64,000 nt of DNA from Bullifex porci (GTDB taxonomy: Bacteria; Spirochaetota; Spirochaetia; Sphaerochaetales; Sphaerochaetaceae): positions 1-64,000 of the forward strand of contig NZ_VUNN01000010.1 of NCBI RefSeq assembly GCF_009695635.1, read 5' to 3'. The notes beneath the pieces were generated by a model. That model saw only the letters and a list, made by a program, of their open reading frames with translations, had not been told where the DNA came from and searched no databases. Shown here in pieces: positions 1-64,000 of the stretch. A program made the translations under genes and the position numbers. Within the stretch, counting starts at the first letter, position 1. Every line of letters starts with the position of its first letter.

Positions 1-107
1 ATTTGTTCTTTAATTGCCCATTGAGCAATAAGCTCAGTAGGGCAATCTAAACCTAAAAGTTTAAACTTATCTTTTATTAATTCATTTTTACTTATTACTT
101 CTTCCAT
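1..107 (-). CDS. istB: IS21-family helper ATPase IstB, N-terminal fragment (cut by window edge)
   Basis: The minus strand opens with ATG at 107-105 and reads MEEVISKNELIKDKFKLLGL and onward, with no stop before the window edge. It starts 11 bases after the istA stop, behind a GGAG Shine-Dalgarno. IstB is the AAA+ target-selection helper of IS21 transposases and normally has about 250 residues, of which only 35 are visible. Identity rests mainly on the conserved istA-istB gene order and spacing. The visible part holds no ATPase motif, so the product is inferred. Confidence 0.72.
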   Translation of the reverse strand, partial: MEEVISKNELIKDKFKLLGLDCPTELIAQWAIKEQ

Positions 108-118
108 ATTTTACTCCA

Positions 119-1390
119 TTAAAAATCGAAAGATGCGAAATCATTATCAGGTGGTAATATTTGCATCACAGATTTCACTTCTACTGTTGGATGTTCTTCT
201 GGCATCTTGGGCTCAAACTGAAATTCACTATAATGAGGTTTAAGGGACCAATCTGCTTTGTATTGCTCCAGCACGCTATAAGAATCGAAATCAAGAATAT
301 AAACATCATCTAAATTTCTCATAATGCGAGCTTTCTTTTGTTTATAGCTAAAAGGAACTCCATATCTGCGTCCTTCGTAATAAACAAAACCATCTAGTGT
401 TATTGCTCTAGATGGTGCAAGATAAGGCATTATTAATTCTTTTGCTGGAGATTCAATAAGTGGTTCTGTTTTATGAATTTCAGCAGGTATAACTCCAAGA
501 CCTTTTTGTAAATGACTATTTTCTTTCATACACCAATTTAGTGCTTGAGTGTTTAGATCATTTACATTGATGAATGTTCTACCTTGAATAAAATTATTTT
601 TTACAAACTGTACTAACCTTTCAACTGCTCCTTTAGTCCATGGATGCTTGACCTTACAAAGTCTTGTTTCTACACCTAAGAGATTTTGAAAATCGTCATA
701 TTCCTTATTAAATATTGGATTTCCATTACAATCTCTATGGCTTGAAACACTAGCCATATTATCCGTAAGAATAATCTTAGGTACTCCCATTACCATAAAG
801 GCATGAATCATCCCTATAAAAAGGCTTTCTTGCTTTGCATTTGGGAAAAACTCAATAAATCTAAAACCGCAATGATGACAAACCATCGCAAAACATGCAC
901 ATTTCCACACTTTTCCAAAGCTGTCGATTACATTAACAAAACCCCAATCCATTTGATACATTTCTCCAGGACCTGTACTATAACGATTAACCTTGCCTTG
1001 TGGTTTTTGTATTATTAGGCGTTTCGCTGGTATTAGATTTTGATTAGTTTTTATAAAGTTTTTTACTGTTGTTAGGCCACCCAAATAACCTAATTCTTTT
1101 ATTTGCTCATATATTACAGATGAGTTAGTTACTCCTTGTTTCAAAAGTTCTACAGCTCTTTGCTCACCTTTTCCAGCAATTAAGTGGTTATCCTTTTTGT
1201 GGCTATTCCCATGTGGTTTTACCTCAAGGCCATTTTCCAACAACCTTTTGATTTTTTTACGAGATAAACTTGTTCTTCTTTGAATTTCAGGTAAGTTAAG
1301 CTTTCCATCTTTTTTGAAAGCAATTCCTTCTGCCTTCATTTTTTCAATTTCATTAGTTATAATGTTAATAGCATCTTTGTCTTTTTGCAT
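119..1390 (-). CDS. istA: IS21-family transposase IstA
   Basis: This is the DDE transposase that cuts and joins the ends of an IS21-type element. Residue numbers count from the GTG at 1405. An N-terminal HTH region (about residues 35-60) precedes the integrase core, with likely catalytic D153 (QMDWG), D215 (LTDNM) and E262 (GAVER). A C-terminal beta-barrel region contains the YYEGRRYGVP motif. Frame opens at a GTG (1405), but the ATG at 1390 sits 4-5 bases behind AAGGAG and is the better start, giving about 423 residues, normal for the family. istB follows after 11 bases. Multiple terminal repeats lie upstream at 1459-1558. The gene looks intact, so the element may be active. Confidence 0.93.
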   Translation of the reverse strand: MQKDKDAINIITNEIEKMKAEGIAFKKDGKLNLPEIQRRTSLSRKKIKRLLENGLEVKPHGNSHKKDNHLIAGKGEQRAVELLKQGVTNSSVIYEQIKELGYLGGLTTVKNFIKTNQNLIPAKRLIIQKPQGKVNRYSTGPGEMYQMDWGFVNVIDSFGKVWKCACFAMVCHHCGFRFIEFFPNAKQESLFIGMIHAFMVMGVPKIILTDNMASVSSHRDCNGNPIFNKEYDDFQNLLGVETRLCKVKHPWTKGAVERLVQFVKNNFIQGRTFINVNDLNTQALNWCMKENSHLQKGLGVIPAEIHKTEPLIESPAKELIMPYLAPSRAITLDGFVYYEGRRYGVPFSYKQKKARIMRNLDDVYILDFDSYSVLEQYKADWSLKPHYSEFQFEPKMPEEHPTVEVKSVMQILPPDNDFASFDF

Positions 1391-1458
1391 ATTACTCCTT
1401 TGCACTTTTAGTATGGATTGTATGTGCTGGATTATATCAAAATTACTTAAGATGCTTT

Positions 1459-1558
1459 TCCTTTTTTAACTGACTTTTTTTATCCCTTTTTAATTGACTA
1501 CTTTTAAATTGTTCCTTTTTAGTTGACTATTTCTGTCCCTTTTTAGCCGACTCCAACA
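1459..1558 (-). repeat. IS21 element terminus with four IstA-type repeats
   Basis: Read on the minus strand from 1558, the end begins TGTTGGAGTCGG and carries four copies of a motif of the form AGTC-RRYT-AAAAAGG. Their GACT cores on the plus strand lie at 1472, 1496, 1525 and 1549, so the spacings are 24, 29 and 24 bases. A TG-initiated tip with several internal repeats is the usual plan of IS21-family ends, where the repeats bind IstA. The tip sits exactly at codon 361 of tnpB. The other end of the element is outside the window, so a target-site duplication cannot be checked. Confidence 0.8.
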
Positions 1559-2638
1559 TATGTTCACCGCAGCATTCACGTCCCTGTCGTGATACACCCC
1601 GCATTCCGGGCATGTCCACTTACGGACACTGAGGTCTTTGGTGCTCGGCCACACATGTCCGCAGACGGAGCAGGTTTGGGACGACGGGTAGTACCGTCCA
1701 ATCCTGATGACCCTGGTCCCGTACTTTCGGGCACTCCACTCCAAGATTTCCACAAACTCTGAAAACGCATAGTCGTGGACCTTGCGTCCCCACATCCTCG
1801 CCATACCCTTGATATTAAGGTCTTCTATGGCTATGACGCCGTACCTTGAACAGAGTTCGTGGCTTAGCTTCCAGAACCAGTCCCTTCTCCTGTTGGCGAT
1901 ATCTTGGTGCCTGCGGTACAGTGCCTTCAGTGCACACTCGTATCCGTTGCTCCCCATCACCTTACGGCTCAGGGCACGGCTGGCTTTTCGGACTTCGTTT
2001 ACTCCCTGTCTGAAAAACTCCGGGGATCTGATCACACTGCCGTCCGACAGCGAAAGAAACGTCTTGAGTCCGAAGTCCATGCCGACCTCACCGCGCCCGT
2101 CCCTGGTTTCAAGCATGGTGACGGGGCTGTCGGTGGTGACGTAGACGAAAAACTCTCTGAGTATGTTGCGCTTTACCGTTACGGTCTTGATTTTGATCCG
2201 TTCCAAGAGTCCGTCATAGGAGTCCCAGTATCTGTAGATGTGTCCGTTTATGCTTATGCGTCCGCCAGTAAGGAATCTGTATCCCGCCTGTTTGTAGGTG
2301 ACGCTTTTGTACTTTTTGACCTTGCGACGTCGCGGTGGCGAACATTTGACTCCCTTCTCCCTGTTAGTGAAAAACAGCTTGTACGCCCTGTATATCCTGT
2401 CGGTTATCTCCTGTACTGCCTGGCTTCCCACATAACGCCAGTGGTGGTTTTCATCCTCGTTGCGAAGACCACGGAGCTGTTTCTGGAGTTCATATTTATC
2501 CAAAAGCTTCCCTGTTTCGGTATAGTGGTCCTGTATGATTGTCAGTGCCGTGTTGTATATGATCCCGGCGATATTTATCATATCACTAAGGTATCCGAAG
2601 TCATCGCTGCCATACAGTTTTACTGTCAGTGTCCGCAT
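1490..2638 (-). CDS. tnpB: TnpB RNA-guided nuclease of an IS200/IS605-type element, 3' end replaced by IS21
   Basis: TnpB is the RuvC-type, omega-RNA-guided nuclease ancestral to Cas12. Visible are RuvC-I D188 (GMDFG), RuvC-II E272 (IEDLN), a zinc ribbon C323-C326/C343-C346 and RuvC-III in HDRDVNAAVNI (351-360), so the catalytic core is complete. ATG at 2638 (MRTLTVKLYG) fits the family start better than the in-frame ATG at 2674, which lies upstream of the -10 box. From codon 361 (TGT at 1558) the frame runs into the IS21 terminus, which supplies 22 foreign residues and the stop. GC content is far above that of the neighbours, suggesting transfer. The right end and omega-RNA region are not attached to the gene any more. 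Confidence 0.9.
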   Translation of the reverse strand: MRTLTVKLYGSDDFGYLSDMINIAGIIYNTALTIIQDHYTETGKLLDKYELQKQLRGLRNEDENHHWRYVGSQAVQEITDRIYRAYKLFFTNREKGVKCSPPRRRKVKKYKSVTYKQAGYRFLTGGRISINGHIYRYWDSYDGLLERIKIKTVTVKRNILREFFVYVTTDSPVTMLETRDGRGEVGMDFGLKTFLSLSDGSVIRSPEFFRQGVNEVRKASRALSRKVMGSNGYECALKALYRRHQDIANRRRDWFWKLSHELCSRYGVIAIEDLNIKGMARMWGRKVHDYAFSEFVEILEWSARKYGTRVIRIGRYYPSSQTCSVCGHVWPSTKDLSVRKWTCPECGVYHDRDVNAAVNICWSRLKRDRNSQLKRNNLKVVN

Positions 2639-2727
2639 GACATCATTATAGCACATTTTTATGGCATTATGCATTACCGCCTTTCATCTCACGGACAAGG
2701 CGCGTGAGCTTTCTCGGCGGTTAATTT
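1559..2727 (-). mobile_element. tnpB-only IS200/IS605-type element, interrupted at its 3' end
   Basis: The left end starts right after TTAC (minus strand, plus positions 2728-2731) inside an AraC-type gene. A second copy of the left end at 23281 also starts right after TTAC while the flanks differ, so the boundary can be set to the base. IS608-type Y1 transposases insert 3' of TTAC, which supports the family call. No tnpA is present. The right part beyond tnpB codon 360 has been cut off by the IS21 insertion and lies outside the window. Confidence 0.82.
2645..2720 (-). promoter_or_regulatory. Left-end hairpin and tnpB promoter
   Basis: On the minus strand a two-part stem is formed by CCGCC (2716-2720) with GGCGG (2677-2681) and, inside it, CTCACG with CGTGAG (2703-2708/2688-2693). 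Subterminal hairpins of this kind are what Y1 transposases recognise in IS200/IS605 left ends. A TATAAT box (2645-2650) follows, only about 6 bases before the tnpB ATG, so transcription from it would give a leaderless or near-leaderless message. Confidence 0.6.
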
Positions 2728-2855
2728 GTAAAACCCTTTTGAAGATAAAAAGTAGAAATATTCAATTCTTTTGCGATAACACTTGCATTAATATCCTCTT
2801 TTATATTGTCCTCAATGTAGTTAATGCAATCACCAATTAGCTTCATCCACTCCAA
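2728..2855 (-). pseudogene. AraC-family regulator, N-terminal fragment disrupted by the tnpB element
   Basis: A TTG at 2855, 7 bases behind GAGGAG, opens a frame reading MEWMKLIGDCINYIEDNIKE and ending ...ISTFYLQKGF before the element begins. This is the first helix-turn-helix of an AraC DNA-binding domain (CINYIEDNI...IAKELNIST.YLQK.F). The reading stops 4 residues later at a TAA inside the element. The remainder of the gene must lie beyond the nested elements, outside the window. The host codons end at the TTAC target. Confidence 0.78.
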
Positions 2856-2967
2856 TTTATTACTCCTCAAAGCTACAAGATACAATGTCACTTAGCAGGT
2901 ATCTCGATTTATCTTGCACATATTTGTCGATTTATTAATTATAGTGGAGGTTATACTTATTTAAACA

Positions 2968-3003
2968 ATAAAAAAAGCTACTGCTTTTAATCACAGTAGC
3001 TTA
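2968..3003 (-). terminator. Rho-independent terminator of the QueD-like gene
   Basis: AGCTACTG (2976-2983) pairs with CAGTAGCT (2994-3001). On the minus strand the stem is followed by seven T. It lies about 20 bases after the stop of the gene at 3021. Confidence 0.88.
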
Positions 3004-3020
3004 GATAATGAATTTAATTT

Positions 3021-3587
3021 TTATCTCTTCTTATATCCGCACTTTGGACATACACCCTCTTCATTAAGAGCAATTCCGCAAAGTGGACATCTGTCCATAG
3101 ATTTTGTTACTTCATACTCTTGAGATGCAGCATTAACACCACTAGTAAATGTAATCTTAGCAATATTAAGTTTATCCTTTAGAAGGTCATAAACGATCTT
3201 AATCATTCCCTCTACTGTCATAGTTTCCTTTGTTACAACTAATCTGCAATCAGGATAAGCAGTAGCTAGCTCTGTCTTAAAAGCCTCTCCCTTCATAGTG
3301 TTTTGTGGGTGGCCATTTCTAATACCCTGTTTTTCATATACATCAAGAATAGCAGGAAGAAGAGGATCATCCTCTCTTAGAATAAGAGCATGGTCAAAGT
3401 TCTTAAGAACATCCCACGCTGTTTTCTGGATTTCATTACATGGGAATGCCATGTTTACTCCAGGATTAACACTATCTTCAACTTCAATAGTTAAAACACC
3501 AGAGTGTCCATGTAGGTACTGAGCCTCACCTCTAAAGCCATAGAATCTGTGAGCATACTGCAATTGAATAGTTGTAATACTTCTCAT
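3021..3587 (-). CDS. 6-pyruvoyl-tetrahydropterin synthase / QueD-like enzyme with C-terminal zinc ribbon
   Basis: This is a T-fold enzyme related to 6-carboxytetrahydropterin synthase (queuosine) and PTPS. Zinc-ligand histidines are seen in QYAHRFYGF and LHGHSG, and the family motif NFDHALIL and the late TVEGM segment are present. At 188 residues it is longer than usual QueD (120-140). The tail CPLCG...CPKCGYKKR is an added rubredoxin-like zinc ribbon. ATG at 3587 is chosen because an ideal AAGGAGGAG lies just upstream. The in-frame upstream extension crosses the promoter and is rejected. No other queuosine genes are nearby, so whether it makes queuosine precursor or another pterin is open. 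Confidence 0.85.
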   Translation of the reverse strand: MRSITTIQLQYAHRFYGFRGEAQYLHGHSGVLTIEVEDSVNPGVNMAFPCNEIQKTAWDVLKNFDHALILREDDPLLPAILDVYEKQGIRNGHPQNTMKGEAFKTELATAYPDCRLVVTKETMTVEGMIKIVYDLLKDKLNIAKITFTSGVNAASQEYEVTKSMDRCPLCGIALNEEGVCPKCGYKKR

Positions 3588-3596
3588 TATCTCCTC

Positions 3597-3653
3597 CTTA
3601 TTAGGAATCATTCCTAATAAGTTAAATATAACACTATCATTTTTTACTGTCAA
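3597..3653 (-). promoter_or_regulatory. Promoter with Fur-family-like 7-1-7 operator for the QueD-like gene
   Basis: On the minus strand TTGACA (3653-3648), a 17-base spacer and TATATT (3630-3625) form a near-consensus sigma-70 promoter. Directly downstream lies a perfect 12-1-12 inverted repeat (3597-3621) whose core is TTAGGAATNATTCCTAA, the 7-1-7 geometry of Fur, Zur and PerR boxes. It covers the expected start point (about 3618) and touches the Shine-Dalgarno (3591-3600). That the regulator is of the Fur family, possibly Zur, is an inference from geometry and the zinc-dependent product. Confidence 0.72.
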
Positions 3654-3766
3654 TAAAAAAAGAATAAGCAGAGGATTCTTATTTTTTTTATGTAAATAAT
3701 TCATTTTATTTTATATAAATGCTTCATGATCTATTGTTAAAACATTAGCTTTATATTTAGCACTAT

Positions 3767-4504
3767 TTAATAGAATAGCATTAATAGTATTTTTGAAACA
3801 AAATGTAGCCCTGCATGAGCTAGCATTGAATATTGAATTCCATATTTAATGTAGTAATAGCCAAATACAAAGCCAAATAAGCCATTAAGGAAGAAGCATC
3901 TAAATACTATTAAGAAATTTAAATGTCCAAATAGTGATATCGTTGTAGGAAGATGTCCCGCAGAAAAAACTATTGCTGCTATTATATTTGCAGTCATTAA
4001 CACTCTATTACTAACATTTTTCTTCCTTTGGATAAGACTTACTATAAATGCTATTAATGTCATAAAGAAGAGTCTGAGTAAGACCTCTTCAATTATTCCA
4101 CCATATATTTAGGAGCCTAAAAAATATGGTAAAGTAATTCCTTTATCATATTCCTTCGCAACTTCAGGAATTAGATACCCAAAGATAGGAGCATCGAGGA
4201 AAAATAATATTCCTAAAGCTGATACTTGAATACAAACTCTCTTTAAGCTTTCCTTTTCAAAGGTTAGCTTCCTCATAAGACCTAATCTTGTAGACATCAA
4301 ATATCCTGTAAAGGCTGTAAAGAGAGCATATATTGCACTTTGAGCCATAGTAAGGAGGTAAAACTGTTCCTTAGTACCAACCTGCTCTAATATTAGAGCT
4401 CTCATATCATTTGTATAATATGAAAATGTATACATACCAATTAAATATCCACCAATAGCTCCTATAATTGCCATTACTATTGAAAATAAAATTGCTTTCT
4501 TCAT
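3767..4504 (-). pseudogene. CPBP (Abi) family intramembrane metalloprotease interrupted by one in-frame stop
   Basis: Two adjacent frames are one gene: 131 residues from ATG 4504 end in ...LPYFLGS, then a single TAA (4111-4109), then the same frame continues IYGGIIEEVLLRLFFMTLIA for another 113 residues. Motif 1 (EEVLLR) and motif 2 (FSAGHLPT, with FRCFFLNG and MLAHAGLH) of CPBP glutamate/histidine proteases are intact, and the read-through length of 245 residues is normal for the family. Several membrane segments are evident. The start overlaps the stop of the HTH gene by 4 bases (ATGA). Either a recent pseudogene, a sequencing error, or a stop that is read through. Confidence 0.8.
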
Positions 4505-5001
4505 ACTCTCTCCTCTACTGGTGCTGAAATAATATAGAGCTCTCTATTTTTTCTATTCTTATTCATCTCTTTATTCATATTTGCTTCTATTAATTTGTTA
4601 ATCTGAGCTAGTAGTGATGAAAACTCTTCATCACTTAAAACAAGATGCACACCTGATATTGTTAATAGATCTTTATAAGGATCTGCACTGTCCTTTTCAA
4701 AGTAGCGAGTAAAGGAGCCTTTAATACACATTAATGCTGTATCGATTTCATCAATACTACCCTCAGGAGCTTTTGCCAGCTTAACAGTTCTCTCAAAGCC
4801 ACCTCTCTTTTGCTCCTCAGATACGACCTCTAAAGCACCGACCTTTATTAAATCACGAACATACCTATAAAGCGATGCTTGTGGGATATCAGAGAGGACT
4901 TCAGCTAAGCTCTTTGTAGTAATTGTCCCAGCAGAATATATAGCTGTCAAAATTCTTTGACTGACAGGCTTCATACTAAATTTAATTCTTTCTTTACTCA
5001 T
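4501..5001 (-). CDS. Winged-helix transcriptional regulator
   Basis: The 166-residue protein has an N-terminal winged helix (about 12-70: QRILTAIYSAGTITTKSLAEVL, then ASLYRYVRDLIKVGALEV) and an alpha-helical C-terminal half. It fits the ArsR/MarR-like HTH proteins that often pair with small membrane proteins. It is translationally coupled to the CPBP gene by an ATGA overlap, so it probably controls that gene. A dyad TTATCA-N4-TGATAA lies just upstream and may be its operator. The start has no strong Shine-Dalgarno. The exact family was not recognised. Confidence 0.75.
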   Translation of the reverse strand: MSKERIKFSMKPVSQRILTAIYSAGTITTKSLAEVLSDIPQASLYRYVRDLIKVGALEVVSEEQKRGGFERTVKLAKAPEGSIDEIDTALMCIKGSFTRYFEKDSADPYKDLLTISGVHLVLSDEEFSSLLAQINKLIEANMNKEMNKNRKNRELYIISAPVEERV

Positions 5002-5013
5002 TGCTTTATATTA

Positions 5014-5029
5014 TTATCATTTTTGATAA
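5014..5029. promoter_or_regulatory. Inverted repeat upstream of the winged-helix gene
   Basis: TTATCA (5014-5019) and TGATAA (5024-5029) are separated by four T. It lies 13 bases before the regulator start and about 70 bases before the divergent flavin-binding gene, so it could serve both. An autoregulatory operator is an inference. Confidence 0.4.
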
Positions 5030-5099
5030 CAATCAACAAATAAGAAAAACCTTTTCGTTTATTTAAATTTGTATATTATAAATTTGATAGGAGAAAACA

Positions 5100-5492
5100 A
5101 TGGAAGAAGTATTTGAATTACTTAAGAAAATTGGAACTTATTATCTTGCTACAGTAGATGGTGATAAGCCAAGGGTAAGACCATTTGGTACAGTCGATTT
5201 ATATAATGGAAAGCTATATATTCAAACTGGTAAGAAAAAGGATGTATCAAAGCAAATTGAGAAAAATCCAAATGCAGAGCTATGTGCATTTCAAGATGGT
5301 GTTTGGGTTAGAGTTTCTGGTAAGCTTGTAAATGATGATTCAAGAGAAGCAAAAAAGCATATGCTTGATAACTACCCTAACCTTCGTGGTATGTACAATG
5401 AGGATGATAACAACACTCAGGTTTTATATTTTGAGGATGGTGTTGCAACAATTTATAGCTTCACTTCCCAGCCTAAGGTAATTAAGCTATAA
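5100..5492 (+). CDS. Pyridoxamine 5'-phosphate oxidase-like FMN-binding split-barrel protein
   Basis: The 130-residue protein shows the split-barrel pattern of the PNPOx-like superfamily: LLKKIGTYYLATVDGDKPRVRPFGTV at the start, then KLYIQTGKKKDVSKQIEKNPNAELC and WVRVSGKLV. Such small cytoplasmic proteins bind FMN, F420 or haem and act as redox enzymes or stress proteins. The substrate is not predictable. TAGGAG lies 7 bases before the ATG. It is monocistronic, divergent from the HTH/CPBP pair, and ends in a stem-loop at 5499. Confidence 0.87.
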   Translation: MEEVFELLKKIGTYYLATVDGDKPRVRPFGTVDLYNGKLYIQTGKKKDVSKQIEKNPNAELCAFQDGVWVRVSGKLVNDDSREAKKHMLDNYPNLRGMYNEDDNNTQVLYFEDGVATIYSFTSQPKVIKL

Positions 5493-5498
5493 GCTTTA

Positions 5499-5517
5499 GG
5501 GCAGAGCTTATCTGCCC
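5499..5517. terminator. Stem-loop between convergent genes
   Basis: GGGCAGA (5499-5505) pairs with TCTGCCC (5511-5517) over a 5-base loop, between the flavin-binding gene and the converging ferredoxin gene. The T-rich tail on the plus strand is interrupted, so efficiency is uncertain. It probably serves both strands. Confidence 0.6.
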
Positions 5518-5524
5518 AAAGCAT

Positions 5525-6205
5525 TTATTTTATTAAAGAGCCATCGGTAGTAACTATAGTTACACTCCATGGAATTACTTTTCCGCTTTCCTTTAAAGCT
5601 CTTTTTACTGCATTTTCTAAGCCACCACAGCATGGTACCTCCATGCGTAGTACTGAGATATTTACAATATTATTATTTTTTATAATTTGAGTTAGCTTTT
5701 CTGCGTAATCGATATTATCGAGCTTTGGACATCCAATTAATGTTATATGATCTTTAATAAAATCTTGGTGTATGGAAGCATATGCAAATGCTGTGCAATC
5801 GGCAGCAACAAGAAGCTTAGCACCATTAAAATATGGAGCATTAACAGGAACAAGCTTTATTTGAACAGGCCATGAAGTAAGCTCACTAACACATTTAATA
5901 ATAGGCTCACAAGATACCTCTTTTTTATTAATAGCTTTTACTCTAGAGCCTGGACATACGAAGCTTTTTTTCGCTTTTGATGCAAGCACTGCTTCTTCGT
6001 TATAGGCAGGAGCCTCTCTCATTTCAAAAGTAATAGCATCAACAGGACATGCAGGTAGACAGTCACCAAAGCCATCACAATAATCTTCACGAGTAAGCTG
6101 TGCCTTTCCATTTACCATCTCGATAGCACCCTCATGGCAAGCTGATGCGCAAGCACCACATCCATTACACTTTGTTTGATCAATCTTGATAATTTTTCTA
6201 AGCAT
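5525..6205 (-). CDS. 4Fe-4S dicluster ferredoxin-type protein
   Basis: An N-terminal ferredoxin domain carries CNGCGACASAC (about 13-23) and a second motif CDGFGDCLPACP (about 43-54), in which the second cysteine of the usual CxxCxxC is replaced by Phe. Many anaerobe proteins of this type have CDGxGxC there. The C-terminal 150 residues hold more conserved cysteines (CPGSR, CEPIIKC, GCPKLD, VPCCGG) and resemble the iron-sulfur oxidoreductase domains seen in anaerobes. It probably moves electrons in the cytoplasm, partner unknown. AGGAG precedes the ATG. It is monocistronic. Confidence 0.85.
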   Translation of the reverse strand: MLRKIIKIDQTKCNGCGACASACHEGAIEMVNGKAQLTREDYCDGFGDCLPACPVDAITFEMREAPAYNEEAVLASKAKKSFVCPGSRVKAINKKEVSCEPIIKCVSELTSWPVQIKLVPVNAPYFNGAKLLVAADCTAFAYASIHQDFIKDHITLIGCPKLDNIDYAEKLTQIIKNNNIVNISVLRMEVPCCGGLENAVKRALKESGKVIPWSVTIVTTDGSLIK

Positions 6206-6335
6206 AAAATCTCCTATCGCAAAACAAAATATAATAGTTTAGTAGGAAAAAGTATATCTGTTTTTAGCTACTCAAAAATTGTAGACAACTGCCCTCTTAA
6301 TATTTGTGATAGCATTTTAATTGATATTAATTATT

Positions 6336-7127
6336 TTATAACCCTTTTATATCCCTCAATATTCTTGAAAGCTCATCATCATTAGTCGGAAGATGCGTTT
6401 CAAAGGAAATTGTCTTATTGTATCCAAGTTTTTTTAATATTTTTACTCCTTTGAATATATAAGTATCACCACTTTCTAAAACTCTTCTATTATCACCAGC
6501 AATGTGAACATGCTCTATAAATGGATAGCATTCATTTAAGCTTTCTAGTGGTTCGTCATTACACATCATGTGGAATAAATCAACCATAAGAGAAAAGTAT
6601 GGAGAAGATACTTTTTTTACCAGCTCTAAACCTTCTAATGCGGAAGTTATTAGATTACAGCTATTTCTTTCAAAAGGTTCAATGAGAACTTTTATTTCAT
6701 ATTTTTTACATTCAGGGATAATAACATTAGAGATAATTGATGCAAATTGATCAAAAGCCTCTTCATGTGTTTGTTCATTCTCATCATATGCTCTTGCAGG
6801 ACCACTACCCAAAACAATTTTCTTTATTCCCAGCTTTGAACACTTTGGAAGGACATTATTAAGATAATTTATAATTTTATTAGGATCAGCATCCTTTCCT
6901 GTTAATCTTATAAATCCTGGAAAAAAATTACAAACGACATTACCTACTAAACCTTCGTTCCTTGTTTGATCAATTAATTTATCAAAATCTTCATCAGATA
7001 AATTTAGAAAGTTCATCATTGGATACTCTACATAATCAAAACCTGTAGAACGAATTAATGTTAAAAGCTCTGTTCCTAATTGAAATAACGGGGTTGTTGA
7101 AAACCCCGTGCAATACCCATATCTCAT
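6336..7127 (-). CDS. Sugar phosphate isomerase/epimerase (xylose-isomerase-like TIM barrel)
   Basis: This 263-residue AP-endonuclease-2/xylose-isomerase-like TIM barrel has the metal-site pattern of D-tagatose-3-epimerase relatives: Glu in KVLIEPFER, Asp in LMVDLFHMM, His in IEHVHIAG and Glu in TISFETHLP. Such enzymes epimerise keto sugars or sugar acids, or act as dehydratases. It is the last gene of a run beginning at tctC and lies 1 base after its paralogue at 7129, so the two are co-translated. The substrate is unknown, and a step in sugar-acid breakdown is the likely role. Confidence 0.86.
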   Translation of the reverse strand: MRYGYCTGFSTTPLFQLGTELLTLIRSTGFDYVEYPMMNFLNLSDEDFDKLIDQTRNEGLVGNVVCNFFPGFIRLTGKDADPNKIINYLNNVLPKCSKLGIKKIVLGSGPARAYDENEQTHEEAFDQFASIISNVIIPECKKYEIKVLIEPFERNSCNLITSALEGLELVKKVSSPYFSLMVDLFHMMCNDEPLESLNECYPFIEHVHIAGDNRRVLESGDTYIFKGVKILKKLGYNKTISFETHLPTNDDELSRILRDIKGL

Positions 7128-7128
7128 A

Positions 7129-7941
7129 TTATTCCCAACTAATATTCAACTCATTAAGCATTTTCTTAACGGACTCAACTGCCATTCTATATTTATCAGG
7201 TGAAGTTGATCCCCCAAATTGACCAGCAATATCAAGATGAGGTTCCATAGAAATAAACATATCTTTATCTCTATGTTGATTAAAAACATACTTAATATTG
7301 GAGTCTCCTTCTCCAGGTACCTTCATTATTTTTTCTTTGATAGAATAATCTTTTACATGAATATATGTAATGTAATCATGCATATTCTTCTCAGCTTCAA
7401 TAACATCTTCACCAGCTACAGAATAATTAGCAGGATCAAAAACTAGTCCAAAATTAGGTGAATTAAGCTCCTTCGCAATTTCTCTTGATTGTAAACTAAG
7501 CTCTCCATAAATTGCATGCTCATTCTCATGAAGTAGAATAATATTACTCTCTCTTGCAATTTCTGCCATCTTTGCAAGACGTTTAAATACTTCTTCCCTT
7601 TTTTCTAAAATGTTTCCTTTAGAATAAAAGGAGAATACTCGAACAAAAGAACATCCAAAGTATTTTGCAAGAAAAATAGCTCTATCAAGTCTATTAAGCT
7701 CATATGAAAAATCATCTTCAATATAAGTTTTTCCTATAGGAGAACCTATACAAGAGACTTTGATACCATATTGACTGGAAATATCTTTTATCTTTTTTAT
7801 ATGATCATCAGATAGCTCCATAACATTAATGCCCCATGCAGATCTGAGCTCAAAATATTTCAAGCCCATATCATGCCAAATTGACATTTGTTTCTCAAAA
7901 TCTCGATCTAGTTCATCTGCAAAACCTGAAATATGAAACAT
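7129..7941 (-). CDS. Sugar phosphate isomerase/epimerase, second copy
   Basis: The 270-residue paralogue of the next gene opens MFHISGFADELDRDFEKQMS. Likely metal ligands are Glu in ILLHENEHAIYG, Asp in GLVFDPANYSVAG, His in YIHVKDYS and Glu in MFISMEPHLD. The HVKD and GEGDSNIKYVF segments are typical of IolE/hydroxypyruvate-isomerase-like members. Two distantly related copies side by side suggest successive isomerisations of the substrate imported by the adjacent TctABC system. It starts 13 bases after the tctA stop. Confidence 0.86.
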   Translation of the reverse strand: MFHISGFADELDRDFEKQMSIWHDMGLKYFELRSAWGINVMELSDDHIKKIKDISSQYGIKVSCIGSPIGKTYIEDDFSYELNRLDRAIFLAKYFGCSFVRVFSFYSKGNILEKREEVFKRLAKMAEIARESNIILLHENEHAIYGELSLQSREIAKELNSPNFGLVFDPANYSVAGEDVIEAEKNMHDYITYIHVKDYSIKEKIMKVPGEGDSNIKYVFNQHRDKDMFISMEPHLDIAGQFGGSTSPDKYRMAVESVKKMLNELNISWE

Positions 7942-7954
7942 ATAGCCTCCTTAA

Positions 7955-9460
7955 TCACTTTTTCTTTGCTAAACGTCTTCTATTCATTAAGTTTGAATAT
8001 ACCTTTGTTTGAGAAATTATAAGGTAAGCAATCAATAACATAAAGAATATTGAAATTGGTCTTGTAAAGAAAATACCAAGATTACCATCATGAAGTATTA
8101 AAGCTCTTCTAAGGTTTTCATCCGCTGTATTTCCTAGAATAATTCCTAGTAGAAATGGTGCTCCAGGGAAATGCATATAGCTCATAGCAATACCTAATAA
8201 GCCAAAAACAAACATCAACTTAATATCAAATAATCTATTTGAAACTACAAAAGAACCGATTACACAACAGATAAATACTATTGGCATTAATATTTTTGCA
8301 TCAACAGAAAGAACTTTAACAGAGAATTTTGAAATACCCATAGCTAAAACCCACATGATACAAGAAGCCAATGACATAAATATTATTACATAATACAAGA
8401 ACTCAGGAGTATCACTCATAAGCATTGGACCAGGTCTATATCCATGCATCCAGAATGCGGCAAGAAGTACTGCAGCAGATGTACTTCCAGGTATCGCAAG
8501 TGATAATACAGGAATAATCGCACCTCCAATTGCAGCATTATTTCCAGCTTCAGCAGAGCAAACGCCATCAATACAGCCCTTACCCCACAGCTCTGGAGTC
8601 TTAGATCTTTTCTTTTCTGCCCAATATGAAATCCAGCCACCAGTATCTTCACCTACACCAGGAATTGCTCCCATTGACATTCCTAATAATCCACTTCGTA
8701 AAATATTAAACCAGTTTCTACCTAAAATAGATAATCCCTCTTTAATACTGTACTTAGAATTGGTAACCATCTCAGTTTTTTTAGAAGAAATAGCTCTTAT
8801 AACCTCTGGGAAGCCAAAGATACCAATCATTACAGGAAGAAGTGAAATACCTGCTGAAAGATTCATATTACCAAATGTAAATCTCTTATATGAGTAGATT
8901 GTTTCAAGTCCTACTTGGCTCATTAATAGGCCAATAAAACCACTAATCCATCCCTTTAGAGGATCACCATTTGAGGTTAAGTTTCCACAAATTACAATAC
9001 CAAATACTGCAAGTAAGAACATTTCATGACTCATGAATTTCAATGCAAATTTAGTAAGTATAGGTGTAAAGAATGCAACACAAATGATACTAATTAATGT
9101 ACCAAAGAAAGATGAACCTGTTGCTACGAATATAGCAAGTCCAGCTTTTCCTTTTTTTGCTAAAGGATGACCTTCCATAGCTGTAGCAGCTGATGCAGGT
9201 GTTCCAGGAATATTCAATAATATAGCTGATTGGTTTCCACCAGAGATAGCACCAATATATATTGCTAATAAAGACAATATAGCTAATGGGCCACTAAAAT
9301 TATATGTCAATCCAGTTAATAATGCTACGGCCATTGTAGAGGTCAAGCCCGGGAGCATTCCAAATAACAGACCAACAAATACAGATAAAATTAAAGCTAG
9401 AATACCCATTGGAGAAAGGGCGATACTAAAAGCCTCTGCAATATATGCTAATACATCCAT
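7955..9460 (-). CDS. tctA: Tripartite tricarboxylate transporter large permease TctA
   Basis: The 501-residue inner-membrane protein has about 12 membrane segments, including the family hallmark GMLPGLTSTMAVALL near the N-terminus and the repeat-like segment AIPGSTSAAVLLAAF. TctA is the main channel of the TTT system, which imports carboxylates by a cation gradient using a periplasmic binding protein. It follows tctB by 14 bases and precedes the epimerases by 13. Given that company the ligand may be a sugar acid, not citrate. Confidence 0.95.
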   Translation of the reverse strand: MDVLAYIAEAFSIALSPMGILALILSVFVGLLFGMLPGLTSTMAVALLTGLTYNFSGPLAILSLLAIYIGAISGGNQSAILLNIPGTPASAATAMEGHPLAKKGKAGLAIFVATGSSFFGTLISIICVAFFTPILTKFALKFMSHEMFLLAVFGIVICGNLTSNGDPLKGWISGFIGLLMSQVGLETIYSYKRFTFGNMNLSAGISLLPVMIGIFGFPEVIRAISSKKTEMVTNSKYSIKEGLSILGRNWFNILRSGLLGMSMGAIPGVGEDTGGWISYWAEKKRSKTPELWGKGCIDGVCSAEAGNNAAIGGAIIPVLSLAIPGSTSAAVLLAAFWMHGYRPGPMLMSDTPEFLYYVIIFMSLASCIMWVLAMGISKFSVKVLSVDAKILMPIVFICCVIGSFVVSNRLFDIKLMFVFGLLGIAMSYMHFPGAPFLLGIILGNTADENLRRALILHDGNLGIFFTRPISIFFMLLIAYLIISQTKVYSNLMNRRRLAKKK

Positions 9461-9474
9461 AATTTCTCCTCCTC

Positions 9475-9990
9475 TTAAGGCATTGGAACTTTAAATATTA
9501 CTTGGAAAACTAAGATAATTGCACCGGTAGCACACGCAGAAATAACAACCATCTTTAAAATTCTTTTCCAAGATTTCTCAAAATTAACAAATATTAGAAT
9601 TGCTGATAATGCAATAAAAGTTGCTATAGCAAAAGGAAGCTTACCTACCATAAAATAAATGTAGATAAAGAACATTAATAAAATTACAAGAGACTTATGT
9701 ACACTTTTACTTTTTACAAATTCTAAGGAAAAGTTTTTTAAGTCCTTTAAGCATACAGAAAAAGAATGCTCTTTAACTGTTCGATAAAAGTAAATTATTG
9801 ACATCAGCAAAAGAGCTGAACCAATGATAAAAGGCATCAATCCTGATGAATAGTAAAATTCATCAACATAGTCATCCTTCCAATATACAAAGCTCATAAT
9901 GATTACATATACAGAAACTGCAAAAATAATCACTGAGGCTAAAATATCTAAACCACATCGTGTTTCAGGTCGTTTTTTTTCTTCACTCAT
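9475..9990 (-). CDS. tctB: Tripartite tricarboxylate transporter small permease TctB
   Basis: This is the small four-helix membrane subunit of the TTT transporter: a short basic N-terminus (MSEEKKRPETRCGLD) and four hydrophobic segments. ATG at 9990 is chosen. An upstream in-frame ATG at 10029 would translate straight through the stem-loop at 10004-10030 and gives a non-family N-terminus. The product is about 171 residues, within the normal 150-180. It lies between tctC and tctA in one operon. Confidence 0.88.
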   Translation of the reverse strand: MSEEKKRPETRCGLDILASVIIFAVSVYVIIMSFVYWKDDYVDEFYYSSGLMPFIIGSALLLMSIIYFYRTVKEHSFSVCLKDLKNFSLEFVKSKSVHKSLVILLMFFIYIYFMVGKLPFAIATFIALSAILIFVNFEKSWKRILKMVVISACATGAIILVFQVIFKVPMP

Positions 9991-10003
9991 AGTATTTACA
10001 TAT

Positions 10004-10030
10004 AATGCCAGGGGAATTATCCCTGGCATT
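10004..10030 (-). terminator. Intercistronic stem-loop after tctC
   Basis: A perfect 10-bp stem, AATGCCAGGG with CCCTGGCATT, encloses a 7-base loop 22 bases after the tctC stop. No T run follows. It probably stabilises the tctC message or partly ends transcription, so that the binding protein is made in excess of the permeases. Confidence 0.7.
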
Positions 10031-10052
10031 TACTTAAACTCATTCTCTTTTA

Positions 10053-11072
10053 TTAGCGAGAATATCCGTAAACTTCAGGTGACTTTTTAGCTTCACCAAG
10101 ATCATACAATGTATAACCGATAGATCTTACAGCATCATCCTTAAGCTTATTTGATGATTCAATAGTCATATTCTGAAGAAGAATCATACCCTTTTCATTT
10201 GAGAAGTTCTTAGCTTTTTCAGACTGACATGCCTTAATAAATGCATCTTCAAGAACCTTCTTATTTGCTTCAGGAACATCAGATGGGAACATCAAACCAA
10301 ATGCATCACCAATTGGGAGAGATGAAGCGAGTTCAGGAATATAGTTCTTAATAGATGGAACTGTGTAGCTTACTCCATCAAGAACGAGGTCATCTTCTGT
10401 TAAAGCACATAATGCAACTAAATCACCAGATCTAAGAAGATCAATCATTTCATTTGAAAGCTGTGATGTGAAATCTACTTCACCAGCGAGAAGAGCTGTA
10501 ATTGCAGCAGCACCACCACTATAGCTAATATTCTTTCCCTTACCCATTGTCTTATCAGTAGCAGAAAGAACCATTACAGCATTGTAACCAGATGAACCTA
10601 CACCTGCTACACCATTCTTTAATGTACCAGCTGGATTATCTTTTAAAGCTTTATAGAGATCTTCAAAGCTCTTATAAGGGCTATTCTTTGAAACAGCAAT
10701 TACACATGGGACATAGTAAGCTGCCATATAATCCCAATCTTTTGGAGACCAGTCAGCAAGACCCATAATACCGTGTGAGTGTGGAGTTGCATTAGCAATT
10801 AATGTATATCCATCATGTGGTTTTAGGCGACAATCATTCATACCAACTGTACCTGTAGCACCTGGAGTATTTACAACACTAATATTAACACCCAATGTCT
10901 TTGACATATCATCAACAAGAAGTCTTCCGATAAGGTCTGATGAACCACCTGCATTCCATGGAACAATAAGTGTCATATCCTTGCTTGGGAATGGCTTTTC
11001 ACTTGCACCCTGTGCGAATACAGATGCACAGATAACTAATACAGCGATAAGAGAAACTATAACTTTCTTCAT
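10053..11072 (-). CDS. tctC: TctC/Bug-family periplasmic solute-binding protein
   Basis: A signal peptide (MKKVIVSLIAVLVICASVFA, then QGASEK) is followed by a Bug-family binding domain with the conserved N-terminal IVPWNAGGSSDLIGRLL, VVNTPGATGTVGM and SYSGGAAAITALLAGEVDFT motifs. It captures a carboxylate in the periplasm for TctAB. AAGGAG lies 7 bases before the ATG. It is the first gene of tctCBA plus two epimerases. The promoter at 11094-11122 closely matches that of the enolase/ABC operon, so the two systems are probably induced together. Confidence 0.94.
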   Translation of the reverse strand: MKKVIVSLIAVLVICASVFAQGASEKPFPSKDMTLIVPWNAGGSSDLIGRLLVDDMSKTLGVNISVVNTPGATGTVGMNDCRLKPHDGYTLIANATPHSHGIMGLADWSPKDWDYMAAYYVPCVIAVSKNSPYKSFEDLYKALKDNPAGTLKNGVAGVGSSGYNAVMVLSATDKTMGKGKNISYSGGAAAITALLAGEVDFTSQLSNEMIDLLRSGDLVALCALTEDDLVLDGVSYTVPSIKNYIPELASSLPIGDAFGLMFPSDVPEANKKVLEDAFIKACQSEKAKNFSNEKGMILLQNMTIESSNKLKDDAVRSIGYTLYDLGEAKKSPEVYGYSR

Positions 11073-11093
11073 TTTTTATCTCCTTTTTATTTC

Positions 11094-11122
11094 ATTATTT
11101 TATCGGATTTTTAATTTGTCAA
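11094..11122 (-). promoter_or_regulatory. Promoter of the tctCBA operon
   Basis: On the minus strand TTGACA (11122-11117), a 17-base spacer and AATAAT (11099-11094) lie about 22 bases before tctC. The spacer matches that of the promoter at 21465-21493 at 12 of 17 positions, including a shared CGATA next to the -10, so a common regulator may bind here. Confidence 0.65.
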
Positions 11123-11239
11123 CTAATTTTATTAATATCTTATTTTTTACTTTATAGGTATTTTTTTAACAATAGCAATCAAATTATGCCATCATTTTTT
11201 AAATAGATAATTAATATTAATTCATATCATTCCTAATTT

Positions 11240-12403
11240 CTAAACAATCTTTCCGCATTTAATAACTTTATCAATATTGAAGTCCTTATCAAATAATATT
11301 AAATCAGCTCTTTTCCCTTCCTTTATATCTCCCGTAATTTTGTCTATTCCAATAAGTGATGCTGGTTGAGTAGATGTAATACAAGAAGCCTCAGAAGGTG
11401 TTAAGCCAACGATATTAATTAGAGTTCTTACTAAGGTATCTCCAGTAGCAATAGAGCCTGCAAAGCATGACCTATCTGGCATTTTTGCGATATTATCCTC
11501 AATAATTACCTTTGTACCATTATTTTTAGGACCCAAAATAGATTCCCCATCACCACAACCTGCGGCTCTCATGCTATCAGAACATGTAATTATCTTTCTC
11601 TTATCTTTAAATCTAAAAATAAAGTCTAGCAAAGAAGGAGGTAGATGGAGTCCATCAGCTATTATCTCAACATTTAAATCGTCTATTAAATAGCCCGCTT
11701 CAATTGTACCAAGTATTCTAAAGCCTCCCTTACGAGTTATTGAGCTCATACCAGAGTAGAAATGAGTTAAAAGTGATAAGCCATGGTCAAAAGCCTTTGT
11801 TATATCTTCATAGGTTGCAGCTGTGTGTCCAGCAGAAATTAATATATTCTGTTTATTAAGCTCATCCATCAGCCCAATTGCTCCATCTAATTCAGGTGCA
11901 ATTGACCAACGTTTAATAATGCCTTCACCCTTTTCTAATATCCTTGAATAATCTTTTTTATTGGGAGTTCGTATATATCTTTCATCTTGAGCTCCCTTTT
12001 GGATAGGGTCAAAATAAGGCCCCTCAAGGTGTACACCAGGCATATTAGGAAGTATTTCTTTAGAGCTACTTACTTTTCTAAAATTATCTAAAAATAAAAA
12101 CAAATCCTCATCTGATGATGTAAGAGTTGTTGGTAGTAAAGTTGTTGTACCATGAGTAAGAGCTGATTTAGCTGCTGAAATTATATCTTCAGTGCTACCA
12201 TCCATGTAATCAAAACCACCACTTCCGTGTGTATGAAGATCGACAACTCCAGGATACAAATATTTTCCTTCTCCATCTAAGACACAATCAGCACTAACAA
12301 TACTATTTGATAGCTCTTTTATTATTCCGTCTTCAATAATTACATTGCATTTTCTTATCTTATCCTTTAGTACAGCAAATACATTATTTATTGCTATTCT
12401 CAT
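11240..12403 (-). CDS. nagA: N-acetylglucosamine-6-phosphate deacetylase
   Basis: NagA hydrolyses GlcNAc-6-phosphate to glucosamine-6-phosphate and acetate. The 387-residue amidohydrolase shows VVDLHTHGSGGFDYMDG, the metal-ligand Glu in GVHLEGPYFDP, His in ISAGHTAA and THFYSGMS, DGLHLPP for phosphate/sugar contact, and the catalytic Asp in TCSDSMRAAG. A GGGGG Shine-Dalgarno precedes the ATG, which overlaps the end of the GntR gene by 20 bases, so the two are coupled. nagB is divergent just upstream, completing the route to fructose-6-phosphate. Confidence 0.95.
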   Translation of the reverse strand: MRIAINNVFAVLKDKIRKCNVIIEDGIIKELSNSIVSADCVLDGEGKYLYPGVVDLHTHGSGGFDYMDGSTEDIISAAKSALTHGTTTLLPTTLTSSDEDLFLFLDNFRKVSSSKEILPNMPGVHLEGPYFDPIQKGAQDERYIRTPNKKDYSRILEKGEGIIKRWSIAPELDGAIGLMDELNKQNILISAGHTAATYEDITKAFDHGLSLLTHFYSGMSSITRKGGFRILGTIEAGYLIDDLNVEIIADGLHLPPSLLDFIFRFKDKRKIITCSDSMRAAGCGDGESILGPKNNGTKVIIEDNIAKMPDRSCFAGSIATGDTLVRTLINIVGLTPSEASCITSTQPASLIGIDKITGDIKEGKRADLILFDKDFNIDKVIKCGKIV

Positions 12404-13061
12404 AGTACCCCCTAATCATTTCAAAAATTAAAGCTCCATACTTCTCTAAAGCCTTTATTTTCTGTGTATATCCTTTACTAATTGACTTTGTAAGTAGCTT
12501 TGATGCTTTTTCTTTGTCACCTACTTTAAGAGAACTTATTATCTGCTTATATTCGTCAGCTGCTTTTTTATTTACGCTAGCTAATGATATTACATTAGCT
12601 AACTTCATTCTTGAATAAATACTTTTATAGCTAGCAGATAATATTGAATTATCGTATGTCGCAAATAGCAAATTGTGAAACTCTAAGTCTATATCAAGCG
12701 CATTTACATAGTTTTGTCCTTTAATATAGTTCTCTTCTTTCTTAATTAATTCTTCTGCCTTCTCTAAATCAATATTTTCATTATGTTTGATAATATAAGG
12801 TTCTAAACATAATCTTGCCTCATAAAGAGAATCCAAAAAGTGTCTATCTAATTTAACCACATTAAAGCTTGAATTACTTTTTTCAACAATTCCATCAGAT
12901 AATAGCATTAACAAGGCTTGTCTAATTGGAGTTCTACTAATATTCAGTTTTCCACTTAAAGTATAATCAGATAGCACTTCACCAGGTGCTATCTTATATG
13001 TGAAGATCATTTCTTTTATTTTATTATAGGAATATAATACTAAATTATTTTGTGTACACAT
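12384..13061 (-). CDS. GntR-family (FadR/FCD type) transcriptional regulator
   Basis: The N-terminal winged helix includes KIKEMIFTYKIAPGEVLSDYTLSGKLNISRTPIRQALLML, and a C-terminal all-helical FCD domain has the DxxFHxLL ligand/metal motif (DLEFHNLLFATY). The 225-residue length is typical. It is co-transcribed with nagA and diverges from nagB. Palindromes TGTGTACACA and ATTGTATACAAT overlap its start codon and promoter, pointing to autoregulation. No Shine-Dalgarno is present: the -10 box is 10 bases before the ATG, so the message is probably leaderless. The ligand is likely an amino-sugar phosphate. Confidence 0.9.
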   Translation of the reverse strand: MCTQNNLVLYSYNKIKEMIFTYKIAPGEVLSDYTLSGKLNISRTPIRQALLMLLSDGIVEKSNSSFNVVKLDRHFLDSLYEARLCLEPYIIKHNENIDLEKAEELIKKEENYIKGQNYVNALDIDLEFHNLLFATYDNSILSASYKSIYSRMKLANVISLASVNKKAADEYKQIISSLKVGDKEKASKLLTKSISKGYTQKIKALEKYGALIFEMIRGYYENSNK

Positions 13062-13077
13062 ATTGTATACAATTATA
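13051..13077 (-). promoter_or_regulatory. GntR operators overlapping the gntR promoter and start codon
   Basis: Two perfect palindromes, TGTGTACACA (13051-13060) and ATTGTATACAAT (13062-13073), have the N-TNGT-N-TACNAN form of FadR-type GntR sites. The second overlaps the minus-strand TATAAT (13077-13072), the expected start of transcription and the initiation codon (13061). A weak -35 (ATTGAA) is 17 bases upstream of the -10. Confidence 0.72.
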
Positions 13078-13135
13078 TTACAGATTATTTATATTTCAAT
13101 AAAAATATTTTCTTTATTAATATATAAATATTTTC

Positions 13136-13165
13136 TTGACTTAATAAACAATCCCCTATTAATCT
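13136..13165 (+). promoter_or_regulatory. Putative nagB promoter
   Basis: TTGACT (13136-13141) is followed after 18 bases by TAATCT (13160-13165), about 20 bases before the nagB start. The -10 is weak, so this is a tentative call. Confidence 0.4.
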
Positions 13166-13184
13166 ATTAAATATTGGAGGAAAA

Positions 13185-13934
13185 ATGATAGAAAAAAAAT
13201 TTGATAATATTAATTTATTTATCTTTCCAACAAGAGAAGAAATGGGAAAAAAAGCTGCAGATGATGCTGAAATATGTATAAATAAGTTACTAAAGAATAA
13301 ATCAGAGATTAACTGTGTCTTTGCGGCAGCTCCATCACAAAATGATTTTCTTGCAGAGCTGGTAACAAGGAATATTGAATGGAATAGAATTAATGCATTC
13401 CATATGGATGAGTATGTTGGTTTTAATATTGGGCATAAAAACTCATTTAACTACTTTCTTTCAAATGCAATTTTTTCTAAGGTCCCATTCAAAAGTGTAA
13501 ACTTAATAGATGGCTCAAAAAAAGATGAAGATAAAAGATATGCTTCTCTATTAAAAAACATAAATATAGATATTACATTTATGGGTATAGGAGAAAATGG
13601 ACACATAGCCTTTAATGATCCATGGGTTGCAGATTTCAAAGATAAAAAGAGTGTAAAAATTGTGAAGCTTGATGAAACATGTAGAATGCAACAAGTCCAT
13701 GATGGATGCTTTGCAACAATAGATGATGTTCCTAAAGAAGCTTTAACATTAACAATACCAAAGCTTTTTTCTAGCAATCATATATTCTGTATAGTACCTA
13801 CAGAAAAGAAGCATGAGGCAACAATCAAAACCTTAAAAGGTGAAATTTCAGAAACCTGCCCTGCTTCTATTCTTCGTCTACATGAGGATGCTAAAATGTA
13901 TATAGACGAAGCTTGTGCAGGAAATTTACTGTAG
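13185..13934 (+). CDS. nagB: Glucosamine-6-phosphate deaminase
   Basis: NagB isomerises and deaminates glucosamine-6-phosphate to fructose-6-phosphate and ammonia. The 249-residue protein has the active-site segments NAFHMDEYVGF and GIGENGHIAFNDPW and the late block VHDGCFATIDDVPKEALTLTIP. It lacks the C-terminal allosteric extension of the 266-residue enterobacterial enzyme, as is usual in other phyla. GGAGG lies 7 bases before the ATG. It is divergent from gntR-nagA and is presumably under the same GntR control. A bidirectional stem-loop follows at 13943. Confidence 0.95.
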   Translation: MIEKKFDNINLFIFPTREEMGKKAADDAEICINKLLKNKSEINCVFAAAPSQNDFLAELVTRNIEWNRINAFHMDEYVGFNIGHKNSFNYFLSNAIFSKVPFKSVNLIDGSKKDEDKRYASLLKNINIDITFMGIGENGHIAFNDPWVADFKDKKSVKIVKLDETCRMQQVHDGCFATIDDVPKEALTLTIPKLFSSNHIFCIVPTEKKHEATIKTLKGEISETCPASILRLHEDAKMYIDEACAGNLL

Positions 13935-13942
13935 ATGATTTT

Positions 13943-13969
13943 GGTCCTGTAGTTTTTACCTGCAGGACT
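13943..13969. terminator. Bidirectional terminator between nagB and the TauE-like gene
   Basis: GGTCCTG (13943-13949) pairs with CAGGACT (13963-13969), extended inward by AG/CT around a bulge, with T-rich sequence on one side and A-rich on the other. It overlaps the stop codon of the converging gene. Confidence 0.75.
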
Positions 13970-14699
13970 AAAACAAAAATTGTTTAGCAATCAAATATAT
14001 TCCATTTAATCCTATAAAAATATAAATAATCTTTTTAAGCAGGAATCCCTCTATTTTTCTCAATAGATTTATACCGATAAGTGATCCTAGAATAAACATT
14101 ATCATTAGGTATAAAATAATAGGAACATCACTTGCTTCATATATACCTGACAATAATCTAACAGAAATGCATGCGATACTTGACAGTAAAAAAAACACTT
14201 GAGAAGATGCAAAGTATTCTATTTTATCATTTATTGATGGTACTAAGTACAAAGCAACAGGGGGACCAGCCAAGCCAAAAAAGGCATTTGTAAAACCTGA
14301 GAATGCTCCCATCAAAAAGCCATTTATCTTGCTAGGGATTATGTTAATATGGTTTACAACAATTAAATAATAGATAGAAAGAACGATAAATAATAATCCT
14401 AGAAGAATTATCATCATTTCTGCTTTTATTGATATTGAAATAATCGAAAAAACAACTCCTAACCCTATGCCAGGAATTAATGCAGGCCATAGTACATCCC
14501 ATCGAATCTTTTTAAAATATATTATTGTAAATACAATATTAATAATTATAACACTACCTTGAACTAAAGCTACAGACTTTGTAACAGGAAAGAAAAATGG
14601 CATTACATTAATTAATAATACAGCCCCACCGAACCCCATTGTAGTTTGAATTATTGCTCCTAAAAAGGCTACACATCCAATTAATAAATACACAACCAT
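13968..14699 (-). CDS. TauE/SafE-family membrane transporter
   Basis: The 243-residue protein is hydrophobic with about eight membrane segments arranged as two repeats (GAIIQTTMGFGGAVLLI... and MGAFSGFTNAFFGLAGPPVALYL), which is the TauE/SafE (sulfite exporter) pattern. Members export sulfite, sulfoacetate or organic acids. It lies 7 bases after the creatininase-like gene in an operon with a dehydrogenase and an ABC importer, so removal of an acidic by-product such as acetate or a sulfonate-derived ion is possible. The ligand cannot be told from sequence. Confidence 0.85.
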   Translation of the reverse strand: MVVYLLIGCVAFLGAIIQTTMGFGGAVLLINVMPFFFPVTKSVALVQGSVIIINIVFTIIYFKKIRWDVLWPALIPGIGLGVVFSIISISIKAEMMIILLGLLFIVLSIYYLIVVNHINIIPSKINGFLMGAFSGFTNAFFGLAGPPVALYLVPSINDKIEYFASSQVFFLLSSIACISVRLLSGIYEASDVPIILYLMIMFILGSLIGINLLRKIEGFLLKKIIYIFIGLNGIYLIAKQFLF

Positions 14700-14706
14700 A
14701 TTTCTT

Positions 14707-15462
14707 TTATTTTAAGACCTCAATTATATTTTTAGAAATTAAGTTTATTGCACGGTCTAATATTATTTTTCCTTTTTCTTCAGAAGCATTTTGTATATTT
14801 CCCCAACTTCCACTTTTACAATATGAATGAAAATTACTATAGGAAGTGCATACATTACTTCCTCCATATAAATGCTTAACTTTTAATTTAATATCTTCTA
14901 TAGGTTGTTCGTTTAGAGCTTTGCTTAAATCAATCAATTTTGAATTTATAGCCAGAGAAACACTTGTGATTTGTTCTGCGCCATGCCCTGTTCCGTATTC
15001 TTTATCCGTTATAATATCACAAGATACTTGAGAACATGCCTTCCAAAAATCAACGAAAGCGCAATTGACTCCCTCAGCATATAGTTTTCGGCATGCACAA
15101 TCAACAGATCTACTATTCAATGAATGAGTAACCAAGAAGACTATATTCTGTGCTGAACTTTTAAAAAAAGAAAGTGCAACATGATAATATAAATCCGACA
15201 AGGTTTTAGTAGGAATATTAACTGTACCTTTAAAATCTTCCATCTCAAGAGTATCACCATATGCAATCACTGGGGCATAACACATATTACAATTATCAGC
15301 AATAATAGGAGCTAAATAGGATGCTATGTGATAATCAATCCCAGTTGTTCCATGCCTCCCACATTGTTCTATAGAAGCAACAGGTATAATAATTCCATTA
15401 TTATTTTGAAGTGCATCAACTACTTCTTCTGATGTTAGAAACGTGATATCTCTAATATTCAT
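14707..15462 (-). CDS. Creatininase-family amidohydrolase
   Basis: The family signature is clear: IIIPVASIEQCGRHGTTGIDYHIA near the N-terminus and GTGHGAEQITSVSLAI later. In creatininase-family enzymes Glu and His of the EQHG motif, the Asp of TD, and the His and Glu of the HxGE motif bind the metals. Here the first His is Cys (EQCG), which could still bind zinc or could alter the site. Relatives include amide hydrolases and the cyclic-ketone hydrolase of inositol breakdown. It overlaps the dehydrogenase gene by 4 bases (15459-15462). The role is probably ring or amide hydrolysis in the island's pathway. Confidence 0.83.
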   Translation of the reverse strand: MNIRDITFLTSEEVVDALQNNNGIIIPVASIEQCGRHGTTGIDYHIASYLAPIIADNCNMCYAPVIAYGDTLEMEDFKGTVNIPTKTLSDLYYHVALSFFKSSAQNIVFLVTHSLNSRSVDCACRKLYAEGVNCAFVDFWKACSQVSCDIITDKEYGTGHGAEQITSVSLAINSKLIDLSKALNEQPIEDIKLKVKHLYGGSNVCTSYSNFHSYCKSGSWGNIQNASEEKGKIILDRAINLISKNIIEVLK

Positions 15463-16487
15463 ATTCTCTCTTTTACTCTTACAGGTTTTCCAATCAATGC
15501 AGACTCTGTAATTGCTAATACAACATCCATTGTTTTTACACCATCACAGATATCAGATTTAACAGGGGTATTATACAAAATAGAATCTATAAATTCGTTG
15601 ATTTCACTATTAAAAGGATGACATGATACAGTACCTGTATCAGGACCTTGCATTGGTAAATCAATCCATTTTTCCTGCATAGGGAAAAGCTTGTTGGACC
15701 AAAATCTATTATTCCTTATTGCTCCCTTAGATCCCAAGACATCAATATTAGCTTGATATGGATAATTAATTCCATCAAGACATGCAGATAATCTACCCAC
15801 AGAATTGTTTTTAAACTTTACAGATGCACTTAAAGTTGTGGGATAATCAAAATCTTCTCTATATTTTGTAGAAAAAGCAAAGACTTCAGTAATATCACCA
15901 TTCAAATATCGAGCATTATCTGCGGCATGACACCCACCTGTAATCATCGCACCACCAGCAAACTTTTGTTGCCTAATCCAATTATAGCTTGCAAATGATT
16001 TTTTTATTCCATGCCAATAATCACATCCACAAAAGAAAATATTTCCTATAGAATCTTCTTCAATAAGTCTTTTAAGGTTTATTAATAAAGGTTCCCACCT
16101 TCCAACAAAACTTACCACACTTTTCTTACTACTTTTTTTTGCTGCATCATATAATGCATCTGTTTCTTCATAAGTTATACCAACAGGTTTTTCCAACAAT
16201 ATGTGTTTATCAGCAGCAAGTGTTAAAATAGCATCCTTAGCATGCAGATAATTTGGCATACATTCAGTAACAATATCAACTTCAACATCATTAAGCATAT
16301 CTTCTAAATTAGTGTAAATCTTTGCATTAGGACAATGCTGATGCACAAATCTAGAGGTACTATCTTCAGAACGCCCACAAACACCTGCAATATAAGTATT
16401 TGGATTTGCAATAAAACCTGCAACATGTTGTATTGCAACACTTCCTGTACCGTGAATTCCTACTCCCAGTCTCCCTTTATCATCCAT
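15459..16487 (-). CDS. Gfo/Idh/MocA-family NAD(P)-dependent oxidoreductase
   Basis: An N-terminal Rossmann fold with GVGIHGTGSVAIQHVAGF binds NAD(P). EKPVG (in HILLEKPVGITYEE) carries the conserved Lys of this family, and a C-terminal GFO/IDH beta-sheet domain follows. Members oxidise sugars, inositols or amino sugars. ATG at 16487 is chosen because GGAGG lies 13 bases upstream. The in-frame ATG at 16523 would run back into the ABC ATPase gene, whose stop is only 4 bases from the chosen start. Substrate unknown. Confidence 0.9.
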   Translation of the reverse strand: MDDKGRLGVGIHGTGSVAIQHVAGFIANPNTYIAGVCGRSEDSTSRFVHQHCPNAKIYTNLEDMLNDVEVDIVTECMPNYLHAKDAILTLAADKHILLEKPVGITYEETDALYDAAKKSSKKSVVSFVGRWEPLLINLKRLIEEDSIGNIFFCGCDYWHGIKKSFASYNWIRQQKFAGGAMITGGCHAADNARYLNGDITEVFAFSTKYREDFDYPTTLSASVKFKNNSVGRLSACLDGINYPYQANIDVLGSKGAIRNNRFWSNKLFPMQEKWIDLPMQGPDTGTVSCHPFNSEINEFIDSILYNTPVKSDICDGVKTMDVVLAITESALIGKPVRVKERI

Positions 16488-16491
16488 AATT

Positions 16492-17256
16492 TTACTGAAC
16501 CTCCAAAGTTTTATAGACATCAATTACATATTTATTAAATTCTGAAGTAGTTTTTAATTCTATATTTCTTGGCCTTGGCAAATCTATATCAAAAGAACCA
16601 ACCTGGCGTGATGGTCTAGCTGAAAGAACAATTACTCTATCAGAGAGAAATACTGCTTCTGCTATTTCGTGAGTTATAAATAAAACTGTTTTTTGAGATT
16701 CACTCCATATTCTCATTAGCTCTAAATTCATTTTTTCACGAGTAATTGCATCTAGGGCTCCAAAAGGTTCATCCATGAGAATCAATTTAGGGTCATGAAT
16801 CAAAGCTCTTGCAATAGAAACTCTTTGTTGCATACCACCTGATAATTCATTTGGATATCTATTTTCAAATCCTTTTAATCCAACCATATCTAAAAGTTCC
16901 ATTGCTCTATTAGTATATTTTTTCTTATCTAATTTTAGTATTTCTATAGGAAGCAATACATTATCGATAATCTTTCTCCAGTCAAGAAGAAGAGCTTTTT
17001 GGAAAACAAACCCAACTTCTTTATCAGGATTAAACTTTGATTTATCAACAATTATTTCACCCTCAGTCTTGTCAAGTAAGCCCGCAACAATTCTTAACAG
17101 AGTCGATTTTCCACATCCTGAAGGTCCTACAATTGAAACAAACTCTTGATTTTTAACATCGAATGAAACTTGACCTATAGCTTCAAGTTCTCCATTTCTT
17201 GTTTTATAAACCTTTCTTAATTTTTGAATTGAAAGCAGAACATCCTTTTCGCTCAT
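16492..17256 (-). CDS. ABC transporter ATP-binding protein (SsuB/TauB type)
   Basis: The 254-residue ATPase has Walker A GPSGCGKST, the Q-loop VFQKAL, signature LSGGMQQR, Walker B LILMDEP and the switch His in LFITHE. It most resembles ATPases of nitrate/sulfonate/taurine/pyrimidine-precursor importers. It energises the two permeases at 18422 and 19234. It is separated from the binding-protein gene by two stem-loops. Confidence 0.93.
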   Translation of the reverse strand: MSEKDVLLSIQKLRKVYKTRNGELEAIGQVSFDVKNQEFVSIVGPSGCGKSTLLRIVAGLLDKTEGEIIVDKSKFNPDKEVGFVFQKALLLDWRKIIDNVLLPIEILKLDKKKYTNRAMELLDMVGLKGFENRYPNELSGGMQQRVSIARALIHDPKLILMDEPFGALDAITREKMNLELMRIWSESQKTVLFITHEIAEAVFLSDRVIVLSARPSRQVGSFDIDLPRPRNIELKTTSEFNKYVIDVYKTLEVQ

Positions 17257-17280
17257 AATTTATCCTTCTATTTTCCTTTT

Positions 17281-17338
17281 GATTACAAGACAGTTTCAAA
17301 GTTTGAAGCTGTCTTGTAATCAGGTGTCAATAGACACC
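17281..17338 (-). terminator. Tandem intercistronic stem-loops after the ABC binding-protein gene
   Basis: A long stem GATTACAAGACAG (17281-17293) with CTGTCTTGTAATC (17309-17321), extended by TTTCAA/TTTGAA inside, is followed by GGTGTC/GACACC (17323-17328/17333-17338). They lie directly after the stop of the binding-protein gene. No strong T run is present, so transcript stabilisation or partial termination is likely. Confidence 0.7.
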
Positions 17339-17347
17339 CGATCGCGA

Positions 17348-18379
17348 TTACTTAACTATGATATTTGTATAAGGTACTTTTGGTAAGAAAGAATCATCAT
17401 AGATATCACTTACAGGATAAGTAAGCTTCTCTTGATAATTATTTACTAAGTTATATGTAGCCTTAATTCCTTCTGGATCAATCCAGCCAATTCCATGATC
17501 CTTATATCTCTGAGTAAGAATAAATGACTGCTCAATATAAAGAGATTTTACAAGTGCTTCTTTATTAATTGGTTGGTACTCAGCCAAAATATCTATTGCT
17601 TCTTCTGGGTGCATTATTGACCATTCCCATGCACGATAAGTTACATCCAAGAATTTTGCTATTAAATCACCTTTTTCCTTACATGTTTTATCAGATGCAA
17701 TATATGAGTGTGCATAACATTCAAACCCATAGTCAGCCCATAAAAAGTTTCCAATTAAAGAAGTATCCATTGCAGCTTCAAAATTTGGATAGCCTGTTAG
17801 AAGTTCAAATACGACATCTGCATTTCTTGATGCGAGAGCTGATACTTTTGCAGTTGAATCTATATTAACAAAATCAACACTATTTGGATCTACTCCTATC
17901 ATTGAAGCAAATGCAGGCCACATTACTTTGTGTCCATCCGTAGGAGGAACTGCTACTGTTTTTCCTGCTACATCTGCCGGACTCTTCATACCTGTATCTA
18001 AATAATAGTACATCGAATTTGGATGTTTATCAAAAATAATACCAATAAGCTTTACCTCTGCACCTTGGTTTCTAAATTTAAAAGCTACAGGAGCATCGCA
18101 AATCGCAACATCACATTTTCCAGCATCTACCATTTGAGCAGAATATCCAGATCCTTGCCCAATGATAACATTTAAATCAATTCCAGCTTCTTCATACCAA
18201 CCATTTTTTATACCAACATAATAAGGTGCATGGTCAGCTGCAATAGTCCAGTTTAGAAGAAGATCAAATTTTTCGACTCCTTTTTGGGATTCTTTGCTCT
18301 GAGACTCATTTGCTCCCTGTGCAAATAACATTGCCATAGCAGAAATGACAACAACTAAGAAAACTAATATTTTCTTCAT
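17348..18379 (-). CDS. ABC transporter substrate-binding protein (NMT1/THI5-like)
   Basis: A signal peptide (MKKILVFLVVVISAMAMLFA, then QGANES) precedes a periplasmic domain of the NMT1/SsuA class: LLLNWTIAADHAPYYVGIKNGWYEEAGIDLNVI and the GSGYSAQMVDAGKCDVAICDA segment. These proteins bind pyrimidine precursors, sulfonates or riboflavin-like ligands. WAPDHA-like wording (WTIAADHAPYYVG) is typical of the HMP-precursor and related branches. With an enolase-superfamily enzyme and a dehydrogenase in the operon, a carbohydrate acid is also possible. Length 343. Confidence 0.9.
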   Translation of the reverse strand: MKKILVFLVVVISAMAMLFAQGANESQSKESQKGVEKFDLLLNWTIAADHAPYYVGIKNGWYEEAGIDLNVIIGQGSGYSAQMVDAGKCDVAICDAPVAFKFRNQGAEVKLIGIIFDKHPNSMYYYLDTGMKSPADVAGKTVAVPPTDGHKVMWPAFASMIGVDPNSVDFVNIDSTAKVSALASRNADVVFELLTGYPNFEAAMDTSLIGNFLWADYGFECYAHSYIASDKTCKEKGDLIAKFLDVTYRAWEWSIMHPEEAIDILAEYQPINKEALVKSLYIEQSFILTQRYKDHGIGWIDPEGIKATYNLVNNYQEKLTYPVSDIYDDSFLPKVPYTNIIVK

Positions 18380-18421
18380 TTTGAACCTCCTTTAGTTCAT
18401 TTTTACCTACTTTTATGATGA

Positions 18422-19234
18422 CTAATCATCAATTTTTTTAACAAATTTCCAAGGCATGCAAACTCTTTCTAAAATAGTAACTAGAACATACATTCCCCAA
18501 GCTAGCATTGACATTACAATCAATGAAGCGAACATTGGTGGAGTGTCCATATACTTTTGTGAGTTTGCTATTACATAGCCAAGACCTTTATCCGATGCAT
18601 ATAATTCTCCAACAATAACACCCATTACACTTAATGAAGTACATATTTTTAATGAAGAAAAAATGTATGGTAAAGCCATCGGCAAACGAATCTTTAAAAA
18701 AACTTTAAGCTTTGAAGCTTTTAGATAACGAACTAAATCTAACAAATCTTCATCTACACTATTTAAACCCGCCATAGTATTTACTACCATTGGGAAAAAT
18801 GAAGCAATAAACGCTATAACAATATTTGTCTTTAGCCCATATCCAATCCAAATAAGTAGAATAGGAATAATTGCTATGTTTGGCATGCTTTGAAAAAAAA
18901 CAAAGATCGGCATAACCATTTTTTGTAGTGTCTTTGACCAAATTAAGCAAACCGAAATAAATACTCCTAGTATAGCAGTAATAGAAAAACCTAGAATAAA
19001 TTCTGTCATTGTTGCTTTAATATTGATAAACCAATGATATTCTGCATCTGGTTGCTTTAGAAATAAATGCTTAAGTGCACTTGATGGTGTACATAAAAAG
19101 GCTTCATTTACATGAAATACTCTACATAATACTTCCCAGGTTAGAAAGAATAATAATAATGAAAAAATAGTTTGGTATTTATCAATAAATGCAATAATAG
19201 GATTTACATTTTCTTTTTTATTTTTTAATTTCAT
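18422..19234 (-). CDS. ABC transporter permease, SsuC-like (first of two)
   Basis: The 270-residue inner-membrane protein has about six membrane segments and the cytoplasmic EAA-type loop (DEDLLDLVRYLKASKLKVFLKIRLPMALPYIFSSLK). It overlaps its paralogue at 19234 by one base. SsuC-type importers usually use a permease homodimer; two different permeases with one binding protein and one ATPase suggest a heterodimer. Confidence 0.92.
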   Translation of the reverse strand: MKLKNKKENVNPIIAFIDKYQTIFSLLLFFLTWEVLCRVFHVNEAFLCTPSSALKHLFLKQPDAEYHWFINIKATMTEFILGFSITAILGVFISVCLIWSKTLQKMVMPIFVFFQSMPNIAIIPILLIWIGYGLKTNIVIAFIASFFPMVVNTMAGLNSVDEDLLDLVRYLKASKLKVFLKIRLPMALPYIFSSLKICTSLSVMGVIVGELYASDKGLGYVIANSQKYMDTPPMFASLIVMSMLAWGMYVLVTILERVCMPWKFVKKIDD

Positions 19235-20043
19235 TAGTTTTCACTCCTTACAAGTTTCCAAGGCATGCAAACATTTTCAAGTATTGTGATAAATCCGAAT
19301 AAACACATCCCAATAATTGCAAGCAAAAACAAACAGGCAAACATTGTTGGCATATCTATCATAGCTTGGGCATCTCTCATCAAATATCCCAAACCACTTT
19401 TTGCTGCACAGAACTCTCCAACAATAGATCCAACAACACAACTAGTAGCACATATCTTTATTCCACTAAAAATATACGGCAATGAAGCTGGAATCCTTAT
19501 TTTTAGAAAAACTTGATATTTCTTTGCATCTAAATAATTTACTAAATCTAGTAAATCATCATCAACAGACATCATTCCTGTAGTTGCATTTATTACTACA
19601 GGGAAAAATGCGACAAAGAATGCAATCCATATGTTAGTTTTTACTCCGTAACCTAACCAAAGCAAGAATAATGGAGCTAATGCAATTTTTGGAATTGAAT
19701 TGAAAAGAACTAAAACAGGCATTAATAGCCGATTTAACCAACGATTCCAAGAAATTATTATTGCTAATATAACTCCTAATACTAATACTAAAAGAAAACT
19801 ACCAAATACCTCTGTTATTGTTGTAAAGATATGCTTACCCCAATGGTTTGCAGCAGCATTAGGCCCAAACAAACTATTAAAAACTAATTTTGGAGAAGGG
19901 AGCACATATTTTTTTATATGAAATCCATCAACTGCTAATTGCCAAATAAAAATCAATAAAACAACAGCTAGAATTGTAAGTCCATATTTTTTGAAAAAAT
20001 CTAATACACCATAAATTATTTTTTTATAAGGAGGGATTCTCAC
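19234..20043 (-). CDS. ABC transporter permease, SsuC-like (second of two)
   Basis: The 269-residue paralogue of the neighbouring permease shares the EAA loop almost word for word (DDDLLDLVNYLDAKKYQVFLKIRIPASLPYIFSGIK) and the ending MPWKLV. Its start codon overlaps the stop of the enolase-superfamily gene, so enzyme and transporter are translationally coupled. Confidence 0.92.
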   Translation of the reverse strand: MRIPPYKKIIYGVLDFFKKYGLTILAVVLLIFIWQLAVDGFHIKKYVLPSPKLVFNSLFGPNAAANHWGKHIFTTITEVFGSFLLVLVLGVILAIIISWNRWLNRLLMPVLVLFNSIPKIALAPLFLLWLGYGVKTNIWIAFFVAFFPVVINATTGMMSVDDDLLDLVNYLDAKKYQVFLKIRIPASLPYIFSGIKICATSCVVGSIVGEFCAAKSGLGYLMRDAQAMIDMPTMFACLFLLAIIGMCLFGFITILENVCMPWKLVRSEN

Positions 20044-21443
20044 TATTTTACCTCCTCTGATTCTATCTCATCTAATCGATACCCAAACCCATAGGGACCA
20101 ATAGTTGTTAAATCTATACATCCACTTCTACGTTTGTATAATCCAGGATGAATTTTTGCTTCAGCTATTGATGCATTAGGACAATACTGTGGTCCATTTG
20201 ATTCTATACCCATAATAGTCCCTACATACCTTGCAAGTGATGCATGAGGAATCATTGCTAACCCAGGATTAGTTAAATCTTGAACCATTATTGCTAAATT
20301 GAATTCTTTAGCAAAACAAAACATTAGTACAGCACCAGTAATCGTCTTGCAAGTCTTCAATGCAACACCGGTCCAGCCTAGATCAATACCAAGTTTTACA
20401 TAATGCCAATCGTGAGCACTCTCATCCATTAATAACAATTTTCTTTGTGATAAACTATGCACATCAATTGGATATTTTTCCATATCATAAGGAAAAGGCT
20501 GTTCAATATATAATATTTTATCCCATATTGATTTATATTCTATTTTTAGCTTATCTAGTATTCTATTTACATATTCAGGATCATGAACTGTACAATTAAA
20601 GTCAGCAGTCAAATGTTCTACTCCCATTTCATTTGCTATGAGACCAACTTTTACTATTCTTTCATAATCCCAAGGTTCATCATTACCTCTTAACTTAATT
20701 TTTAAACAATTTAATCCATCTTCTTTTATCCAATCTCTTAACAAAACAGGAATACCATCATTTGGTTCATTACCTTTCAAATCACTCTCTTCAAGTGGGT
20801 CAGTACCTCCAACTAGATGCCATACAGGTAAAGTATTTGGTATATTTTTTACAAAATAATCACATGGATATTTACCACCAAATATCCTTAAATATTCTTC
20901 TTTTTGTTTTTCATCCTCTATATCAATTGTGTAATACCAAGCTAAATCGTGGTTCATGTATTGAGGTGTAAAACAATCAAAAGCACCAATTTTATTAAGA
21001 TTACCAAATGCATCATATATAGCTATATCAAACAGAGAATTACATACTAGTGCAGAAAGATATGGCATCTGCTCTTTTCCCTTATGTAATTCATTTTCCT
21101 TATTTAGAAGTTCATGTAATTCATTTTGAATAAATTTGTAGCCTATTTCCATTGGGTGTCCAGTATAGGAAATTGAGTTCCAGCATTCACAAAGCATATT
21201 ACAAAACTCAACCATTCTTTCTTCTCTTTCAGAAAAACTTAATTCTGAAGGCCATGTCCATGCTACAGCAATAGGAGTTTCTCCTACTCCTACGGAGCAA
21301 ACCCCATCCATGTTTTGAACAGTAATAGTAGCTCTGCAATATTTACTTGCATAGGTAATCTCATGTCCAAATTTCAAAGGAACTCTATTATCGTGTGAAG
21401 TAATTACAATAGACGCATTCAAAATTTTTATGTCTGTTTTCAT
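20043..21443 (-). CDS. Enolase-superfamily enzyme (mandelate racemase/muconate-lactonizing type)
   Basis: Family landmarks are KIKLRGNDE (a KxK-type catalytic base), the three metal-ligand positions in LTADFNCTVHDP, LYIEQPFPYD and LLMDESAHDW, and the late block GVALKTCKTITGA. These enzymes abstract the alpha-proton of a carboxylate, typically to dehydrate or epimerise sugar acids. At 466 residues it is longer than the usual 370-400, with extra sequence in the capping domain (about 90-210). It leads an operon with an ABC importer, a dehydrogenase, a hydrolase and an exporter. A sugar-acid dehydratase is the favoured guess, substrate unknown. Confidence 0.82.
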   Translation of the reverse strand: MKTDIKILNASIVITSHDNRVPLKFGHEITYASKYCRATITVQNMDGVCSVGVGETPIAVAWTWPSELSFSEREERMVEFCNMLCECWNSISYTGHPMEIGYKFIQNELHELLNKENELHKGKEQMPYLSALVCNSLFDIAIYDAFGNLNKIGAFDCFTPQYMNHDLAWYYTIDIEDEKQKEEYLRIFGGKYPCDYFVKNIPNTLPVWHLVGGTDPLEESDLKGNEPNDGIPVLLRDWIKEDGLNCLKIKLRGNDEPWDYERIVKVGLIANEMGVEHLTADFNCTVHDPEYVNRILDKLKIEYKSIWDKILYIEQPFPYDMEKYPIDVHSLSQRKLLLMDESAHDWHYVKLGIDLGWTGVALKTCKTITGAVLMFCFAKEFNLAIMVQDLTNPGLAMIPHASLARYVGTIMGIESNGPQYCPNASIAEAKIHPGLYKRRSGCIDLTTIGPYGFGYRLDEIESEEVK

Positions 21444-21464
21444 AGAAATAATCCTTTAATTTAA

Positions 21465-21493
21465 TTATTCTATCGCCTTTTCTAGTTTGTCAA
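21465..21493 (-). promoter_or_regulatory. Promoter of the enolase/ABC operon
   Basis: On the minus strand TTGACA (21493-21488), a 17-base spacer and AATAAT (21470-21465) lie about 20 bases before the enolase-superfamily gene. Both boxes are identical to, and the spacer close to, those of the tctC promoter at 11094-11122. Confidence 0.65.
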
Positions 21494-21578
21494 CTAAAAT
21501 TACAAATTAAAAAAAGATTATACTTTTTCATTAATAGATTTCGCTAAATGTAATATTAAATTATTTTGTATAAAGATT

Positions 21579-22805
21579 TTATTTTATGAACACCAAAGAT
21601 AGAATATTATCTAACACCAATAAGCCAGCACCAATAGAGCTTCCCCAATTCTGTAAGGTACTCGTTTTTATCATTGATTTATCAAAATGATGTGGTACAA
21701 CTGATTCAGTTATTACTCTCTCTAATTCATCTAAAAGAATTCCTTTAAATAATGCAGAAACAGGCCCCCCAATAACAATTCTATCTGGATTAAATAAATT
21801 AAATAGATTAGAGCAAAGAATACCTATATACCTAATTGTAACACTTAATTCTTTAGCACATATAGAGTCAGGATTATTAGTTGCTATATCATATATCTCT
21901 TCTAAGGAAGGTGTAAAAGAAGAGAAAGGCCAAGAATCACCATAATGGCTTCTAATATTATTACACAATGCAGTTTGTGATGCTACGGCTTGCAAGCACC
22001 CTTTTTTTCCACAGGTGCATCTAGTTCCATATGGATCAATAATTGTATGTCCAACCTCACCCAAATTATAGTTTGACCCAATTAAGAAATCACCATCAGA
22101 AAAGTTACATGCTATAAGACCAGTACTTATTCCAAGGTATACCATATCCTTTGTATGAATTCCTGCACCTATCCTTGATTCAGCAAGCCCCGAAGTCATA
22201 TGTCTATTTAAAATAGTAACAGGCAAGCCAATAGCATCCTCAACAGCCTTTGAAATTCTAACATTTCTCCAGCCTAAGTCTGATGCATATTCAATCATTC
22301 CTTGTTCCTTATCAATAAAACCTGGAACTCCAATACCTATCATAGGTAATAATTTTCCAGGGCACTGCTGTAAAACACTTGGTAGAGTATCTACAAGACA
22401 AGATACAGCGTAATCACTAGAAACAGTTTTTATTGGATCTGGGTCTATCTGAACTTGTCGCCTATATACTACTTCTCCTAACAAATTTAGAATAACAAAG
22501 GACCATGTATTTTGATCAAAAGAAGCACCACAAGCAAACCATGAAGTAGTGTTAGGAGAGAGGATAACACCAGGTCTTCCATTTTTATGTTCTTCAGTTT
22601 CTTTCTCTGATAGAAGATCTAATTCAAATAATTCATTTACTAAGGATGTAAGTGCTGTACGACTTAATCCAAGTCGTTGAGCAATTCTTGCTCTAGTTGG
22701 GGATTCCATCTTATATACACAATTTAAAACATTTTGAAGGTTTGAATTCTGAACAATAGATGACATAACTTTATAATTATAGTGATACGGCACTTTAAAA
22801 ATCAA
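21579..22805 (-). CDS. ROK-family transcriptional repressor
   Basis: An N-terminal winged helix (RARIAQRLGLSRTALTSLVNELFELDLLSE) is followed by a ROK sugar-kinase-like domain with GVPGFIDKEQG and the zinc motif GEVGHTIIDPYGTRCTCGKKGCLQ. NagC/XylR/Mlc-type members bind a sugar or sugar phosphate and release DNA. It lies 135 bases upstream of, and on the same strand as, the enolase/ABC operon, so it is the best candidate for control of that operon and, through the shared promoter motif, of tctCBA. It has 408 residues, full length. Confidence 0.92.
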   Translation of the reverse strand: MIFKVPYHYNYKVMSSIVQNSNLQNVLNCVYKMESPTRARIAQRLGLSRTALTSLVNELFELDLLSEKETEEHKNGRPGVILSPNTTSWFACGASFDQNTWSFVILNLLGEVVYRRQVQIDPDPIKTVSSDYAVSCLVDTLPSVLQQCPGKLLPMIGIGVPGFIDKEQGMIEYASDLGWRNVRISKAVEDAIGLPVTILNRHMTSGLAESRIGAGIHTKDMVYLGISTGLIACNFSDGDFLIGSNYNLGEVGHTIIDPYGTRCTCGKKGCLQAVASQTALCNNIRSHYGDSWPFSSFTPSLEEIYDIATNNPDSICAKELSVTIRYIGILCSNLFNLFNPDRIVIGGPVSALFKGILLDELERVITESVVPHHFDKSMIKTSTLQNWGSSIGAGLLVLDNILSLVFIK

Positions 22806-23004
22806 TTTATTTTTAAATCTAAAAGTTGTTTAGAAAGATAGAAGGCTTGTTAATGAAAACTAAATGCTTTCATAATAATGTTCCTAATGTATTTAAAGCT
22901 AAATTCTCAACATTTAAGTAACTAATAAGATTAATAGCTACTGTTGTCTTTCCAAGCATCTAAGCTATTTGAAAACTGTCTAATTATTCACTTTAACATT
23001 ACAC
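22806..23004. other. Intergenic stretch with a possible P-loop protein scrap
   Basis: No intact gene. On the minus strand a short open stretch reads MLGKTTVAINLISYLNVENL and ends soon after. This looks like the start of a ParA/AAA-type P-loop but is too short to assign. The region adjoins other relics (isochorismatase fragment, mobile-element end) and is probably decayed sequence. Confidence 0.3.
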
Positions 23005-23280
23005 CTATTTTTTTAAATCTTCTTTTGTATTTTCAAATCTAAGTATATTAGCTACACCTATACAGTTTAATAAAATAGAAACACTGAAGCCACTGTTTAT
23101 TGCACCTTTTGCACTTTCCTTGATACAGGAATTTCCATCAACACCTATAATTTCTATCTCAGAAATATTCTTTGAGTTACGATATGAAATCAGCTCTTCA
23201 GATGAAAAGGCATTTGCTTGTTTCTTGCAAAATATATTATCTGATGTAAGAAAGAGTTGGTCTGCAAACTCATCTGTTAC
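23005..23280 (-). pseudogene. Isochorismatase-family cysteine hydrolase, C-terminal fragment
   Basis: Ninety-one codons without start run VTDEFADQLFLTSDN to IGVANILRFENTKEDLKK and a TAG at 23007-23005. The block IEIIGVDGNSCIKESAKGA contains the nucleophile Cys of nicotinamidase/isochorismatase-like hydrolases, followed by the usual GFxV strand and RF-x-x-T tail. The 5' half is missing. The break at 23280 is exactly where the second copy of the tnpB-element left end begins, after TTAC. The N-terminal half was not found downstream. Confidence 0.72.
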
Positions 23281-23373
23281 AAATTAACCGCCGAGAAAGC
23301 CCACGCGCCTTGGCCGTGAGATGAAAAGCTGTAATGCGTAATGCCATAAAAATGTGCTATAATGATGTCATGC
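23281..23373 (+). mobile_element. Solo left end of the tnpB element (relic or MITE)
   Basis: These 93 bases match the left end of the tnpB element at 2727-2635 (opposite strand) with only about six mismatches. They include the inner hairpin, the TATAAT box and the tnpB start codon ATG plus one base, then similarity stops abruptly. The outer CCGCC/GGCGG stem is broken by substitutions (GGCGG became AGCTG). The copy sits directly 3' of TTAC (23277-23280), as does the other one. Either an internal-deletion derivative or the remains of a decayed full copy. Confidence 0.82.
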
Positions 23374-23928
23374 TATAGATAGCTATTTTATATATAGATA
23401 ATCTAGTCAAAATATTTGCTTTATGCGAGGGAGAATTGATTGAAAGATTGCCAAGCGTTCGTAGTCTGACATGCCTCAATAAAAACCAAAGGATCATGCA
23501 AACGTAGATTCGTTCCAAAATCAGAAGTATAAGAGTTCATTGAAGGTGCAATGCTTCTAATGAACGTAGTTGGCATAAAGATATTTGAAGATACAAATAC
23601 AATATTAAGGAATCGACTCATAAAAAGAACAAGAAAAAAAGACTGAAAACATTGAATATCTGGAATCAAATGATGCAGTCCTCACAAACCATGTCTACTA
23701 TTATTCCAACGCAAAGGACAATCATCTCCACATGGCTCGACACGACATGAAGTACATCTAGCATTAGGGGTGTTTACAATAGGGCGATAACTCTCCCAAA
23801 ACCGAGGTTTGAACACCTATCGTTTATGAAACGAAGGGGTATGAGGACACTCATATAGTGATTGAAAAAATATCTATATGGCATGAATTTTACCATTCCA
23901 AGCTCCACTTCAAAACAATGAAAATACA
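23374..23928. other. Relic region without an intact gene
   Basis: About 555 bases hold only scraps. A minus-strand open stretch (23421-23669) contains ...SIAPSMNSYTSDFG... but lacks a ribosome site and homologue I recognise. Plus-strand scraps are KTENIEYLESNDAVLTNHVY (about 23640-23760, ends at TAG) and VYETKGYEDTHIVIEKISIW (about 23817-23880). A short motif CCTATCGTTT (about 23817) recurs near 24890. The stretch looks like the debris of one or more mobile elements. Confidence 0.35.
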
Positions 23929-24210
23929 TCACTTCTTAAACAGCTCAGAATGAGAACCTAAACGATAAAGCATTAAGACAAGGACATCTCCACGGATTTC
24001 ATAAATCAGAAGCCAATCGGGTTCTACATGACATTCCCGAGTTCCTCTATAGTTTCCTGTCAAACTATGATCCTTGTATTTTGCATCCAGTATTTCACCA
24101 TTTGCCAAAATATCAATTACTTCAAAAAGCTTACCAAGATCTTTGTTTTGTTTTTTTGCGAGCTTAAGATCTTTTTTAAACTGGGATGTAAACTGAAGAT
24201 CATACTTCAT
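23929..24210 (-). CDS. yafQ: YafQ/RelE-superfamily mRNA interferase toxin
   Basis: The 93-residue toxin cleaves mRNA on the ribosome. It shows the YafQ pattern LTGNYRGTRECHVEPDWLLIYEI...LYRLGSHSELF, with the likely catalytic His in LTGNYRGTRECHVEPD and GSHSELF and the Asp in EPDW. It overlaps the antitoxin gene by 4 bases (ATGA), the standard coupling of type II modules. Neutralised by the DinJ-like protein upstream. Confidence 0.93.
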   Translation of the reverse strand: MKYDLQFTSQFKKDLKLAKKQNKDLGKLFEVIDILANGEILDAKYKDHSLTGNYRGTRECHVEPDWLLIYEIRGDVLVLMLYRLGSHSELFKK

Positions 24211-24479
24211 ATTTCAAGAGCTTCCTTTAGGGCCTCAAGACTGGTATATCTCGGAGCACTAGGATCATTAATCATTTTTCTACCTTCAGCTATAGCTGCT
24301 GATGTTATATCGTTTGGAACCTCAAGCTTCAACTCAAAAGGAATGCCGCATTCACGAATAGTTGCTCTTAAAAACATGTTAATAGCTGTGGTCATATTGA
24401 TACCAAGCTCGTTATAAATAGTTTCCGCCTGGTCCTTTATATCTTTATCAGTCCTTATATTCAGATTTGTTGTAGACAT
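24207..24479 (-). CDS. dinJ: DinJ/RelB-family antitoxin
   Basis: The 90-residue protein begins with a ribbon-helix-helix domain (TTNLNIRTDKDIKDQAETIYNELGINMTTAINMFLRATI), as in DinJ, which binds operator DNA, and has a C-terminal arm for the toxin. AGGAG lies 7 bases before the ATG. First gene of the dinJ-yafQ operon; the promoter is at 24502-24530, where autorepression is expected. Confidence 0.93.
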   Translation of the reverse strand: MSTTNLNIRTDKDIKDQAETIYNELGINMTTAINMFLRATIRECGIPFELKLEVPNDITSAAIAEGRKMINDPSAPRYTSLEALKEALEI

Positions 24480-24501
24480 ATGAATATCTCCTATTAATCA
24501 A

Positions 24502-24530
24502 ATATTATGCATTATTTCGTTTTTTAACAA
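24502..24530 (-). promoter_or_regulatory. Promoter of the dinJ-yafQ operon
   Basis: On the minus strand TTGTTA (24530-24525), a 17-base spacer and TAATAT (24507-24502) lie about 22 bases before dinJ. An AT-rich, ATGCAT-centred partial dyad overlaps the -10 and could be the antitoxin operator. Confidence 0.6.
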
Positions 24531-24920
24531 CATATTGTCATTACATTAAACGGATTTTCTATTCATGAAATAGAATTAGCTCCATTTTGATGCATTCTTT
24601 CTTATATTAACTGCTTCGATCCCTATCAGAGATAGACATTAGTTCACAATAATGGATTCATTTTTATTTTTTAATGATGACTGGAATTTATAACTTCTGC
24701 CAACATAAACAATGGAAAAGGAGAAATTCTTTGAAAGTAATCGTGAAAAGCATCATTAAATCAGCATATAGGTCTAACCGCAAAGGTTGATGGTCATCCT
24801 CATCAGCCTGTTTTTTATGATTCGGAAAACAGCACTTTAAGGGGTGTTCACCTTTTAACGTTTGCTATTAAACCCACGCTGATTTTAACCCCTATCGTTT
24901 GCGAGGGTGTTCACTTTTGA
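24531..24920. repeat. Gene-free stretch ending in direct repeats that run into the methyltransferase gene
   Basis: From 24531 to 24835 I see no gene or clear signal. Near 24840-24859 and 24904-24920 lie two copies of GGGTGTTCAC(C)TTTT-RAC, 64 bases apart; the second lies in the last codons of the methyltransferase gene. Read on the minus strand they give TAAAAGGTGAACACC-like units, comparable to IS21-type terminal repeats. A remnant element end is an inference. Confidence 0.35.
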
Positions 24921-26048
24921 CATCAATACAACCGTCTCCACATGTGAGCTACCAGGATAAAAATCAAAGACTCTTGCTAAAACTGGTTTATAGCCTTTAA
25001 ACATTGGTAAATCACGAGATAGAGTTACGCTATCACAAGAGACGTAGATAATTCTCTCAGGATCAAAGGACATAATTAATTCTGGAACACCCTTATCTAG
25101 ACCTGTTCTAGGTGGATCAACTATTACAGTATCAACCTTTGTTTTAGTTTTAGATGCAAACTTAAATACATCATCTGTAATTGATTTAGCAGATGGAGCA
25201 TTCTTCTCAGATAATCTTAAGCACTCCTTTTGCCTTTCAACAGCTATTATGCTTTTGCCACTACCTTCAAATAGTGCAGAGAAGGTTCCAACACCACTGT
25301 ATAAATCCATTATTTTATTGCCAACTACATTTTCTCTAACAAACTCGAATAGTTTTGGTAAAACAAATAAATTTGATTGGAAAAATACATTGGCACTTAC
25401 GTGGTATTTTATATTATCAACACTTCTAATTACTTCTTCACTTTCAACAGATATTCTATCATCACCACAAAAAAGAGATAGTTCAGCAAGTCCAGTCTTT
25501 TTATTTATCCCCTTTTGAAACATTAAGCCTCTATATCTCTTTAAAAACTCATCAGATAGAAAAACCTCTTCATTTAGCTTCTTTTCTAAACGAGGACATG
25601 AGGTAATAGGAATAAGCTCATTACTATCCTTCTTTAAAAAGCCTGCCTTTCTATCCTTTAATGATATGTGGATACGAGCTCTAGCTCTATAGCTTTCCTC
25701 ATCTGTATAAGCAGGTGGTAAGAAATATGGTAATTGATCAAGCTTTGATATCCTCAAGAGATTATCCTTTACTATCTCCTCTTTAAAGTAAGCACTATCC
25801 TTATTAGAAACAAAGTCGAAATCACAACCACCACAAATAGAGGAATAAGGGCAAGAGCTAATCCTTCTTTTATCACTTTCTTTAATGATATCAAACTCCT
25901 CACAGAGGAAGTATCCCTTCTTCTGTGAGTAATGCTTAACTAATACCTCTTCTCCAGGAAGAGTTCCTGGAATAAATAAAATCTTTCCATCAGGCAGGTG
26001 CGCAAGACCAATTGCACCCTGTGTTAGTTTTTCAATTATTACTTGCAA
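24885..26048 (-). CDS. TRAM-domain 23S rRNA (uracil-5-)-methyltransferase (RlmD/RumA type)
   Basis: An N-terminal TRAM RNA-binding domain (to about residue 55) is followed by a 4Fe-4S motif (CPYSSICGGCDF plus an upstream Cys), the SAM-binding segment MDLYSGVGTFSALF, VDPPRTGLDKGV and the catalytic Cys in IIYVSCDSVTLSRDL. It makes 5-methyluridine in rRNA or tRNA. The last residues (KVNTLANDRG) are encoded by the repeat at 24885-24920, so the natural C-terminus has probably been replaced just after the final beta-strand (VETVVLMS). It overlaps pepF by 10 bases. Confidence 0.92.
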   Translation of the reverse strand: MQVIIEKLTQGAIGLAHLPDGKILFIPGTLPGEEVLVKHYSQKKGYFLCEEFDIIKESDKRRISSCPYSSICGGCDFDFVSNKDSAYFKEEIVKDNLLRISKLDQLPYFLPPAYTDEESYRARARIHISLKDRKAGFLKKDSNELIPITSCPRLEKKLNEEVFLSDEFLKRYRGLMFQKGINKKTGLAELSLFCGDDRISVESEEVIRSVDNIKYHVSANVFFQSNLFVLPKLFEFVRENVVGNKIMDLYSGVGTFSALFEGSGKSIIAVERQKECLRLSEKNAPSAKSITDDVFKFASKTKTKVDTVIVDPPRTGLDKGVPELIMSFDPERIIYVSCDSVTLSRDLPMFKGYKPVLARVFDFYPGSSHVETVVLMSKVNTLANDRG

Positions 26049-27751
26049 TAGCTTCCAAGCCTCTCAATTAATGTAGAGATGAAATTCATTCCCTCTTGCC
26101 AGAATTCCTCTGTCTCGATATCACATCCAGCAGATAGCGCAACATTGTTAGCACTAGTTGATCCAGTAAGCTTTAAAATTTCACGATATTTATCATTAAA
26201 GTTCTCTGTCTTATCTTTAGCTGCATATAAGCCAAGAGCAAAAAGCTGGCCAAAGGCATATGGATAGTTATAGAAGCTAAAGGATGATGAGTAGTAGTGG
26301 CCCTTTGCTTCCCACATTCTCTCATGCTTATCTACAACTGCATCACCATATGAGTTTTCTTGAGCTTGAATCATAAGAGAAGTAAATTCATCAGGTGTTA
26401 GCTCTCCATCCTTTCTCTTTTCAAAAACACTTCTCTCAAAGTAGAAACGAGAAAGAATATCAACACAAACCTGAGCACATGAGCCTACATAGCTCTCTAT
26501 TAATGTAACAGACTCTTCATCACTTGCATCCTTTAATATTGCATCAAAGACTATAGTCTCTGCAAAGATTGATGCTGTTTCAGCAACTGTCATTGGGTAA
26601 TCAGAGAGTAGTGCTGGCATCTCCATAACAACAGAGTCATGGTAAGCATGTCCAAGCTCATGAGCTAAAGTAGATACAGAATCGTAGGAGCCATCAAAGT
26701 TTGAAAGAATTCTACTTTGCTTAACCTTTAGCATAGAGGTATCATAAGCACCACCTACTTTACCCTTTCTTGGCTCTGCATCAATCCAATTCTCATCAAA
26801 TGCTTTTTTAGCAAAAGCACCCATTCTTGGATCAAAGGCTGAATAGCACTTAATTATTATCTCCTTAGCCTGCTCAAAGGTATATTTCTTTGTTAAAGAG
26901 CCAACTGGAGCAAATAAATCATACCAAGCAAGCTTATCAATACCTAAAAGCTTTGCTTTAATATTAAAGTATTTAGCAAACATATCTCTATTATTCTCTA
27001 GAGTCTTAATTAATGCATTTAAAGCCTTAACAGATACTCTAGCTTGAGATGCAGAGTGCTCAAGAGGATCTGCCCACCCTCTTCTCTTTTCAAGAGTTAA
27101 AACTGTTCCCTTGATGCTATTTAGTGAGGCAGCAAATGCATTTTCATGCTCCTTCCAAACTCTCTTCTCTCTTTCATAGGAGGCTTTTCTAATCTCTCTA
27201 TTTGGATTAGTTGCATCATTTCTTAATTGGATAACAGTTTTATCATTATCACAAATTGATGAAGAAACACTATCGTAGAGACGCTCAAAGGCACCAACTC
27301 CGCTTCTTGCTAAATCAGCAGCTAATGCTTCCTCGGCAAGTGACATTTGGTGAGTACTTTCTACTAGATACTCATTTAATATATAGGAATAATCCTTTAA
27401 TCTTGGGTCTGAGAACTCATTTTGATAATCCTTAATCTTACTAACAAATAAGTCTTCAGCCTCTTGGAATTTTAATAGTGCCTCTTCAACACTTCCAACT
27501 GCCTTAATATATGAACTATTAGAGGTATCTGTTGTTAAAATAGCATTTGCATAGGAATTTAATGTTGATTGTATAGTAATTATCTCATTAAGAGCTGTAA
27601 CTATATCATATAGACTCTTATGCGCTTCGATGTCACTCTTTAATTTACTTGATAGAGTAACTACTTTCTCTAAATCTGATATAAAATCTGGAGTATCAAC
27701 ACCCTTATAAATCGGGGTAAGATCCCAATGTGGTAAATTATTTTTGCTCAT
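26039..27751 (-). CDS. pepF: Oligoendopeptidase F (M3 family)
   Basis: The 570-residue cytoplasmic zinc peptidase carries HELGHAYHD (HExxH) and the downstream third ligand in MTVAETASIFAE. The C-terminal YNYPYAFGQLFALGLY block and the N-terminal LPHWDLTPIYKG block are typical of the PepF/M3B clade. It degrades short peptides. It overlaps the methyltransferase gene by 10 bases, so both are probably expressed together. Confidence 0.95.
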   Translation of the reverse strand: MSKNNLPHWDLTPIYKGVDTPDFISDLEKVVTLSSKLKSDIEAHKSLYDIVTALNEIITIQSTLNSYANAILTTDTSNSSYIKAVGSVEEALLKFQEAEDLFVSKIKDYQNEFSDPRLKDYSYILNEYLVESTHQMSLAEEALAADLARSGVGAFERLYDSVSSSICDNDKTVIQLRNDATNPNREIRKASYEREKRVWKEHENAFAASLNSIKGTVLTLEKRRGWADPLEHSASQARVSVKALNALIKTLENNRDMFAKYFNIKAKLLGIDKLAWYDLFAPVGSLTKKYTFEQAKEIIIKCYSAFDPRMGAFAKKAFDENWIDAEPRKGKVGGAYDTSMLKVKQSRILSNFDGSYDSVSTLAHELGHAYHDSVVMEMPALLSDYPMTVAETASIFAETIVFDAILKDASDEESVTLIESYVGSCAQVCVDILSRFYFERSVFEKRKDGELTPDEFTSLMIQAQENSYGDAVVDKHERMWEAKGHYYSSSFSFYNYPYAFGQLFALGLYAAKDKTENFNDKYREILKLTGSTSANNVALSAGCDIETEEFWQEGMNFISTLIERLGSYCK

Positions 27752-27784
27752 AGTAGCAATTGTACCACAATGAGCAAATAATTA

Positions 27785-28828
27785 TTAGCAATACATATCT
27801 AAAACAAATTCTTTAAATCTAGGAAGAATAAATTCAAGATATCCATATTGAGGACAATAAATGATACCTTTCTTAATCAATCTTTTTCTATAAACAGTGA
27901 AGGTATTTGAATTCATACCTAATTCCATTCTAATTTTTTCAACTTTATTAACATCATTTGCAATTACATTTACAATTTTTCTATCAATAGCAGACAGCTT
28001 TGCCCATAGCTTTTCATAAACATATTCCCAAAGATGTTGGTCAAATTTATCAAGAATATCTTTATATGATTTTTTATATTTGAAGCACAAAAACCCTAGA
28101 GCTTGATAAGCATAAGCATAACCTTTAGTTAATTTAGCCATTTCTTTTGATGTTAACTTATCTACACCTAATATTTTTTCATAGTTATTTGCTATTTCTA
28201 TTTCACTAATCGGTCCCATTGCTATTCTTGGAGCTCTATATAAAAAAGTTAATGTTTTTTCATCTTGCAGACAATTAATATTTTCATAATGTCCTGTCAT
28301 TAAAAGAAATATATTGTATTCTTTTCTCAGAAAAATTTGAAAAAGACTAACAAATTCTCTAACATTTTTATTTGATACAACCTCATCTATTGTCACTAAT
28401 ACTCTTTTTCCTTTTTTCGTAAGTTCACTTAATATTTTATCCAAATACACAGCTACATCATTAGCCTGCATTTGATTTTCAAGTCCAATTTCAAAACCTA
28501 AAATTGAAACATTTATTTTAGCATTTTTAATTATATTAAATACTTCTTTTTTACTATTTAAGTTTACAGTTAATGATTTTATCAAATTGAAATCAGAACT
28601 TAAATCACAAACAATCCAGTTCCTATCCTTTTTGAGAGTATTTGCAATAGATGTCATAAATACAGTTTTTCCAGAGCCTCTAACACCTGTTATCAAAAAG
28701 GTGTGTGAATCTGGATTAGGAGAAATAAAGCTTTCGTAAACCTCATTAATCTCATAATCTCGATTAATTATACTTAATGGTTCTTTTCCAAATGTTAAAG
28801 TAAAAGGATTATCCATATATTTCTCCAA
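27785..28828 (-). CDS. AAA+ ATPase with C-terminal winged helix (ORC1/archaeal-ATPase-like)
   Basis: The 347-residue protein shows Walker A GVRGSGKTVF (about 47-55), Walker B RVLVTIDEV, sensor-1 LLMTGHYENI, and a C-terminal helical and winged-helix part (DRKIVNVIAND...MGMNSNTFTVYRKRLIKKGII). This is the build of ATPases often found as orphan, phage-like or DNA-binding switch proteins. The function is unknown. The upstream region holds an array of phased repeats, suggesting dense regulation or self-binding. Confidence 0.78.
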   Translation of the reverse strand: MEKYMDNPFTLTFGKEPLSIINRDYEINEVYESFISPNPDSHTFLITGVRGSGKTVFMTSIANTLKKDRNWIVCDLSSDFNLIKSLTVNLNSKKEVFNIIKNAKINVSILGFEIGLENQMQANDVAVYLDKILSELTKKGKRVLVTIDEVVSNKNVREFVSLFQIFLRKEYNIFLLMTGHYENINCLQDEKTLTFLYRAPRIAMGPISEIEIANNYEKILGVDKLTSKEMAKLTKGYAYAYQALGFLCFKYKKSYKDILDKFDQHLWEYVYEKLWAKLSAIDRKIVNVIANDVNKVEKIRMELGMNSNTFTVYRKRLIKKGIIYCPQYGYLEFILPRFKEFVLDMYC

Positions 28829-28846
28829 AATAAACTTACTTATAAT

Positions 28847-28965
28847 TTACAACTTTTTACAACCTTTTACAACTTCAATTTTCTTTTACAACCTTTTACA
28901 ACTTCAATTTTCTTTTACAACCTTTTACAACTTTATTTTCCTTTTACAACCTTTTACTTTTAGAA
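28847..28965. repeat. Phased CTTTTACAAC repeat array between divergent genes
   Basis: Eight or nine copies of CTTTTACAAC or close variants occur in the 170-base gap between the ATPase and MerR genes. They come as pairs 10 bases apart, and the pairs recur every 29 bases (unit of two copies plus a TTCAATTTT linker). All copies are on one face of the helix. On the ATPase strand the unit reads GTTGTAAAAG. Likely a multi-site operator or a unit-variable tandem repeat. Confidence 0.7.
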
Positions 28966-29010
28966 TTATAATTTATAAACCTTATATTTACATTAGAGTT
29001 GAGGTTAAGA

Positions 29011-29853
29011 ATGAAAGCAGAATTAATGAGTATTGGAAAGATGGCTGATATTAATCATTTAAGCGTTGCAACGCTTAGGCTTTATGATAAGCTTGGCTTA
29101 ATAAAGCCAGAATATGTTGATGAGGAAACTAACTATAGATTCTATGATATTAGACAAAACGCTAGACTCGATATGATTGCTTACATGAAGGATTTAGGAA
29201 TGAGTCTTGCTGAGATAAAGGATGTACTTAAAAAAGAAGACTTAAATATTATTGAAGATATTTTGATAAAGAAGAATGAGCAAATACATAAACAAATTGA
29301 TGAATTAAAGAGACAGCACGAGAGAGTCGAGCAGGCAATTAGAAATATTGAGAGAAGAAGAAAATCACCAACAACCGGTACTCTTTCACTTGAGTATATA
29401 GATAGAAGATATATTTGGGGAATTGATTGTGATAAAAACTTTTACACAGATGGAATTGAGAGCTATGAAGCTTCCTTATGTCATTTAAGACGTGAATTAC
29501 TTAATTCAGGCTTTACTCATGTGCAGTCATACAGTGTGGGTACATCAATAAATATGGACAACTTTAAAAACTTTGTTTTAAAACCTGAGAAGCTCTTTGT
29601 TTTTCTTGATCATAGAACCTCACTATTACATCCATCATCAATAATATTAGATAGCTCGATGTATGCATGCATCTACGTTGATTCCTTTTCAGATGAAGCA
29701 GAGTGCGCTAAAAAGCTTTTAGATTATTGCAACTCTAATGGATATACAATATCTGGCGATTATATATGCGAGGTAATGAGTGAAGCTAATATTTTTAATA
29801 CCTCTGAGCGTGAAATGTTTTTACGTTTACAGGTCCCAGTAGCATTTAAATAA
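29011..29853 (+). CDS. MerR-family regulator with GyrI-like effector domain (BmrR/BltR type)
   Basis: An N-terminal MerR winged helix (SIGKMADINHLSVATLRLYDKLGLIKPEYVDEETNYRFYD), a dimerising coiled coil (about 80-125: KKNEQIHKQIDELKRQHERVEQAIRNIERR) and a C-terminal effector-binding domain of the GyrI type. ATG at 29011 is preferred over an upstream TTG (28999) because GAGG lies 6 bases upstream of it. No cysteines sit in metal-sensor positions, so an organic ligand is expected. It probably activates the downstream dehydrogenase gene through the 19-bp-spacer promoter at 29871. Confidence 0.9.
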   Translation: MKAELMSIGKMADINHLSVATLRLYDKLGLIKPEYVDEETNYRFYDIRQNARLDMIAYMKDLGMSLAEIKDVLKKEDLNIIEDILIKKNEQIHKQIDELKRQHERVEQAIRNIERRRKSPTTGTLSLEYIDRRYIWGIDCDKNFYTDGIESYEASLCHLRRELLNSGFTHVQSYSVGTSINMDNFKNFVLKPEKLFVFLDHRTSLLHPSSIILDSSMYACIYVDSFSDEAECAKKLLDYCNSNGYTISGDYICEVMSEANIFNTSEREMFLRLQVPVAFK

Positions 29854-29870
29854 TTTTTTATCGATTTTTC

Positions 29871-29901
29871 TTGACTCTACACTAAGAGTAGACTTTATCT
29901 T
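29871..29901 (+). promoter_or_regulatory. MerR-type promoter (19-bp spacer with dyad)
   Basis: TTGACT (29871-29876) and TATCTT (29896-29901) are separated by 19 bases, the over-long spacing of MerR-activated promoters. A dyad TCTAC-N7-GTAGA (29876-29892) fills the spacer. It lies between the MerR gene and the dehydrogenase gene, pointing toward the latter. Confidence 0.78.
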
Positions 29902-29925
29902 TAATTATATAAGGAGAATACAGAT

Positions 29926-30951
29926 ATGGATAAGATTAAAGTCGTACAGTATGGTTGTGGAAAGATGAGCAAGTACATCCTTCGCTATCTTTATGAAAAT
30001 GGTGCTCAGATTGTTGGTGCTATCGATGTAAACCCAGCAATTCAGGGAATGGATGTTGGCGATTATGCAAACCTTGGTGTAAAGACAGGTGTATTAATTA
30101 GTGATGATGCAGACAAGGTTCTTGATTCCTGTGATGCAGATGTTGCTATCGTAACTCTCTTTAGCTTTATCAAGGATATTTATCCACATGTAGAAAAGTG
30201 TGTTTCTAGAGGTATCAACGTAATTACAACATGTGAAGAGGCTATTTACCCATGGACAACCTCAGCAGCTCAGATTAATAAGCTCGATGCTTTAGCAAAG
30301 GCTAATGGCTGTACAATCACAGGAAGTGGCATGCAGGATATCTTCTGGATTAACATGGTTGGTTTAGTTGCAGGTGGCTGTCATAAGATCGAGAAGATCA
30401 AGGGAGCATATAGCTACAACGTTGATGAATATGGTCTTGCACTTGCTAAGGCTCATGGTTGTGACTTAACTAAGGAAGAGTTTGAAGCTCAGATTGCTCA
30501 TCCAGCTGAATTTGAACCATCATATGCATGGAATGCTGCAGAAGCAATTTGTAATAAGCTTGGCTTAACAATTAAGAGTATTGATCAAAAGCATGTTCCA
30601 TACATCATTGACAAGGACATCTACTCATCAACACTTGGAAAGGATATTAAAGCTGGTAACTGTATCGGCATGTCTGCAGTTGTAACAATCGAGACTATGC
30701 AGGGTATCACAGTTGAAGAAGAGACTATCGGTAAAGTATATGGTCCAGAAGATGGAGATATGTGTGATTGGTGGATTACAGGTGAGCCTAATACAGAGTT
30801 CCACGTTGTAAAGCCAGCTACAGTTGAGCACACATGTGCAACAATCGTTAACAGAATTCCATCTCTATTAAATGCACCAGCAGGATATGTAACTGCTGAC
30901 CAGCTCGATGAGATTAGCTATCTCACATTCCCAATGGAATATCATTGTTAA
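29926..30951 (+). CDS. 2,4-diaminopentanoate dehydrogenase-like NAD(P)-dependent oxidoreductase
   Basis: A 341-residue protein of the dihydrodipicolinate-reductase-like family: Rossmann segment [32 protein letters not shown], a DVAIVTLFS strand, [14 protein letters not shown] and [10 protein letters not shown]. This order matches 2,4-diaminopentanoate dehydrogenase of ornithine fermentation. None of the other ornithine genes (aminomutase, racemase, thiolase) is adjacent, so a different amino-acid substrate is possible. Expression is probably turned on by the MerR protein upstream. AAGGAG precedes the ATG. Ends in a strong stem-loop. Confidence 0.82.
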
Positions 30952-30955
30952 TTAC

Positions 30956-30980
30956 TTAGGAGGGCAACTTGCCCTCCTAA
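30956..30980. terminator. Bidirectional terminator
   Basis: TTAGGAGGGCAA (30956-30967) and TTGCCCTCCTAA (30969-30980) form a near-perfect palindrome between the dehydrogenase gene and the converging ABC ATPase gene. It overlaps the ATPase stop codon. Confidence 0.82.
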
Positions 30981-31516
30981 AACTCTACTACTTCATCGAT
31001 TAATAAATCCTTATTAACTCTTTCTTCGTGGCTAACAATAATAATTGTTTTTCCTTTTTCTCTTTCATTAATAAAGCTTATTACACTTTTATATGTTTCA
31101 TCATCAAGTCCTGTAAAGGGCTCATCCATTAAAAGAGTATCGTGCTCATAAAGAAGTGCTCTTAGTATAGCAACTCTTCTTTTCATTCCACCTGAAAACT
31201 CTCTAACTCTTTGGTTAATAGGTATCTTAAAAGCTGATAAAGCACTATCAACTATAGCCTTATCATCACAAACAGCCAAAAGATTCTCTCTTGCAGTAAA
31301 GGACTCAAGGAGTCTGTCCTCCTGGAAAACCATCGATATTTTACCAAGCTTAATATCACAAGGCTCCTCATTACTTTCTAATTTAGCAATAATACGTAGT
31401 GCAGTAGTCTTACCTATTCCAGAGCGGCCCCAAAATAGATATCTCTTCCCCTCTTTTATATCTATATTCTTTTTGTAAAGCACACAGGCTGTGCCATAAT
31501 GCTTAGTTATTATCAT
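30977..31516 (-). CDS. Compact ABC transporter ATP-binding protein
   Basis: Only 179 residues against the usual 220-260, but all motifs are present: Walker A GRSGIGKTT, signature FSGGMKRR, Walker B LLMDEP and the switch His in IIIVSHEE. The beta-strand region before Walker A is shortened. It overlaps the permease by 4 bases (ATGA). Together with the genes at 31513, 32255 and 33226 it forms a four-gene importer operon. Confidence 0.9.
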   Translation of the reverse strand: MIITKHYGTACVLYKKNIDIKEGKRYLFWGRSGIGKTTALRIIAKLESNEEPCDIKLGKISMVFQEDRLLESFTARENLLAVCDDKAIVDSALSAFKIPINQRVREFSGGMKRRVAILRALLYEHDTLLMDEPFTGLDDETYKSVISFINEREKGKTIIIVSHEERVNKDLLIDEVVEF

Positions 31517-32289
31517 ATTAAGTGGCTCCTTGTGGCTAATGTCTTTACAATTAAGGAAATTACCTTTTCAATTATTATTGATATAGCTATAACAGTTAAT
31601 GTTACAGCAAAGATATCCTGAGACATTAGGAAGGTCTTTGCCTCATAAAGTCTTTCTCCAAGGCTACCATCTGGCAATCCTATTACCTCTGCAGCTACAC
31701 CACTTTTCCAAGCAAGCCCTATTGCAGTTGTTAAGGATGTAATAAAGCTATTAATAATTGATGGTAAATAAATATATTTAAGCTTTTTAATAAATGAAAA
31801 TGAGAAGATATCACTCATCTCTATTAGCTTTTCATCGACATTATCAAAGCCAGATAGTAGAGCTGAATATAGTATTGGGAATGCCATCATAAAGGAAATA
31901 ACAATTGATAAATTCCTGCTAGAAACCCAAATTAAAACAACAATTACAATTGAAGCAACAGGAGTTGCTTTAATTGCAGAGACTAATGGCTTCATCATTA
32001 TTCTGAAGCTATTAAAGCGATATGACAAAATAGATGTTAAACAGGAGCTTAATAGAGCAAGTGCAAAGCCTGATAATATTCTAAAGCAGGTAAATGCAAT
32101 GTTTTCCCAAAACTCTAGCTCAAATACTAGCTCTGATAGCCTAATTAAAACCTTAATAGGAGAGACGAGGAGAATCTCCTCGCCTATCCACATTGAAACT
32201 AATTGCCAAAGTAATAAATAAAATATTACACAGAGTGTGTATTTTATTTTCTCATCAATAGTAGAACTCTTCACTAGGGAGTACTCCAC
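31513..32289 (-). CDS. ABC transporter permease (SsuC-like)
   Basis: The 258-residue membrane protein has about six helices and the EAA-type loop (VDEKLIEMSDIFSFSFIKKLKYIYLPSIINSFITSL). It overlaps the binding-protein gene by up to 35 bases; an in-frame GTG at 32274 would shorten the overlap to 20. Imports the ligand captured by the protein at 32255. Confidence 0.88.
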   Translation of the reverse strand: MEYSLVKSSTIDEKIKYTLCVIFYLLLWQLVSMWIGEEILLVSPIKVLIRLSELVFELEFWENIAFTCFRILSGFALALLSSCLTSILSYRFNSFRIMMKPLVSAIKATPVASIVIVVLIWVSSRNLSIVISFMMAFPILYSALLSGFDNVDEKLIEMSDIFSFSFIKKLKYIYLPSIINSFITSLTTAIGLAWKSGVAAEVIGLPDGSLGERLYEAKTFLMSQDIFAVTLTVIAISIIIEKVISLIVKTLATRSHLI

Positions 32290-33229
32290 CTACACTCTTT
32301 GCATTTGCGTTAAATAGAACCTCTAAATAACCAGGTAGTATAGCCTTCATCTCATCACCACTGATACAAACTATATTACAATATGGTAATGCTAAAGCAG
32401 CTACCTTTTCAGGTACAATACCAACCTCTCCAATTAATCTTGCACCCTCAGCAATATTTGTATTAACAAAATCTGTACTTTCTTTATAGCTTTCAAGGAA
32501 GTTATCAACAGCTACCTTATTTTCATTAATAAAATCTGTTCTAGCTACTACTACACCAGTTAATAGAGCACTCTCTGGAGAGACATTATCCCACTCCTTA
32601 TTTAAATCAAGTGCAATTCTAATTGAAGGGTTTTGAACCATTGCTGTAGTTGCAAAAGGCTGAGGAAGTAATGCAACTGCATTAGGGTCCTTTAGTAGAG
32701 CTGCAACACACTCTGTGTGCTCACTCTTCCACTCAATTGGAAGATCCTCAAGACCATTTTGCTCAAGGATAAAGTTTAGAGCATATTCAGGAGTTGAACC
32801 CTTTCCAGAGGAGTAAATTGTCTTACCCTTTAGATCCTCTAAGCTATTAACGCTATTTCCATTCTCACAGATATATAATACTCCAAGAGTATTTACAGCA
32901 ATTACTCTTACCTTACCCTTAGTACTATTAAAAATAACAGCTGCAAGGTTTGCTGGTAGAGCTGCGATATCAACCTCACCTTTAACAAGCATAGGAGTTA
33001 TTTCTGTAGGAGCTCCAACAATTGTGAAATCATAGCTATTTCCATTTACAGAAGAGCTTTTACTATCCTCCATAAGCTTTACCATACCCATAGCTGTTGG
33101 TCCCTTTAGGGCAGCAACTCTTACATTAGTAGGGTTTAAAATTGAATAATCTGCATCGTCCTTAGCTCCCATTGAAAAGAGTGATACACAAATCATAGTA
33201 GTAATGAGTAATAAAAATATTTTCTTCAT
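32255..33229 (-). CDS. ABC transporter substrate-binding protein (NMT1/SsuA-like)
   Basis: A signal peptide (MKKIFLLLITTMICVSLFS, then MGAKDD) is followed by a binding domain: VAALKGPTAMGMVKLMED, IVGAPTEITPMLVKGEVDIAALPANLAAV and LEDLKGKTIYSSGKGSTPEYAL. The VDIAALPANLA pattern occurs in nitrate/sulfonate/taurine-like and related binders. The ligand is unknown. Its start overlaps the Crp-type regulator gene by 4 bases, so the regulator probably controls its own transporter. Confidence 0.88.
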   Translation of the reverse strand: MKKIFLLLITTMICVSLFSMGAKDDADYSILNPTNVRVAALKGPTAMGMVKLMEDSKSSSVNGNSYDFTIVGAPTEITPMLVKGEVDIAALPANLAAVIFNSTKGKVRVIAVNTLGVLYICENGNSVNSLEDLKGKTIYSSGKGSTPEYALNFILEQNGLEDLPIEWKSEHTECVAALLKDPNAVALLPQPFATTAMVQNPSIRIALDLNKEWDNVSPESALLTGVVVARTDFINENKVAVDNFLESYKESTDFVNTNIAEGARLIGEVGIVPEKVAALALPYCNIVCISGDEMKAILPGYLEVLFNANAKSVGGVLPSEEFYY

Positions 33230-33822
33230 AGTTTTTTATCCTCCTCTAATATTTTTATATCCTTAATAATTATTTTGTGTCCCTTAGTTTCTATAGCCCC
33301 AAGCTCCTCAAAGTATTTAAGCTCCTTAAAGAGTGCACTTCTTGCGATACCAAGATAGGATGCAAGCTGAGTTCTTGATGAGAATTCAAGGCTAGAACCA
33401 AGAAGGTATAGTCTTACCTTCTCTCTTGAGGAGCTTTGAGTTAATAAATCAATTCTTGAAAGTAAAAAGGAGAGTCGAGAGTTTAAAAAGCTACAATAAA
33501 GCTTAATTGCACCCTTATTTTCTAATAGCTTATTTCTAAATACATCCTTTGAAACAAAGACTAAAACAGAATCCTCTAAGCAGCAAAGTCGTGTTTGAAG
33601 CTTTTCATCATCAAATAAATTTGAAACTCCATATACACTACCACTGTTTAATAGCTGTAATAGTGTTCCATTTGAGCTCTTAACCTCAACCTGACCACTT
33701 TTTATTAATACAACAGAGGATAGCTTAGCTTCATCATCAACTAGATGACCCTTTCTTGCATTAATACATACAATATCCTTTTGGTCAAAGGAGAGAATCG
33801 TAAAGAGCTCAGAAATATCCAT
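33226..33822 (-). CDS. Crp/Fnr-family transcriptional regulator
   Basis: A cyclic-nucleotide-binding-like beta roll (about 10-115, e.g. VVLIKSGQVEVKSSNGTLLQLLNSGSVYGVSNLF) precedes a short C-terminal HTH (SREKVRLYLLGSSLEFSSRTQLASYLGIARSALFKELKYFEELGAIETKGHKIII). No Fnr-type cysteine cluster is obvious. First gene of the importer operon. No Shine-Dalgarno is visible, and TATTAT lies within 20 bases upstream, so it may have a very short leader. Confidence 0.88.
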   Translation of the reverse strand: MDISELFTILSFDQKDIVCINARKGHLVDDEAKLSSVVLIKSGQVEVKSSNGTLLQLLNSGSVYGVSNLFDDEKLQTRLCCLEDSVLVFVSKDVFRNKLLENKGAIKLYCSFLNSRLSFLLSRIDLLTQSSSREKVRLYLLGSSLEFSSRTQLASYLGIARSALFKELKYFEELGAIETKGHKIIIKDIKILEEDKKL

Positions 33823-33878
33823 ACAGCGTATGGTATAATATATAAAACCTTATTTCAAGCTTATTTTTCGGTCCATTT

Positions 33879-34763
33879 TTAGACTTTTAACTTAGTATAG
33901 GTATCTCTATACTCTCTAGGAGACATACCAAAATACTCTTTAAATGCATAAGAAAACGCAGATAATCGTGAATATCCTAAAAGGGATGCTATTCTATCAA
34001 CAGACTGAACAGAGTTAATAAGCATTACCTTAGCCTGCTGCATTTTCATTTCAGTTATCATCGCGCCAGGTGTTTTATTATATAGCTCAAGGCATATCCT
34101 TGATAAATGACTTTTAGAGTAACCTGTTTCAGAGCATAATCTATCGAGTGTCCAAACATCTGATAGAGTTCTTGAAACTCTCACCCATAGCTGAGAGAGT
34201 TCTTGGCGATGACGATTTAGTGCTTTACTCTCATTAAAGCCTAGTGCACGATCCATACTAATTAAAAATAGCTGCTCATATTTTTCCATAGCAGCTTCAC
34301 TTCTATGGTCTTGGTAAAGCTCCTCTCTAAATATTCCTTGGATATTAACTCTAAGCTCCTCTATGTTATCAAATTTTCTAATTTCATAATCTGAAAATGG
34401 TGGTATAAACATTGGAGAGTCACCCCAAACAGTTACCCAAAGCATCTCCCAGGTCTCTCCCTTTGGAGTATACTCATAGTGCCCCTGACCTTGAGGAGAG
34501 CTTATAAATACATCTCCTTGCTTAACATTTACTTCAGTTCCATCATCAAGTATGATTACACCACTTCCCGAGAGAGTGAATACAAAGGCTGAAAAGCCTC
34601 TTTGAGGAGTTCTCCATAGCCAAAAATCATCTGATAAAAAGCCATATCCACCTTGCTTTATCCTAGCATCATAAAAGGGAATAGCTTCGATTACTTTTGA
34701 TGACATATGTCTGTTATCACGACCATTTTGTGGCTCATGAACTGTTTCTCTCGTAAATCTCAT
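33879..34763 (-). CDS. AraC-family transcriptional regulator
   Basis: An N-terminal cupin-like sensor domain (FVFTLSGSGVIILDDGTEVNVKQGDVFI) and a C-terminal AraC DNA-binding domain (VSRTLSDVWTLDRLCSETGYSKSHLSRICLELYNKTPGAMI...VDRIASLLGYSRLSAFSYAFKEYFGMSPREYR). It is divergent from the sugar-transport operon beginning at 34883 and is its likely activator. Neither candidate start (34763 or 34706) has a clear ribosome site. Confidence 0.92.
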   Translation of the reverse strand: MRFTRETVHEPQNGRDNRHMSSKVIEAIPFYDARIKQGGYGFLSDDFWLWRTPQRGFSAFVFTLSGSGVIILDDGTEVNVKQGDVFISSPQGQGHYEYTPKGETWEMLWVTVWGDSPMFIPPFSDYEIRKFDNIEELRVNIQGIFREELYQDHRSEAAMEKYEQLFLISMDRALGFNESKALNRHRQELSQLWVRVSRTLSDVWTLDRLCSETGYSKSHLSRICLELYNKTPGAMITEMKMQQAKVMLINSVQSVDRIASLLGYSRLSAFSYAFKEYFGMSPREYRDTYTKLKV

Positions 34764-34882
34764 AGGAGCATAATACCATAAATGAGAATTTTTCGAAAGT
34801 TTTTGGGCCTTTATATTATTGTATGGTCCGTAAAAATATCGATATGCTTTTTCTATCTTTAAAAATTATTTTAGGAGTGAAA

Positions 34883-35458
34883 ATGCCTGATTTTCCTTAT
34901 GATCCATGGCAAAAGTGCCAAACTAGATCAGGGCTAGCTGCTGACTTAGTAATTTCTGCTCTTCAAAAAGAAATAAGAAGAAACCATGCAGAAAATGCAG
35001 CAACCTTAGCATATGAAATGATTACAACAAGCGAAGATATGGAAGAGTATCTTTGGTTCAGACTCAAGACAATTAGCGTTGAGGATGTAGGACTTGCAAA
35101 TCCAATGGCAGCTGTTTTAATTGGTGTTCTTGATTACATGAGAAAGACCTTTAAGCAGCCAGGCGATAGAGGTCTCTTAGCAATCCATGCAGTTAGATAT
35201 CTTTGCGAGAGCAAAAAGGATCGCTCAAGTGATGAGATGTATAACTGGATAATTAAGGAGTATAAGAGAGGAAATCTAAAGCCTATTATCCCTGATTACG
35301 CTATTGATAAACACACTCTTAAGGGACAGCAGGAGGGTAGAAATGAGGATGATTTCTATTCAACTGGTTCTCAAGTATCTCCTGAGTGGGAGGATAGAGA
35401 TAAAACCTATCGTGAAAGAGTTCTTAAGATTTTAGAAGAAGAAAAAAACAATAAATAA
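34883..35458 (+). CDS. Stand-alone RarA/MgsA C-terminal-domain protein, copy 1
   Basis: The 191-residue protein lacks an ATPase domain but matches the helical C-terminal oligomerisation region of RarA/MgsA clamp-loader-like ATPases: ALQKEIRRNHAENAATLAYEM, WFRLKTISVEDVGLANPMAAVLIGVLDYM and LLAIHAVRYLCESKKDRSSDEMY. AGGAG precedes the ATG at 34883, and an upstream in-frame ATG at 34823 is not supported. It is the first gene of a sugar ABC operon and has a paralogue at 38501 with the same YDPW...TR-x-G opening. Its role in sugar uptake is unknown. Confidence 0.8.
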   Translation: MPDFPYDPWQKCQTRSGLAADLVISALQKEIRRNHAENAATLAYEMITTSEDMEEYLWFRLKTISVEDVGLANPMAAVLIGVLDYMRKTFKQPGDRGLLAIHAVRYLCESKKDRSSDEMYNWIIKEYKRGNLKPIIPDYAIDKHTLKGQQEGRNEDDFYSTGSQVSPEWEDRDKTYRERVLKILEEEKNNK

Positions 35459-35476
35459 ATTATAAAGGAATAAAAA

Positions 35477-36781
35477 ATGAAAAAAGCTCTCATCACATTA
35501 CTGCTTTTAACAATTGCAGTAGCTACAGTGTTTGCTTCTGGTTCTAAGGAAGCAAAGCAGGAAACTAGAGTCGTTACTACAGTTTGTCGTGCAAGTTATG
35601 TAAACGAAGAATGGTTCAATAGCATGAATGCTGCTTTCGAAGCTGAAACAGGTATTCATGTAGATGTTCAGCCTACTCCAGGTAATGATGCTGACCACGA
35701 TGCAAAATTAAACATCGACCTCTTAGCTGGTAGTACAATCGATGTAATTCCATCACTCGGACCAAAGTTCTACTACAATAGAGCAGATGCAGGTTACTTC
35801 GTAGCTCTTGACGACTTAATTGCATCAAAGGGTATCGATGCTAAAGAGGTTTGGGGCTCATACCTTCCATATAGTGATGATGGCCACTACTATGCTGTTC
35901 CTTATAAGCAGGAGGTTTACTGTGTATTCTACAACAAGAACCTCTTCGACAGAGCAGGTGTTCCTTACCCAGAGGGTCCTTGGACATGGGATGAATATGT
36001 AGAGACAGCTAAGAAGGTAACAGATCTTTCTGCAGGTATCTATGGTTCATACATGAACATCGAAAACCCATGGTTCATTTTATCAGCTAAGCAGAAGAAC
36101 ATTCCTCTTTACAAGGAAGATGGAACATGTAACTTTGATGCTCCAGAGTTTAGAGAATCTATCGAGTGGTATAAGAGTCTTGGTAATGATTTAAAGATCC
36201 AGATGCCAGTAGAAGAGGTTGTTAACGAAAATGCTAGCTGGAACTACTATGCTATGGCAGGTGACCACCTTGCACTCTTCGTTCAGGGTAACTGGTTTAC
36301 AAGACTTCTCAACAGCCAGACAGACTATCCAAAGGATTGGGATTACGGTGTAGCTCCTACTCCAAGTGCTGGTGAGGATGGTAACAACAACTTCGTTTCT
36401 ATGGGTTACTACTCAATCAATAAGAATGCAGAGCACCCAGAGGAAGCTCTTGAGTACCTCATTTGGCTTGGCCAGAACCAGTGGAAGTTTGAAGGTCAGA
36501 TCCCAGCTCTTGCTTCTTTAACAGCTGAAGAGCAGAACCAGGTATTCAGTGCTATTGCAGATGCTTCTCACGGACAGGTTACAGTTTCAGATCTCTATGA
36601 GAACTTCATGAACACAGGAATGGGTGTTGCTCAGTCTGATATCATCGGTACAGCTGCAGATGAATACAACAGAATCGTAAATGATGAGGTTGCTGCTTAC
36701 TGTATGGATTTACAGGATATCGATACAACAATTTCAAAGATTTGTTCACGTGTAAACGAAGCAATCAAGAACGTTCAGTAA
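35477..36781 (+). CDS. Sugar ABC transporter substrate-binding protein (family 1)
   Basis: A signal peptide (MKKALITLLLLTIAVATVFA, then SGSKEA) precedes a 410-residue family-1 binding protein with the AFEAETGIHVDVQPTPGNDADHDAKLNIDLLAGSTIDVIPSLG and YAVPYKQEVYCVFYNKNLFDRAG segments typical of maltose/oligosaccharide/glycerol-phosphate binders. Base composition is GC-richer and more biased than in neighbouring genes, as expected for high expression. Works with the permeases at 36799 and 37668; the ATPase is not encoded here. Confidence 0.92.
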   Translation: MKKALITLLLLTIAVATVFASGSKEAKQETRVVTTVCRASYVNEEWFNSMNAAFEAETGIHVDVQPTPGNDADHDAKLNIDLLAGSTIDVIPSLGPKFYYNRADAGYFVALDDLIASKGIDAKEVWGSYLPYSDDGHYYAVPYKQEVYCVFYNKNLFDRAGVPYPEGPWTWDEYVETAKKVTDLSAGIYGSYMNIENPWFILSAKQKNIPLYKEDGTCNFDAPEFRESIEWYKSLGNDLKIQMPVEEVVNENASWNYYAMAGDHLALFVQGNWFTRLLNSQTDYPKDWDYGVAPTPSAGEDGNNNFVSMGYYSINKNAEHPEEALEYLIWLGQNQWKFEGQIPALASLTAEEQNQVFSAIADASHGQVTVSDLYENFMNTGMGVAQSDIIGTAADEYNRIVNDEVAAYCMDLQDIDTTISKICSRVNEAIKNVQ

Positions 36782-36798
36782 TATAAGGAAAGGGGAAA

Positions 36799-37683
36799 AT
36801 GGCACAGATAACAAAAAAGAACGAAAAGAGTGCATATTTGTTCATCCTACCATTTGTACTCATGTTCGTAATTTACAAGCTTTATCCAATGATATATGGC
36901 TTTGCTGTTAGCTTCCTAGATAGAAACTCTACAAAAAAGCTTTCATCAATAGATTTTGTTTGGTTTAAAAACTATATAAATGTTTTAACGAGCAAGACAT
37001 TTTGGGAAACACTTGGAAGGTCCTTTTACTTTGCAGCAGTTTATACTGTCTTTGTAATGTTCTTTGGCTTTCTCTTTGGTGTACTTTTCAATAATGAGTT
37101 CAAGGGTAGAAAGATTGTTAGAACGATGTTCTATATGCCATATGTAACAAATATTATTGCTATTGGTATCGTTTTTAAATATCTATTAAACCCAACAAAG
37201 GGTCCTATCAATGCCATTTTCCGACTCTTTGGACAAGTTGGCCCAAAGTGGCTATCTAGCCCAACAATGGCTTTGCCAACTGCCGCTGTAATAGGCGCGT
37301 GGTTGGCACTCGCCTTTAATATCATAACTGTACTCGCAGCACTTCAGGAAATCCCAAAGGATCTATATGAGGTTGCAGAAATTGAGGGTGTATCCTTTAC
37401 TCAAAAGCTATGGTACATAATCCTACCAATGCTAAAGCCAGCGCTCTTCATGCTGCTTACTATTACAGTTATTAACTCCTTTAAGAGCTATACAACAATA
37501 GTAGGTCTTACAGCAGGTGGTCCTGGTACCTCAACAAGAACACTGTCATATCAAATATATGAGGATGCATTTACATATATGAAATTTAGTATTGCATCTG
37601 CTGAGGGTGTTCTCTTAACAATACTTATAGTCATGATTAACAACGCATTAAATAAAGTGAGGGATTTATGGGGAAACAACTAA
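36799..37683 (+). CDS. Sugar ABC transporter permease (MalF/UgpA-like)
   Basis: The 294-residue six-helix permease has the EAA loop EIPKDLYEVAEIEGVSFTQKLWYIILPMLKPALF. It lies 17 bases after the binding-protein gene and overlaps the next permease by 16 bases. No ATPase gene lies in the operon, so a shared MsmK/UgpC-type ATPase from elsewhere is needed. Confidence 0.94.
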   Translation: MAQITKKNEKSAYLFILPFVLMFVIYKLYPMIYGFAVSFLDRNSTKKLSSIDFVWFKNYINVLTSKTFWETLGRSFYFAAVYTVFVMFFGFLFGVLFNNEFKGRKIVRTMFYMPYVTNIIAIGIVFKYLLNPTKGPINAIFRLFGQVGPKWLSSPTMALPTAAVIGAWLALAFNIITVLAALQEIPKDLYEVAEIEGVSFTQKLWYIILPMLKPALFMLLTITVINSFKSYTTIVGLTAGGPGTSTRTLSYQIYEDAFTYMKFSIASAEGVLLTILIVMINNALNKVRDLWGNN

Positions 37684-38495
37684 AACAAAAAGAGCCTCTT
37701 AATGCTTTTGCTATTGTCATGTGGGTTTTAGGTGTTTTATCACTTTTCCCATTCATTATGATGGTAGTAATATCCTTCAGAGCAAGTGGAGATGCTTATA
37801 AGCCTATATTTGCTCCTGTTAGCATGACGTTAAAAAACTATAAAACAGTACTTGGAAATGATAACTTCTTTAATTGGTACTCAAATACTATAGTAACTGT
37901 ATGTGTTACTATAATTCTTCGTCTCGCAGTTACTATTCCAGCATCCTTTGCATTCTCTCGTATGCAATTTAAGGGAAGAACAATTATTTGGGCTATATTA
38001 ATTGCGACAATGATGGTTCCTGGTGAGACAACAATGGTACCAAGATATCTATATTTTAAGCAAATTCACCTCCTCGATTCTATTTGGGTAATTATCTTAC
38101 CTGAGGTCAGTGAGGTATTCTATCTAATGCTTTTAACAGAGTTCTTCTCATCTGTGCCAGAGGACTTCTTAGAAGCTGCTAGAATAGATGGTGCTTCAAA
38201 CCTACGAATAATGCTTCAAATCTTTATTCCACTCTCTGGAGCATCAATTGCTACTGCTGTACTATTCAGCTTTATCAATATTTGGAATAACTTTATCGAT
38301 CCATATTTGTTCATCAATACAATTTCGAAGCAGCTAATTACACCTGCTTTAAAGTTCTTCCAGGAAAGAGGTGGTGCTAACATACCTATGCAGCTTGCAG
38401 GTGCATCTATGGCTATTGTTCCTGTTATCATCCTCTTTATCGTTACACAAAAATATTTCGTTGCCGGTGTTTCATCATCTGGCATCAAAGGATAA
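37668..38495 (+). CDS. Sugar ABC transporter permease (MalG/UgpE-like)
   Basis: The 275-residue partner permease has the EAA loop VPEDFLEAARIDGASNLRIMLQIFIPLSGASIAT and about six membrane segments. Its start overlaps the preceding permease. It is followed after 5 bases by the second RarA-C-like gene, so the operon clearly continues. Confidence 0.94.
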   Translation: MGKQLKQKEPLNAFAIVMWVLGVLSLFPFIMMVVISFRASGDAYKPIFAPVSMTLKNYKTVLGNDNFFNWYSNTIVTVCVTIILRLAVTIPASFAFSRMQFKGRTIIWAILIATMMVPGETTMVPRYLYFKQIHLLDSIWVIILPEVSEVFYLMLLTEFFSSVPEDFLEAARIDGASNLRIMLQIFIPLSGASIATAVLFSFINIWNNFIDPYLFINTISKQLITPALKFFQERGGANIPMQLAGASMAIVPVIILFIVTQKYFVAGVSSSGIKG

Positions 38496-38500
38496 TTATT

Positions 38501-39127
38501 ATGAGTGAATTTATGTCTTATGATCCATGGGCTTCAGTTACAACCCGTAATGGAATTGGAGGAGATGAAATAATCTCAATGCTCCAGAAATCTATTAGAA
38601 GAGGCCTAGAGCACAATGCTCTTGCAGCTGCCTATGAAATGTATATTACCTCTCCACAATTTGAGGATAAGCTTTGGAGAAGACTTATGGCAATTAGTGT
38701 TGAGGATATTGGCTTTGGCTGTGTAGAGGCTCCTAATTTAATCTATACATTAAATTGCATCAGAAAAGAGTTTCTATATAATGATGGTGATAGGCCAATG
38801 TTCTTTGTTCATGCAATTCGCTTTTTATGCAGACAGAAAAAGGAAAGAAGTAGTGATAATGTAAAGAACATGCTTATTAAGGACTTTAAGCATGGTCGTG
38901 GTGTTGAGGTTCCAGATTATGCCTATGACCTTCACACAAGAAAGGGTCGTGAGATGGGACGCGATGAGTTACACTTCTTAACAGAAGCAAGCCGTGTTAT
39001 CCCACAGCTTGAGGGTGAAGATATTAAGAAAATTTATAACGATTACTTAGAGTATTGTAAGCATGAGGAGGAAGACACTAGTGTAAGTGAAGTAGCTCCT
39101 TTTGAATACAATTCTTGGCAGTTCTAA
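38501..39127 (+). CDS. Stand-alone RarA/MgsA C-terminal-domain protein, copy 2
   Basis: The 208-residue paralogue of the protein at 34883 has the same landmarks: SYDPWASVTTRNGIGGDEIIS, MLQKSIRRGLEHNALAAAYEM, LWRRLMAISVEDIGFG and HAIRFLCRQKKERSSDNV. It again lacks an ATPase domain. Two non-identical copies bracketing the binding protein and permeases suggest a heteromer. A link to the transporter (regulation, assembly or an enzymatic activity) is inferred only from co-transcription. Confidence 0.8.
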   Translation: MSEFMSYDPWASVTTRNGIGGDEIISMLQKSIRRGLEHNALAAAYEMYITSPQFEDKLWRRLMAISVEDIGFGCVEAPNLIYTLNCIRKEFLYNDGDRPMFFVHAIRFLCRQKKERSSDNVKNMLIKDFKHGRGVEVPDYAYDLHTRKGREMGRDELHFLTEASRVIPQLEGEDIKKIYNDYLEYCKHEEEDTSVSEVAPFEYNSWQF

Positions 39128-39147
39128 GATTATTAAGAGTGTGATAG

Positions 39148-40320
39148 ATGAAGGTAGTATTAATTTCTATTGATGCTTTAATATATGAGGATTTAAAGTA
39201 TTTCTCTTCCTTAAAGAGCTTTGGCTCTTTGCTATCACACTCACTAGTTATTCCAAAAATAAAGCCTGTTTTTCCAACTCATACCTATGTTTGCCATACC
39301 TCAATTATGACAGGGTGCTACCCAGATAAAACTGGAATTATAAGTAATACAAAGGCTAATGGAGATTGGAATTGGTATAGAAGGGATATAAAGACTTTAA
39401 CATTAACAGATATTTTAAAGCAGCATGGCTATAAGACAGCCTCTGTATGTTTCCCTGTTACAGCTTCAGCAGATATCGATTATTTAGTTCCTGAAATTTG
39501 GGGACCTACTCCAGATTACGATGCAACTACTTTATTTAAAGAAACCTCAAGTATTGAGGGCTTTAAATATTATCAAAGATATAAAAGCCTCCTTGATTGG
39601 ATGAGAACTCCTGGGATGGATAACTTTGCAGCTTCATGCTTTAAAGCTATTTTATATGAAAATGATGTAGACTTTGGCGCTGTTCATCTTTCTTATTTAG
39701 ACCATCAAAGACATAAGAATGGAGCTGAAAGCGAAAAGAACTTAAAGGCGATGGAGTTTATCGATCAAAAGCTTGAAGAGATTTTCTCTGTAATTTCTAG
39801 CGATACAACTGTAATCATCCTTGGTGACCATGGACACAGAAGCTTTGAAAAATATTTCTCCTTAAAGGAATGTCTATTAGCTGAGAATATTGATAAATAC
39901 TTTACTATCTATGATGCTTCCTATATGGCATATCTAAAAAGCTCTTTAGATGAAAAGAAAGCAAAGGAGTTAATATTACAGCTAACAGATAAATATCCAA
40001 TTGAATGTGTAATGACTAGAGAGGAAGCAAAGGAGAATTACCATCTCGATGGTGACTTTACACTTGCACTAACAACTAAGGATAACTACACATTTTCACA
40101 CTCAGATGAGCTTTATTCAGTTGCTTCAGACAACCACTCATCACATGGCTTTTTAAGTGAAAAGTCACCATTTAGCCCGCTAATTATTTCGAATTATTCA
40201 ACGAATATAAAACAGTGCGATAGTGTTGATATCGCACCTACTATTTTAAGTCTATTTAATATTAATGATGTAAATATGGATGGAAAGGTCCTCCCTATTA
40301 CTCCAACCCATATTCACTAA
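39148..40320 (+). CDS. Alkaline-phosphatase-superfamily phosphodiesterase/nucleotide pyrophosphatase
   Basis: The 390-residue protein has the superfamily metal and nucleophile blocks: LISIDAL at the N-terminus, PTHTYVCHTSIMTGCYPDKTGI with a Thr nucleophile, HLSYLDHQRHKNG, VIILGDHGHRSF and a late SDNHSSHGF. No signal peptide is seen, so it acts in the cytoplasm. As last gene of the sugar ABC operon it probably hydrolyses an imported phosphodiester, such as a glycerophosphodiester. The 3' end overlaps the converging response-regulator gene by 23 bases. Confidence 0.87.
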   Translation: MKVVLISIDALIYEDLKYFSSLKSFGSLLSHSLVIPKIKPVFPTHTYVCHTSIMTGCYPDKTGIISNTKANGDWNWYRRDIKTLTLTDILKQHGYKTASVCFPVTASADIDYLVPEIWGPTPDYDATTLFKETSSIEGFKYYQRYKSLLDWMRTPGMDNFAASCFKAILYENDVDFGAVHLSYLDHQRHKNGAESEKNLKAMEFIDQKLEEIFSVISSDTTVIILGDHGHRSFEKYFSLKECLLAENIDKYFTIYDASYMAYLKSSLDEKKAKELILQLTDKYPIECVMTREEAKENYHLDGDFTLALTTKDNYTFSHSDELYSVASDNHSSHGFLSEKSPFSPLIISNYSTNIKQCDSVDIAPTILSLFNINDVNMDGKVLPITPTHIH

Positions 40321-41644
40321 TCTTACTTATAAGTGTTCTTCTAGAGATTCCTAGCTCCTCAGCTGCATGAGTTCTATTACCTTCCCATCTTTGAAGAGCT
40401 CTAGAAATAGCTTGCTTCTCTATTTCTTTAAGACTTACAGCCTCCTGAAGTACCTCTTTAGGCTTATTTTGTACATCAGGTCTACTTACAGATGATCTTA
40501 AGTCTAAATCTGAAAGAGTAATTACATTTTGCTCAGCAAAAATCATAGCCCGTTCGAGGACATTTTCAAGCTCTCTAACATTACCATAGAAATCATGCTT
40601 CTTTAGAGCCTCTAGAGCTTCAGGAGCAAAGCCATCGATCTTAGAGCCCATAGAACGATTATATTTAGATATAATAGATGCTGCTAAAAGTGGAATATCC
40701 TCACTTCTCTCTCTTAGTGGTGGAATAATAATTCTAACAACATTTAATCTATAGAATAGATCCTCTCTAAAGGTTCCCTTTTGAACCATCTCCTCTAAAT
40801 TCTTATTTGTTGCAGCAACAATTCTTGCATTTATTGGCATAGGAGTAGTACCACCTAAGCGAGTTATCTTTCTATCCTGTAGTACTCTCAAAATCTTTAC
40901 CTGTAAGGAAAGTGGCATATCACCAATTTCATCCAAAAATAGTGTTCCTCCACTTGCAAGCTCAAATAGTCCAGTCTTTCTATTTACAGCTCCTGTAAAG
41001 GCACCCTTTTCATATCCAAATAGCTCACTTTCAAGGAGGTTCTCAGGAACACCACCAATATTTATAGCGACAAATGGACCATCTGGAGCACTAGAAAAAG
41101 CATGTATTTCTCTAGCAATAACCTCCTTACCTGTTCCAGATTCACCTGTAACAAGCACAGTTGCATTAGATGGAGCGATTTTCTTTATGACCTCTCTAAT
41201 CTTAATAACAGAAGGAGACTCACCGATAAAGGTAGTTTTATTTTCTGCACTTCCCGATTTATTACTCTCAACTACAGCTCTTAGATTTGATGCTTCAACT
41301 AGGTTTTTTAGCTTAATTGTCATCTCCTCTGGGTCGAAGGGCTTTACAACGTAATCCTGAGCACCCTCCTTTAGAGCTTTAACTGCATCCTCAATTTCAC
41401 CATGTGCACTAGCCATAATGATAGGCATTCTAAAGCCCTCGCTTCTCATCCATTTGATGAGCTCTAGGCCATCCATACCAGGCATCTTTAAATCAACAAG
41501 CGCAGCATCATAGGGATTTTCTCTCAGCATACGCTGTGCAGAGTACCCATTCTCAGCTGCATCACTTTCTATATCATCTATCTTAAAGAATTTTCCTAAA
41601 GAAGAGCTAATACTCTCTTCATCATCAACTATAAGTACCTTCAC
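40298..41644 (-). CDS. Sigma-54-dependent response regulator (NtrC type)
   Basis: A receiver domain (VDDEES, phospho-acceptor D51 in LVDLKMPGMDG), a sigma-54 AAA+ domain (Walker A GESGTGKE, GAFTGA sigma-54 contact in YEKGAFTGAV, Walker B LFLDEIGDM) and a Fis-type HTH (IEKQAISRALQRWEGNRTHAAEELGISRRTLISKI). GTG at 41644 is chosen: GGAGAG lies 6 bases upstream and the kinase stop is 1 base away; an upstream ATG at 41680 would add 12 non-family residues. It is paired with the kinase at 41646 and ends the efflux operon. Confidence 0.94.
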   Translation of the reverse strand: MKVLIVDDEESISSSLGKFFKIDDIESDAAENGYSAQRMLRENPYDAALVDLKMPGMDGLELIKWMRSEGFRMPIIMASAHGEIEDAVKALKEGAQDYVVKPFDPEEMTIKLKNLVEASNLRAVVESNKSGSAENKTTFIGESPSVIKIREVIKKIAPSNATVLVTGESGTGKEVIAREIHAFSSAPDGPFVAINIGGVPENLLESELFGYEKGAFTGAVNRKTGLFELASGGTLFLDEIGDMPLSLQVKILRVLQDRKITRLGGTTPMPINARIVAATNKNLEEMVQKGTFREDLFYRLNVVRIIIPPLRERSEDIPLLAASIISKYNRSMGSKIDGFAPEALEALKKHDFYGNVRELENVLERAMIFAEQNVITLSDLDLRSSVSRPDVQNKPKEVLQEAVSLKEIEKQAISRALQRWEGNRTHAAEELGISRRTLISKISEYGLE

Positions 41645-41645
41645 T

Positions 41646-43010
41646 CTACTCTCCTTTCTTCTTTTTGATGGTAGGTCCATTTAATACTAGCTCCTGGACT
41701 AGAGAGAACTTTGAGATAGTAACCTCTGCCACACTACCACCATCTGGTCTAGGGTATAGCTTAATATCCCCTCCACGTGCTCTTAAAAACTGTCTTGAAA
41801 TTGAAAGACCAATACCAGAGCCATGTATCTTTGTAGTAAAGAATGGGTCAAAGAGCTTTTCTGTATCACCCTTTTTTATTCCATCACCTCTATCACGAAT
41901 AAAGATATGATATATATTTCTTCTATCAAGAGTTATTTCAACCTCTACCTTTGGATCTCTACCCTCACACGACTCAATTGCGTTCTTTAATAGGTTTTCC
42001 AAAACAGATCTAAGTCTATCACGATCGAAGAGAATTGTAGCACTCTTTTGACTTTCAGGAAGCACCTTAATTTCATAAGAAAAAAGAGGAATAAGAGAAT
42101 TAATCATCTCTACTACATCGATCTCCTCAGGCTGTCCCTCAGGGTTCTTTAAGAAGTCTGAAACTCTATTAGTAAGCTGAATTAGACGCTGAACCTCCTT
42201 ACTAATGAGCTCAACCTCCTCTAAATATTCACTATCTTTAAGCTGTCTTTTTAATAGTGCAATTTGTATTGTAATAGCAGATAAAGGATTTTTAATTTCA
42301 TGGGTTAAGGTTCTAGCAGCTTGTCCAAGGTTTACTAAATTCTCCTGTTTAACCATTTGAGCTTTATATCTTCTATTTTCAAGGTATGTTCTAATAACAA
42401 ACACATATAAAAATAGAATTCCAAGAAGTATTACGACTGTACAAAACATTAATACTTTGATGCTTGTAAGATAGGAAGAAGCATCAAAGGCAATATACAT
42501 TATCGTTGTGTAATCTATTAATGAGGATGGGAAATAGCGACTTGAATCTCCATCATAGTTAACATCAGAGATAACTAGAGGAACTCTTAAGAGTCTTGTG
42601 TACTCCATCGTATTACTCTTAAAGTTTAATCTAATTATGTTGTTATCTTCATTTTTATTAGCTTCCTCACTAATTGAAGCGATAGGAAGCATATTATAAA
42701 CTTGTCCATATGAGACCATAATAGAGCCTCGTGAGTCATATAGTGCAATACCCTTAACTCTCTTTTCTGATAAAAAGGAGTATGGATTAAAGTTTCCTCT
42801 TTGAAGCTCAAAAACAACGTTATTAAAGTTTTTTTCTATCTCATTTACAAGCTTTAAGCGCTCAGTAATAAATAGTGATGAAGCAAGGACTATTACAAGA
42901 GTTAATAGTGCTAAGAAAGCAATAGAGAGAGAGGCTATAACAATAAGTCTCTCTCTCTTAGCTCTTGAAAAAAATGATATTAATCTATTCTTCGTTTTCT
43001 TTTTCATCAT
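41646..43010 (-). CDS. Sensor histidine kinase of the efflux operon
   Basis: Two membrane helices (about 21-48 and 184-206) flank a periplasmic sensor of about 135 residues. HisKA follows with the H-box His237 in AARTLTHEIKNPLSAI, then HATPase with N-box LENLLKNAIES, DRGDGI and GSGIGLSI. It phosphorylates the NtrC-type regulator encoded 1 base downstream. Its position in the pump operon suggests that it senses a pump substrate or envelope stress in the periplasm. Overlaps the permease gene by 4 bases. Confidence 0.94.
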   Translation of the reverse strand: MMKKKTKNRLISFFSRAKRERLIVIASLSIAFLALLTLVIVLASSLFITERLKLVNEIEKNFNNVVFELQRGNFNPYSFLSEKRVKGIALYDSRGSIMVSYGQVYNMLPIASISEEANKNEDNNIIRLNFKSNTMEYTRLLRVPLVISDVNYDGDSSRYFPSSLIDYTTIMYIAFDASSYLTSIKVLMFCTVVILLGILFLYVFVIRTYLENRRYKAQMVKQENLVNLGQAARTLTHEIKNPLSAITIQIALLKRQLKDSEYLEEVELISKEVQRLIQLTNRVSDFLKNPEGQPEEIDVVEMINSLIPLFSYEIKVLPESQKSATILFDRDRLRSVLENLLKNAIESCEGRDPKVEVEITLDRRNIYHIFIRDRGDGIKKGDTEKLFDPFFTTKIHGSGIGLSISRQFLRARGGDIKLYPRPDGGSVAEVTISKFSLVQELVLNGPTIKKKKGE

Positions 43011-44188
43011 TCATAGCTCAATGCTTCAATAGGATCGAGTCTCGATGCCTTTGCTGCAGGGTACCATCCGAAGAAAATACCTACAAACATACTGAAGCCT
43101 AAGGATAGGATTATCGCTCCATAGCTGAAGGATAAATTCCAACCTACAACATTTACTATAGCATAGCTGATGAAAATTCCAAAGCCAATACCCAAAATTC
43201 CTCCGATTATAGTCAGTGTAATAGCTTCAACAAGGAATTGTCCTCTAATAACCTTAGGTGATGCTCCTAATGCCTTTCTTATACCAATCTCTCTTGTTCT
43301 TTCAGCAACAGAAACAAGCATAATATTCATTATTCCAATACCACCAACCAGCAATGAAATTGCCGCTATTGCAGCTAAGAAGGAAGTGAAGGTACCTGTT
43401 ACTTGGTCAGCCATCTCAACAATAGAGGCAGCAGAGTATACAAAGAAGTAATCTGAACCGACTAAGTCATTTAGATAGTTTTCAACCTTTTTACTTACAT
43501 CAATTGCATTTGCACCATCATTAACCTTACAAATATAAGACGAAACCTTGCTCATATTCATAAAGCGCTGTTCAAATGTATTAATTGGAATAAAGATTGA
43601 GGAGTTAAAATTTGCTCCTAAGGTCGCTTCCTTTTCTTCAAGTACACCGACAATTAAATATCTCTTTGATTGATTTCTGAATATTGATAGGTATGAGCCA
43701 ACTGCATTACCCGCTGGAAATAGCTCCTTTGCTATGTCACTACCAAGTATAACAACCTGACGGTGGTTAATATTATCTAAGGCAGTAAAGTAATCTCCAT
43801 ATAAAAGCTCAGTATTCATTACATCAAAATATGTGGAGGTAACACCCTGAACTGAAACTGTTTTAACATCTTGGCCAGAACGAATTCTAGTATTTGATGT
43901 ATATATTGGAAGTACAGTTTTAATTCCAGAGACATTAGACATCAAGGTATCACCAAATTGAAGATCAAATACATTGCCATCTCTATTATTTCCCTGAGGA
44001 TAAATTGTTACTAGGTCTATACCACCGATATTCATAGATGATGTAATAGAATCAGTAGCACTTCTTCCTAAATTAAGAATAGCAACAACAGCAGCAACAC
44101 CAATAATGATTCCAAGCAAGGAAAGTAGTGTCCTAAGCTTATTATGAACCATTGAAGTGAGTGCAATTTTGACATTTTGAAATATCAT
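43007..44188 (-). CDS. MacB-type ABC transporter permease (FtsX fold)
   Basis: The 393-residue protein has the MacB_PCD topology: one N-terminal membrane helix after MIFQNVKIALTSMVHNKLRTLLSLLGIIIGVAAVVAI, a periplasmic domain of about 220 residues and three C-terminal helices with SVAERTREIGIRKALGASPKVI. Unlike enterobacterial MacB, the ATPase is a separate protein (44188). It forms the mechanotransmission part of a tripartite export system with MacA- and TolC-like partners. Confidence 0.93.
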   Translation of the reverse strand: MIFQNVKIALTSMVHNKLRTLLSLLGIIIGVAAVVAILNLGRSATDSITSSMNIGGIDLVTIYPQGNNRDGNVFDLQFGDTLMSNVSGIKTVLPIYTSNTRIRSGQDVKTVSVQGVTSTYFDVMNTELLYGDYFTALDNINHRQVVILGSDIAKELFPAGNAVGSYLSIFRNQSKRYLIVGVLEEKEATLGANFNSSIFIPINTFEQRFMNMSKVSSYICKVNDGANAIDVSKKVENYLNDLVGSDYFFVYSAASIVEMADQVTGTFTSFLAAIAAISLLVGGIGIMNIMLVSVAERTREIGIRKALGASPKVIRGQFLVEAITLTIIGGILGIGFGIFISYAIVNVVGWNLSFSYGAIILSLGFSMFVGIFFGWYPAAKASRLDPIEALSYE

Positions 44189-44865
44189 TAATAGCCCTCC
44201 GCGATCCTACCGTCTTTAATATAAACCTGGCTATTACAGCGCATACCAAGCTTCCTATCGTGAGTAACGAATATTACTGTTCTTCCTTCCTCATTAAGCT
44301 CTTGGAAGAGCTCCATTATTTGGTCTCCTGTTTTACTATCTAGAGCGCCTGTAGGCTCATCTGCGAGTAAAATAGCAGGATCATTTACAAGTGCTCTTGC
44401 AATTGCAACTCTCTGCTTTTGACCACCAGATAGCTCAGATGGAAGGTGCTTCATTCTATCCTTTAAGCCAACACGCTCAAGTAGCATCTCAGCCTTTTCC
44501 TTTCTCTCATGTGCACCTACTCCAGCATAAAGTAGTGGTGTCATTACATTCTCAATAGCTGTTTGCTTACCAAGTAGATTAAATTGCTGGAATACAAAGC
44601 CAACCTTTTTATTTCTTAAGAAGGCTAACTCATCCTCACTCATATTACTTGTACACTCACCATCTATACGTAAGAAGCCACTAGTAGGAGTATCAAGACA
44701 GCCAATAATATTCATTAGTGTACTCTTTCCTGATCCACTAGGACCCATTATTGCAGTAAAGGAGCCTCGTGGTAAGGAAAGCGTTATACCATCAAGTGCC
44801 TTTACACAGAAGTCACCAACTATGTAATAGCGCCTAACATTATAAAGCTCTATCACATTATTCAT
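44188..44865 (-). CDS. MacB-type ABC transporter ATP-binding protein (LolD-like)
   Basis: The 225-residue ATPase has Walker A GPSGSGKST, VGFVFQQFNLL, signature LSGGQKQR, Walker B ILLADEP and IFVTHD. The ALDSKTGDQIMELF segment is typical of the MacB/LolD group. It overlaps both neighbours by one base, so the three pump genes are tightly coupled. Confidence 0.94.
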   Translation of the reverse strand: MNNVIELYNVRRYYIVGDFCVKALDGITLSLPRGSFTAIMGPSGSGKSTLMNIIGCLDTPTSGFLRIDGECTSNMSEDELAFLRNKKVGFVFQQFNLLGKQTAIENVMTPLLYAGVGAHERKEKAEMLLERVGLKDRMKHLPSELSGGQKQRVAIARALVNDPAILLADEPTGALDSKTGDQIMELFQELNEEGRTVIFVTHDRKLGMRCNSQVYIKDGRIAEGY

Positions 44866-45983
44866 TATCTGCCACCTTGCTTTGAGCCACCACTAGGCAT
44901 ACCCATCATCATGCTACTTGCAGATTTTGTATATGTAAGAATATCACCCTTCTTAAGATCTCCTGAGAGTAGCTGGCAATATCCCTCACCTAAGTATTTA
45001 ACTCTAATGCTTACAGTCTCTGTTGTTCCCTCTGCATTCTTTCTCTCAACTGTTGTAACACCACCTCTTCCTGTTGTGATAGCAGCCTGAGGAATTAGGA
45101 GCATTTGGACATCACCTTCAACTTGTATTGTTCCCTCAAAGCTATAGCCTGGCTTAAGCTGCTTTGGTGGGTTTTCAATTGTAAGCTCTACATCTACAAC
45201 ACCAATACCCTGTGTAGTATAGGTTGCAAGCATAGGAATATATGTAACAACCGCTTCTACTGTTTCACCCGGGAGTGAATCAAAGGTTAAGTAAGCCTTC
45301 TGACCTAAAGATACCTTTCCCATATCAATTTCATCAATTTGGACAGTTGCTTTAAGCTTAGAGACATCTACTATAGTCATTACTTTAGAACCAGCCTCAA
45401 AGTAGTCCCCTTCACTAACAGATACAGTAGCAACAGTTCCATCGAAGTTTGCAACAAGGTTAGTATATTCAAGATTATTCTCAGCATTCTCAAGCTGAAG
45501 CTTTAAGGTCTCTAGCTGAGATGCAGAGCCAGAAAGCTCTGCCTGCTTAATTTGATTTTGAATATTCTTTACTTGATATGTCTGATTTGTATTATCAATA
45601 GAAGCTAATAGCTGTCCCTTAGTTACAGTATCACCTTCCTTAACATAAACACCTGTAACAGCACCTGTTGATCTAAACTTTGATTCCTGAGTGTCATATG
45701 CTTCAACATAGCCAGAAAGATCAATTACTGAAGTATAAACATTTTCCTCTACTGGAACCTCTACTGTAGTAACAGCTCCAATCATAGCCTGTGCTTTATC
45801 TTCAAAATCCTTCTTTACTTTGTTGTAATATGTAATACCAGCTACAATTAATAATATTACTATTAGCCAAGTAATAAGCTTCTTAATTCTCTTCTTTCTC
45901 TTTTTAGCATTATATTCATCGCGAATAGCCTTTTCCTGCTTTTCAGATTCACTCATTATTACTTGATCTTTAATTTCAGACAT
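44865..45983 (-). CDS. MacA-like periplasmic adaptor (HlyD/RND-type membrane fusion protein)
   Basis: An N-terminal basic cytoplasmic stretch and one membrane helix (about 35-52: KLITWLIVILLIVAGITYYNKV) precede a split biotinyl-lipoyl domain (GAVTGVYVKEGDTVTKGQLLA and FDGTVATVSVSEGDYFEAGSKVM), a short coiled-coil hairpin and beta-barrel segments. It links the inner-membrane ABC pump to TolC. The C-terminus is Met/Gly-rich (SMMMGMPSGGSKQGG). Confidence 0.92.
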   Translation of the reverse strand: MSEIKDQVIMSESEKQEKAIRDEYNAKKRKKRIKKLITWLIVILLIVAGITYYNKVKKDFEDKAQAMIGAVTTVEVPVEENVYTSVIDLSGYVEAYDTQESKFRSTGAVTGVYVKEGDTVTKGQLLASIDNTNQTYQVKNIQNQIKQAELSGSASQLETLKLQLENAENNLEYTNLVANFDGTVATVSVSEGDYFEAGSKVMTIVDVSKLKATVQIDEIDMGKVSLGQKAYLTFDSLPGETVEAVVTYIPMLATYTTQGIGVVDVELTIENPPKQLKPGYSFEGTIQVEGDVQMLLIPQAAITTGRGGVTTVERKNAEGTTETVSIRVKYLGEGYCQLLSGDLKKGDILTYTKSASSMMMGMPSGGSKQGGR

Positions 45984-46003
45984 TTATTAAAGTCTCCTAT
46001 CTC

Positions 46004-47398
46004 TTATAGATTTAACATCTTAATTTTATTAGAAAGTGTTAGACCATCTAACACAAGAACTGTTTGTGTATACTCATCTAGCTTAACATTAAACTCTGCA
46101 TCCTCTAGCTCCTGCTTTGTGGCAAGCCCCGCATCGTAAAGAGCCTTAACATTCTCTAGATTAGCCTTTAAATACTCTGTGTTTGCTTTTGTCTGAGTTA
46201 CATTAAACTCATACTGCAAAACCTCAAGCTGAAGAGCATTATATGACTGTAAATAGCTAGTATATTCTTCAGAAGCACTATTTGAAGCACTAACTAAACT
46301 ATTTTGTAGCTTTTGTAGCTCTATTTCATCACTTCTCTTTGTAGTTTTATTACTCCAGCTTCCAGATACTGTCACACTAGGAGTGTCAAAGGAATTCTTA
46401 TTGAAATCATAGGAGGAAGAAAGAGAGGCACCAACAGACCAATTACCCTGTGAGTATGTAGCGCCTGCAGAGGCTGTTAAAGAATTCTTTTCGCTCAAGA
46501 TATTCTTTGAATTAGCACTCTCAACTCCACCTGAAACCTTTACATTTTGAGGGTTTAATGATGCATTCTTTGAATTAATATTTTCTTTAGCTATCTCTTC
46601 ATCGATAGTAGCTACGATAACCTTCGTATTTCCTGTAGGAAGTAAGCTTAAAGTTAAATCTGGAGAAGGAAGATTACTAAGACCATCCCAATCAAGATTT
46701 GTTGCTTCCTTATATTGGCTCTTTGCAATCTCATATTGCTTCTCATATGCCCTTAATGTGTTCTTTGAGAGCTCAAGCTGGTTAATTAGCTGTTTATATG
46801 TAATTGAAGAAGTAGTTATTTGTCCTAAAGCTAGCTTCTCTTTAATAGATTTCTCACTCTTTTCAATTAAATAGTTTTGGTTTTCAATATTCTTTTCAAG
46901 ATTAACTATAGTCTTTATTGTACTTATGCATGTGTTTTCAAAGGAAAGAAGAGCATATTGATAAGTATATTCATTATTTAATGCTGTCCTAGAGTTTGAA
47001 AGAGCAGTTAATACATCCTCATCAAAGCCTGAGAGATCAAAATTATGATCTACTGTAACTTTTGGGGAAAAGCTATAAATTTTTGTGTCATCATAATTTA
47101 AGGAAGAAGGAACTGTTGCTGTAATAGTTGTTGAGCCATCATTTGGAAGAACTATTTTTACTGTTGGGGCAACAGTTAAATCAGGTGAAACCTGCGCATT
47201 TCCACTTACTGTTATTTGTAATTCATCCTTTAACTCTGATTTCTCCAATGTTAATTTTGAATTAAGATAAGAAAGCTCTGCATTCTGAACACTCTTACTC
47301 TCGCTCTTAGCCTTTTGAATTATTTCGTTATAATCAGTAGCATAAAGAGTTGAACAAACCATAATAATTATTATGGATAAAATAATATTTTTCTTCAT
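46004..47398 (-). CDS. TolC-family outer membrane efflux protein
   Basis: The 464-residue protein starts with a signal peptide (MKKNIILSIIIIMVCSTLYA) and has two repeated long helical coiled regions separated by beta segments, with the typical ending AGLATKQELEDAEFNVKLDEYTQTVLVLDGL. It is the outer-membrane duct for the MacAB-like pump. First gene of the six-gene operon that ends with the two-component system. It diverges from ftsH. Confidence 0.87.
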   Translation of the reverse strand: MKKNIILSIIIIMVCSTLYATDYNEIIQKAKSESKSVQNAELSYLNSKLTLEKSELKDELQITVSGNAQVSPDLTVAPTVKIVLPNDGSTTITATVPSSLNYDDTKIYSFSPKVTVDHNFDLSGFDEDVLTALSNSRTALNNEYTYQYALLSFENTCISTIKTIVNLEKNIENQNYLIEKSEKSIKEKLALGQITTSSITYKQLINQLELSKNTLRAYEKQYEIAKSQYKEATNLDWDGLSNLPSPDLTLSLLPTGNTKVIVATIDEEIAKENINSKNASLNPQNVKVSGGVESANSKNILSEKNSLTASAGATYSQGNWSVGASLSSSYDFNKNSFDTPSVTVSGSWSNKTTKRSDEIELQKLQNSLVSASNSASEEYTSYLQSYNALQLEVLQYEFNVTQTKANTEYLKANLENVKALYDAGLATKQELEDAEFNVKLDEYTQTVLVLDGLTLSNKIKMLNL

Positions 47399-47481
47399 TG
47401 TTTAACCTTTTGTAGAAGTTTAATTGTAGCTTACATAAAAGACAAGGAGTTGATTTGTATTTTTTATGAAGATACTTAATG

Positions 47482-47509
47482 TTGACATCTCATAATTTAC
47501 TATTATATT
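47482..47509 (+). promoter_or_regulatory. Putative ftsH promoter
   Basis: TTGACA (47482-47487), a 16-base spacer and TATATT (47504-47509) lie about 24 bases before the ftsH start, which has AAAGGA at 47518-47523. Confidence 0.68.
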
Positions 47510-47532
47510 AAAAACTTAAAGGAATTATATTT

Positions 47533-49494
47533 ATGAACGATGATAAAAACCTCTATTTTGAGAGTAAGAAACAAAAAGAGAATGAAAAGCCTGGAATACA
47601 TAATGATAAAGGAATAAATCCCAATACTAAAAAGAAATTCTCATTTACCATTATCTATTTCATTATCATGTTTATTTTCTTAATCATGATTAATAATATG
47701 CTCTTTAAGAGTCATATGGAGCCAATTGAAATTGAGTATTCAACCTTTAAGTCTATGATTAGTCAGGGACAAATTCAGCAGGTTGTATTTAATGAAAACA
47801 ACTATATTGGTTACTCAATTACAAAGGATGAGGCAAGAGCAACCTTAGAGGAGTATGCAAAGACAAGACAGCTCCCTAATACTATCGATAAATCAATGCT
47901 GCTTGCATATCAAACATATAAAATTGATGACCCTACCTTTATTACATTACTCGATGAAAAGGGTGTTCAATACTATGCATCTGCACCAGCTACAACTCCT
48001 ATTTGGTTAAGCTTGCTATCGACATTCCTTCCTCTAATTATCTTCTTCGTTCTTATGAGAATGCTTTCAAAGCGTTTAGAGGGTGGAGCTCAAAGCGTTA
48101 TGTCCTTTAACCAAAACAAGAGTAAAATTGTTGCAGAAGGTGATACAGGAGTTCGCTTTGCAGATGTTGCAGGGTGTGAGGAGAGTAAAGCAGAGCTAGT
48201 TGAGGTTGTAGACTTCTTAAAGAATGGTGAAAAATATACAAAAATTGGAGCAAAGATTCCTAAGGGTGTTTTATTAGTAGGCCCTCCAGGAACAGGTAAA
48301 ACTCTACTTGCAAAGGCAGTTGCAGGTGAAGCAGGTGTTCCTTTCTTTAGAATGAGTGGTGCTGATTTCGTTGAGATGTTTGTTGGTGTTGGTGCCGCTC
48401 GTGTTAGAGATTTATTTAAGCAAGCTAGAGAGAAGGCTCCTTGTATTATTTTTATCGATGAAATTGATGCGATCGGTAAGCAGCGTTCTGCTAGCTTAGG
48501 TGGAAATGATGAAAGAGAGCAAACTCTTAACCAGTTGCTAGTAGAGATGGATGGCTTTGATTCAAGAAGTGGAGTAATTATTCTTGCAGCTACTAACCGT
48601 GCTGAAATTCTCGACCCTGCTCTATTAAGACCTGGTCGTTTTGATAGACAGGTATTAGTTGATAAGCCTGATTTAGAGGGTAGACTTGCTATTTTAAAGA
48701 TCCACTCATCAAAGCTAATCCTTGATAATAGTGTTGATTTAAAGAAAATTGCACAGGGCTGTGCAGGCCTAGCAGGTGCAGACCTTGCTAATATATGTAA
48801 CGAAGCAGCACTACTAGCTGTAAGACGAAATAAGGAAAAGGTCTCACAGCTAGAGTTTGAAGAGGCTATAGAGAAATCTATTGCAGGCTTAGAGAGAAAG
48901 GGAAGAATCATGAATGAAAGTGAGCGAAAGCGTGTTGCTTACCATGAAACAGGACATGCTCTCACAGCATACATGACTAAGGGTGCTTCTCCTGTAAGTA
49001 AGATTTCTATAGTACCTCGTGGCTTTGGAGCATTAGGATATACACTTCAATACCCTACTGAGGATAGATTCCTTCTTAGTGAGGGAGAGCTTCTAGGCTC
49101 TATAGATGTACTTCTTGGAGGTAGAGCTGCTGAGGAAATTACCTTTGGTGATATCTCAACAGGAGCAAGTAATGATATCTCAAGAGCTTCAGACCAAGTT
49201 AGAAAGATGATTTGTGACTATGGTATGTCTGAACGCTTTAAGAATCTTACACTTCCTAAGAGCTCAAGTGGTATCGAAGGTGTAGCAGGTGGCAGAGAAT
49301 ACTCTGAAGATACTCAAAAGTATATTGATGAAGAAAGTGAAAGGAGAATAAGTGAACGCTACTCTATTGTATTAGCAAATCTTAAGAAGAACTGGAAGGC
49401 TCTTGATGAAATTGCTAAAAAGCTTTTAGCAGATGAAGTTATTGAGCAAGATGAGTTCGAGAGACTTGCAAAAGAGTATGTGATTATTGAATAA
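47533..49494 (+). CDS. ftsH: ATP-dependent zinc metalloprotease FtsH
   Basis: This membrane-anchored AAA+ protease has 653 residues. Two N-terminal membrane helices (about 35-57 and 155-177) flank the periplasmic domain. Walker A GPPGTGKT is at 250-257, followed by Walker [10 protein letters not shown], the second region of homology ([20 protein letters not shown]) and the zinc motif HETGH at 471-475. It degrades misfolded membrane and regulatory proteins. It leads an operon with hslO and rlmKL, all on the same strand with 9 and -4 base spacings. Confidence 0.97.
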
Positions 49495-49503
49495 TATATC
49501 GTT

Positions 49504-50436
49504 ATGATCAAAACAAAAATTGAAGATAAAGAACTACTAAATCATATTGCATCCCTACCGGAAGACGGAAGGGATGTATTTTTGCTCTCTGATGGTCAAG
49601 TAAGAGTCACAGCAATTAGTGCAACAGAAACTATTAACCAAATGAGAGCTAATCATAAAACTGGCTTGCTAGAAAGCTATGTACTTGGCCAAGCCTATAT
49701 TGCAGGCTTGCTATTAACCTCTATGGTTAAGGGAAATGATAGAATCCAGCTACAAATTGAATGTGGAGGTCCTATAAAGGGTATTAGCATCGAGTCTTGG
49801 GCTTGTGGTGCTGTAAGAGGTTATCTACTTGAAAACCCTATTAAATTAAGTAAGCCTCTAACAACTCTAGATACTTCATTACTCTATGGACCAGGCTTTA
49901 TTACTATTTCAAGAATACTTGAAGGCTCAAAGGAGCCTGTAAGTGGAACCTGTATGATGCAAACTGGAAATCTTGCTAATGATCTTGCACTCTTTTTTAA
50001 TGAAAGTGAGCAAACACCTACTCTATTTTATATTTCACTTGATTTTGATAGAAATGGTAGAATCGTTGGTGCAGGTGGTCTTTTTATCCAAGCATTACCT
50101 GGCTGTAGTGATGAAGTATTAGAAAAGCTTCAGGAGCATTGTAAGAGCCTACCAAGCTTAGGTAGAGCAATAAGTGAAAAGGTAGAGATATCAAGCTACA
50201 TTACATCTAACTTTGCTCAATTTTCACCAAGACTTCTAGAAACAAGCCATATAGGCTTCTCATGCCCTTGCTCAAGAGAGCATTTTGAAGGATACTTAGC
50301 TAAACTACCACAGAAGGAAAAAGAGGAGATCCTGAAAGGTACCTTCCCTCTGGAACTCGAGTGCTTTAATTGTGGTAGCGTTTATAGTTTTACAAAAAGC
50401 GAATTGGAAGCGCTTTTTGAGAAGGAGAATAAATGA
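49504..50436 (+). CDS. hslO: Redox-regulated chaperone Hsp33
   Basis: The 310-residue protein has the Hsp33 core (GLLESYVLGQAYIAGLLLTSMVKGNDRIQLQIECGGPIKGISIES) and the C-terminal redox zinc switch C254-x-C256 ... C287-x-x-C290. It is activated by oxidation to hold unfolding proteins. Its stop overlaps the rlmKL start (ATGA), and the pairing with ftsH fits a protein-quality-control operon. Confidence 0.95.
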   Translation: MIKTKIEDKELLNHIASLPEDGRDVFLLSDGQVRVTAISATETINQMRANHKTGLLESYVLGQAYIAGLLLTSMVKGNDRIQLQIECGGPIKGISIESWACGAVRGYLLENPIKLSKPLTTLDTSLLYGPGFITISRILEGSKEPVSGTCMMQTGNLANDLALFFNESEQTPTLFYISLDFDRNGRIVGAGGLFIQALPGCSDEVLEKLQEHCKSLPSLGRAISEKVEISSYITSNFAQFSPRLLETSHIGFSCPCSREHFEGYLAKLPQKEKEEILKGTFPLELECFNCGSVYSFTKSELEALFEKENK

Positions 50437-52652
50437 TTTACTTTGCACAAAGTAGCCAAAACCAAACCGACTTAATAGTTAAAGAAGCAGAAAGAGCTGG
50501 TGCTGAGAGAGTAAAGGCTACAGCCTCTGGTGTTCAGTTTTCTGGGTCTCTCGAGGTCGGCTACAGATTTTGCTTAACAACAAGAATTGCATCAAGAGTA
50601 CTTCAGGCACTTTATTTTGATGAACACATCTCAAGTCCTGATGAGCTATATGAAAAGTGTAAGCTTATACCTTGGGAGGAGTATATCGACCCAAGTAAGA
50701 CCTTCCAGCTTACACAAACTGTTCAAGCATGTAATTGGATTAAAAACTCACACTTTGCTTCCTTAAGAGTTAAGGATGCTATCGTTGATAGAATTAGAGA
50801 ACACTTTAATGAGGAGCGTCCAAGTGTAGATACAGATAATCCAGATATTACCTTCCACCTACATATTAAGAGCGAAAAGGTTATTATCTACATCGATTTC
50901 TCAGGTGAAGGCTTATTCAAGAGAGGATATAGATCTGATAGCACAGATGCTATCTTAAAGGAGCATTTAGCTGCTGCAGTTCTCTATAGAAGTGATTGGT
51001 ATAAGACAGTTTTAGATAGTAATCCTGGAGTATTCCTTGATCCATTCTGTGGCTCAGGCACTTTAGTTGTTGAAGCTGCTTTGCTTGCACGAGATATTGC
51101 ACCAGGCTTAATTAGAAAGCAGCCATATGCCTTTGAAAAGCTTTCCTCCTTTGATGCAGAGATATATGAAAAGGTTTTATCAGAATTAAGTGAAAGAGCT
51201 GAGGAAGCTAAGAATAGAGAGATAAAGATTTATGCATCCGACATCTCAAGAACCGCTGTAGAGATTGCAAAGGCAGCAGCACTAAAGGCTGGTGTTTATG
51301 ATGATATCACCTTCTCTGTAAAGGACTTTACACTCTTTACTAGTGAAGATGTTCCATCCTCTAAGGGCTATATTGTTACAGATCCTCCATATGGAATTAG
51401 AATGAAGGATTTTGATGAATCAAAGCTATACAGTAAGCTTGGTGCCATTTGTCAAGAAAACTTTAAAGGTTGGAAAATATCTATCCTCTGTGGTGATAGC
51501 GAGCTCTTATCATTAATTGATATGAAGCCTGAAAGAACTAACTCTCTATTTAATGGTGGTATTCTTTGTCAGCTTGCTCACTACTCTGTTTTCTCAGATG
51601 AAGAAAAACAGGAGCTAATTCAAAGAGCAATAAAGAGAAGAGAGGAGCGTCTAGCTCAGCCACTCTCTGAGGGTGCTCAAATGGCTTATAATAGACTTAA
51701 GAAGAACCTTACTGAGCTTAAGCCTATTATGGAAAAAGAGGGTGTTACCTGCTACAGAATATATGATGCTGATATGCCTGAGTACAGTGCAGCTATTGAT
51801 ATGTATGAGGGTAAGTGGATTAACCTTCAGGAATATGCTCCACCAGCAACTATTGAAAAGGAAGCAGCAGAGAGAAGATTAAATGAGCTTGTCCTTGCAA
51901 CTGAAAGAGCTACAGGTATTGATATTGAGAATATTTATATCAAGCAGAGAAAGGAGCAAAAGGGAAAGGACCAATATAAAAAGCTTGCATCAAAGAATAA
52001 GTTCTATCTTGCAAAGGAAAATGGAGTTCAATTCCTTGTTAACTTTACTGACTACCTTGATACAGGTATTTTCCTAGATCATAGACCAATTAGAAAGTTT
52101 ATTCAGGAAAATAGTAAGGATAAGAGATTCTTAAATCTCTTCTGCTATACAGCAACTGCTACACTCGATGCTGTTAAGGGTGGTGCTCTTTCAACAACTA
52201 GCGTTGATGCATCCTCTACATACCTTGATTGGGCTATGGAGAACTTTAAGATTAATGGATACTCAACAGATATCGGTAACTTCTTCTACAGAAGTGATGC
52301 TCTTGATTATCTATGGGACACATTTGATCGCTTTGATCTTATCTTCTGTGACCCACCAACCTTCTCTAATAGTAAGAGCAGAGATACCTTTGACGTCCAA
52401 AGAGACCACTCAAGATTAATAGATGCATGTATGATGCACCTAGAAAAGAATGGTATGCTTATCTTCTCTAATAACTTTAGACGCTTTAAGATGGATGATT
52501 ATATCTTAACAAAGTATAGTGTTGAGGATATCACACCAGCTACTATTGGTTCTGATTTCGAAAGAGATCCTAAGATCCATAAGTGCTTTATCATAAAGCA
52601 TAAGGTTAAGGTTGATTTAGGAACCAAGAGAGTAATAAAGGTTAAAATGTGA
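50433..52652 (+). CDS. rlmKL: Bifunctional 23S rRNA methyltransferase RlmKL
   Basis: The 739-residue fusion has an N-terminal THUMP-RlmL half (FLDPFCGSGTLVVEAALLARDIAPG and YIVTDPPYGIRM, N2-guanine methylation) and a C-terminal RlmK half (RFLNLFCYTATATLDAVKGGA and DLIFCDPPTFSNSK, N7-guanine methylation). Length and domain order match the proteobacterial enzyme acting on 23S G2445 and G2069. Last gene of the ftsH operon; a terminator follows immediately. Confidence 0.94.
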   Translation: MIYFAQSSQNQTDLIVKEAERAGAERVKATASGVQFSGSLEVGYRFCLTTRIASRVLQALYFDEHISSPDELYEKCKLIPWEEYIDPSKTFQLTQTVQACNWIKNSHFASLRVKDAIVDRIREHFNEERPSVDTDNPDITFHLHIKSEKVIIYIDFSGEGLFKRGYRSDSTDAILKEHLAAAVLYRSDWYKTVLDSNPGVFLDPFCGSGTLVVEAALLARDIAPGLIRKQPYAFEKLSSFDAEIYEKVLSELSERAEEAKNREIKIYASDISRTAVEIAKAAALKAGVYDDITFSVKDFTLFTSEDVPSSKGYIVTDPPYGIRMKDFDESKLYSKLGAICQENFKGWKISILCGDSELLSLIDMKPERTNSLFNGGILCQLAHYSVFSDEEKQELIQRAIKRREERLAQPLSEGAQMAYNRLKKNLTELKPIMEKEGVTCYRIYDADMPEYSAAIDMYEGKWINLQEYAPPATIEKEAAERRLNELVLATERATGIDIENIYIKQRKEQKGKDQYKKLASKNKFYLAKENGVQFLVNFTDYLDTGIFLDHRPIRKFIQENSKDKRFLNLFCYTATATLDAVKGGALSTTSVDASSTYLDWAMENFKINGYSTDIGNFFYRSDALDYLWDTFDRFDLIFCDPPTFSNSKSRDTFDVQRDHSRLIDACMMHLEKNGMLIFSNNFRRFKMDDYILTKYSVEDITPATIGSDFERDPKIHKCFIIKHKVKVDLGTKRVIKVKM

Positions 52653-52656
52653 TAAC

Positions 52657-52682
52657 AAAGGCAGTCAGAAATGGCTGCCTTT
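52657..52682 (+). terminator. Rho-independent terminator after rlmKL
   Basis: AAAGGCAG (52657-52664) pairs with CTGCCTTT (52675-52682) over a 10-base loop and is followed by T-rich sequence, 5 bases after the stop. Confidence 0.85.
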
Positions 52683-52693
52683 TATAATAGCTA

Positions 52694-52749
52694 TTGACAC
52701 AAAGCGAACAAATGTTCTCTAATATAAGAAAAGGAGAACAAATGTTCGC
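52694..52749 (+). promoter_or_regulatory. tetR promoter with two inverted operator copies
   Basis: Two sites, GCGAACAAATGTTCTC (52704-52719) and GAGAACAAATGTTCGC (52734-52749), share the dyad GAACA-AA-TGTTC with centres 30 bases apart. The first overlaps the gap between TTGACA (52694-52699) and TCTAAT (52718-52723); the second covers the GGAG ribosome site. Binding by the TetR product would block both transcription and access to the start region. Confidence 0.78.
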
Positions 52750-52751
52750 TT

Positions 52752-53378
52752 ATGAATAATACGAAGAAAATAATTCTAGAAAAGGCATTAGAGCTATTCT
52801 CAACAAAAGGATACGATGCAACAACTGTAAGAGAAATTGCAAAGGAAGTTGGCATTACTCAAAGCTCACTATATAAGCACTATAAATCTAAAGAAGATAT
52901 TTTTATCTCTATCTTTAATGAAATGAAGAGCCGCTACGATGAGGAAAGTAGTAAGGATAGTATCCACATTACTAATGATAGCTTATCAGATGGAACTCAC
53001 TTTAGTGCGATGAATAGAGAAACAATTGCTGACTCTGTTATTAATTTAATTAACTACTCAATCGATGATGAGTTTGTTTCAAGAACTCGTAAGCTAATTA
53101 CTATTGAACAATTTAGAAATAAAGAGATATCAAAGCTCTATACTCAGCGCTATGTTGATCGCATGGTTGATTACCATAAAGCATTATTTTCAATCTTCAA
53201 GGAGAAAGGTCTTTTCTTTGCTCCTGATATCGATTCAGCAGCTCTTCAATATACAGCTCCAATCTTTACTTTACTTGGCATAATCGATAGAGAGAGCGAT
53301 AAAAGAGAAGAGTGCATTAATCGATTAAGAAAGCATGTAACAAGCTTTATCGAATTCTATAGCAATGGGAGATTATAA
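52752..53378 (+). CDS. TetR-family transcriptional regulator
   Basis: A TetR N-terminal HTH (KKIILEKALELFSTKGYDATTVREIAKEVGITQSSLYKHYKSKEDIF) with an all-helical ligand domain, 208 residues. The paired dyads upstream imply autorepression. The only good ribosome site (AAGGAG, 52731-52736) is 15 bases from the ATG; it is 5 bases from another ATG (52742) that opens a 5-codon frame (MFAYE) overlapping the tetR start, so coupling is possible. It is followed after 1 base by the membrane-flavodoxin gene, its probable target. Confidence 0.92.
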   Translation: MNNTKKIILEKALELFSTKGYDATTVREIAKEVGITQSSLYKHYKSKEDIFISIFNEMKSRYDEESSKDSIHITNDSLSDGTHFSAMNRETIADSVINLINYSIDDEFVSRTRKLITIEQFRNKEISKLYTQRYVDRMVDYHKALFSIFKEKGLFFAPDIDSAALQYTAPIFTLLGIIDRESDKREECINRLRKHVTSFIEFYSNGRL

Positions 53379-53379
53379 G

Positions 53380-54294
53380 ATGAAGTCTAGATATAATATT
53401 GCTTCAAAGCTTTTAATATTCTTTAACCTATTTATAGGGCTTGGCGCAGTTTATGGCTCAACTATGATGTTCTTAGCACCAGATGGACACCTACTTAGGA
53501 TGGAAGCGCTCCTTCCATATTTTGAAGCCTTACCGCTTCATGAATATCTATATCAGGACTATATCTTTCCTGGTATTGCTCTTCTTTTAATAAATGGAAT
53601 TCCTAATTTAGTTTCATCATACTTTATTATAAAAAAGAAAAACTGTGGAAATATAATTAGTATGGTATCTGGAGTATTATTAAATCTTTGGATTATCATC
53701 CAGCTAGTTATATTTCCTTCAAACTTCCTCTCAAACACATACTTTATCTTTAGCTTTATTCAATTCTTCTTAGCATTTATGACCTTTGCCTTTTATTCTC
53801 AGGAGCACATAATCTTTGATTTAAATAATTATAAAAATTTAAATAAGAACCCTAAAAAAGCTGTAGTCTTCTTTTCTAGAGTTGGATACACAAAGCTCCT
53901 TGCTTATGAAGAAGCTAATAAACAAGGAGCAACAATTATTGAAGTAAAAGCAAAGGAGAGAACAGAGGGTACACTTGGCTTTTGGTGGTGCGGCCGCTTT
54001 GCTATGCACCATTGGCCAATGGAGATAGAGAAAATTGATTTATCTACCTTTGATAGCGTCACAATATGTACCCCTATTTGGGTATTTGCAATATCATCCC
54101 CAATTAGAAAGCTATGTATAGATAATAAAAATAAGGTTAAAAATGTTTCATATATCATTAACCACTTTAACCCTCTCCTTTATAAGAGTGCAGTTAAAGA
54201 GATGGATGAATTACTATCTACAAAGCATAAAAATGCCACTAGTGTAACAAGTAGAATTGGAAGGGTGAGAAGAATTAAAAACATTTTAATTTGA
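53380..54294 (+). CDS. Four-helix membrane protein fused to a flavodoxin-like domain
   Basis: The first 150 residues hold four membrane helices (e.g. LLIFFNLFIGLGAVYGSTMMFL, YIFPGIALLLINGIPNLVSSYFII, ISMVSGVLLNLWIIIQLVIF, FIFSFIQFFLAFMTFAFYS). The rest resembles a flavodoxin: AVVFFSRVGYTKLLAYEEAN in the phosphate-loop position, SVTICTPIWVFAISSPIRKL in the 60s-loop position and SYIINHFNP. GGGAG precedes ATG 53380. Co-transcribed with tetR. A membrane-bound flavin redox function is likely; I do not recognise a named family. Confidence 0.72.
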   Translation: MKSRYNIASKLLIFFNLFIGLGAVYGSTMMFLAPDGHLLRMEALLPYFEALPLHEYLYQDYIFPGIALLLINGIPNLVSSYFIIKKKNCGNIISMVSGVLLNLWIIIQLVIFPSNFLSNTYFIFSFIQFFLAFMTFAFYSQEHIIFDLNNYKNLNKNPKKAVVFFSRVGYTKLLAYEEANKQGATIIEVKAKERTEGTLGFWWCGRFAMHHWPMEIEKIDLSTFDSVTICTPIWVFAISSPIRKLCIDNKNKVKNVSYIINHFNPLLYKSAVKEMDELLSTKHKNATSVTSRIGRVRRIKNILI

Positions 54295-54389
54295 AAATCT
54301 CTATTTATTATTGCTAGATAAATCTTCAATAAAGAGGTCAATCATAAGCAATAATTCTCTTATTGACATTTCCTATTATTAGCTCTACT

Positions 54390-54415
54390 CTATTACTGGC
54401 ATATGCCAATAATAG
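54390..54415 (+). promoter_or_regulatory. Palindromic operator before the UPF0251-NifX gene
   Basis: A 26-base dyad, CTATTACTGGCAT followed by ATGCCAATAATAG, has one mismatched pair and touches the Shine-Dalgarno AGGAG (54413-54417). TTGACA at 54363-54368 is the probable -35. The HTH half of the downstream protein may bind here. The rest of 54295-54425 shows no gene. Confidence 0.62.
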
Positions 54416-54425
54416 GAGAGCTTTT

Positions 54426-55148
54426 GTGTCAAGGCCATGTAAATGTAGATTAGTATCTACCCTTCCAGACAACTATATTTTTACACCATCAGATGGAGAA
54501 AATAGTTGCTGTATAATTCTTTCACTTGATGAATATGAGACTATCAAGCTAATGGATTATGAAGGCTTAGACCAAGAAGAGTGTGCAAAAAGAATGCTAC
54601 TTTCACGCTCATCAGTACAAGCAATATACACAAGTGCACGCAAAAAACTCTCAACAGCAATTGTAGAAGCTAGAAAGCTGGTAATTAGCGGTGGAAATAT
54701 TACTACCCTAGACCAAACAAAAAAATATGAGCTTAAAGCTAAAGGAGAAAATACTATGAGAATTGCAGTAACATATGAGGATGGACAAATCTTCCAGCAT
54801 TTCGGACACACAGAGAATTTCAAGGTTTATGATGTAGTCGATAACAAGATTGTTGATAGCAAGGTAATTAACACAAATGGAACCGGACATGGAGCACTTG
54901 CTACCCTTCTTAATGGATTAGACGTAGATGTATTAATTTGTGGAGGAATTGGTGGAGGAGCTCAAATGGCTCTTAGTGAAGCAGGTATTAAGCTTTACGG
55001 TGGAGTATTTGGCGATGCTGATAGCGCTGTAGAAGCATTCATTAATGGAGAGCTTGAGTACAACCCAAATGTAATGTGCTCTCACCACCATCATGAGGAA
55101 GGTCACTCCTGTGGCTCTCATAGCTGTGGCCATCATTCCTGTCACTAA
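54426..55148 (+). CDS. UPF0251 DNA-binding domain fused to a NifX/dinitrogenase-cofactor-type domain
   Basis: The N-terminus VSRPCKCRLVSTLPDNYIFTP...ILSLDEYETIKLMDYEGLDQEECAKRMLLSRSSVQAIYTSARKKLSTAIVE is UPF0251 (DUF134), a sigma-4-like HTH. After a linker the second half, MRIAVTYEDGQIFQHFGHTENFKVYDV...GHGALATLLNGLDVDVLICGGIGGGAQMALSEAGIKLYGG, is the NifX/NifB-C fold that binds iron-sulfur or Mo clusters. A His/Cys-rich tail (CSHHHHEEGHSCGSHSCGHHSC) should bind metal. GTG at 54426 behind AGGAGAG matches the family start (MPRPRKCR). Probably a metal- or cluster-responsive regulator. Confidence 0.87.
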   Translation: MSRPCKCRLVSTLPDNYIFTPSDGENSCCIILSLDEYETIKLMDYEGLDQEECAKRMLLSRSSVQAIYTSARKKLSTAIVEARKLVISGGNITTLDQTKKYELKAKGENTMRIAVTYEDGQIFQHFGHTENFKVYDVVDNKIVDSKVINTNGTGHGALATLLNGLDVDVLICGGIGGGAQMALSEAGIKLYGGVFGDADSAVEAFINGELEYNPNVMCSHHHHEEGHSCGSHSCGHHSCH

Positions 55149-55153
55149 TTACT

Positions 55154-55175
55154 CAGCCCTTTTTAGGGCTGTTTT
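55154..55175 (+). terminator. Rho-independent terminator
   Basis: CAGCCCT (55154-55160) and AGGGCTG (55165-55171) with a TTTT loop are followed by TTTTCTT, 5 bases after the UPF0251-NifX stop. Confidence 0.88.
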
Positions 55176-55194
55176 CTTATGATAGAATAGGAAT

Positions 55195-55854
55195 ATGATT
55201 AATGTACAAAATGATTGGCAACCTTTTTTTGATAGAGAGCAGGTACAGCCCTACTACCTTGAATTAAGAGATTTCTTAATAGGTGAATATCGCTCTAAAA
55301 CTATTTATCCACCAATGGGTGAAATTTTTAATGCCTTTAAGCTATGTACCTTTGAAAACACAAAGGTAGTAATTGTAGGTCAGGACCCTTACCATGAGGA
55401 GGGACAGGCCATGGGCCTCTCCTTTTCTGTTAGAGAGGGTACAGATGAGCCTCCATCACTACAAAATATTCATAAGGAAATAATCAATGAGGGTGTTGAA
55501 ACAGGACCATGGTCCTCTGATTTATCACGCTGGGCTAGACAGGGTGTATTACTTCTAAACTCTACATTAACTGTTCAAGCTCATAGAGCAGCATCACATG
55601 CATCTAAAGGATGGGAAACTCTAACAGATAGAGCAATAACTATGCTTGGAAGAGATGAAAGACCAAAGGTATTTATGCTTTGGGGCTCTTATGCTAGAAG
55701 CAAAAAAGCTCTCATCGAGTCTAAGAATCATTTAATACTTGAAGCTGTACATCCAAGTCCACTATCAGCATATAGAGGGTTCTTTGGCTGTGGACACTTT
55801 AAAAAGTGTAATGAGTTTTTAAAACAAACAAATCAAAAGGAAATAATATGGTAA
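55195..55854 (+). CDS. ung: Uracil-DNA glycosylase
   Basis: Removes uracil from DNA. The 219-residue family-1 enzyme has the catalytic water-activating loop VGQDPYHEEGQAMGLSFSV and the minor-groove loop EAVHPSPLSAYRGFFGCGHF. The start at 55195 follows a TAGGAAT ribosome site. Monocistronic between two terminators. Confidence 0.97.
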   Translation: MINVQNDWQPFFDREQVQPYYLELRDFLIGEYRSKTIYPPMGEIFNAFKLCTFENTKVVIVGQDPYHEEGQAMGLSFSVREGTDEPPSLQNIHKEIINEGVETGPWSSDLSRWARQGVLLLNSTLTVQAHRAASHASKGWETLTDRAITMLGRDERPKVFMLWGSYARSKKALIESKNHLILEAVHPSPLSAYRGFFGCGHFKKCNEFLKQTNQKEIIW

Positions 55855-55877
55855 AAGCGGCCCATTTGGACCGCTTT
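55854..55877. terminator. Bidirectional terminator between ung and the ferric-type ABC operon
   Basis: AAAGCGG (55854-55860) pairs with CCGCTTT (55871-55877), followed on the plus strand by CTT and A/T-rich sequence. It begins on the last base of the ung stop codon. Confidence 0.8.
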
Positions 55878-55888
55878 CTTAATAATCG

Positions 55889-56965
55889 TTAAATTACATG
55901 TAGTGCATCGGTATCGATAAGAAGATGACACTTCTCACCAACCTTATAAACACGTCTATTCTTAGGGTTATGGTCTTCAAGCTTAACAAGAGTATCACCA
56001 ACCATTACATGGTAATTTTGGTATGCACCCATGAAGCAGGAAACAATAACTCTACATTCAAGACCACCCTCATCACCAAGCTTTGCAGCCTCAGGACGAA
56101 GAACAGCTGTATATTGCTCTCCTACCTTCATATCATCCTTTGGAGGTGTTTTAAGCTTATTACCTTCAAAGTCAAGAACTGCATATTTACCATCATTTCC
56201 AACATACTTTCCTCTAAGGAAGTTTGCTTCACCAATGAAGTCAGCAACGAACTCACTTACTGGGTGGTAATAAATCTCCTCTGGAGTACCCATCTGAGCA
56301 ACAACACCCTTATCCATGATAATAATTTGGTCTGAGATAGCCATTGCTTCACTCTGGTCGTGAGTTACATATACAGCAGTAATACCAACCTCCTGCTGAA
56401 TTCTTCTGATCTCAGTTCTCATCTCAACACGAAGCTTTGCATCGAGGTTTGAAAGAGGCTCATCGAATAAAAGTACTGAAGGCTCAATAACAAGAGCACG
56501 AGCAAGTGCAACTCTCTGCTGCTGACCACCAGATAGCTGGTTAGTCATTCTACCTTCCATTCCAGAAAGCTTAACAAGCTCCAAAATCTTCATTACCTTT
56601 TCTTTAATGACATCCTTTGGAAGCTTTCTTAGCTTAAGGCCATATGCAACGTTATCAAAGATATTATAGTGAGGTAAAAGAGCATAGCTCTGGAATACCA
56701 TTGCTGTGTCACGCTTATTAGGAGTGAGCTCATTAATTGGCTCATCACCTAAATAAATCTCACCCTCATCTGGGCTTTCAAAACCAGCAATCATTCTGAG
56801 TGTTGTAGTCTTTCCACAACCTGATGGGCCTAATAGAGTAACAAAGGAACCTGGCTTAATCTCAAGGTCTGTATCCTTTACAGCATAAAAGTCCTTGCCA
56901 GTCTTTGGATCCTTATAGATTTTTGAAATATGCTCAAGGCGTACGCCCTTCTTAATTTTTTCCAT
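55889..56965 (-). CDS. ABC transporter ATP-binding protein (AfuC/FbpC/PotA type)
   Basis: The 358-residue ATPase has Walker A GPSGCGKTT, signature LSGGQQQR, Walker B VLLFDEP, the switch His in VYVTHDQSEAMA and a C-terminal TOBE domain (about 245-350). It overlaps the permease gene by one base. Belongs to the group importing ferric iron, polyamines or aminoethylphosphonate. Confidence 0.93.
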   Translation of the reverse strand: MEKIKKGVRLEHISKIYKDPKTGKDFYAVKDTDLEIKPGSFVTLLGPSGCGKTTTLRMIAGFESPDEGEIYLGDEPINELTPNKRDTAMVFQSYALLPHYNIFDNVAYGLKLRKLPKDVIKEKVMKILELVKLSGMEGRMTNQLSGGQQQRVALARALVIEPSVLLFDEPLSNLDAKLRVEMRTEIRRIQQEVGITAVYVTHDQSEAMAISDQIIIMDKGVVAQMGTPEEIYYHPVSEFVADFIGEANFLRGKYVGNDGKYAVLDFEGNKLKTPPKDDMKVGEQYTAVLRPEAAKLGDEGGLECRVIVSCFMGAYQNYHVMVGDTLVKLEDHNPKNRRVYKVGEKCHLLIDTDALHVI

Positions 56966-58677
56966 TATTCAGCCTCCTGAAGCTTTTTACTTGTTCCGAA
57001 ATACTTGATGAATAGGTTCATCAAGAGTACAGAACCATATGTGATAAGAATGAGTATCGTTGCAAATGCACAAGCCAAGCCATATGAGCCCTTCTCTGCA
57101 AATTCATTAATCTGTACAGTAATGAGTAAGAACTGTGGAGTAACGAGCAAGATAATAGCAGAAATAGCGGTGATACTTCTTACGAACGATGTAACCAAAC
57201 CAGAGAGGAAGGAATCCTTAATAAGTGGTAAGGTAACTGTCATAAATACTTGGAAGGAGTTTGCTCCCATATCATATGCTGATTCTTCAATAGACTTATC
57301 AATCTGGCGAAGAGCAGATATACCTGAGCGTGTTCCAGTAGGAAGTGATCGAACAACAAATACAATTACTAAGAGTGTTGCAGAGCCATAAATCCACTGT
57401 AAAAGTCCTGTATGGAAGATACCACCAGAGAAGCCTCTAATGTATCCGACACCAAGAACTGTTCCTGGAACTGCCATTGCTAGCATTGAAACAGCCTCAA
57501 TAAAGCCCTTAGCCTTAAACTTCTTTTTAACAACTAAGTATGAGATAATCATAGATAGCAATGCTGTAATTGGTGCACTTATTAATGATAGTACAAAGGA
57601 GTCCTTAAAGGCTTTAAAGCCCTTATACCTTGTAAATACTTGCTGATACCACTTTAATGTAAGTGGGAAGAACTTATATCCCCAGGTTGGGAATAAGGAA
57701 CCGATTGGTACACAGATGTACATAATAATTACGAAGAGAGCAACTGCAGTACAAAATACTGTAAGAGGAATTTTTACACTTCTATCCTCTATAAGCATTC
57801 TACCTCTTGAAGCCTTACCTGTTAGTGTTGCTGCAGTCTTCTTTTCAAGTACATACTTTTGAATAGCAAACATAAATAGAGTAATTGTCAAAAGCACAAC
57901 AGCCATAGCAGCTGCACCAGCTTTATCGTAGGCACCAGTAATCTGCAAATAAATTGTAGTTGCTAAAGTATCATAGGAGCCACCAATAATCATTGGGTTT
58001 GCAAAGTCTGCAATAGATTCAATGAATGTAACTAAGAATGCATTACCAATACCAGGTAGAATTAATGGTAGAGTAACACTTGAGAATACCTTAAAGCGTG
58101 TTGCTCCCATATCTCTTGCAGCTTCCTCAAGAGAAGGATCGATATTCTTTAATAGACCCTTTAGCATCATGTAGCATACTGGGAAGAATGTTAACGATTG
58201 TACAATTACGATTCCCCAGAAGCCATATACAGAGTTATCATATATCTTTAGTATGTGTCTTGTAATAATACCAGCCTTACCAAAGAGCATTATCATTGAA
58301 AGAGATAGTACGAAAGGAGGTGAAACTACTGGTAGCAATGAAACGACCTTAAACAAGCCCCCAACGAATTTATTCATTCTTAAATAAACTTCAACATAAG
58401 CAAATAGTAAGCCTACTATTGTTGAAAAAATACCTACTACGAAGCCAACCTTTAGCGTATTAGTAATAGCCTTTGTAAATGTAGGCATCTTAAAAATACG
58501 TTGGAAAACTGATATACCAAACTTTCCATCACCTACAAATGAATCAACAAGCAATACTGCAAGTGGATAGAGAATAAATAAAGTTAAAAAGGCTATCAGT
58601 ACAACTATAGTGGTGACCATGATAGGGTCTTTCATTAGCTTTTTCCTATCAAGAGCCGCCCCTTGCCCTTTTGCCAT
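56965..58677 (-). CDS. ABC transporter permease, fused two-domain (FbpB/AfuB type)
   Basis: The 570-residue protein contains two tandem permease modules, each with six membrane helices and an EAA loop (DPSLEEAARDMGATRFKVFSSVTLPLILPGIG and DKSIEESAYDMGANSFQVFMTVTLPLIKDSFLSG). Tandem fusion is characteristic of ferric iron (Fbp/Afu/Sfu) importers. Separated from the binding-protein gene by a stem-loop. Confidence 0.94.
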   Translation of the reverse strand: MAKGQGAALDRKKLMKDPIMVTTIVVLIAFLTLFILYPLAVLLVDSFVGDGKFGISVFQRIFKMPTFTKAITNTLKVGFVVGIFSTIVGLLFAYVEVYLRMNKFVGGLFKVVSLLPVVSPPFVLSLSMIMLFGKAGIITRHILKIYDNSVYGFWGIVIVQSLTFFPVCYMMLKGLLKNIDPSLEEAARDMGATRFKVFSSVTLPLILPGIGNAFLVTFIESIADFANPMIIGGSYDTLATTIYLQITGAYDKAGAAAMAVVLLTITLFMFAIQKYVLEKKTAATLTGKASRGRMLIEDRSVKIPLTVFCTAVALFVIIMYICVPIGSLFPTWGYKFFPLTLKWYQQVFTRYKGFKAFKDSFVLSLISAPITALLSMIISYLVVKKKFKAKGFIEAVSMLAMAVPGTVLGVGYIRGFSGGIFHTGLLQWIYGSATLLVIVFVVRSLPTGTRSGISALRQIDKSIEESAYDMGANSFQVFMTVTLPLIKDSFLSGLVTSFVRSITAISAIILLVTPQFLLITVQINEFAEKGSYGLACAFATILILITYGSVLLMNLFIKYFGTSKKLQEAE

Positions 58678-58703
58678 CCTTATGCCTCCTTGTAAAATTA
58701 GTC

Positions 58704-58736
58704 AAAAAAGAGGGATGAAAGCACATCACCCCTCTT
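58704..58736 (-). terminator. Intercistronic terminator-like stem-loop after the ferric-type binding-protein gene
   Basis: On the minus strand AAGAGGG...TGATG pairs with CATCCCTCTT (58708-58736), followed by six T. This is a full intrinsic terminator between the first and second genes of the operon, so partial termination should raise the ratio of binding protein to permease. Confidence 0.78.
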
Positions 58737-58762
58737 AAAATTAATCAGGAATAAATATTTTA

Positions 58763-59878
58763 CTACTTAATCTGGAATCTTGTTACATCGCCTGTTGCTG
58801 CGCCAGATGCTGCAAGAGCTTCCATTACTTCAGATACATATCTCTTGATATTATTTGTTGCATCATCATAATCATAGTCGATAACGTTTGTTGGGTCTAA
58901 GCCAAATTCATAAGCGATCTGTGGCTGCTCAGCGTTATCAAGTACTAGGAACTGATATGAACCATTATCCTTAGCAATGTTTACACAATCTGGAGAAAGT
59001 GCGAATTCAATCCAAAGCTTAGCTGCATTAGGATGCTTAGCTCCCTTAAAGATTGCTGTTGCACCAATTTCACATGTTGTACCAGATGATGGGAGAACGA
59101 GACCGATATTGTCATAGCCGTTATCTACGATTTGTGTGATACCATCGTGTAAGAAGCCAAGACCGATAACACATTCGCCTGTACCAACGTTCTTTGAAGG
59201 ACCTGAACCAGACTTTGTATAAACGTGGATGTTCTTATCAAGGTCTACTAAGTACTGAATACCTGCATCATGACCATACTTCTGGATAACTGTATTGATG
59301 ATGAGCTTAGCTGTACCAGCTGTGTTATAGTTAGATGTCCAAATTAAGCCCTTATACTGAGGATCTGTTAAGTCAGCAAAGTCTGTAGGAATCTTAACAC
59401 CAAGTCTAGCAACCTCATCCTTGTTATACATAATTCCTAAGATACCTGTGTAGATACCATACCATCTACCTTCACTATCCATATAAACTGGCTTTGTAAT
59501 GTGTTTAGCATTCTCAGCCTTATATGACTCTAAGAAGCCTTCTGCAGCAAGAACGTTATAAGGATCTGTTGTACCACCAAACCATACATCTGCTGATGGA
59601 TTACCCTTTTCCTCTTCAATCTTTGCCTGTACTTCACCTGTTGAAAGGCGCTGATATACAGTCTTAATTCCGTAAAGCTCTTCGAACTTTGCACAAGCTG
59701 CTGCAAGGTATTCTTCCTCACATGAGCCGTATACTACAAGTTCACCCTCTTCCTTAGCAGCCTGAACAAGTGGGGAATCATTTGTTGATGTTGTTGTTTT
59801 AGCAGTTTCAGAAGCACCCTGAGCAAAGAGTGATACTGCTAGTAATAGAACTAATAGAACTGATAATAGTTTTTTCAT
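58763..59878 (-). CDS. Ferric-type ABC transporter substrate-binding protein (AfuA/FbpA-like)
   Basis: A signal peptide (MKKLLSVLLVLLLAVSLFA, then QGASETA) precedes a 350-residue type-II binding protein: AAKEEGELVVYGSCEEEYLAAACAKFEELYGIKTVYQRLSTGEVQAKIEEEKGNPSADVWFGG and GIYTGILGIMYNKDEV. The order matches ferric/aminoethylphosphonate binders (AfuA, FutA, PhnS). Iron is the usual assignment but the ligand residues cannot be verified by eye. Shine-Dalgarno AAGGAG lies in the loop of a small hairpin. Confidence 0.9.
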   Translation of the reverse strand: MKKLLSVLLVLLLAVSLFAQGASETAKTTTSTNDSPLVQAAKEEGELVVYGSCEEEYLAAACAKFEELYGIKTVYQRLSTGEVQAKIEEEKGNPSADVWFGGTTDPYNVLAAEGFLESYKAENAKHITKPVYMDSEGRWYGIYTGILGIMYNKDEVARLGVKIPTDFADLTDPQYKGLIWTSNYNTAGTAKLIINTVIQKYGHDAGIQYLVDLDKNIHVYTKSGSGPSKNVGTGECVIGLGFLHDGITQIVDNGYDNIGLVLPSSGTTCEIGATAIFKGAKHPNAAKLWIEFALSPDCVNIAKDNGSYQFLVLDNAEQPQIAYEFGLDPTNVIDYDYDDATNNIKRYVSEVMEALAASGAATGDVTRFQIK

Positions 59879-59880
59879 TT

Positions 59881-59943
59881 CTTATCTCCTTTTGATAAGT
59901 TTTACCTGCAATTTAGGATAAATCAGCAACTAATCAAATGCAA
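59881..59943 (-). promoter_or_regulatory. Promoter and ribosome-site hairpin of the ferric-type ABC operon
   Basis: On the minus strand TTGCAT (59943-59938), 17 bases and TATCCT (59920-59915) form a likely promoter. Just before the start CTTATC and GATAAG (59899-59881) form a 6-bp stem whose loop AAAAGGA presents the ribosome site. No Fur-box-like sequence was seen. Confidence 0.52.
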
Positions 59944-60011
59944 GAAAAAACAATTTCTAAGTAAAAACTTTCACTATTTCAAAAAAATGTTCTAGTCTGT
60001 ATTCTTAAGCA

Positions 60012-60512
60012 ATGGAAATAATCAGAGTTAATAATACAAAAGATAAAGATGCATGGCTTTTATTTGAAAAGACCTATAATGAAATTGAAAACAAAGAGTT
60101 CTTTGCATTTGATAAAGAATACACTCCTCCAAAGGATGGATTTACATATAAAATATTTGATAACGATAAGCTTGTAGCCTGCTTTCTACTAACCTTCCCT
60201 CACCTTGATGAGGAAAATCTTGGTTATGATATTGGTCTTTGTGAGAAATATTTGTTAAAGGTTGCTCATATGGACTCTGTAGCTGTTGATAGCTCATATC
60301 GAGGTAGAGGATATCAAAATATCTTAATGAAAAAAGCCGAAGAGGATGCAATAAAGCTTGGATATAAATACTTAATGTGCACAATACATCCCGATAACAT
60401 ATATTCAATGCAAAATGCATTAAAGCTTGGTTATAAAAATATTTTAACTAAAGAAAAATATGGAGGGAAAATAAGAGCGATAATGCTTAAGGAAGTAGCT
60501 TCCTTTAGCTAA
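60012..60512 (+). CDS. GNAT-family N-acetyltransferase
   Basis: The 166-residue protein has the GNAT acetyl-CoA loop in HMDSVAVDSSYRGRGYQNILMKKAEEDAIKLGYKYLMCTIHPDNIYSMQNALKLGY. The substrate is unknown. Its last 12 codons lie in a 38-base sequence that is repeated at 61061-61098. The present ending VASFS appears to come from the junction; the second copy would read VASQGFCL and stop, so the C-terminus was probably altered by an insertion. Confidence 0.88.
   Translation: MEIIRVNNTKDKDAWLLFEKTYNEIENKEFFAFDKEYTPPKDGFTYKIFDNDKLVACFLLTFPHLDEENLGYDIGLCEKYLLKVAHMDSVAVDSSYRGRGYQNILMKKAEEDAIKLGYKYLMCTIHPDNIYSMQNALKLGYKNILTKEKYGGKIRAIMLKEVASFS
60465..60502 (+). repeat. Direct repeat, copy 1 (GNAT 3' end)
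   Basis: These 38 bases, starting GGGAAAATAAGAGCG and ending GTAGCTTC, recur at 61061-61098 with one mismatch. A further shared block CCTTTAGCTAAATC follows at once here (60502-60515) and after 12 extra bases in the other copy (61111-61124). Confidence 0.9.
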
Positions 60513-60577
60513 ATCCTCATTTTTGTTACCTAACTCAATATTTAAGTATTTTCACAGGCTTTTGTGTTTAATTTTGT

Positions 60578-60592
60578 GTCAATAATATTGAC
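60578..60592. promoter_or_regulatory. 15-base 7-1-7 dyad upstream of the toxin module
   Basis: GTCAATA-A-TATTGAC is a perfect inverted repeat. Its right half gives TTGACC (60588-60593), a possible -35, followed by the A/T-rich sequence TATATTATTTG (60605-60615) as the -10 region. A matching GTCAATAATAT occurs at 60930-60940 at the antisense promoter. The exact toxin promoter is not certain. Confidence 0.45.
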
Positions 60593-60623
60593 CTTCAATA
60601 AAACTATATTATTTGATTGAGAT

Positions 60624-60711
60624 GTGGCCTAACTCGTAGAGCGGTAGGCGTTTTTCACTCCATGTCGCCTGGATATGGAGGTTAACCTCCAAATCTTAAT
60701 GATAAGGAGGT
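60624..60711 (+). promoter_or_regulatory. Structured toxin 5' leader with mutually exclusive anti-SD hairpins
   Basis: AGGCG/CGCCT (60646-60650/60666-60670) form one stem. GGAGGTTAACCTCC (60677-60690) is self-complementary, and its right half ACCTCC (60685-60690) can instead pair with GGAGGT (60706-60711), which is the toxin Shine-Dalgarno. The SD is thus either free or masked. Leader blocks GTGGCCTA (60624-60631), TAGA-CGGT (60637-60645) and CACTCC (60656-60661) are complementary, in order, to 60865-60894 downstream, allowing 5'-3' folding. Confidence 0.6.
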
Positions 60712-60718
60712 GATAGTT

Positions 60719-60820
60719 ATGAATGATTATCAAATCATTGATTTAATAATTAGAATAACTGGATTAGTTATTTCAGCAGTAATGCTTGAAATAGCTATCA
60801 CTAAGAATAATCGCCACTAG
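60719..60820 (+). CDS. 33-residue hydrophobic peptide, probable type I (holin-like/Fst-like) toxin
   Basis: Reads MNDYQIIDLIIRITGLVISA, then VMLEIAITKNNRH and TAG. AAGGAGG lies 8 bases before the ATG, an ideal ribosome site. A single membrane helix (about 5-27) with a basic tail, a polar M-x-x-Y start and about 30 residues is the plan of the small holin-like and Fst/TxpA-type toxins. A convergent antisense RNA overlaps its 3' end. I do not recognise the exact sequence; the toxin role is inferred from architecture. Such peptides usually act by damaging the inner membrane. Confidence 0.72.
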   Translation: MNDYQIIDLIIRITGLVISAVMLEIAITKNNRH

Positions 60821-60899
60821 TCCTCTTCAATAGCTAGTGACGATTTATTTGGTTACTAAATCTTGGAGTGGAACACCGTCTATCGATAGGCCACTTCCT
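60803..60899 (-). ncRNA. Putative antisense antitoxin RNA (about 95 nt)
   Basis: From the minus-strand promoter at 60934-60906 transcription should start near 60899 and end after the stem at 60845-60809 (followed by ATTCTT). The RNA would be complementary to the last codons (TKNNRH) and 3' UTR of the toxin message, as in TxpA/RatA, BsrG/SR4 and par. Its 5' hairpin is GGAAGTGG...CCACTCC. Both the promoter and the 5' part resemble the toxin's own 5' region in inverted orientation. Confidence 0.6.
60809..60845. terminator. Bidirectional terminator shared by toxin and antisense RNA
   Basis: AATCG-C-CACTAG (60809-60820) pairs with CTAGTG-A-CGATT (60834-60845), one internal mismatch, with TATTT after it on the plus strand and ATTCTT after it on the minus strand. 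It overlaps the toxin stop codon. Confidence 0.75.
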
Positions 60900-60903
60900 T
60901 TTT
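60865..60903 (+). terminator. Second stem-loop with T run, downstream of the toxin
   Basis: GGAGTGG (60865-60871) pairs with CCACT-T-CC (60891-60898), the loop carries CTATCGATAG, and five T follow. On the plus strand it can end read-through toxin transcripts. On the minus strand it is the 5' hairpin of the antisense RNA. Confidence 0.65.
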
Positions 60904-60905
60904 AA

Positions 60906-60934
60906 ATAGTAATCTTTCAACTATCGTACGTCAA
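60906..60934 (-). promoter_or_regulatory. Antisense RNA promoter
   Basis: On the minus strand TTGACG (60934-60929), a 17-base spacer and TACTAT (60911-60906) form a near-consensus sigma-70 promoter pointing into the toxin gene. No open frame of note follows it. Confidence 0.72.
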
Positions 60935-61060
60935 TAATATAACTAACTTTACTCATAGAAACAAAGAGATAATTAAGTTTAATTCAGTACTTTAAATTTT
61001 AAGAAGAAATCCTAATAAAACCTAATATCACAATGCTATGAAACTAAAATATCTTATAGT

Positions 61061-61098
61061 GGGAAAATAAGAGCGATAATGCTCAAGGAAGTAGCTTC
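61061..61098 (+). repeat. Direct repeat, copy 2 (DUF2200 3' end)
   Basis: 37 of 38 bases match 60465-60502. Here the sequence is part of, and convergent with, the DUF2200 gene end (GKSLEKLLP matches the family C-terminus), so this copy is probably the ancestral site where the GNAT and DUF2200 genes once overlapped. Confidence 0.9.
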
Positions 61099-61424
61099 TC
61101 AAGGCTTTTGCCTTTAGCTAAATCATCAATTAGCTTATCAAGGATTCTTATATCCTTATATATAGGATCCTCAATAGCTTCTATTTTTATACCACAAATA
61201 CTACCCTTAACTAGATAACGTTTTTCATTCATACATGGTGCATTTACAAAGAAATCCTTATATGTGATATCAGATAGAAGAATGTTCTTTATTTTCTCTT
61301 CATCATATCCAGTAAGCCAGATAATACAAGCGATAACCTCTTCTTCACTTCTATTCTTTTTTTGAGCCTTAGCAACTAAGAGTGGATAAATTTTCGAGAG
61401 CTTAAAATTAAATAGCTTTTCCAT
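61083..61424 (-). CDS. DUF2200 family protein
   Basis: The 113-residue cytoplasmic protein has the DUF2200 blocks FKLSKIYPLLVAKAQKKNRSEEEVIACIIWLTGYDEEKI, FFVNAPCMNEKRYLVKGSICGIKIEAIEDPIYKDIRILDKLIDDLAKGKSLEKLL. The function of the family is unknown. ATG at 61424 (MEKLFNFKL) fits the family start. An upstream in-frame ATG at 61460 would cross the stem-loop at 61440-61457 and is rejected. No strong ribosome site is visible. Confidence 0.88.
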   Translation of the reverse strand: MEKLFNFKLSKIYPLLVAKAQKKNRSEEEVIACIIWLTGYDEEKIKNILLSDITYKDFFVNAPCMNEKRYLVKGSICGIKIEAIEDPIYKDIRILDKLIDDLAKGKSLEKLLP

Positions 61425-61439
61425 ATCTATAATATTAAA

Positions 61440-61457
61440 GCTTCCCCGAAGGGAAGC
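61440..61457 (-). terminator. Stem-loop after dctM
   Basis: On the minus strand GCTTCCC and GGGAAGC enclose a TTCG tetraloop, 9 bases after the dctM stop, followed by TTTAATATT. A probable terminator of the TRAP operon. Confidence 0.72.
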
Positions 61458-61466
61458 CAATATTAA

Positions 61467-62783
61467 TTAAAAGTTTGTTGGGATATATCCACCTAAGAGC
61501 TTTGGAATAATTAAGCTGATCTGAGGGATGAAGGATACCAACAAGAGACAGAGAATCATACAGCCATAGAATGGTAATGTTGCTTTTACAACCTTTTCCA
61601 TTGGAGTCTTACCAACAGCAGAACCGATGAAGAGTACAGCACCAACTGGAGGTGTAAGAAGACCAATACCACAGTTAAGTACAACCATGATACCAAACTG
61701 GATTGGGTCAAGACCACAAATACCTGTTGCAATTGGAAGTAAGATAGGTGTTGCAATCAAGATGATTGGAGCCATATCCATGATACAACCAAGAACAAGA
61801 AGGATAAGGTTAAGTAAAAGAATCAATACAATCTTGTTACTTGTAAGTGATGTGATAGCAGCTGCTGCCATATCAGGTACATGTAAGGTTGTGAGACAGT
61901 AACCAAATACAGAAGAGGTTGCAATCAAGATCAATACAATAGAAAGTGTATTGATACACTCTTCGAGAGCCTTCCAAACACCCTTCCAGTTAAGACCCTT
62001 ATAGATAAATACTGAAACAATTAAGGAGTAGATTACTGCGATAGCTGCTGATTCAGTAGCTGTAAATAAACCACCAACAACACCTACTACTACAATAATT
62101 ACAGCTGCGAGAGCCCAAATTGATTTTCCGAGCTGGATGATGAACTTCTTTAAGCTGAACTTCTCTCCCTTTGGATATCCTCTCTTAACAGAGATAATGT
62201 ATGAACCAATCATCAAGGATGCTGCTAAGAGTGCTGCAGGAAGATAACCTGCTAGAAAGAGGCTTCCTACTGAAATACCACCAGCAGTAGTTGCATAGAT
62301 TACCATGTTATGTGAAGGAGGTACTAAAAGACCTTCACAGGAGGATGTAATTGTTACAGCTGTTGAGAAGTCTGCATCATAGCCTTCATCAACCATCATA
62401 GGAATAAGGATAGATCCGAGAGATGCTGTATCAGCAGATGCTGAACCAGAGATACCACCGAAGAAGTAAGATGCTACAACGTTTACCTGAGCAAGGCCAC
62501 CTCTCATCCAACCTACACATGAGTTAGCAAGTGCAATGAGCTTATCTGAAATACCACCAGAGCCCATTAATACACCCATTGTAATAAAGAATGGAACTGC
62601 CATTAATGAGAAGGATGAAATACCCTTAACCATCAAACGACATACATCGTTTAGACTATTTCCCTGAACTAGCATACAAAATACTGAGGAAAGTCCTACA
62701 GCATATGCGATAGGGAAACGTAAGAAAATCATTACAAAGAAAGAGCCAAGGAGTACCAAAATAGCTAAAGATTGAGTATCCAT
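61467..62783 (-). CDS. dctM: TRAP transporter large permease DctM
   Basis: The 438-residue inner-membrane protein has about 12 helices and the TRAP landmarks RFPIAYAVGLSSVF, GGISGSASADTASLGSILIPMM, PPSHNMVIYATT and MDMAPIILIATPILLPI...LTPPVGAVLFIGSAVG. It imports an organic acid with a sodium gradient. It overlaps dctQ by one base. The ligand of this TRAP system cannot be assigned. Confidence 0.96.
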   Translation of the reverse strand: MDTQSLAILVLLGSFFVMIFLRFPIAYAVGLSSVFCMLVQGNSLNDVCRLMVKGISSFSLMAVPFFITMGVLMGSGGISDKLIALANSCVGWMRGGLAQVNVVASYFFGGISGSASADTASLGSILIPMMVDEGYDADFSTAVTITSSCEGLLVPPSHNMVIYATTAGGISVGSLFLAGYLPAALLAASLMIGSYIISVKRGYPKGEKFSLKKFIIQLGKSIWALAAVIIVVVGVVGGLFTATESAAIAVIYSLIVSVFIYKGLNWKGVWKALEECINTLSIVLILIATSSVFGYCLTTLHVPDMAAAAITSLTSNKIVLILLLNLILLVLGCIMDMAPIILIATPILLPIATGICGLDPIQFGIMVVLNCGIGLLTPPVGAVLFIGSAVGKTPMEKVVKATLPFYGCMILCLLLVSFIPQISLIIPKLLGGYIPTNF

Positions 62784-63316
62784 TATTTTTCCTCCTTAAC
62801 AAAGAATGCTTTAATATGGTTATAAATAGCTTCGAGTTCAAAAACAATCATTGCAAGTCCTGCAACTGGAACTGGTAAATACATCCAGAATCGGCTTAGC
62901 CATGGAAGTGAAACATAGAAGCCTCTGCTACCAAGTGTTGATGTATATCTCCAACCAACAATAAGCATGATAAGGCCAAGAGCAAGAACTGCAATATCTG
63001 CAATAATATCAAGTACAGCTAAAGCAGTCTTAGGGATATATCTATCAAAAGCTGTCATTCTAATGTGTGCACCACGTCTAATTGAAAGTGCTGCAGATAA
63101 TACAGCCATGTAGGACATACAGGTAAGAACTACCTCCTCAGTCCATGCAGGGTCTGTTAAGAATGGAATATATTGCCCTAGTAATCTTCCTGCTACTGCA
63201 TATGATGTAATAAGAATATCTGCAATGAGCAAAAGCTTACAAATGAATAGTACAATTTTGTAAGCCCAGTCATATGCAGGTCTAATCTTATCCATCGTTT
63301 CAAAAAATTTAGGCAT
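62783..63316 (-). CDS. dctQ: TRAP transporter small permease DctQ
   Basis: The 177-residue four-helix subunit contains the family block FLTDPAWTEEVVLTCMSYMAVLSAALSIRRGAHIRM (W-x-E-E...R-x-G-x-H-I). It lies between the binding-protein gene and dctM; about 75 bases with a strong stem-loop separate it from dctP. Confidence 0.93.
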   Translation of the reverse strand: MPKFFETMDKIRPAYDWAYKIVLFICKLLLIADILITSYAVAGRLLGQYIPFLTDPAWTEEVVLTCMSYMAVLSAALSIRRGAHIRMTAFDRYIPKTALAVLDIIADIAVLALGLIMLIVGWRYTSTLGSRGFYVSLPWLSRFWMYLPVPVAGLAMIVFELEAIYNHIKAFFVKEEK

Positions 63317-63342
63317 AAAATTTCTCCTAATTATTCGAAGTA

Positions 63343-63365
63343 AGGCGCGGAAATGCCCCGCGCCT
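63343..63365 (-). terminator. Intercistronic stem-loop after dctP
   Basis: A perfect GC-rich 8-bp stem, AGGCGCGG with CCGCGCCT, has a 7-base loop. It lies between dctP and dctQ without a strong T run on the minus strand. Likely message stabilisation or partial termination, as behind the other binding-protein genes of the window. Confidence 0.75.
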
Positions 63366-63391
63366 AAAAAACACTAACTATTTAATAAAGA

Positions 63392-64000
63392 CTATTTGAG
63401 GTCCTTAATCTTCTGATATAGAGCTGCGTTAGACTTAGTCTGCTCTGTGATAACCTTCTCACAAGCCTTAGCCCATGCAGACTTATCAGTAACTTCAACT
63501 ACGTTACAGCCTTCAGCCTTTAAGAGGTCAAGAACTTCATTCTCTTTAGCTTCAGAAATCTGAGCATTGTAAGCCTGTGTAAGTCTACCAGCTTCCATGA
63601 TAGCAGCTCTCTGCTCGTCATTGAGCTTATTCCATGCTGTATCTGTGATAACTGCCTGGATAGCACCAAGTGTGTGACCATCGAGGATAAGTGTGTTAGC
63701 AACTTCTGGGAAAGCGTTAGATCTGTAGTTAGCAATTGGCTGTTCAGCACCATCTACAACACCTGTCTGTAAAGCTGAATAGAGCTCACCAAATGATACT
63801 ACTGTAGGAGAAGCGCCGAGGCCCTGAACCATACCGTTCATAACTGGGTCGTTAGATACACGAATCTTTAAGCCCTTGAAATCAGCGATGCCCTTAACTG
63901 GCTTAACTGTAAAGAAGTGTCTGAAGCCCTCTTCACCATAGAAGATACCTCTGAGAGGAAGACCAATCTCCTGTGGCTCATTTAAGAATTCTGAAGCGAG
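63392..64000 (-). CDS. dctP: TRAP transporter substrate-binding protein DctP, N-terminus outside the window
   Basis: The open frame continues to the window edge without stop; 202 residues are visible, beginning LASEFLNEPQEIGLPLRGIF. DctP landmarks are VKPVKGIADFKGLKIRVSNDPVMNGM (with the ligand-binding Arg in KIRV), LGASPTVVSFGELYSALQTGVVDGAEQPIANYRSNAFPEV and the C-terminal helices. A Met at 63841 is internal and not the start. First gene of dctPQM. Confidence 0.94.
   Translation of the reverse strand, partial: LASEFLNEPQEIGLPLRGIFYGEEGFRHFFTVKPVKGIADFKGLKIRVSNDPVMNGMVQGLGASPTVVSFGELYSALQTGVVDGAEQPIANYRSNAFPEVANTLILDGHTLGAIQAVITDTAWNKLNDEQRAAIMEAGRLTQAYNAQISEAKENEVLDLLKAEGCNVVEVTDKSAWAKACEKVITEQTKSNAALYQKIKDLK

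Follow-up and report, generated by a model that had tools for sequence, protein, structure and literature searches.

A solitary transposon left end probably cut short by a second repeat

The window analyzed here, which comprises the first 64,000 nucleotides of Bullifex porci contig NZ_VUNN01000010.1, carries a solitary transposon left end (LE) that we interpret, with a probability of roughly 85%, as what is left of an IS608-like, tnpB-only element, once present as a full-length copy, after an unrelated repeat, ISX, landed in that copy and a deletion followed. With the full element as query, blastn aligns element positions 1-92 at 23281-23373 on the forward strand (93 columns, 93.5% identical, E = 9.8e-32). 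At E ≤ 1 it returns just one further match within the window, the minus-strand copy at 2727-1559, hereafter the reference copy. Both LEs begin immediately 3' of TTAC in unrelated flanks, and similarity in the solo copy stops at ...GTCATGC, that is, at the tnpB ATG plus one base. The initial annotation had reported the 93-base match to 2727-2635, the TTAC before both copies, the unrelated flanks and the point at which similarity stops, and on each it is borne out. The end of the similarity is not arbitrary: a 41-bp ISX end starts at base 23374. The features of the two loci are as follows.

23008-23280, minus strand: C-terminal remnant of an isochorismatase-domain gene (PF00857 positions 86-151 of 175), interrupted at the insertion site
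23277-23280, plus strand: TTAC preceding the solo copy (target and left cleavage site), the same tetramer that precedes 14 of the 15 LE matches in the genome
23281-23373, plus strand: solo left end (blastn and layout) with guide AAAG (+16 to +19), then the hairpin and an adjoining 3' AT, a TATAAT-like box recognized by eye, and the tnpB start codon plus one base
23374-23414, plus strand: terminal 41 bp of the unrelated repeat ISX, which ends the LE similarity; identical on contigs 29, 13 and 7
2728-2731, minus strand: TTAC of the reference copy (L004), from reading of the LE flank
2635-2727, minus strand: left end of the reference copy (blastn)
1559-2638, minus strand: tnpB of the reference copy (PF07282 and PF01385), cut at element position 1168
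119-1558, minus strand: IS21-family element, present in part (left end and transposase ORF 119-1405; NF033546), inserted in the reference tnpB

ISX, which the initial annotation had missed, is defined by recurrence. All 41 bp of 23374-23414 are identical to C29:87-127, C13:41556-41596 and C7:59229-59269 (C, contig); at all three of these places the shared sequence begins at one and the same base, TATAGATAG, preceded by unrelated flanks, and the contig 7 end (L044) sits within another tnpB copy. Because an identical end with the same start base recurs in unrelated flanks, including within another tnpB, these 41 bp, as judged from the junctions, act like the terminus of a distinct repeat. The end is also found in one same-genus genome at 88%. 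Each of the three identical copies meets a contig end 124-127 bp in, and the genome showed no complete one. Pfam and NCBIfam provided no family assignment: one ORF gave only a sub-cut-off match to TIGR04570, and the first 59 residues of that ORF matched, among 16 genomes, only the genome of origin. The ISX ends are moreover non-uniform, as its first 39 bp are missing at one locus of this genome (L069) and one of genome G006 (L090), which have their flank in common there. The window itself departs from ISX after 41 bp, and the four bases that come next, TTTG, would be consistent with a deletion that joined two CTAGTCAAAATA repeats within ISX.

The gene on the other side of the solo copy was correctly named an isochorismatase in the initial annotation; it matches PF00857 but is partial, with only its C-terminal part recognizable. 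Its N-terminal half is not recognized in the stretch from 23374 to about 23932 by six-frame Pfam searches; the same stretch, translated with X at stops, gave no Pfam match over cut-off in six frames (one match at E = 0.25 fell below it) and no NCBIfam match in two. Past the first 41 bp after the solo LE, the next ~500 bp have no second copy in the genome. Among 15 same-genus relatives, two yield a partial isochorismatase match and none an intact empty site. Just past the remnant, at 23929-24479, lie genes for a YafQ-like toxin and a RelB-like antitoxin on the strand opposite to the solo LE.

Copies and target sites of the parent tnpB element

Searches of the genome (2.42 Mb in 67 contigs) returned 15 LE, 14 tnpB and 22 right-end matches, the latter comprising 16 of this tnpB family and six short hairpin-only matches (28-35 bp), which were excluded from the right-end count below. 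TTAC precedes 14 of the 15 LEs, compared with a background frequency of 0.0059 per base in the window, and the preference is therefore far from chance; the one exception, TGAC at contig 22 (L010, C22:24438), could be explained by mutation of the flank or by a relaxed choice of target. The earlier proposal of an IS608-like insertion after TTAC, with target choice readable from the sites themselves, is supported by these counts, while the expectation that every copy would follow TTAC holds for 14 copies and fails at the TGAC copy, a single instance of what had been named as contrary evidence. Once five copies of the same-genus genome G004 and one from a Clostridiales metagenome-assembled genome (MAG) are added, the tally becomes 20 of 21, the Clostridiales copy likewise following TTAC and having G as its first element base. 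The target deduction is thus correct but expected for an IS608-like element.

On the opposite side, right ends stop at TCAA in 16/16 cases in the genome and in all eight MAG loci that reach the right end, a count for which an exact 15-base end served to locate the loci, catching 24 of 24, and to which the distant cyanobacterial loci L080-L083 do not belong. Four of the six excluded matches (L052-L055) belong to another repeat that has the same hairpin at its right end, CCCATGGGCTTGCCCGTGGG or close to it, but runs on as ...GTCAG; this repeat is possibly a second IS200/IS605 group.

Nine copies are complete and span 1340-1341 bp, with tnpB only; eight of them have an open frame for a 377-aa TnpB with RuvC motifs and one has an in-frame stop. 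The claim that the family is tnpA-less holds, as the 1340-bp element contains tnpB and nothing else. Its GC content is 53%, against 35% for the window. TnpB scores 241 bits against NF040570 (guided_TnpB; cut-off 100) and 232.6 bits, below the cut-off of 425, against the narrower NF038281 (IS200_TnpB). With RuvC and TNB domains encoded between LE and right end and no transposase, the element answers to the IS1341-type description; the Y1 transposase TnpA, one of the features looked for in an IS608-like IS200/IS605 element, is absent from it.

Architecture of the element ends

Of 20 in-register LEs, 18 have guide AAAG immediately before the left hairpin on its 5' side (AAAA in L007 and L008), and AT stands directly 3' of the hairpin in 20 of 20, at +41 and +42, although the register was itself defined by AAA and AT, so that the AT count is not independent; the Clostridiales LE (L076), one base out of register, was left out of the 21. 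GATT takes the place of the IS608 GAAT at 23 right ends of the 24, L047 having AATT instead, a replacement that we presume, in the light of structural work, to keep the right-end pairings. An outer stem, CCGCC/GGCGG, surrounds the left guide and hairpin, as seen by eye and in the predicted fold, and each of its pairs is formed in between 15 and 20 of the 20 copies (18 if G-T at 10:49 is counted); it appears to be an addition relative to IS608. Covariation appears to back the left hairpin weakly: only pair 21:39 has both C-G and T-A, and C-A occurs in seven of 20 copies.

In Helicobacter pylori IS608, an IS200/IS605 member that also has TnpB, the published account describes cleavage sites TTAC (left) and TCAA (right) and guides AAAG and GAAT, with A+16 and A+17 pairing with target T-3 and T-4 and with A+42 and T+43, 3' of the hairpin, completing base triplets (PMC5934647). 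The present family shares TTAC, TCAA, AAAG and the guide position +16 to +19, and has its A and T 3' of the hairpin one position earlier; unlike IS608, it has no tnpA, and it has GATT where IS608 has GAAT. Since TTAC, TCAA and the left guide are the published IS608 values and tnpA is missing, we assign the parent, on its sequence, as an IS608-like, tnpA-less (IS1341-type) IS200/IS605 element. Ten of 18 IS1341 elements surveyed elsewhere measure 1252-1393 bp, and TCAA is named among the frequent right cleavage sites of the elements in that survey (PMC9956272); a 1340-bp element with only tnpB between its ends resembles the IS1341 elements, and no feature that would distinguish it from them was found.

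Candidate transposases and relatives

The search for a tnpA that the initial annotation had called for produced six Y1_Tnp matches elsewhere in the genome, and at E ≤ 1e-3 blastn aligned the element to none of the loci that carry them (L030-L035). Because five of the six begin at or near a contig end, an autonomous partner may have escaped detection. The Y1_Tnp protein of contig 18, the one compared, is related to IS608 TnpA (2vhg, E = 2.1e-27; 2a6m, 'ISHp608 transposase', E = 3.2e-27); near-identical pieces of it lie on contigs 31 and 38, and by eye the region after it is unlike the right end of this element. Movement of the parent family probably depends on a Y1 transposase supplied in trans from an unlinked locus. 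More doubtful is the specific proposal that this IS608-like contig 18 TnpA, with its different right end, is the unlinked enzyme by which a tnpB-only family with IS608 targets and left guide spread to at least 15 sites and to the Clostridiales MAG; were it true, end recognition would tolerate different ends, and target choice would stay with the element's own guide.

LE matches occur in two of the 139 genomes searched in the family, namely this genome and one of the same genus, and close TnpB relatives were found in Spirochaetales MAG SUG382, which is probably that same-genus genome, and in the Clostridiales MAG (88%); viral contigs gave no TnpB relative, close or distant. The Clostridiales contig (JAQXNU010000139.1, L076) holds the whole element, 88% identical. 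This distribution suggests recent horizontal spread, and misbinning of the Clostridiales contig is possible.

Nested damage among the copies

The reference copy is itself broken, a circumstance that the initial annotation had not recorded: about the last 5% of tnpB and the right end are absent, and the copy abuts an IS21-family element whose ORF 119-1405 scores 165.7 bits against NF033546 (transpos_IS21; cut-off 160) and 32.5 bits against Pfam rve, just below the cut-off of 32.6. The junction reads ...GAACATA followed by TGTTGGAGTC. On contig 10 (C10:46361-46537) an IS21-type end is followed by a right half that starts near element position 1165, and the half in the window runs to 1168; it is possible that the two are partner halves of one copy, for which a 4-bp duplication, CATA, would fit.

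Of 15 broken edges examined across the family, 10 have, directly at the break or no more than 30 bp away, sequence that is also present at a second edge of the set. A single IS21-type right end, recognized by eye, accounts for four (L038, with 28 bp between, L043, L047 and L051), ISX for two (L044 and the solo copy) and other repeats for two pairs (L027 and L028; L026 and one side of L029); the reference copy is the eleventh edge, and at the remaining four (L015, the other side of L029, L049 and L050) no repeat was recognized. Nested damage is therefore common for this tnpB family, and some breaks have no repeat to explain them. Seven of the 15 edges fall within element positions 1109-1178, a 70-bp stretch near the tnpB 3' end, with differing neighbors, and this stretch is a possible insertion hot spot.

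L015 is a second LE-only copy, 67 bp long, at C8:40944-41010. Its break point differs from that of the solo copy, and the 301 bp that follow have no second match in the genome, for which reasons L015 and the solo copy are not members of a single mobile class.

Origin of the solo left end

In the course of events that we favor, the element inserted 3' of TTAC in the isochorismatase gene, where the target site is still visible, presumably by the single-stranded Y1-transposase route of IS608. ISX would then have inserted one base past the tnpB start codon, an event recorded as the junction with its terminal 41 bp, and a deletion or rearrangement from within ISX would have taken away what remained of ISX together with tnpB, the right end and the isochorismatase N-terminal half, a step we infer because these last three are all missing and one deletion from ISX accounts for every loss. 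The remnant should be immobile because it has no right end. Against this sequence of events, the right part of the solo tnpB and the far ISX end were not found in the genome, so that the second and third steps are reconstructed from one side; the want of a family assignment and of a full-length copy for ISX, its non-uniform ends, the lack of an empty site among the relatives, the repeat-free break of L015 and the four edges at which no repeat was recognized also weigh against it, as does the modest divergence of the solo LE, which is hardly more diverged than the rest (mean identity 0.941, compared with 0.918-0.964 for 13 others).

The initial annotation had left two origins open for the solo copy, a deletion product and a small non-autonomous derivative mobilized in trans, and the evidence supports the former, as the break is a junction with the end of another repeat and no right end is near. 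A derivative with a distant or cryptic right end would account for the conservation of TTAC, of guide AAAG and of the AT 3' of the hairpin, and the six Y1_Tnp matches could supply its transposase. Neither the right-end search of the genome nor the full-element blastn of the window, however, placed a right end beside 23281-23373, at a fixed distance or otherwise; the break recurs in none of the other 14 LE matches, the adjoining bases are the ISX end, and the solo LE is predicted to fold less stably than one intact LE (-3.9 versus -10.7 kcal/mol), with its outer stem lost. The several copies with LE and right end at a short fixed distance that would mark such a class, which we take to be the one labeled MITE/PATE-like, were not observed, and we regard this origin as very improbable. 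Only slightly better placed, and still unlikely, is the insertion of an already truncated copy by one-ended or aborted transposition, with ISX reaching its edge later: L015, with unmatched sequence beyond its break, gives it a parallel, but ISX would have had to start by coincidence exactly at the truncation, whereas a single ISX insertion covers both. That the LE has been retained as a promoter or hairpin for a neighboring gene is the least credible of these readings, since the TATAAT-like box seen by eye near the tnpB start is directed into about 550 bp with no protein-family match, and the next genes that have one, the YafQ-like and RelB-like pair, lie on the other strand.

Halanaerobium hydrogeniformans carries many IS605 copies at varied stages of decay that are thought to be movable by TnpA in trans, and the present family resembles them in its many decaying copies; those elements are reported to keep their ends intact, unlike the solo copy, which has no right end (PMC7290912). 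By analogy with ISDra2, whose TnpB is described as cutting next to its insertion target TTGAT (PMC8612924), the target-adjacent motif of the present TnpB can be predicted to be TTAC. The solo copy is most likely a product of ordinary decay, a fossil in the genome and not a novel class of mobile DNA, and leaves current understanding unchanged; it illustrates that a solo end resembling a miniature transposon can be a scrap of nested insertion, and its parent family provides a clean set of sites, TTAC on the left and TCAA on the right, for a tnpB-only element.
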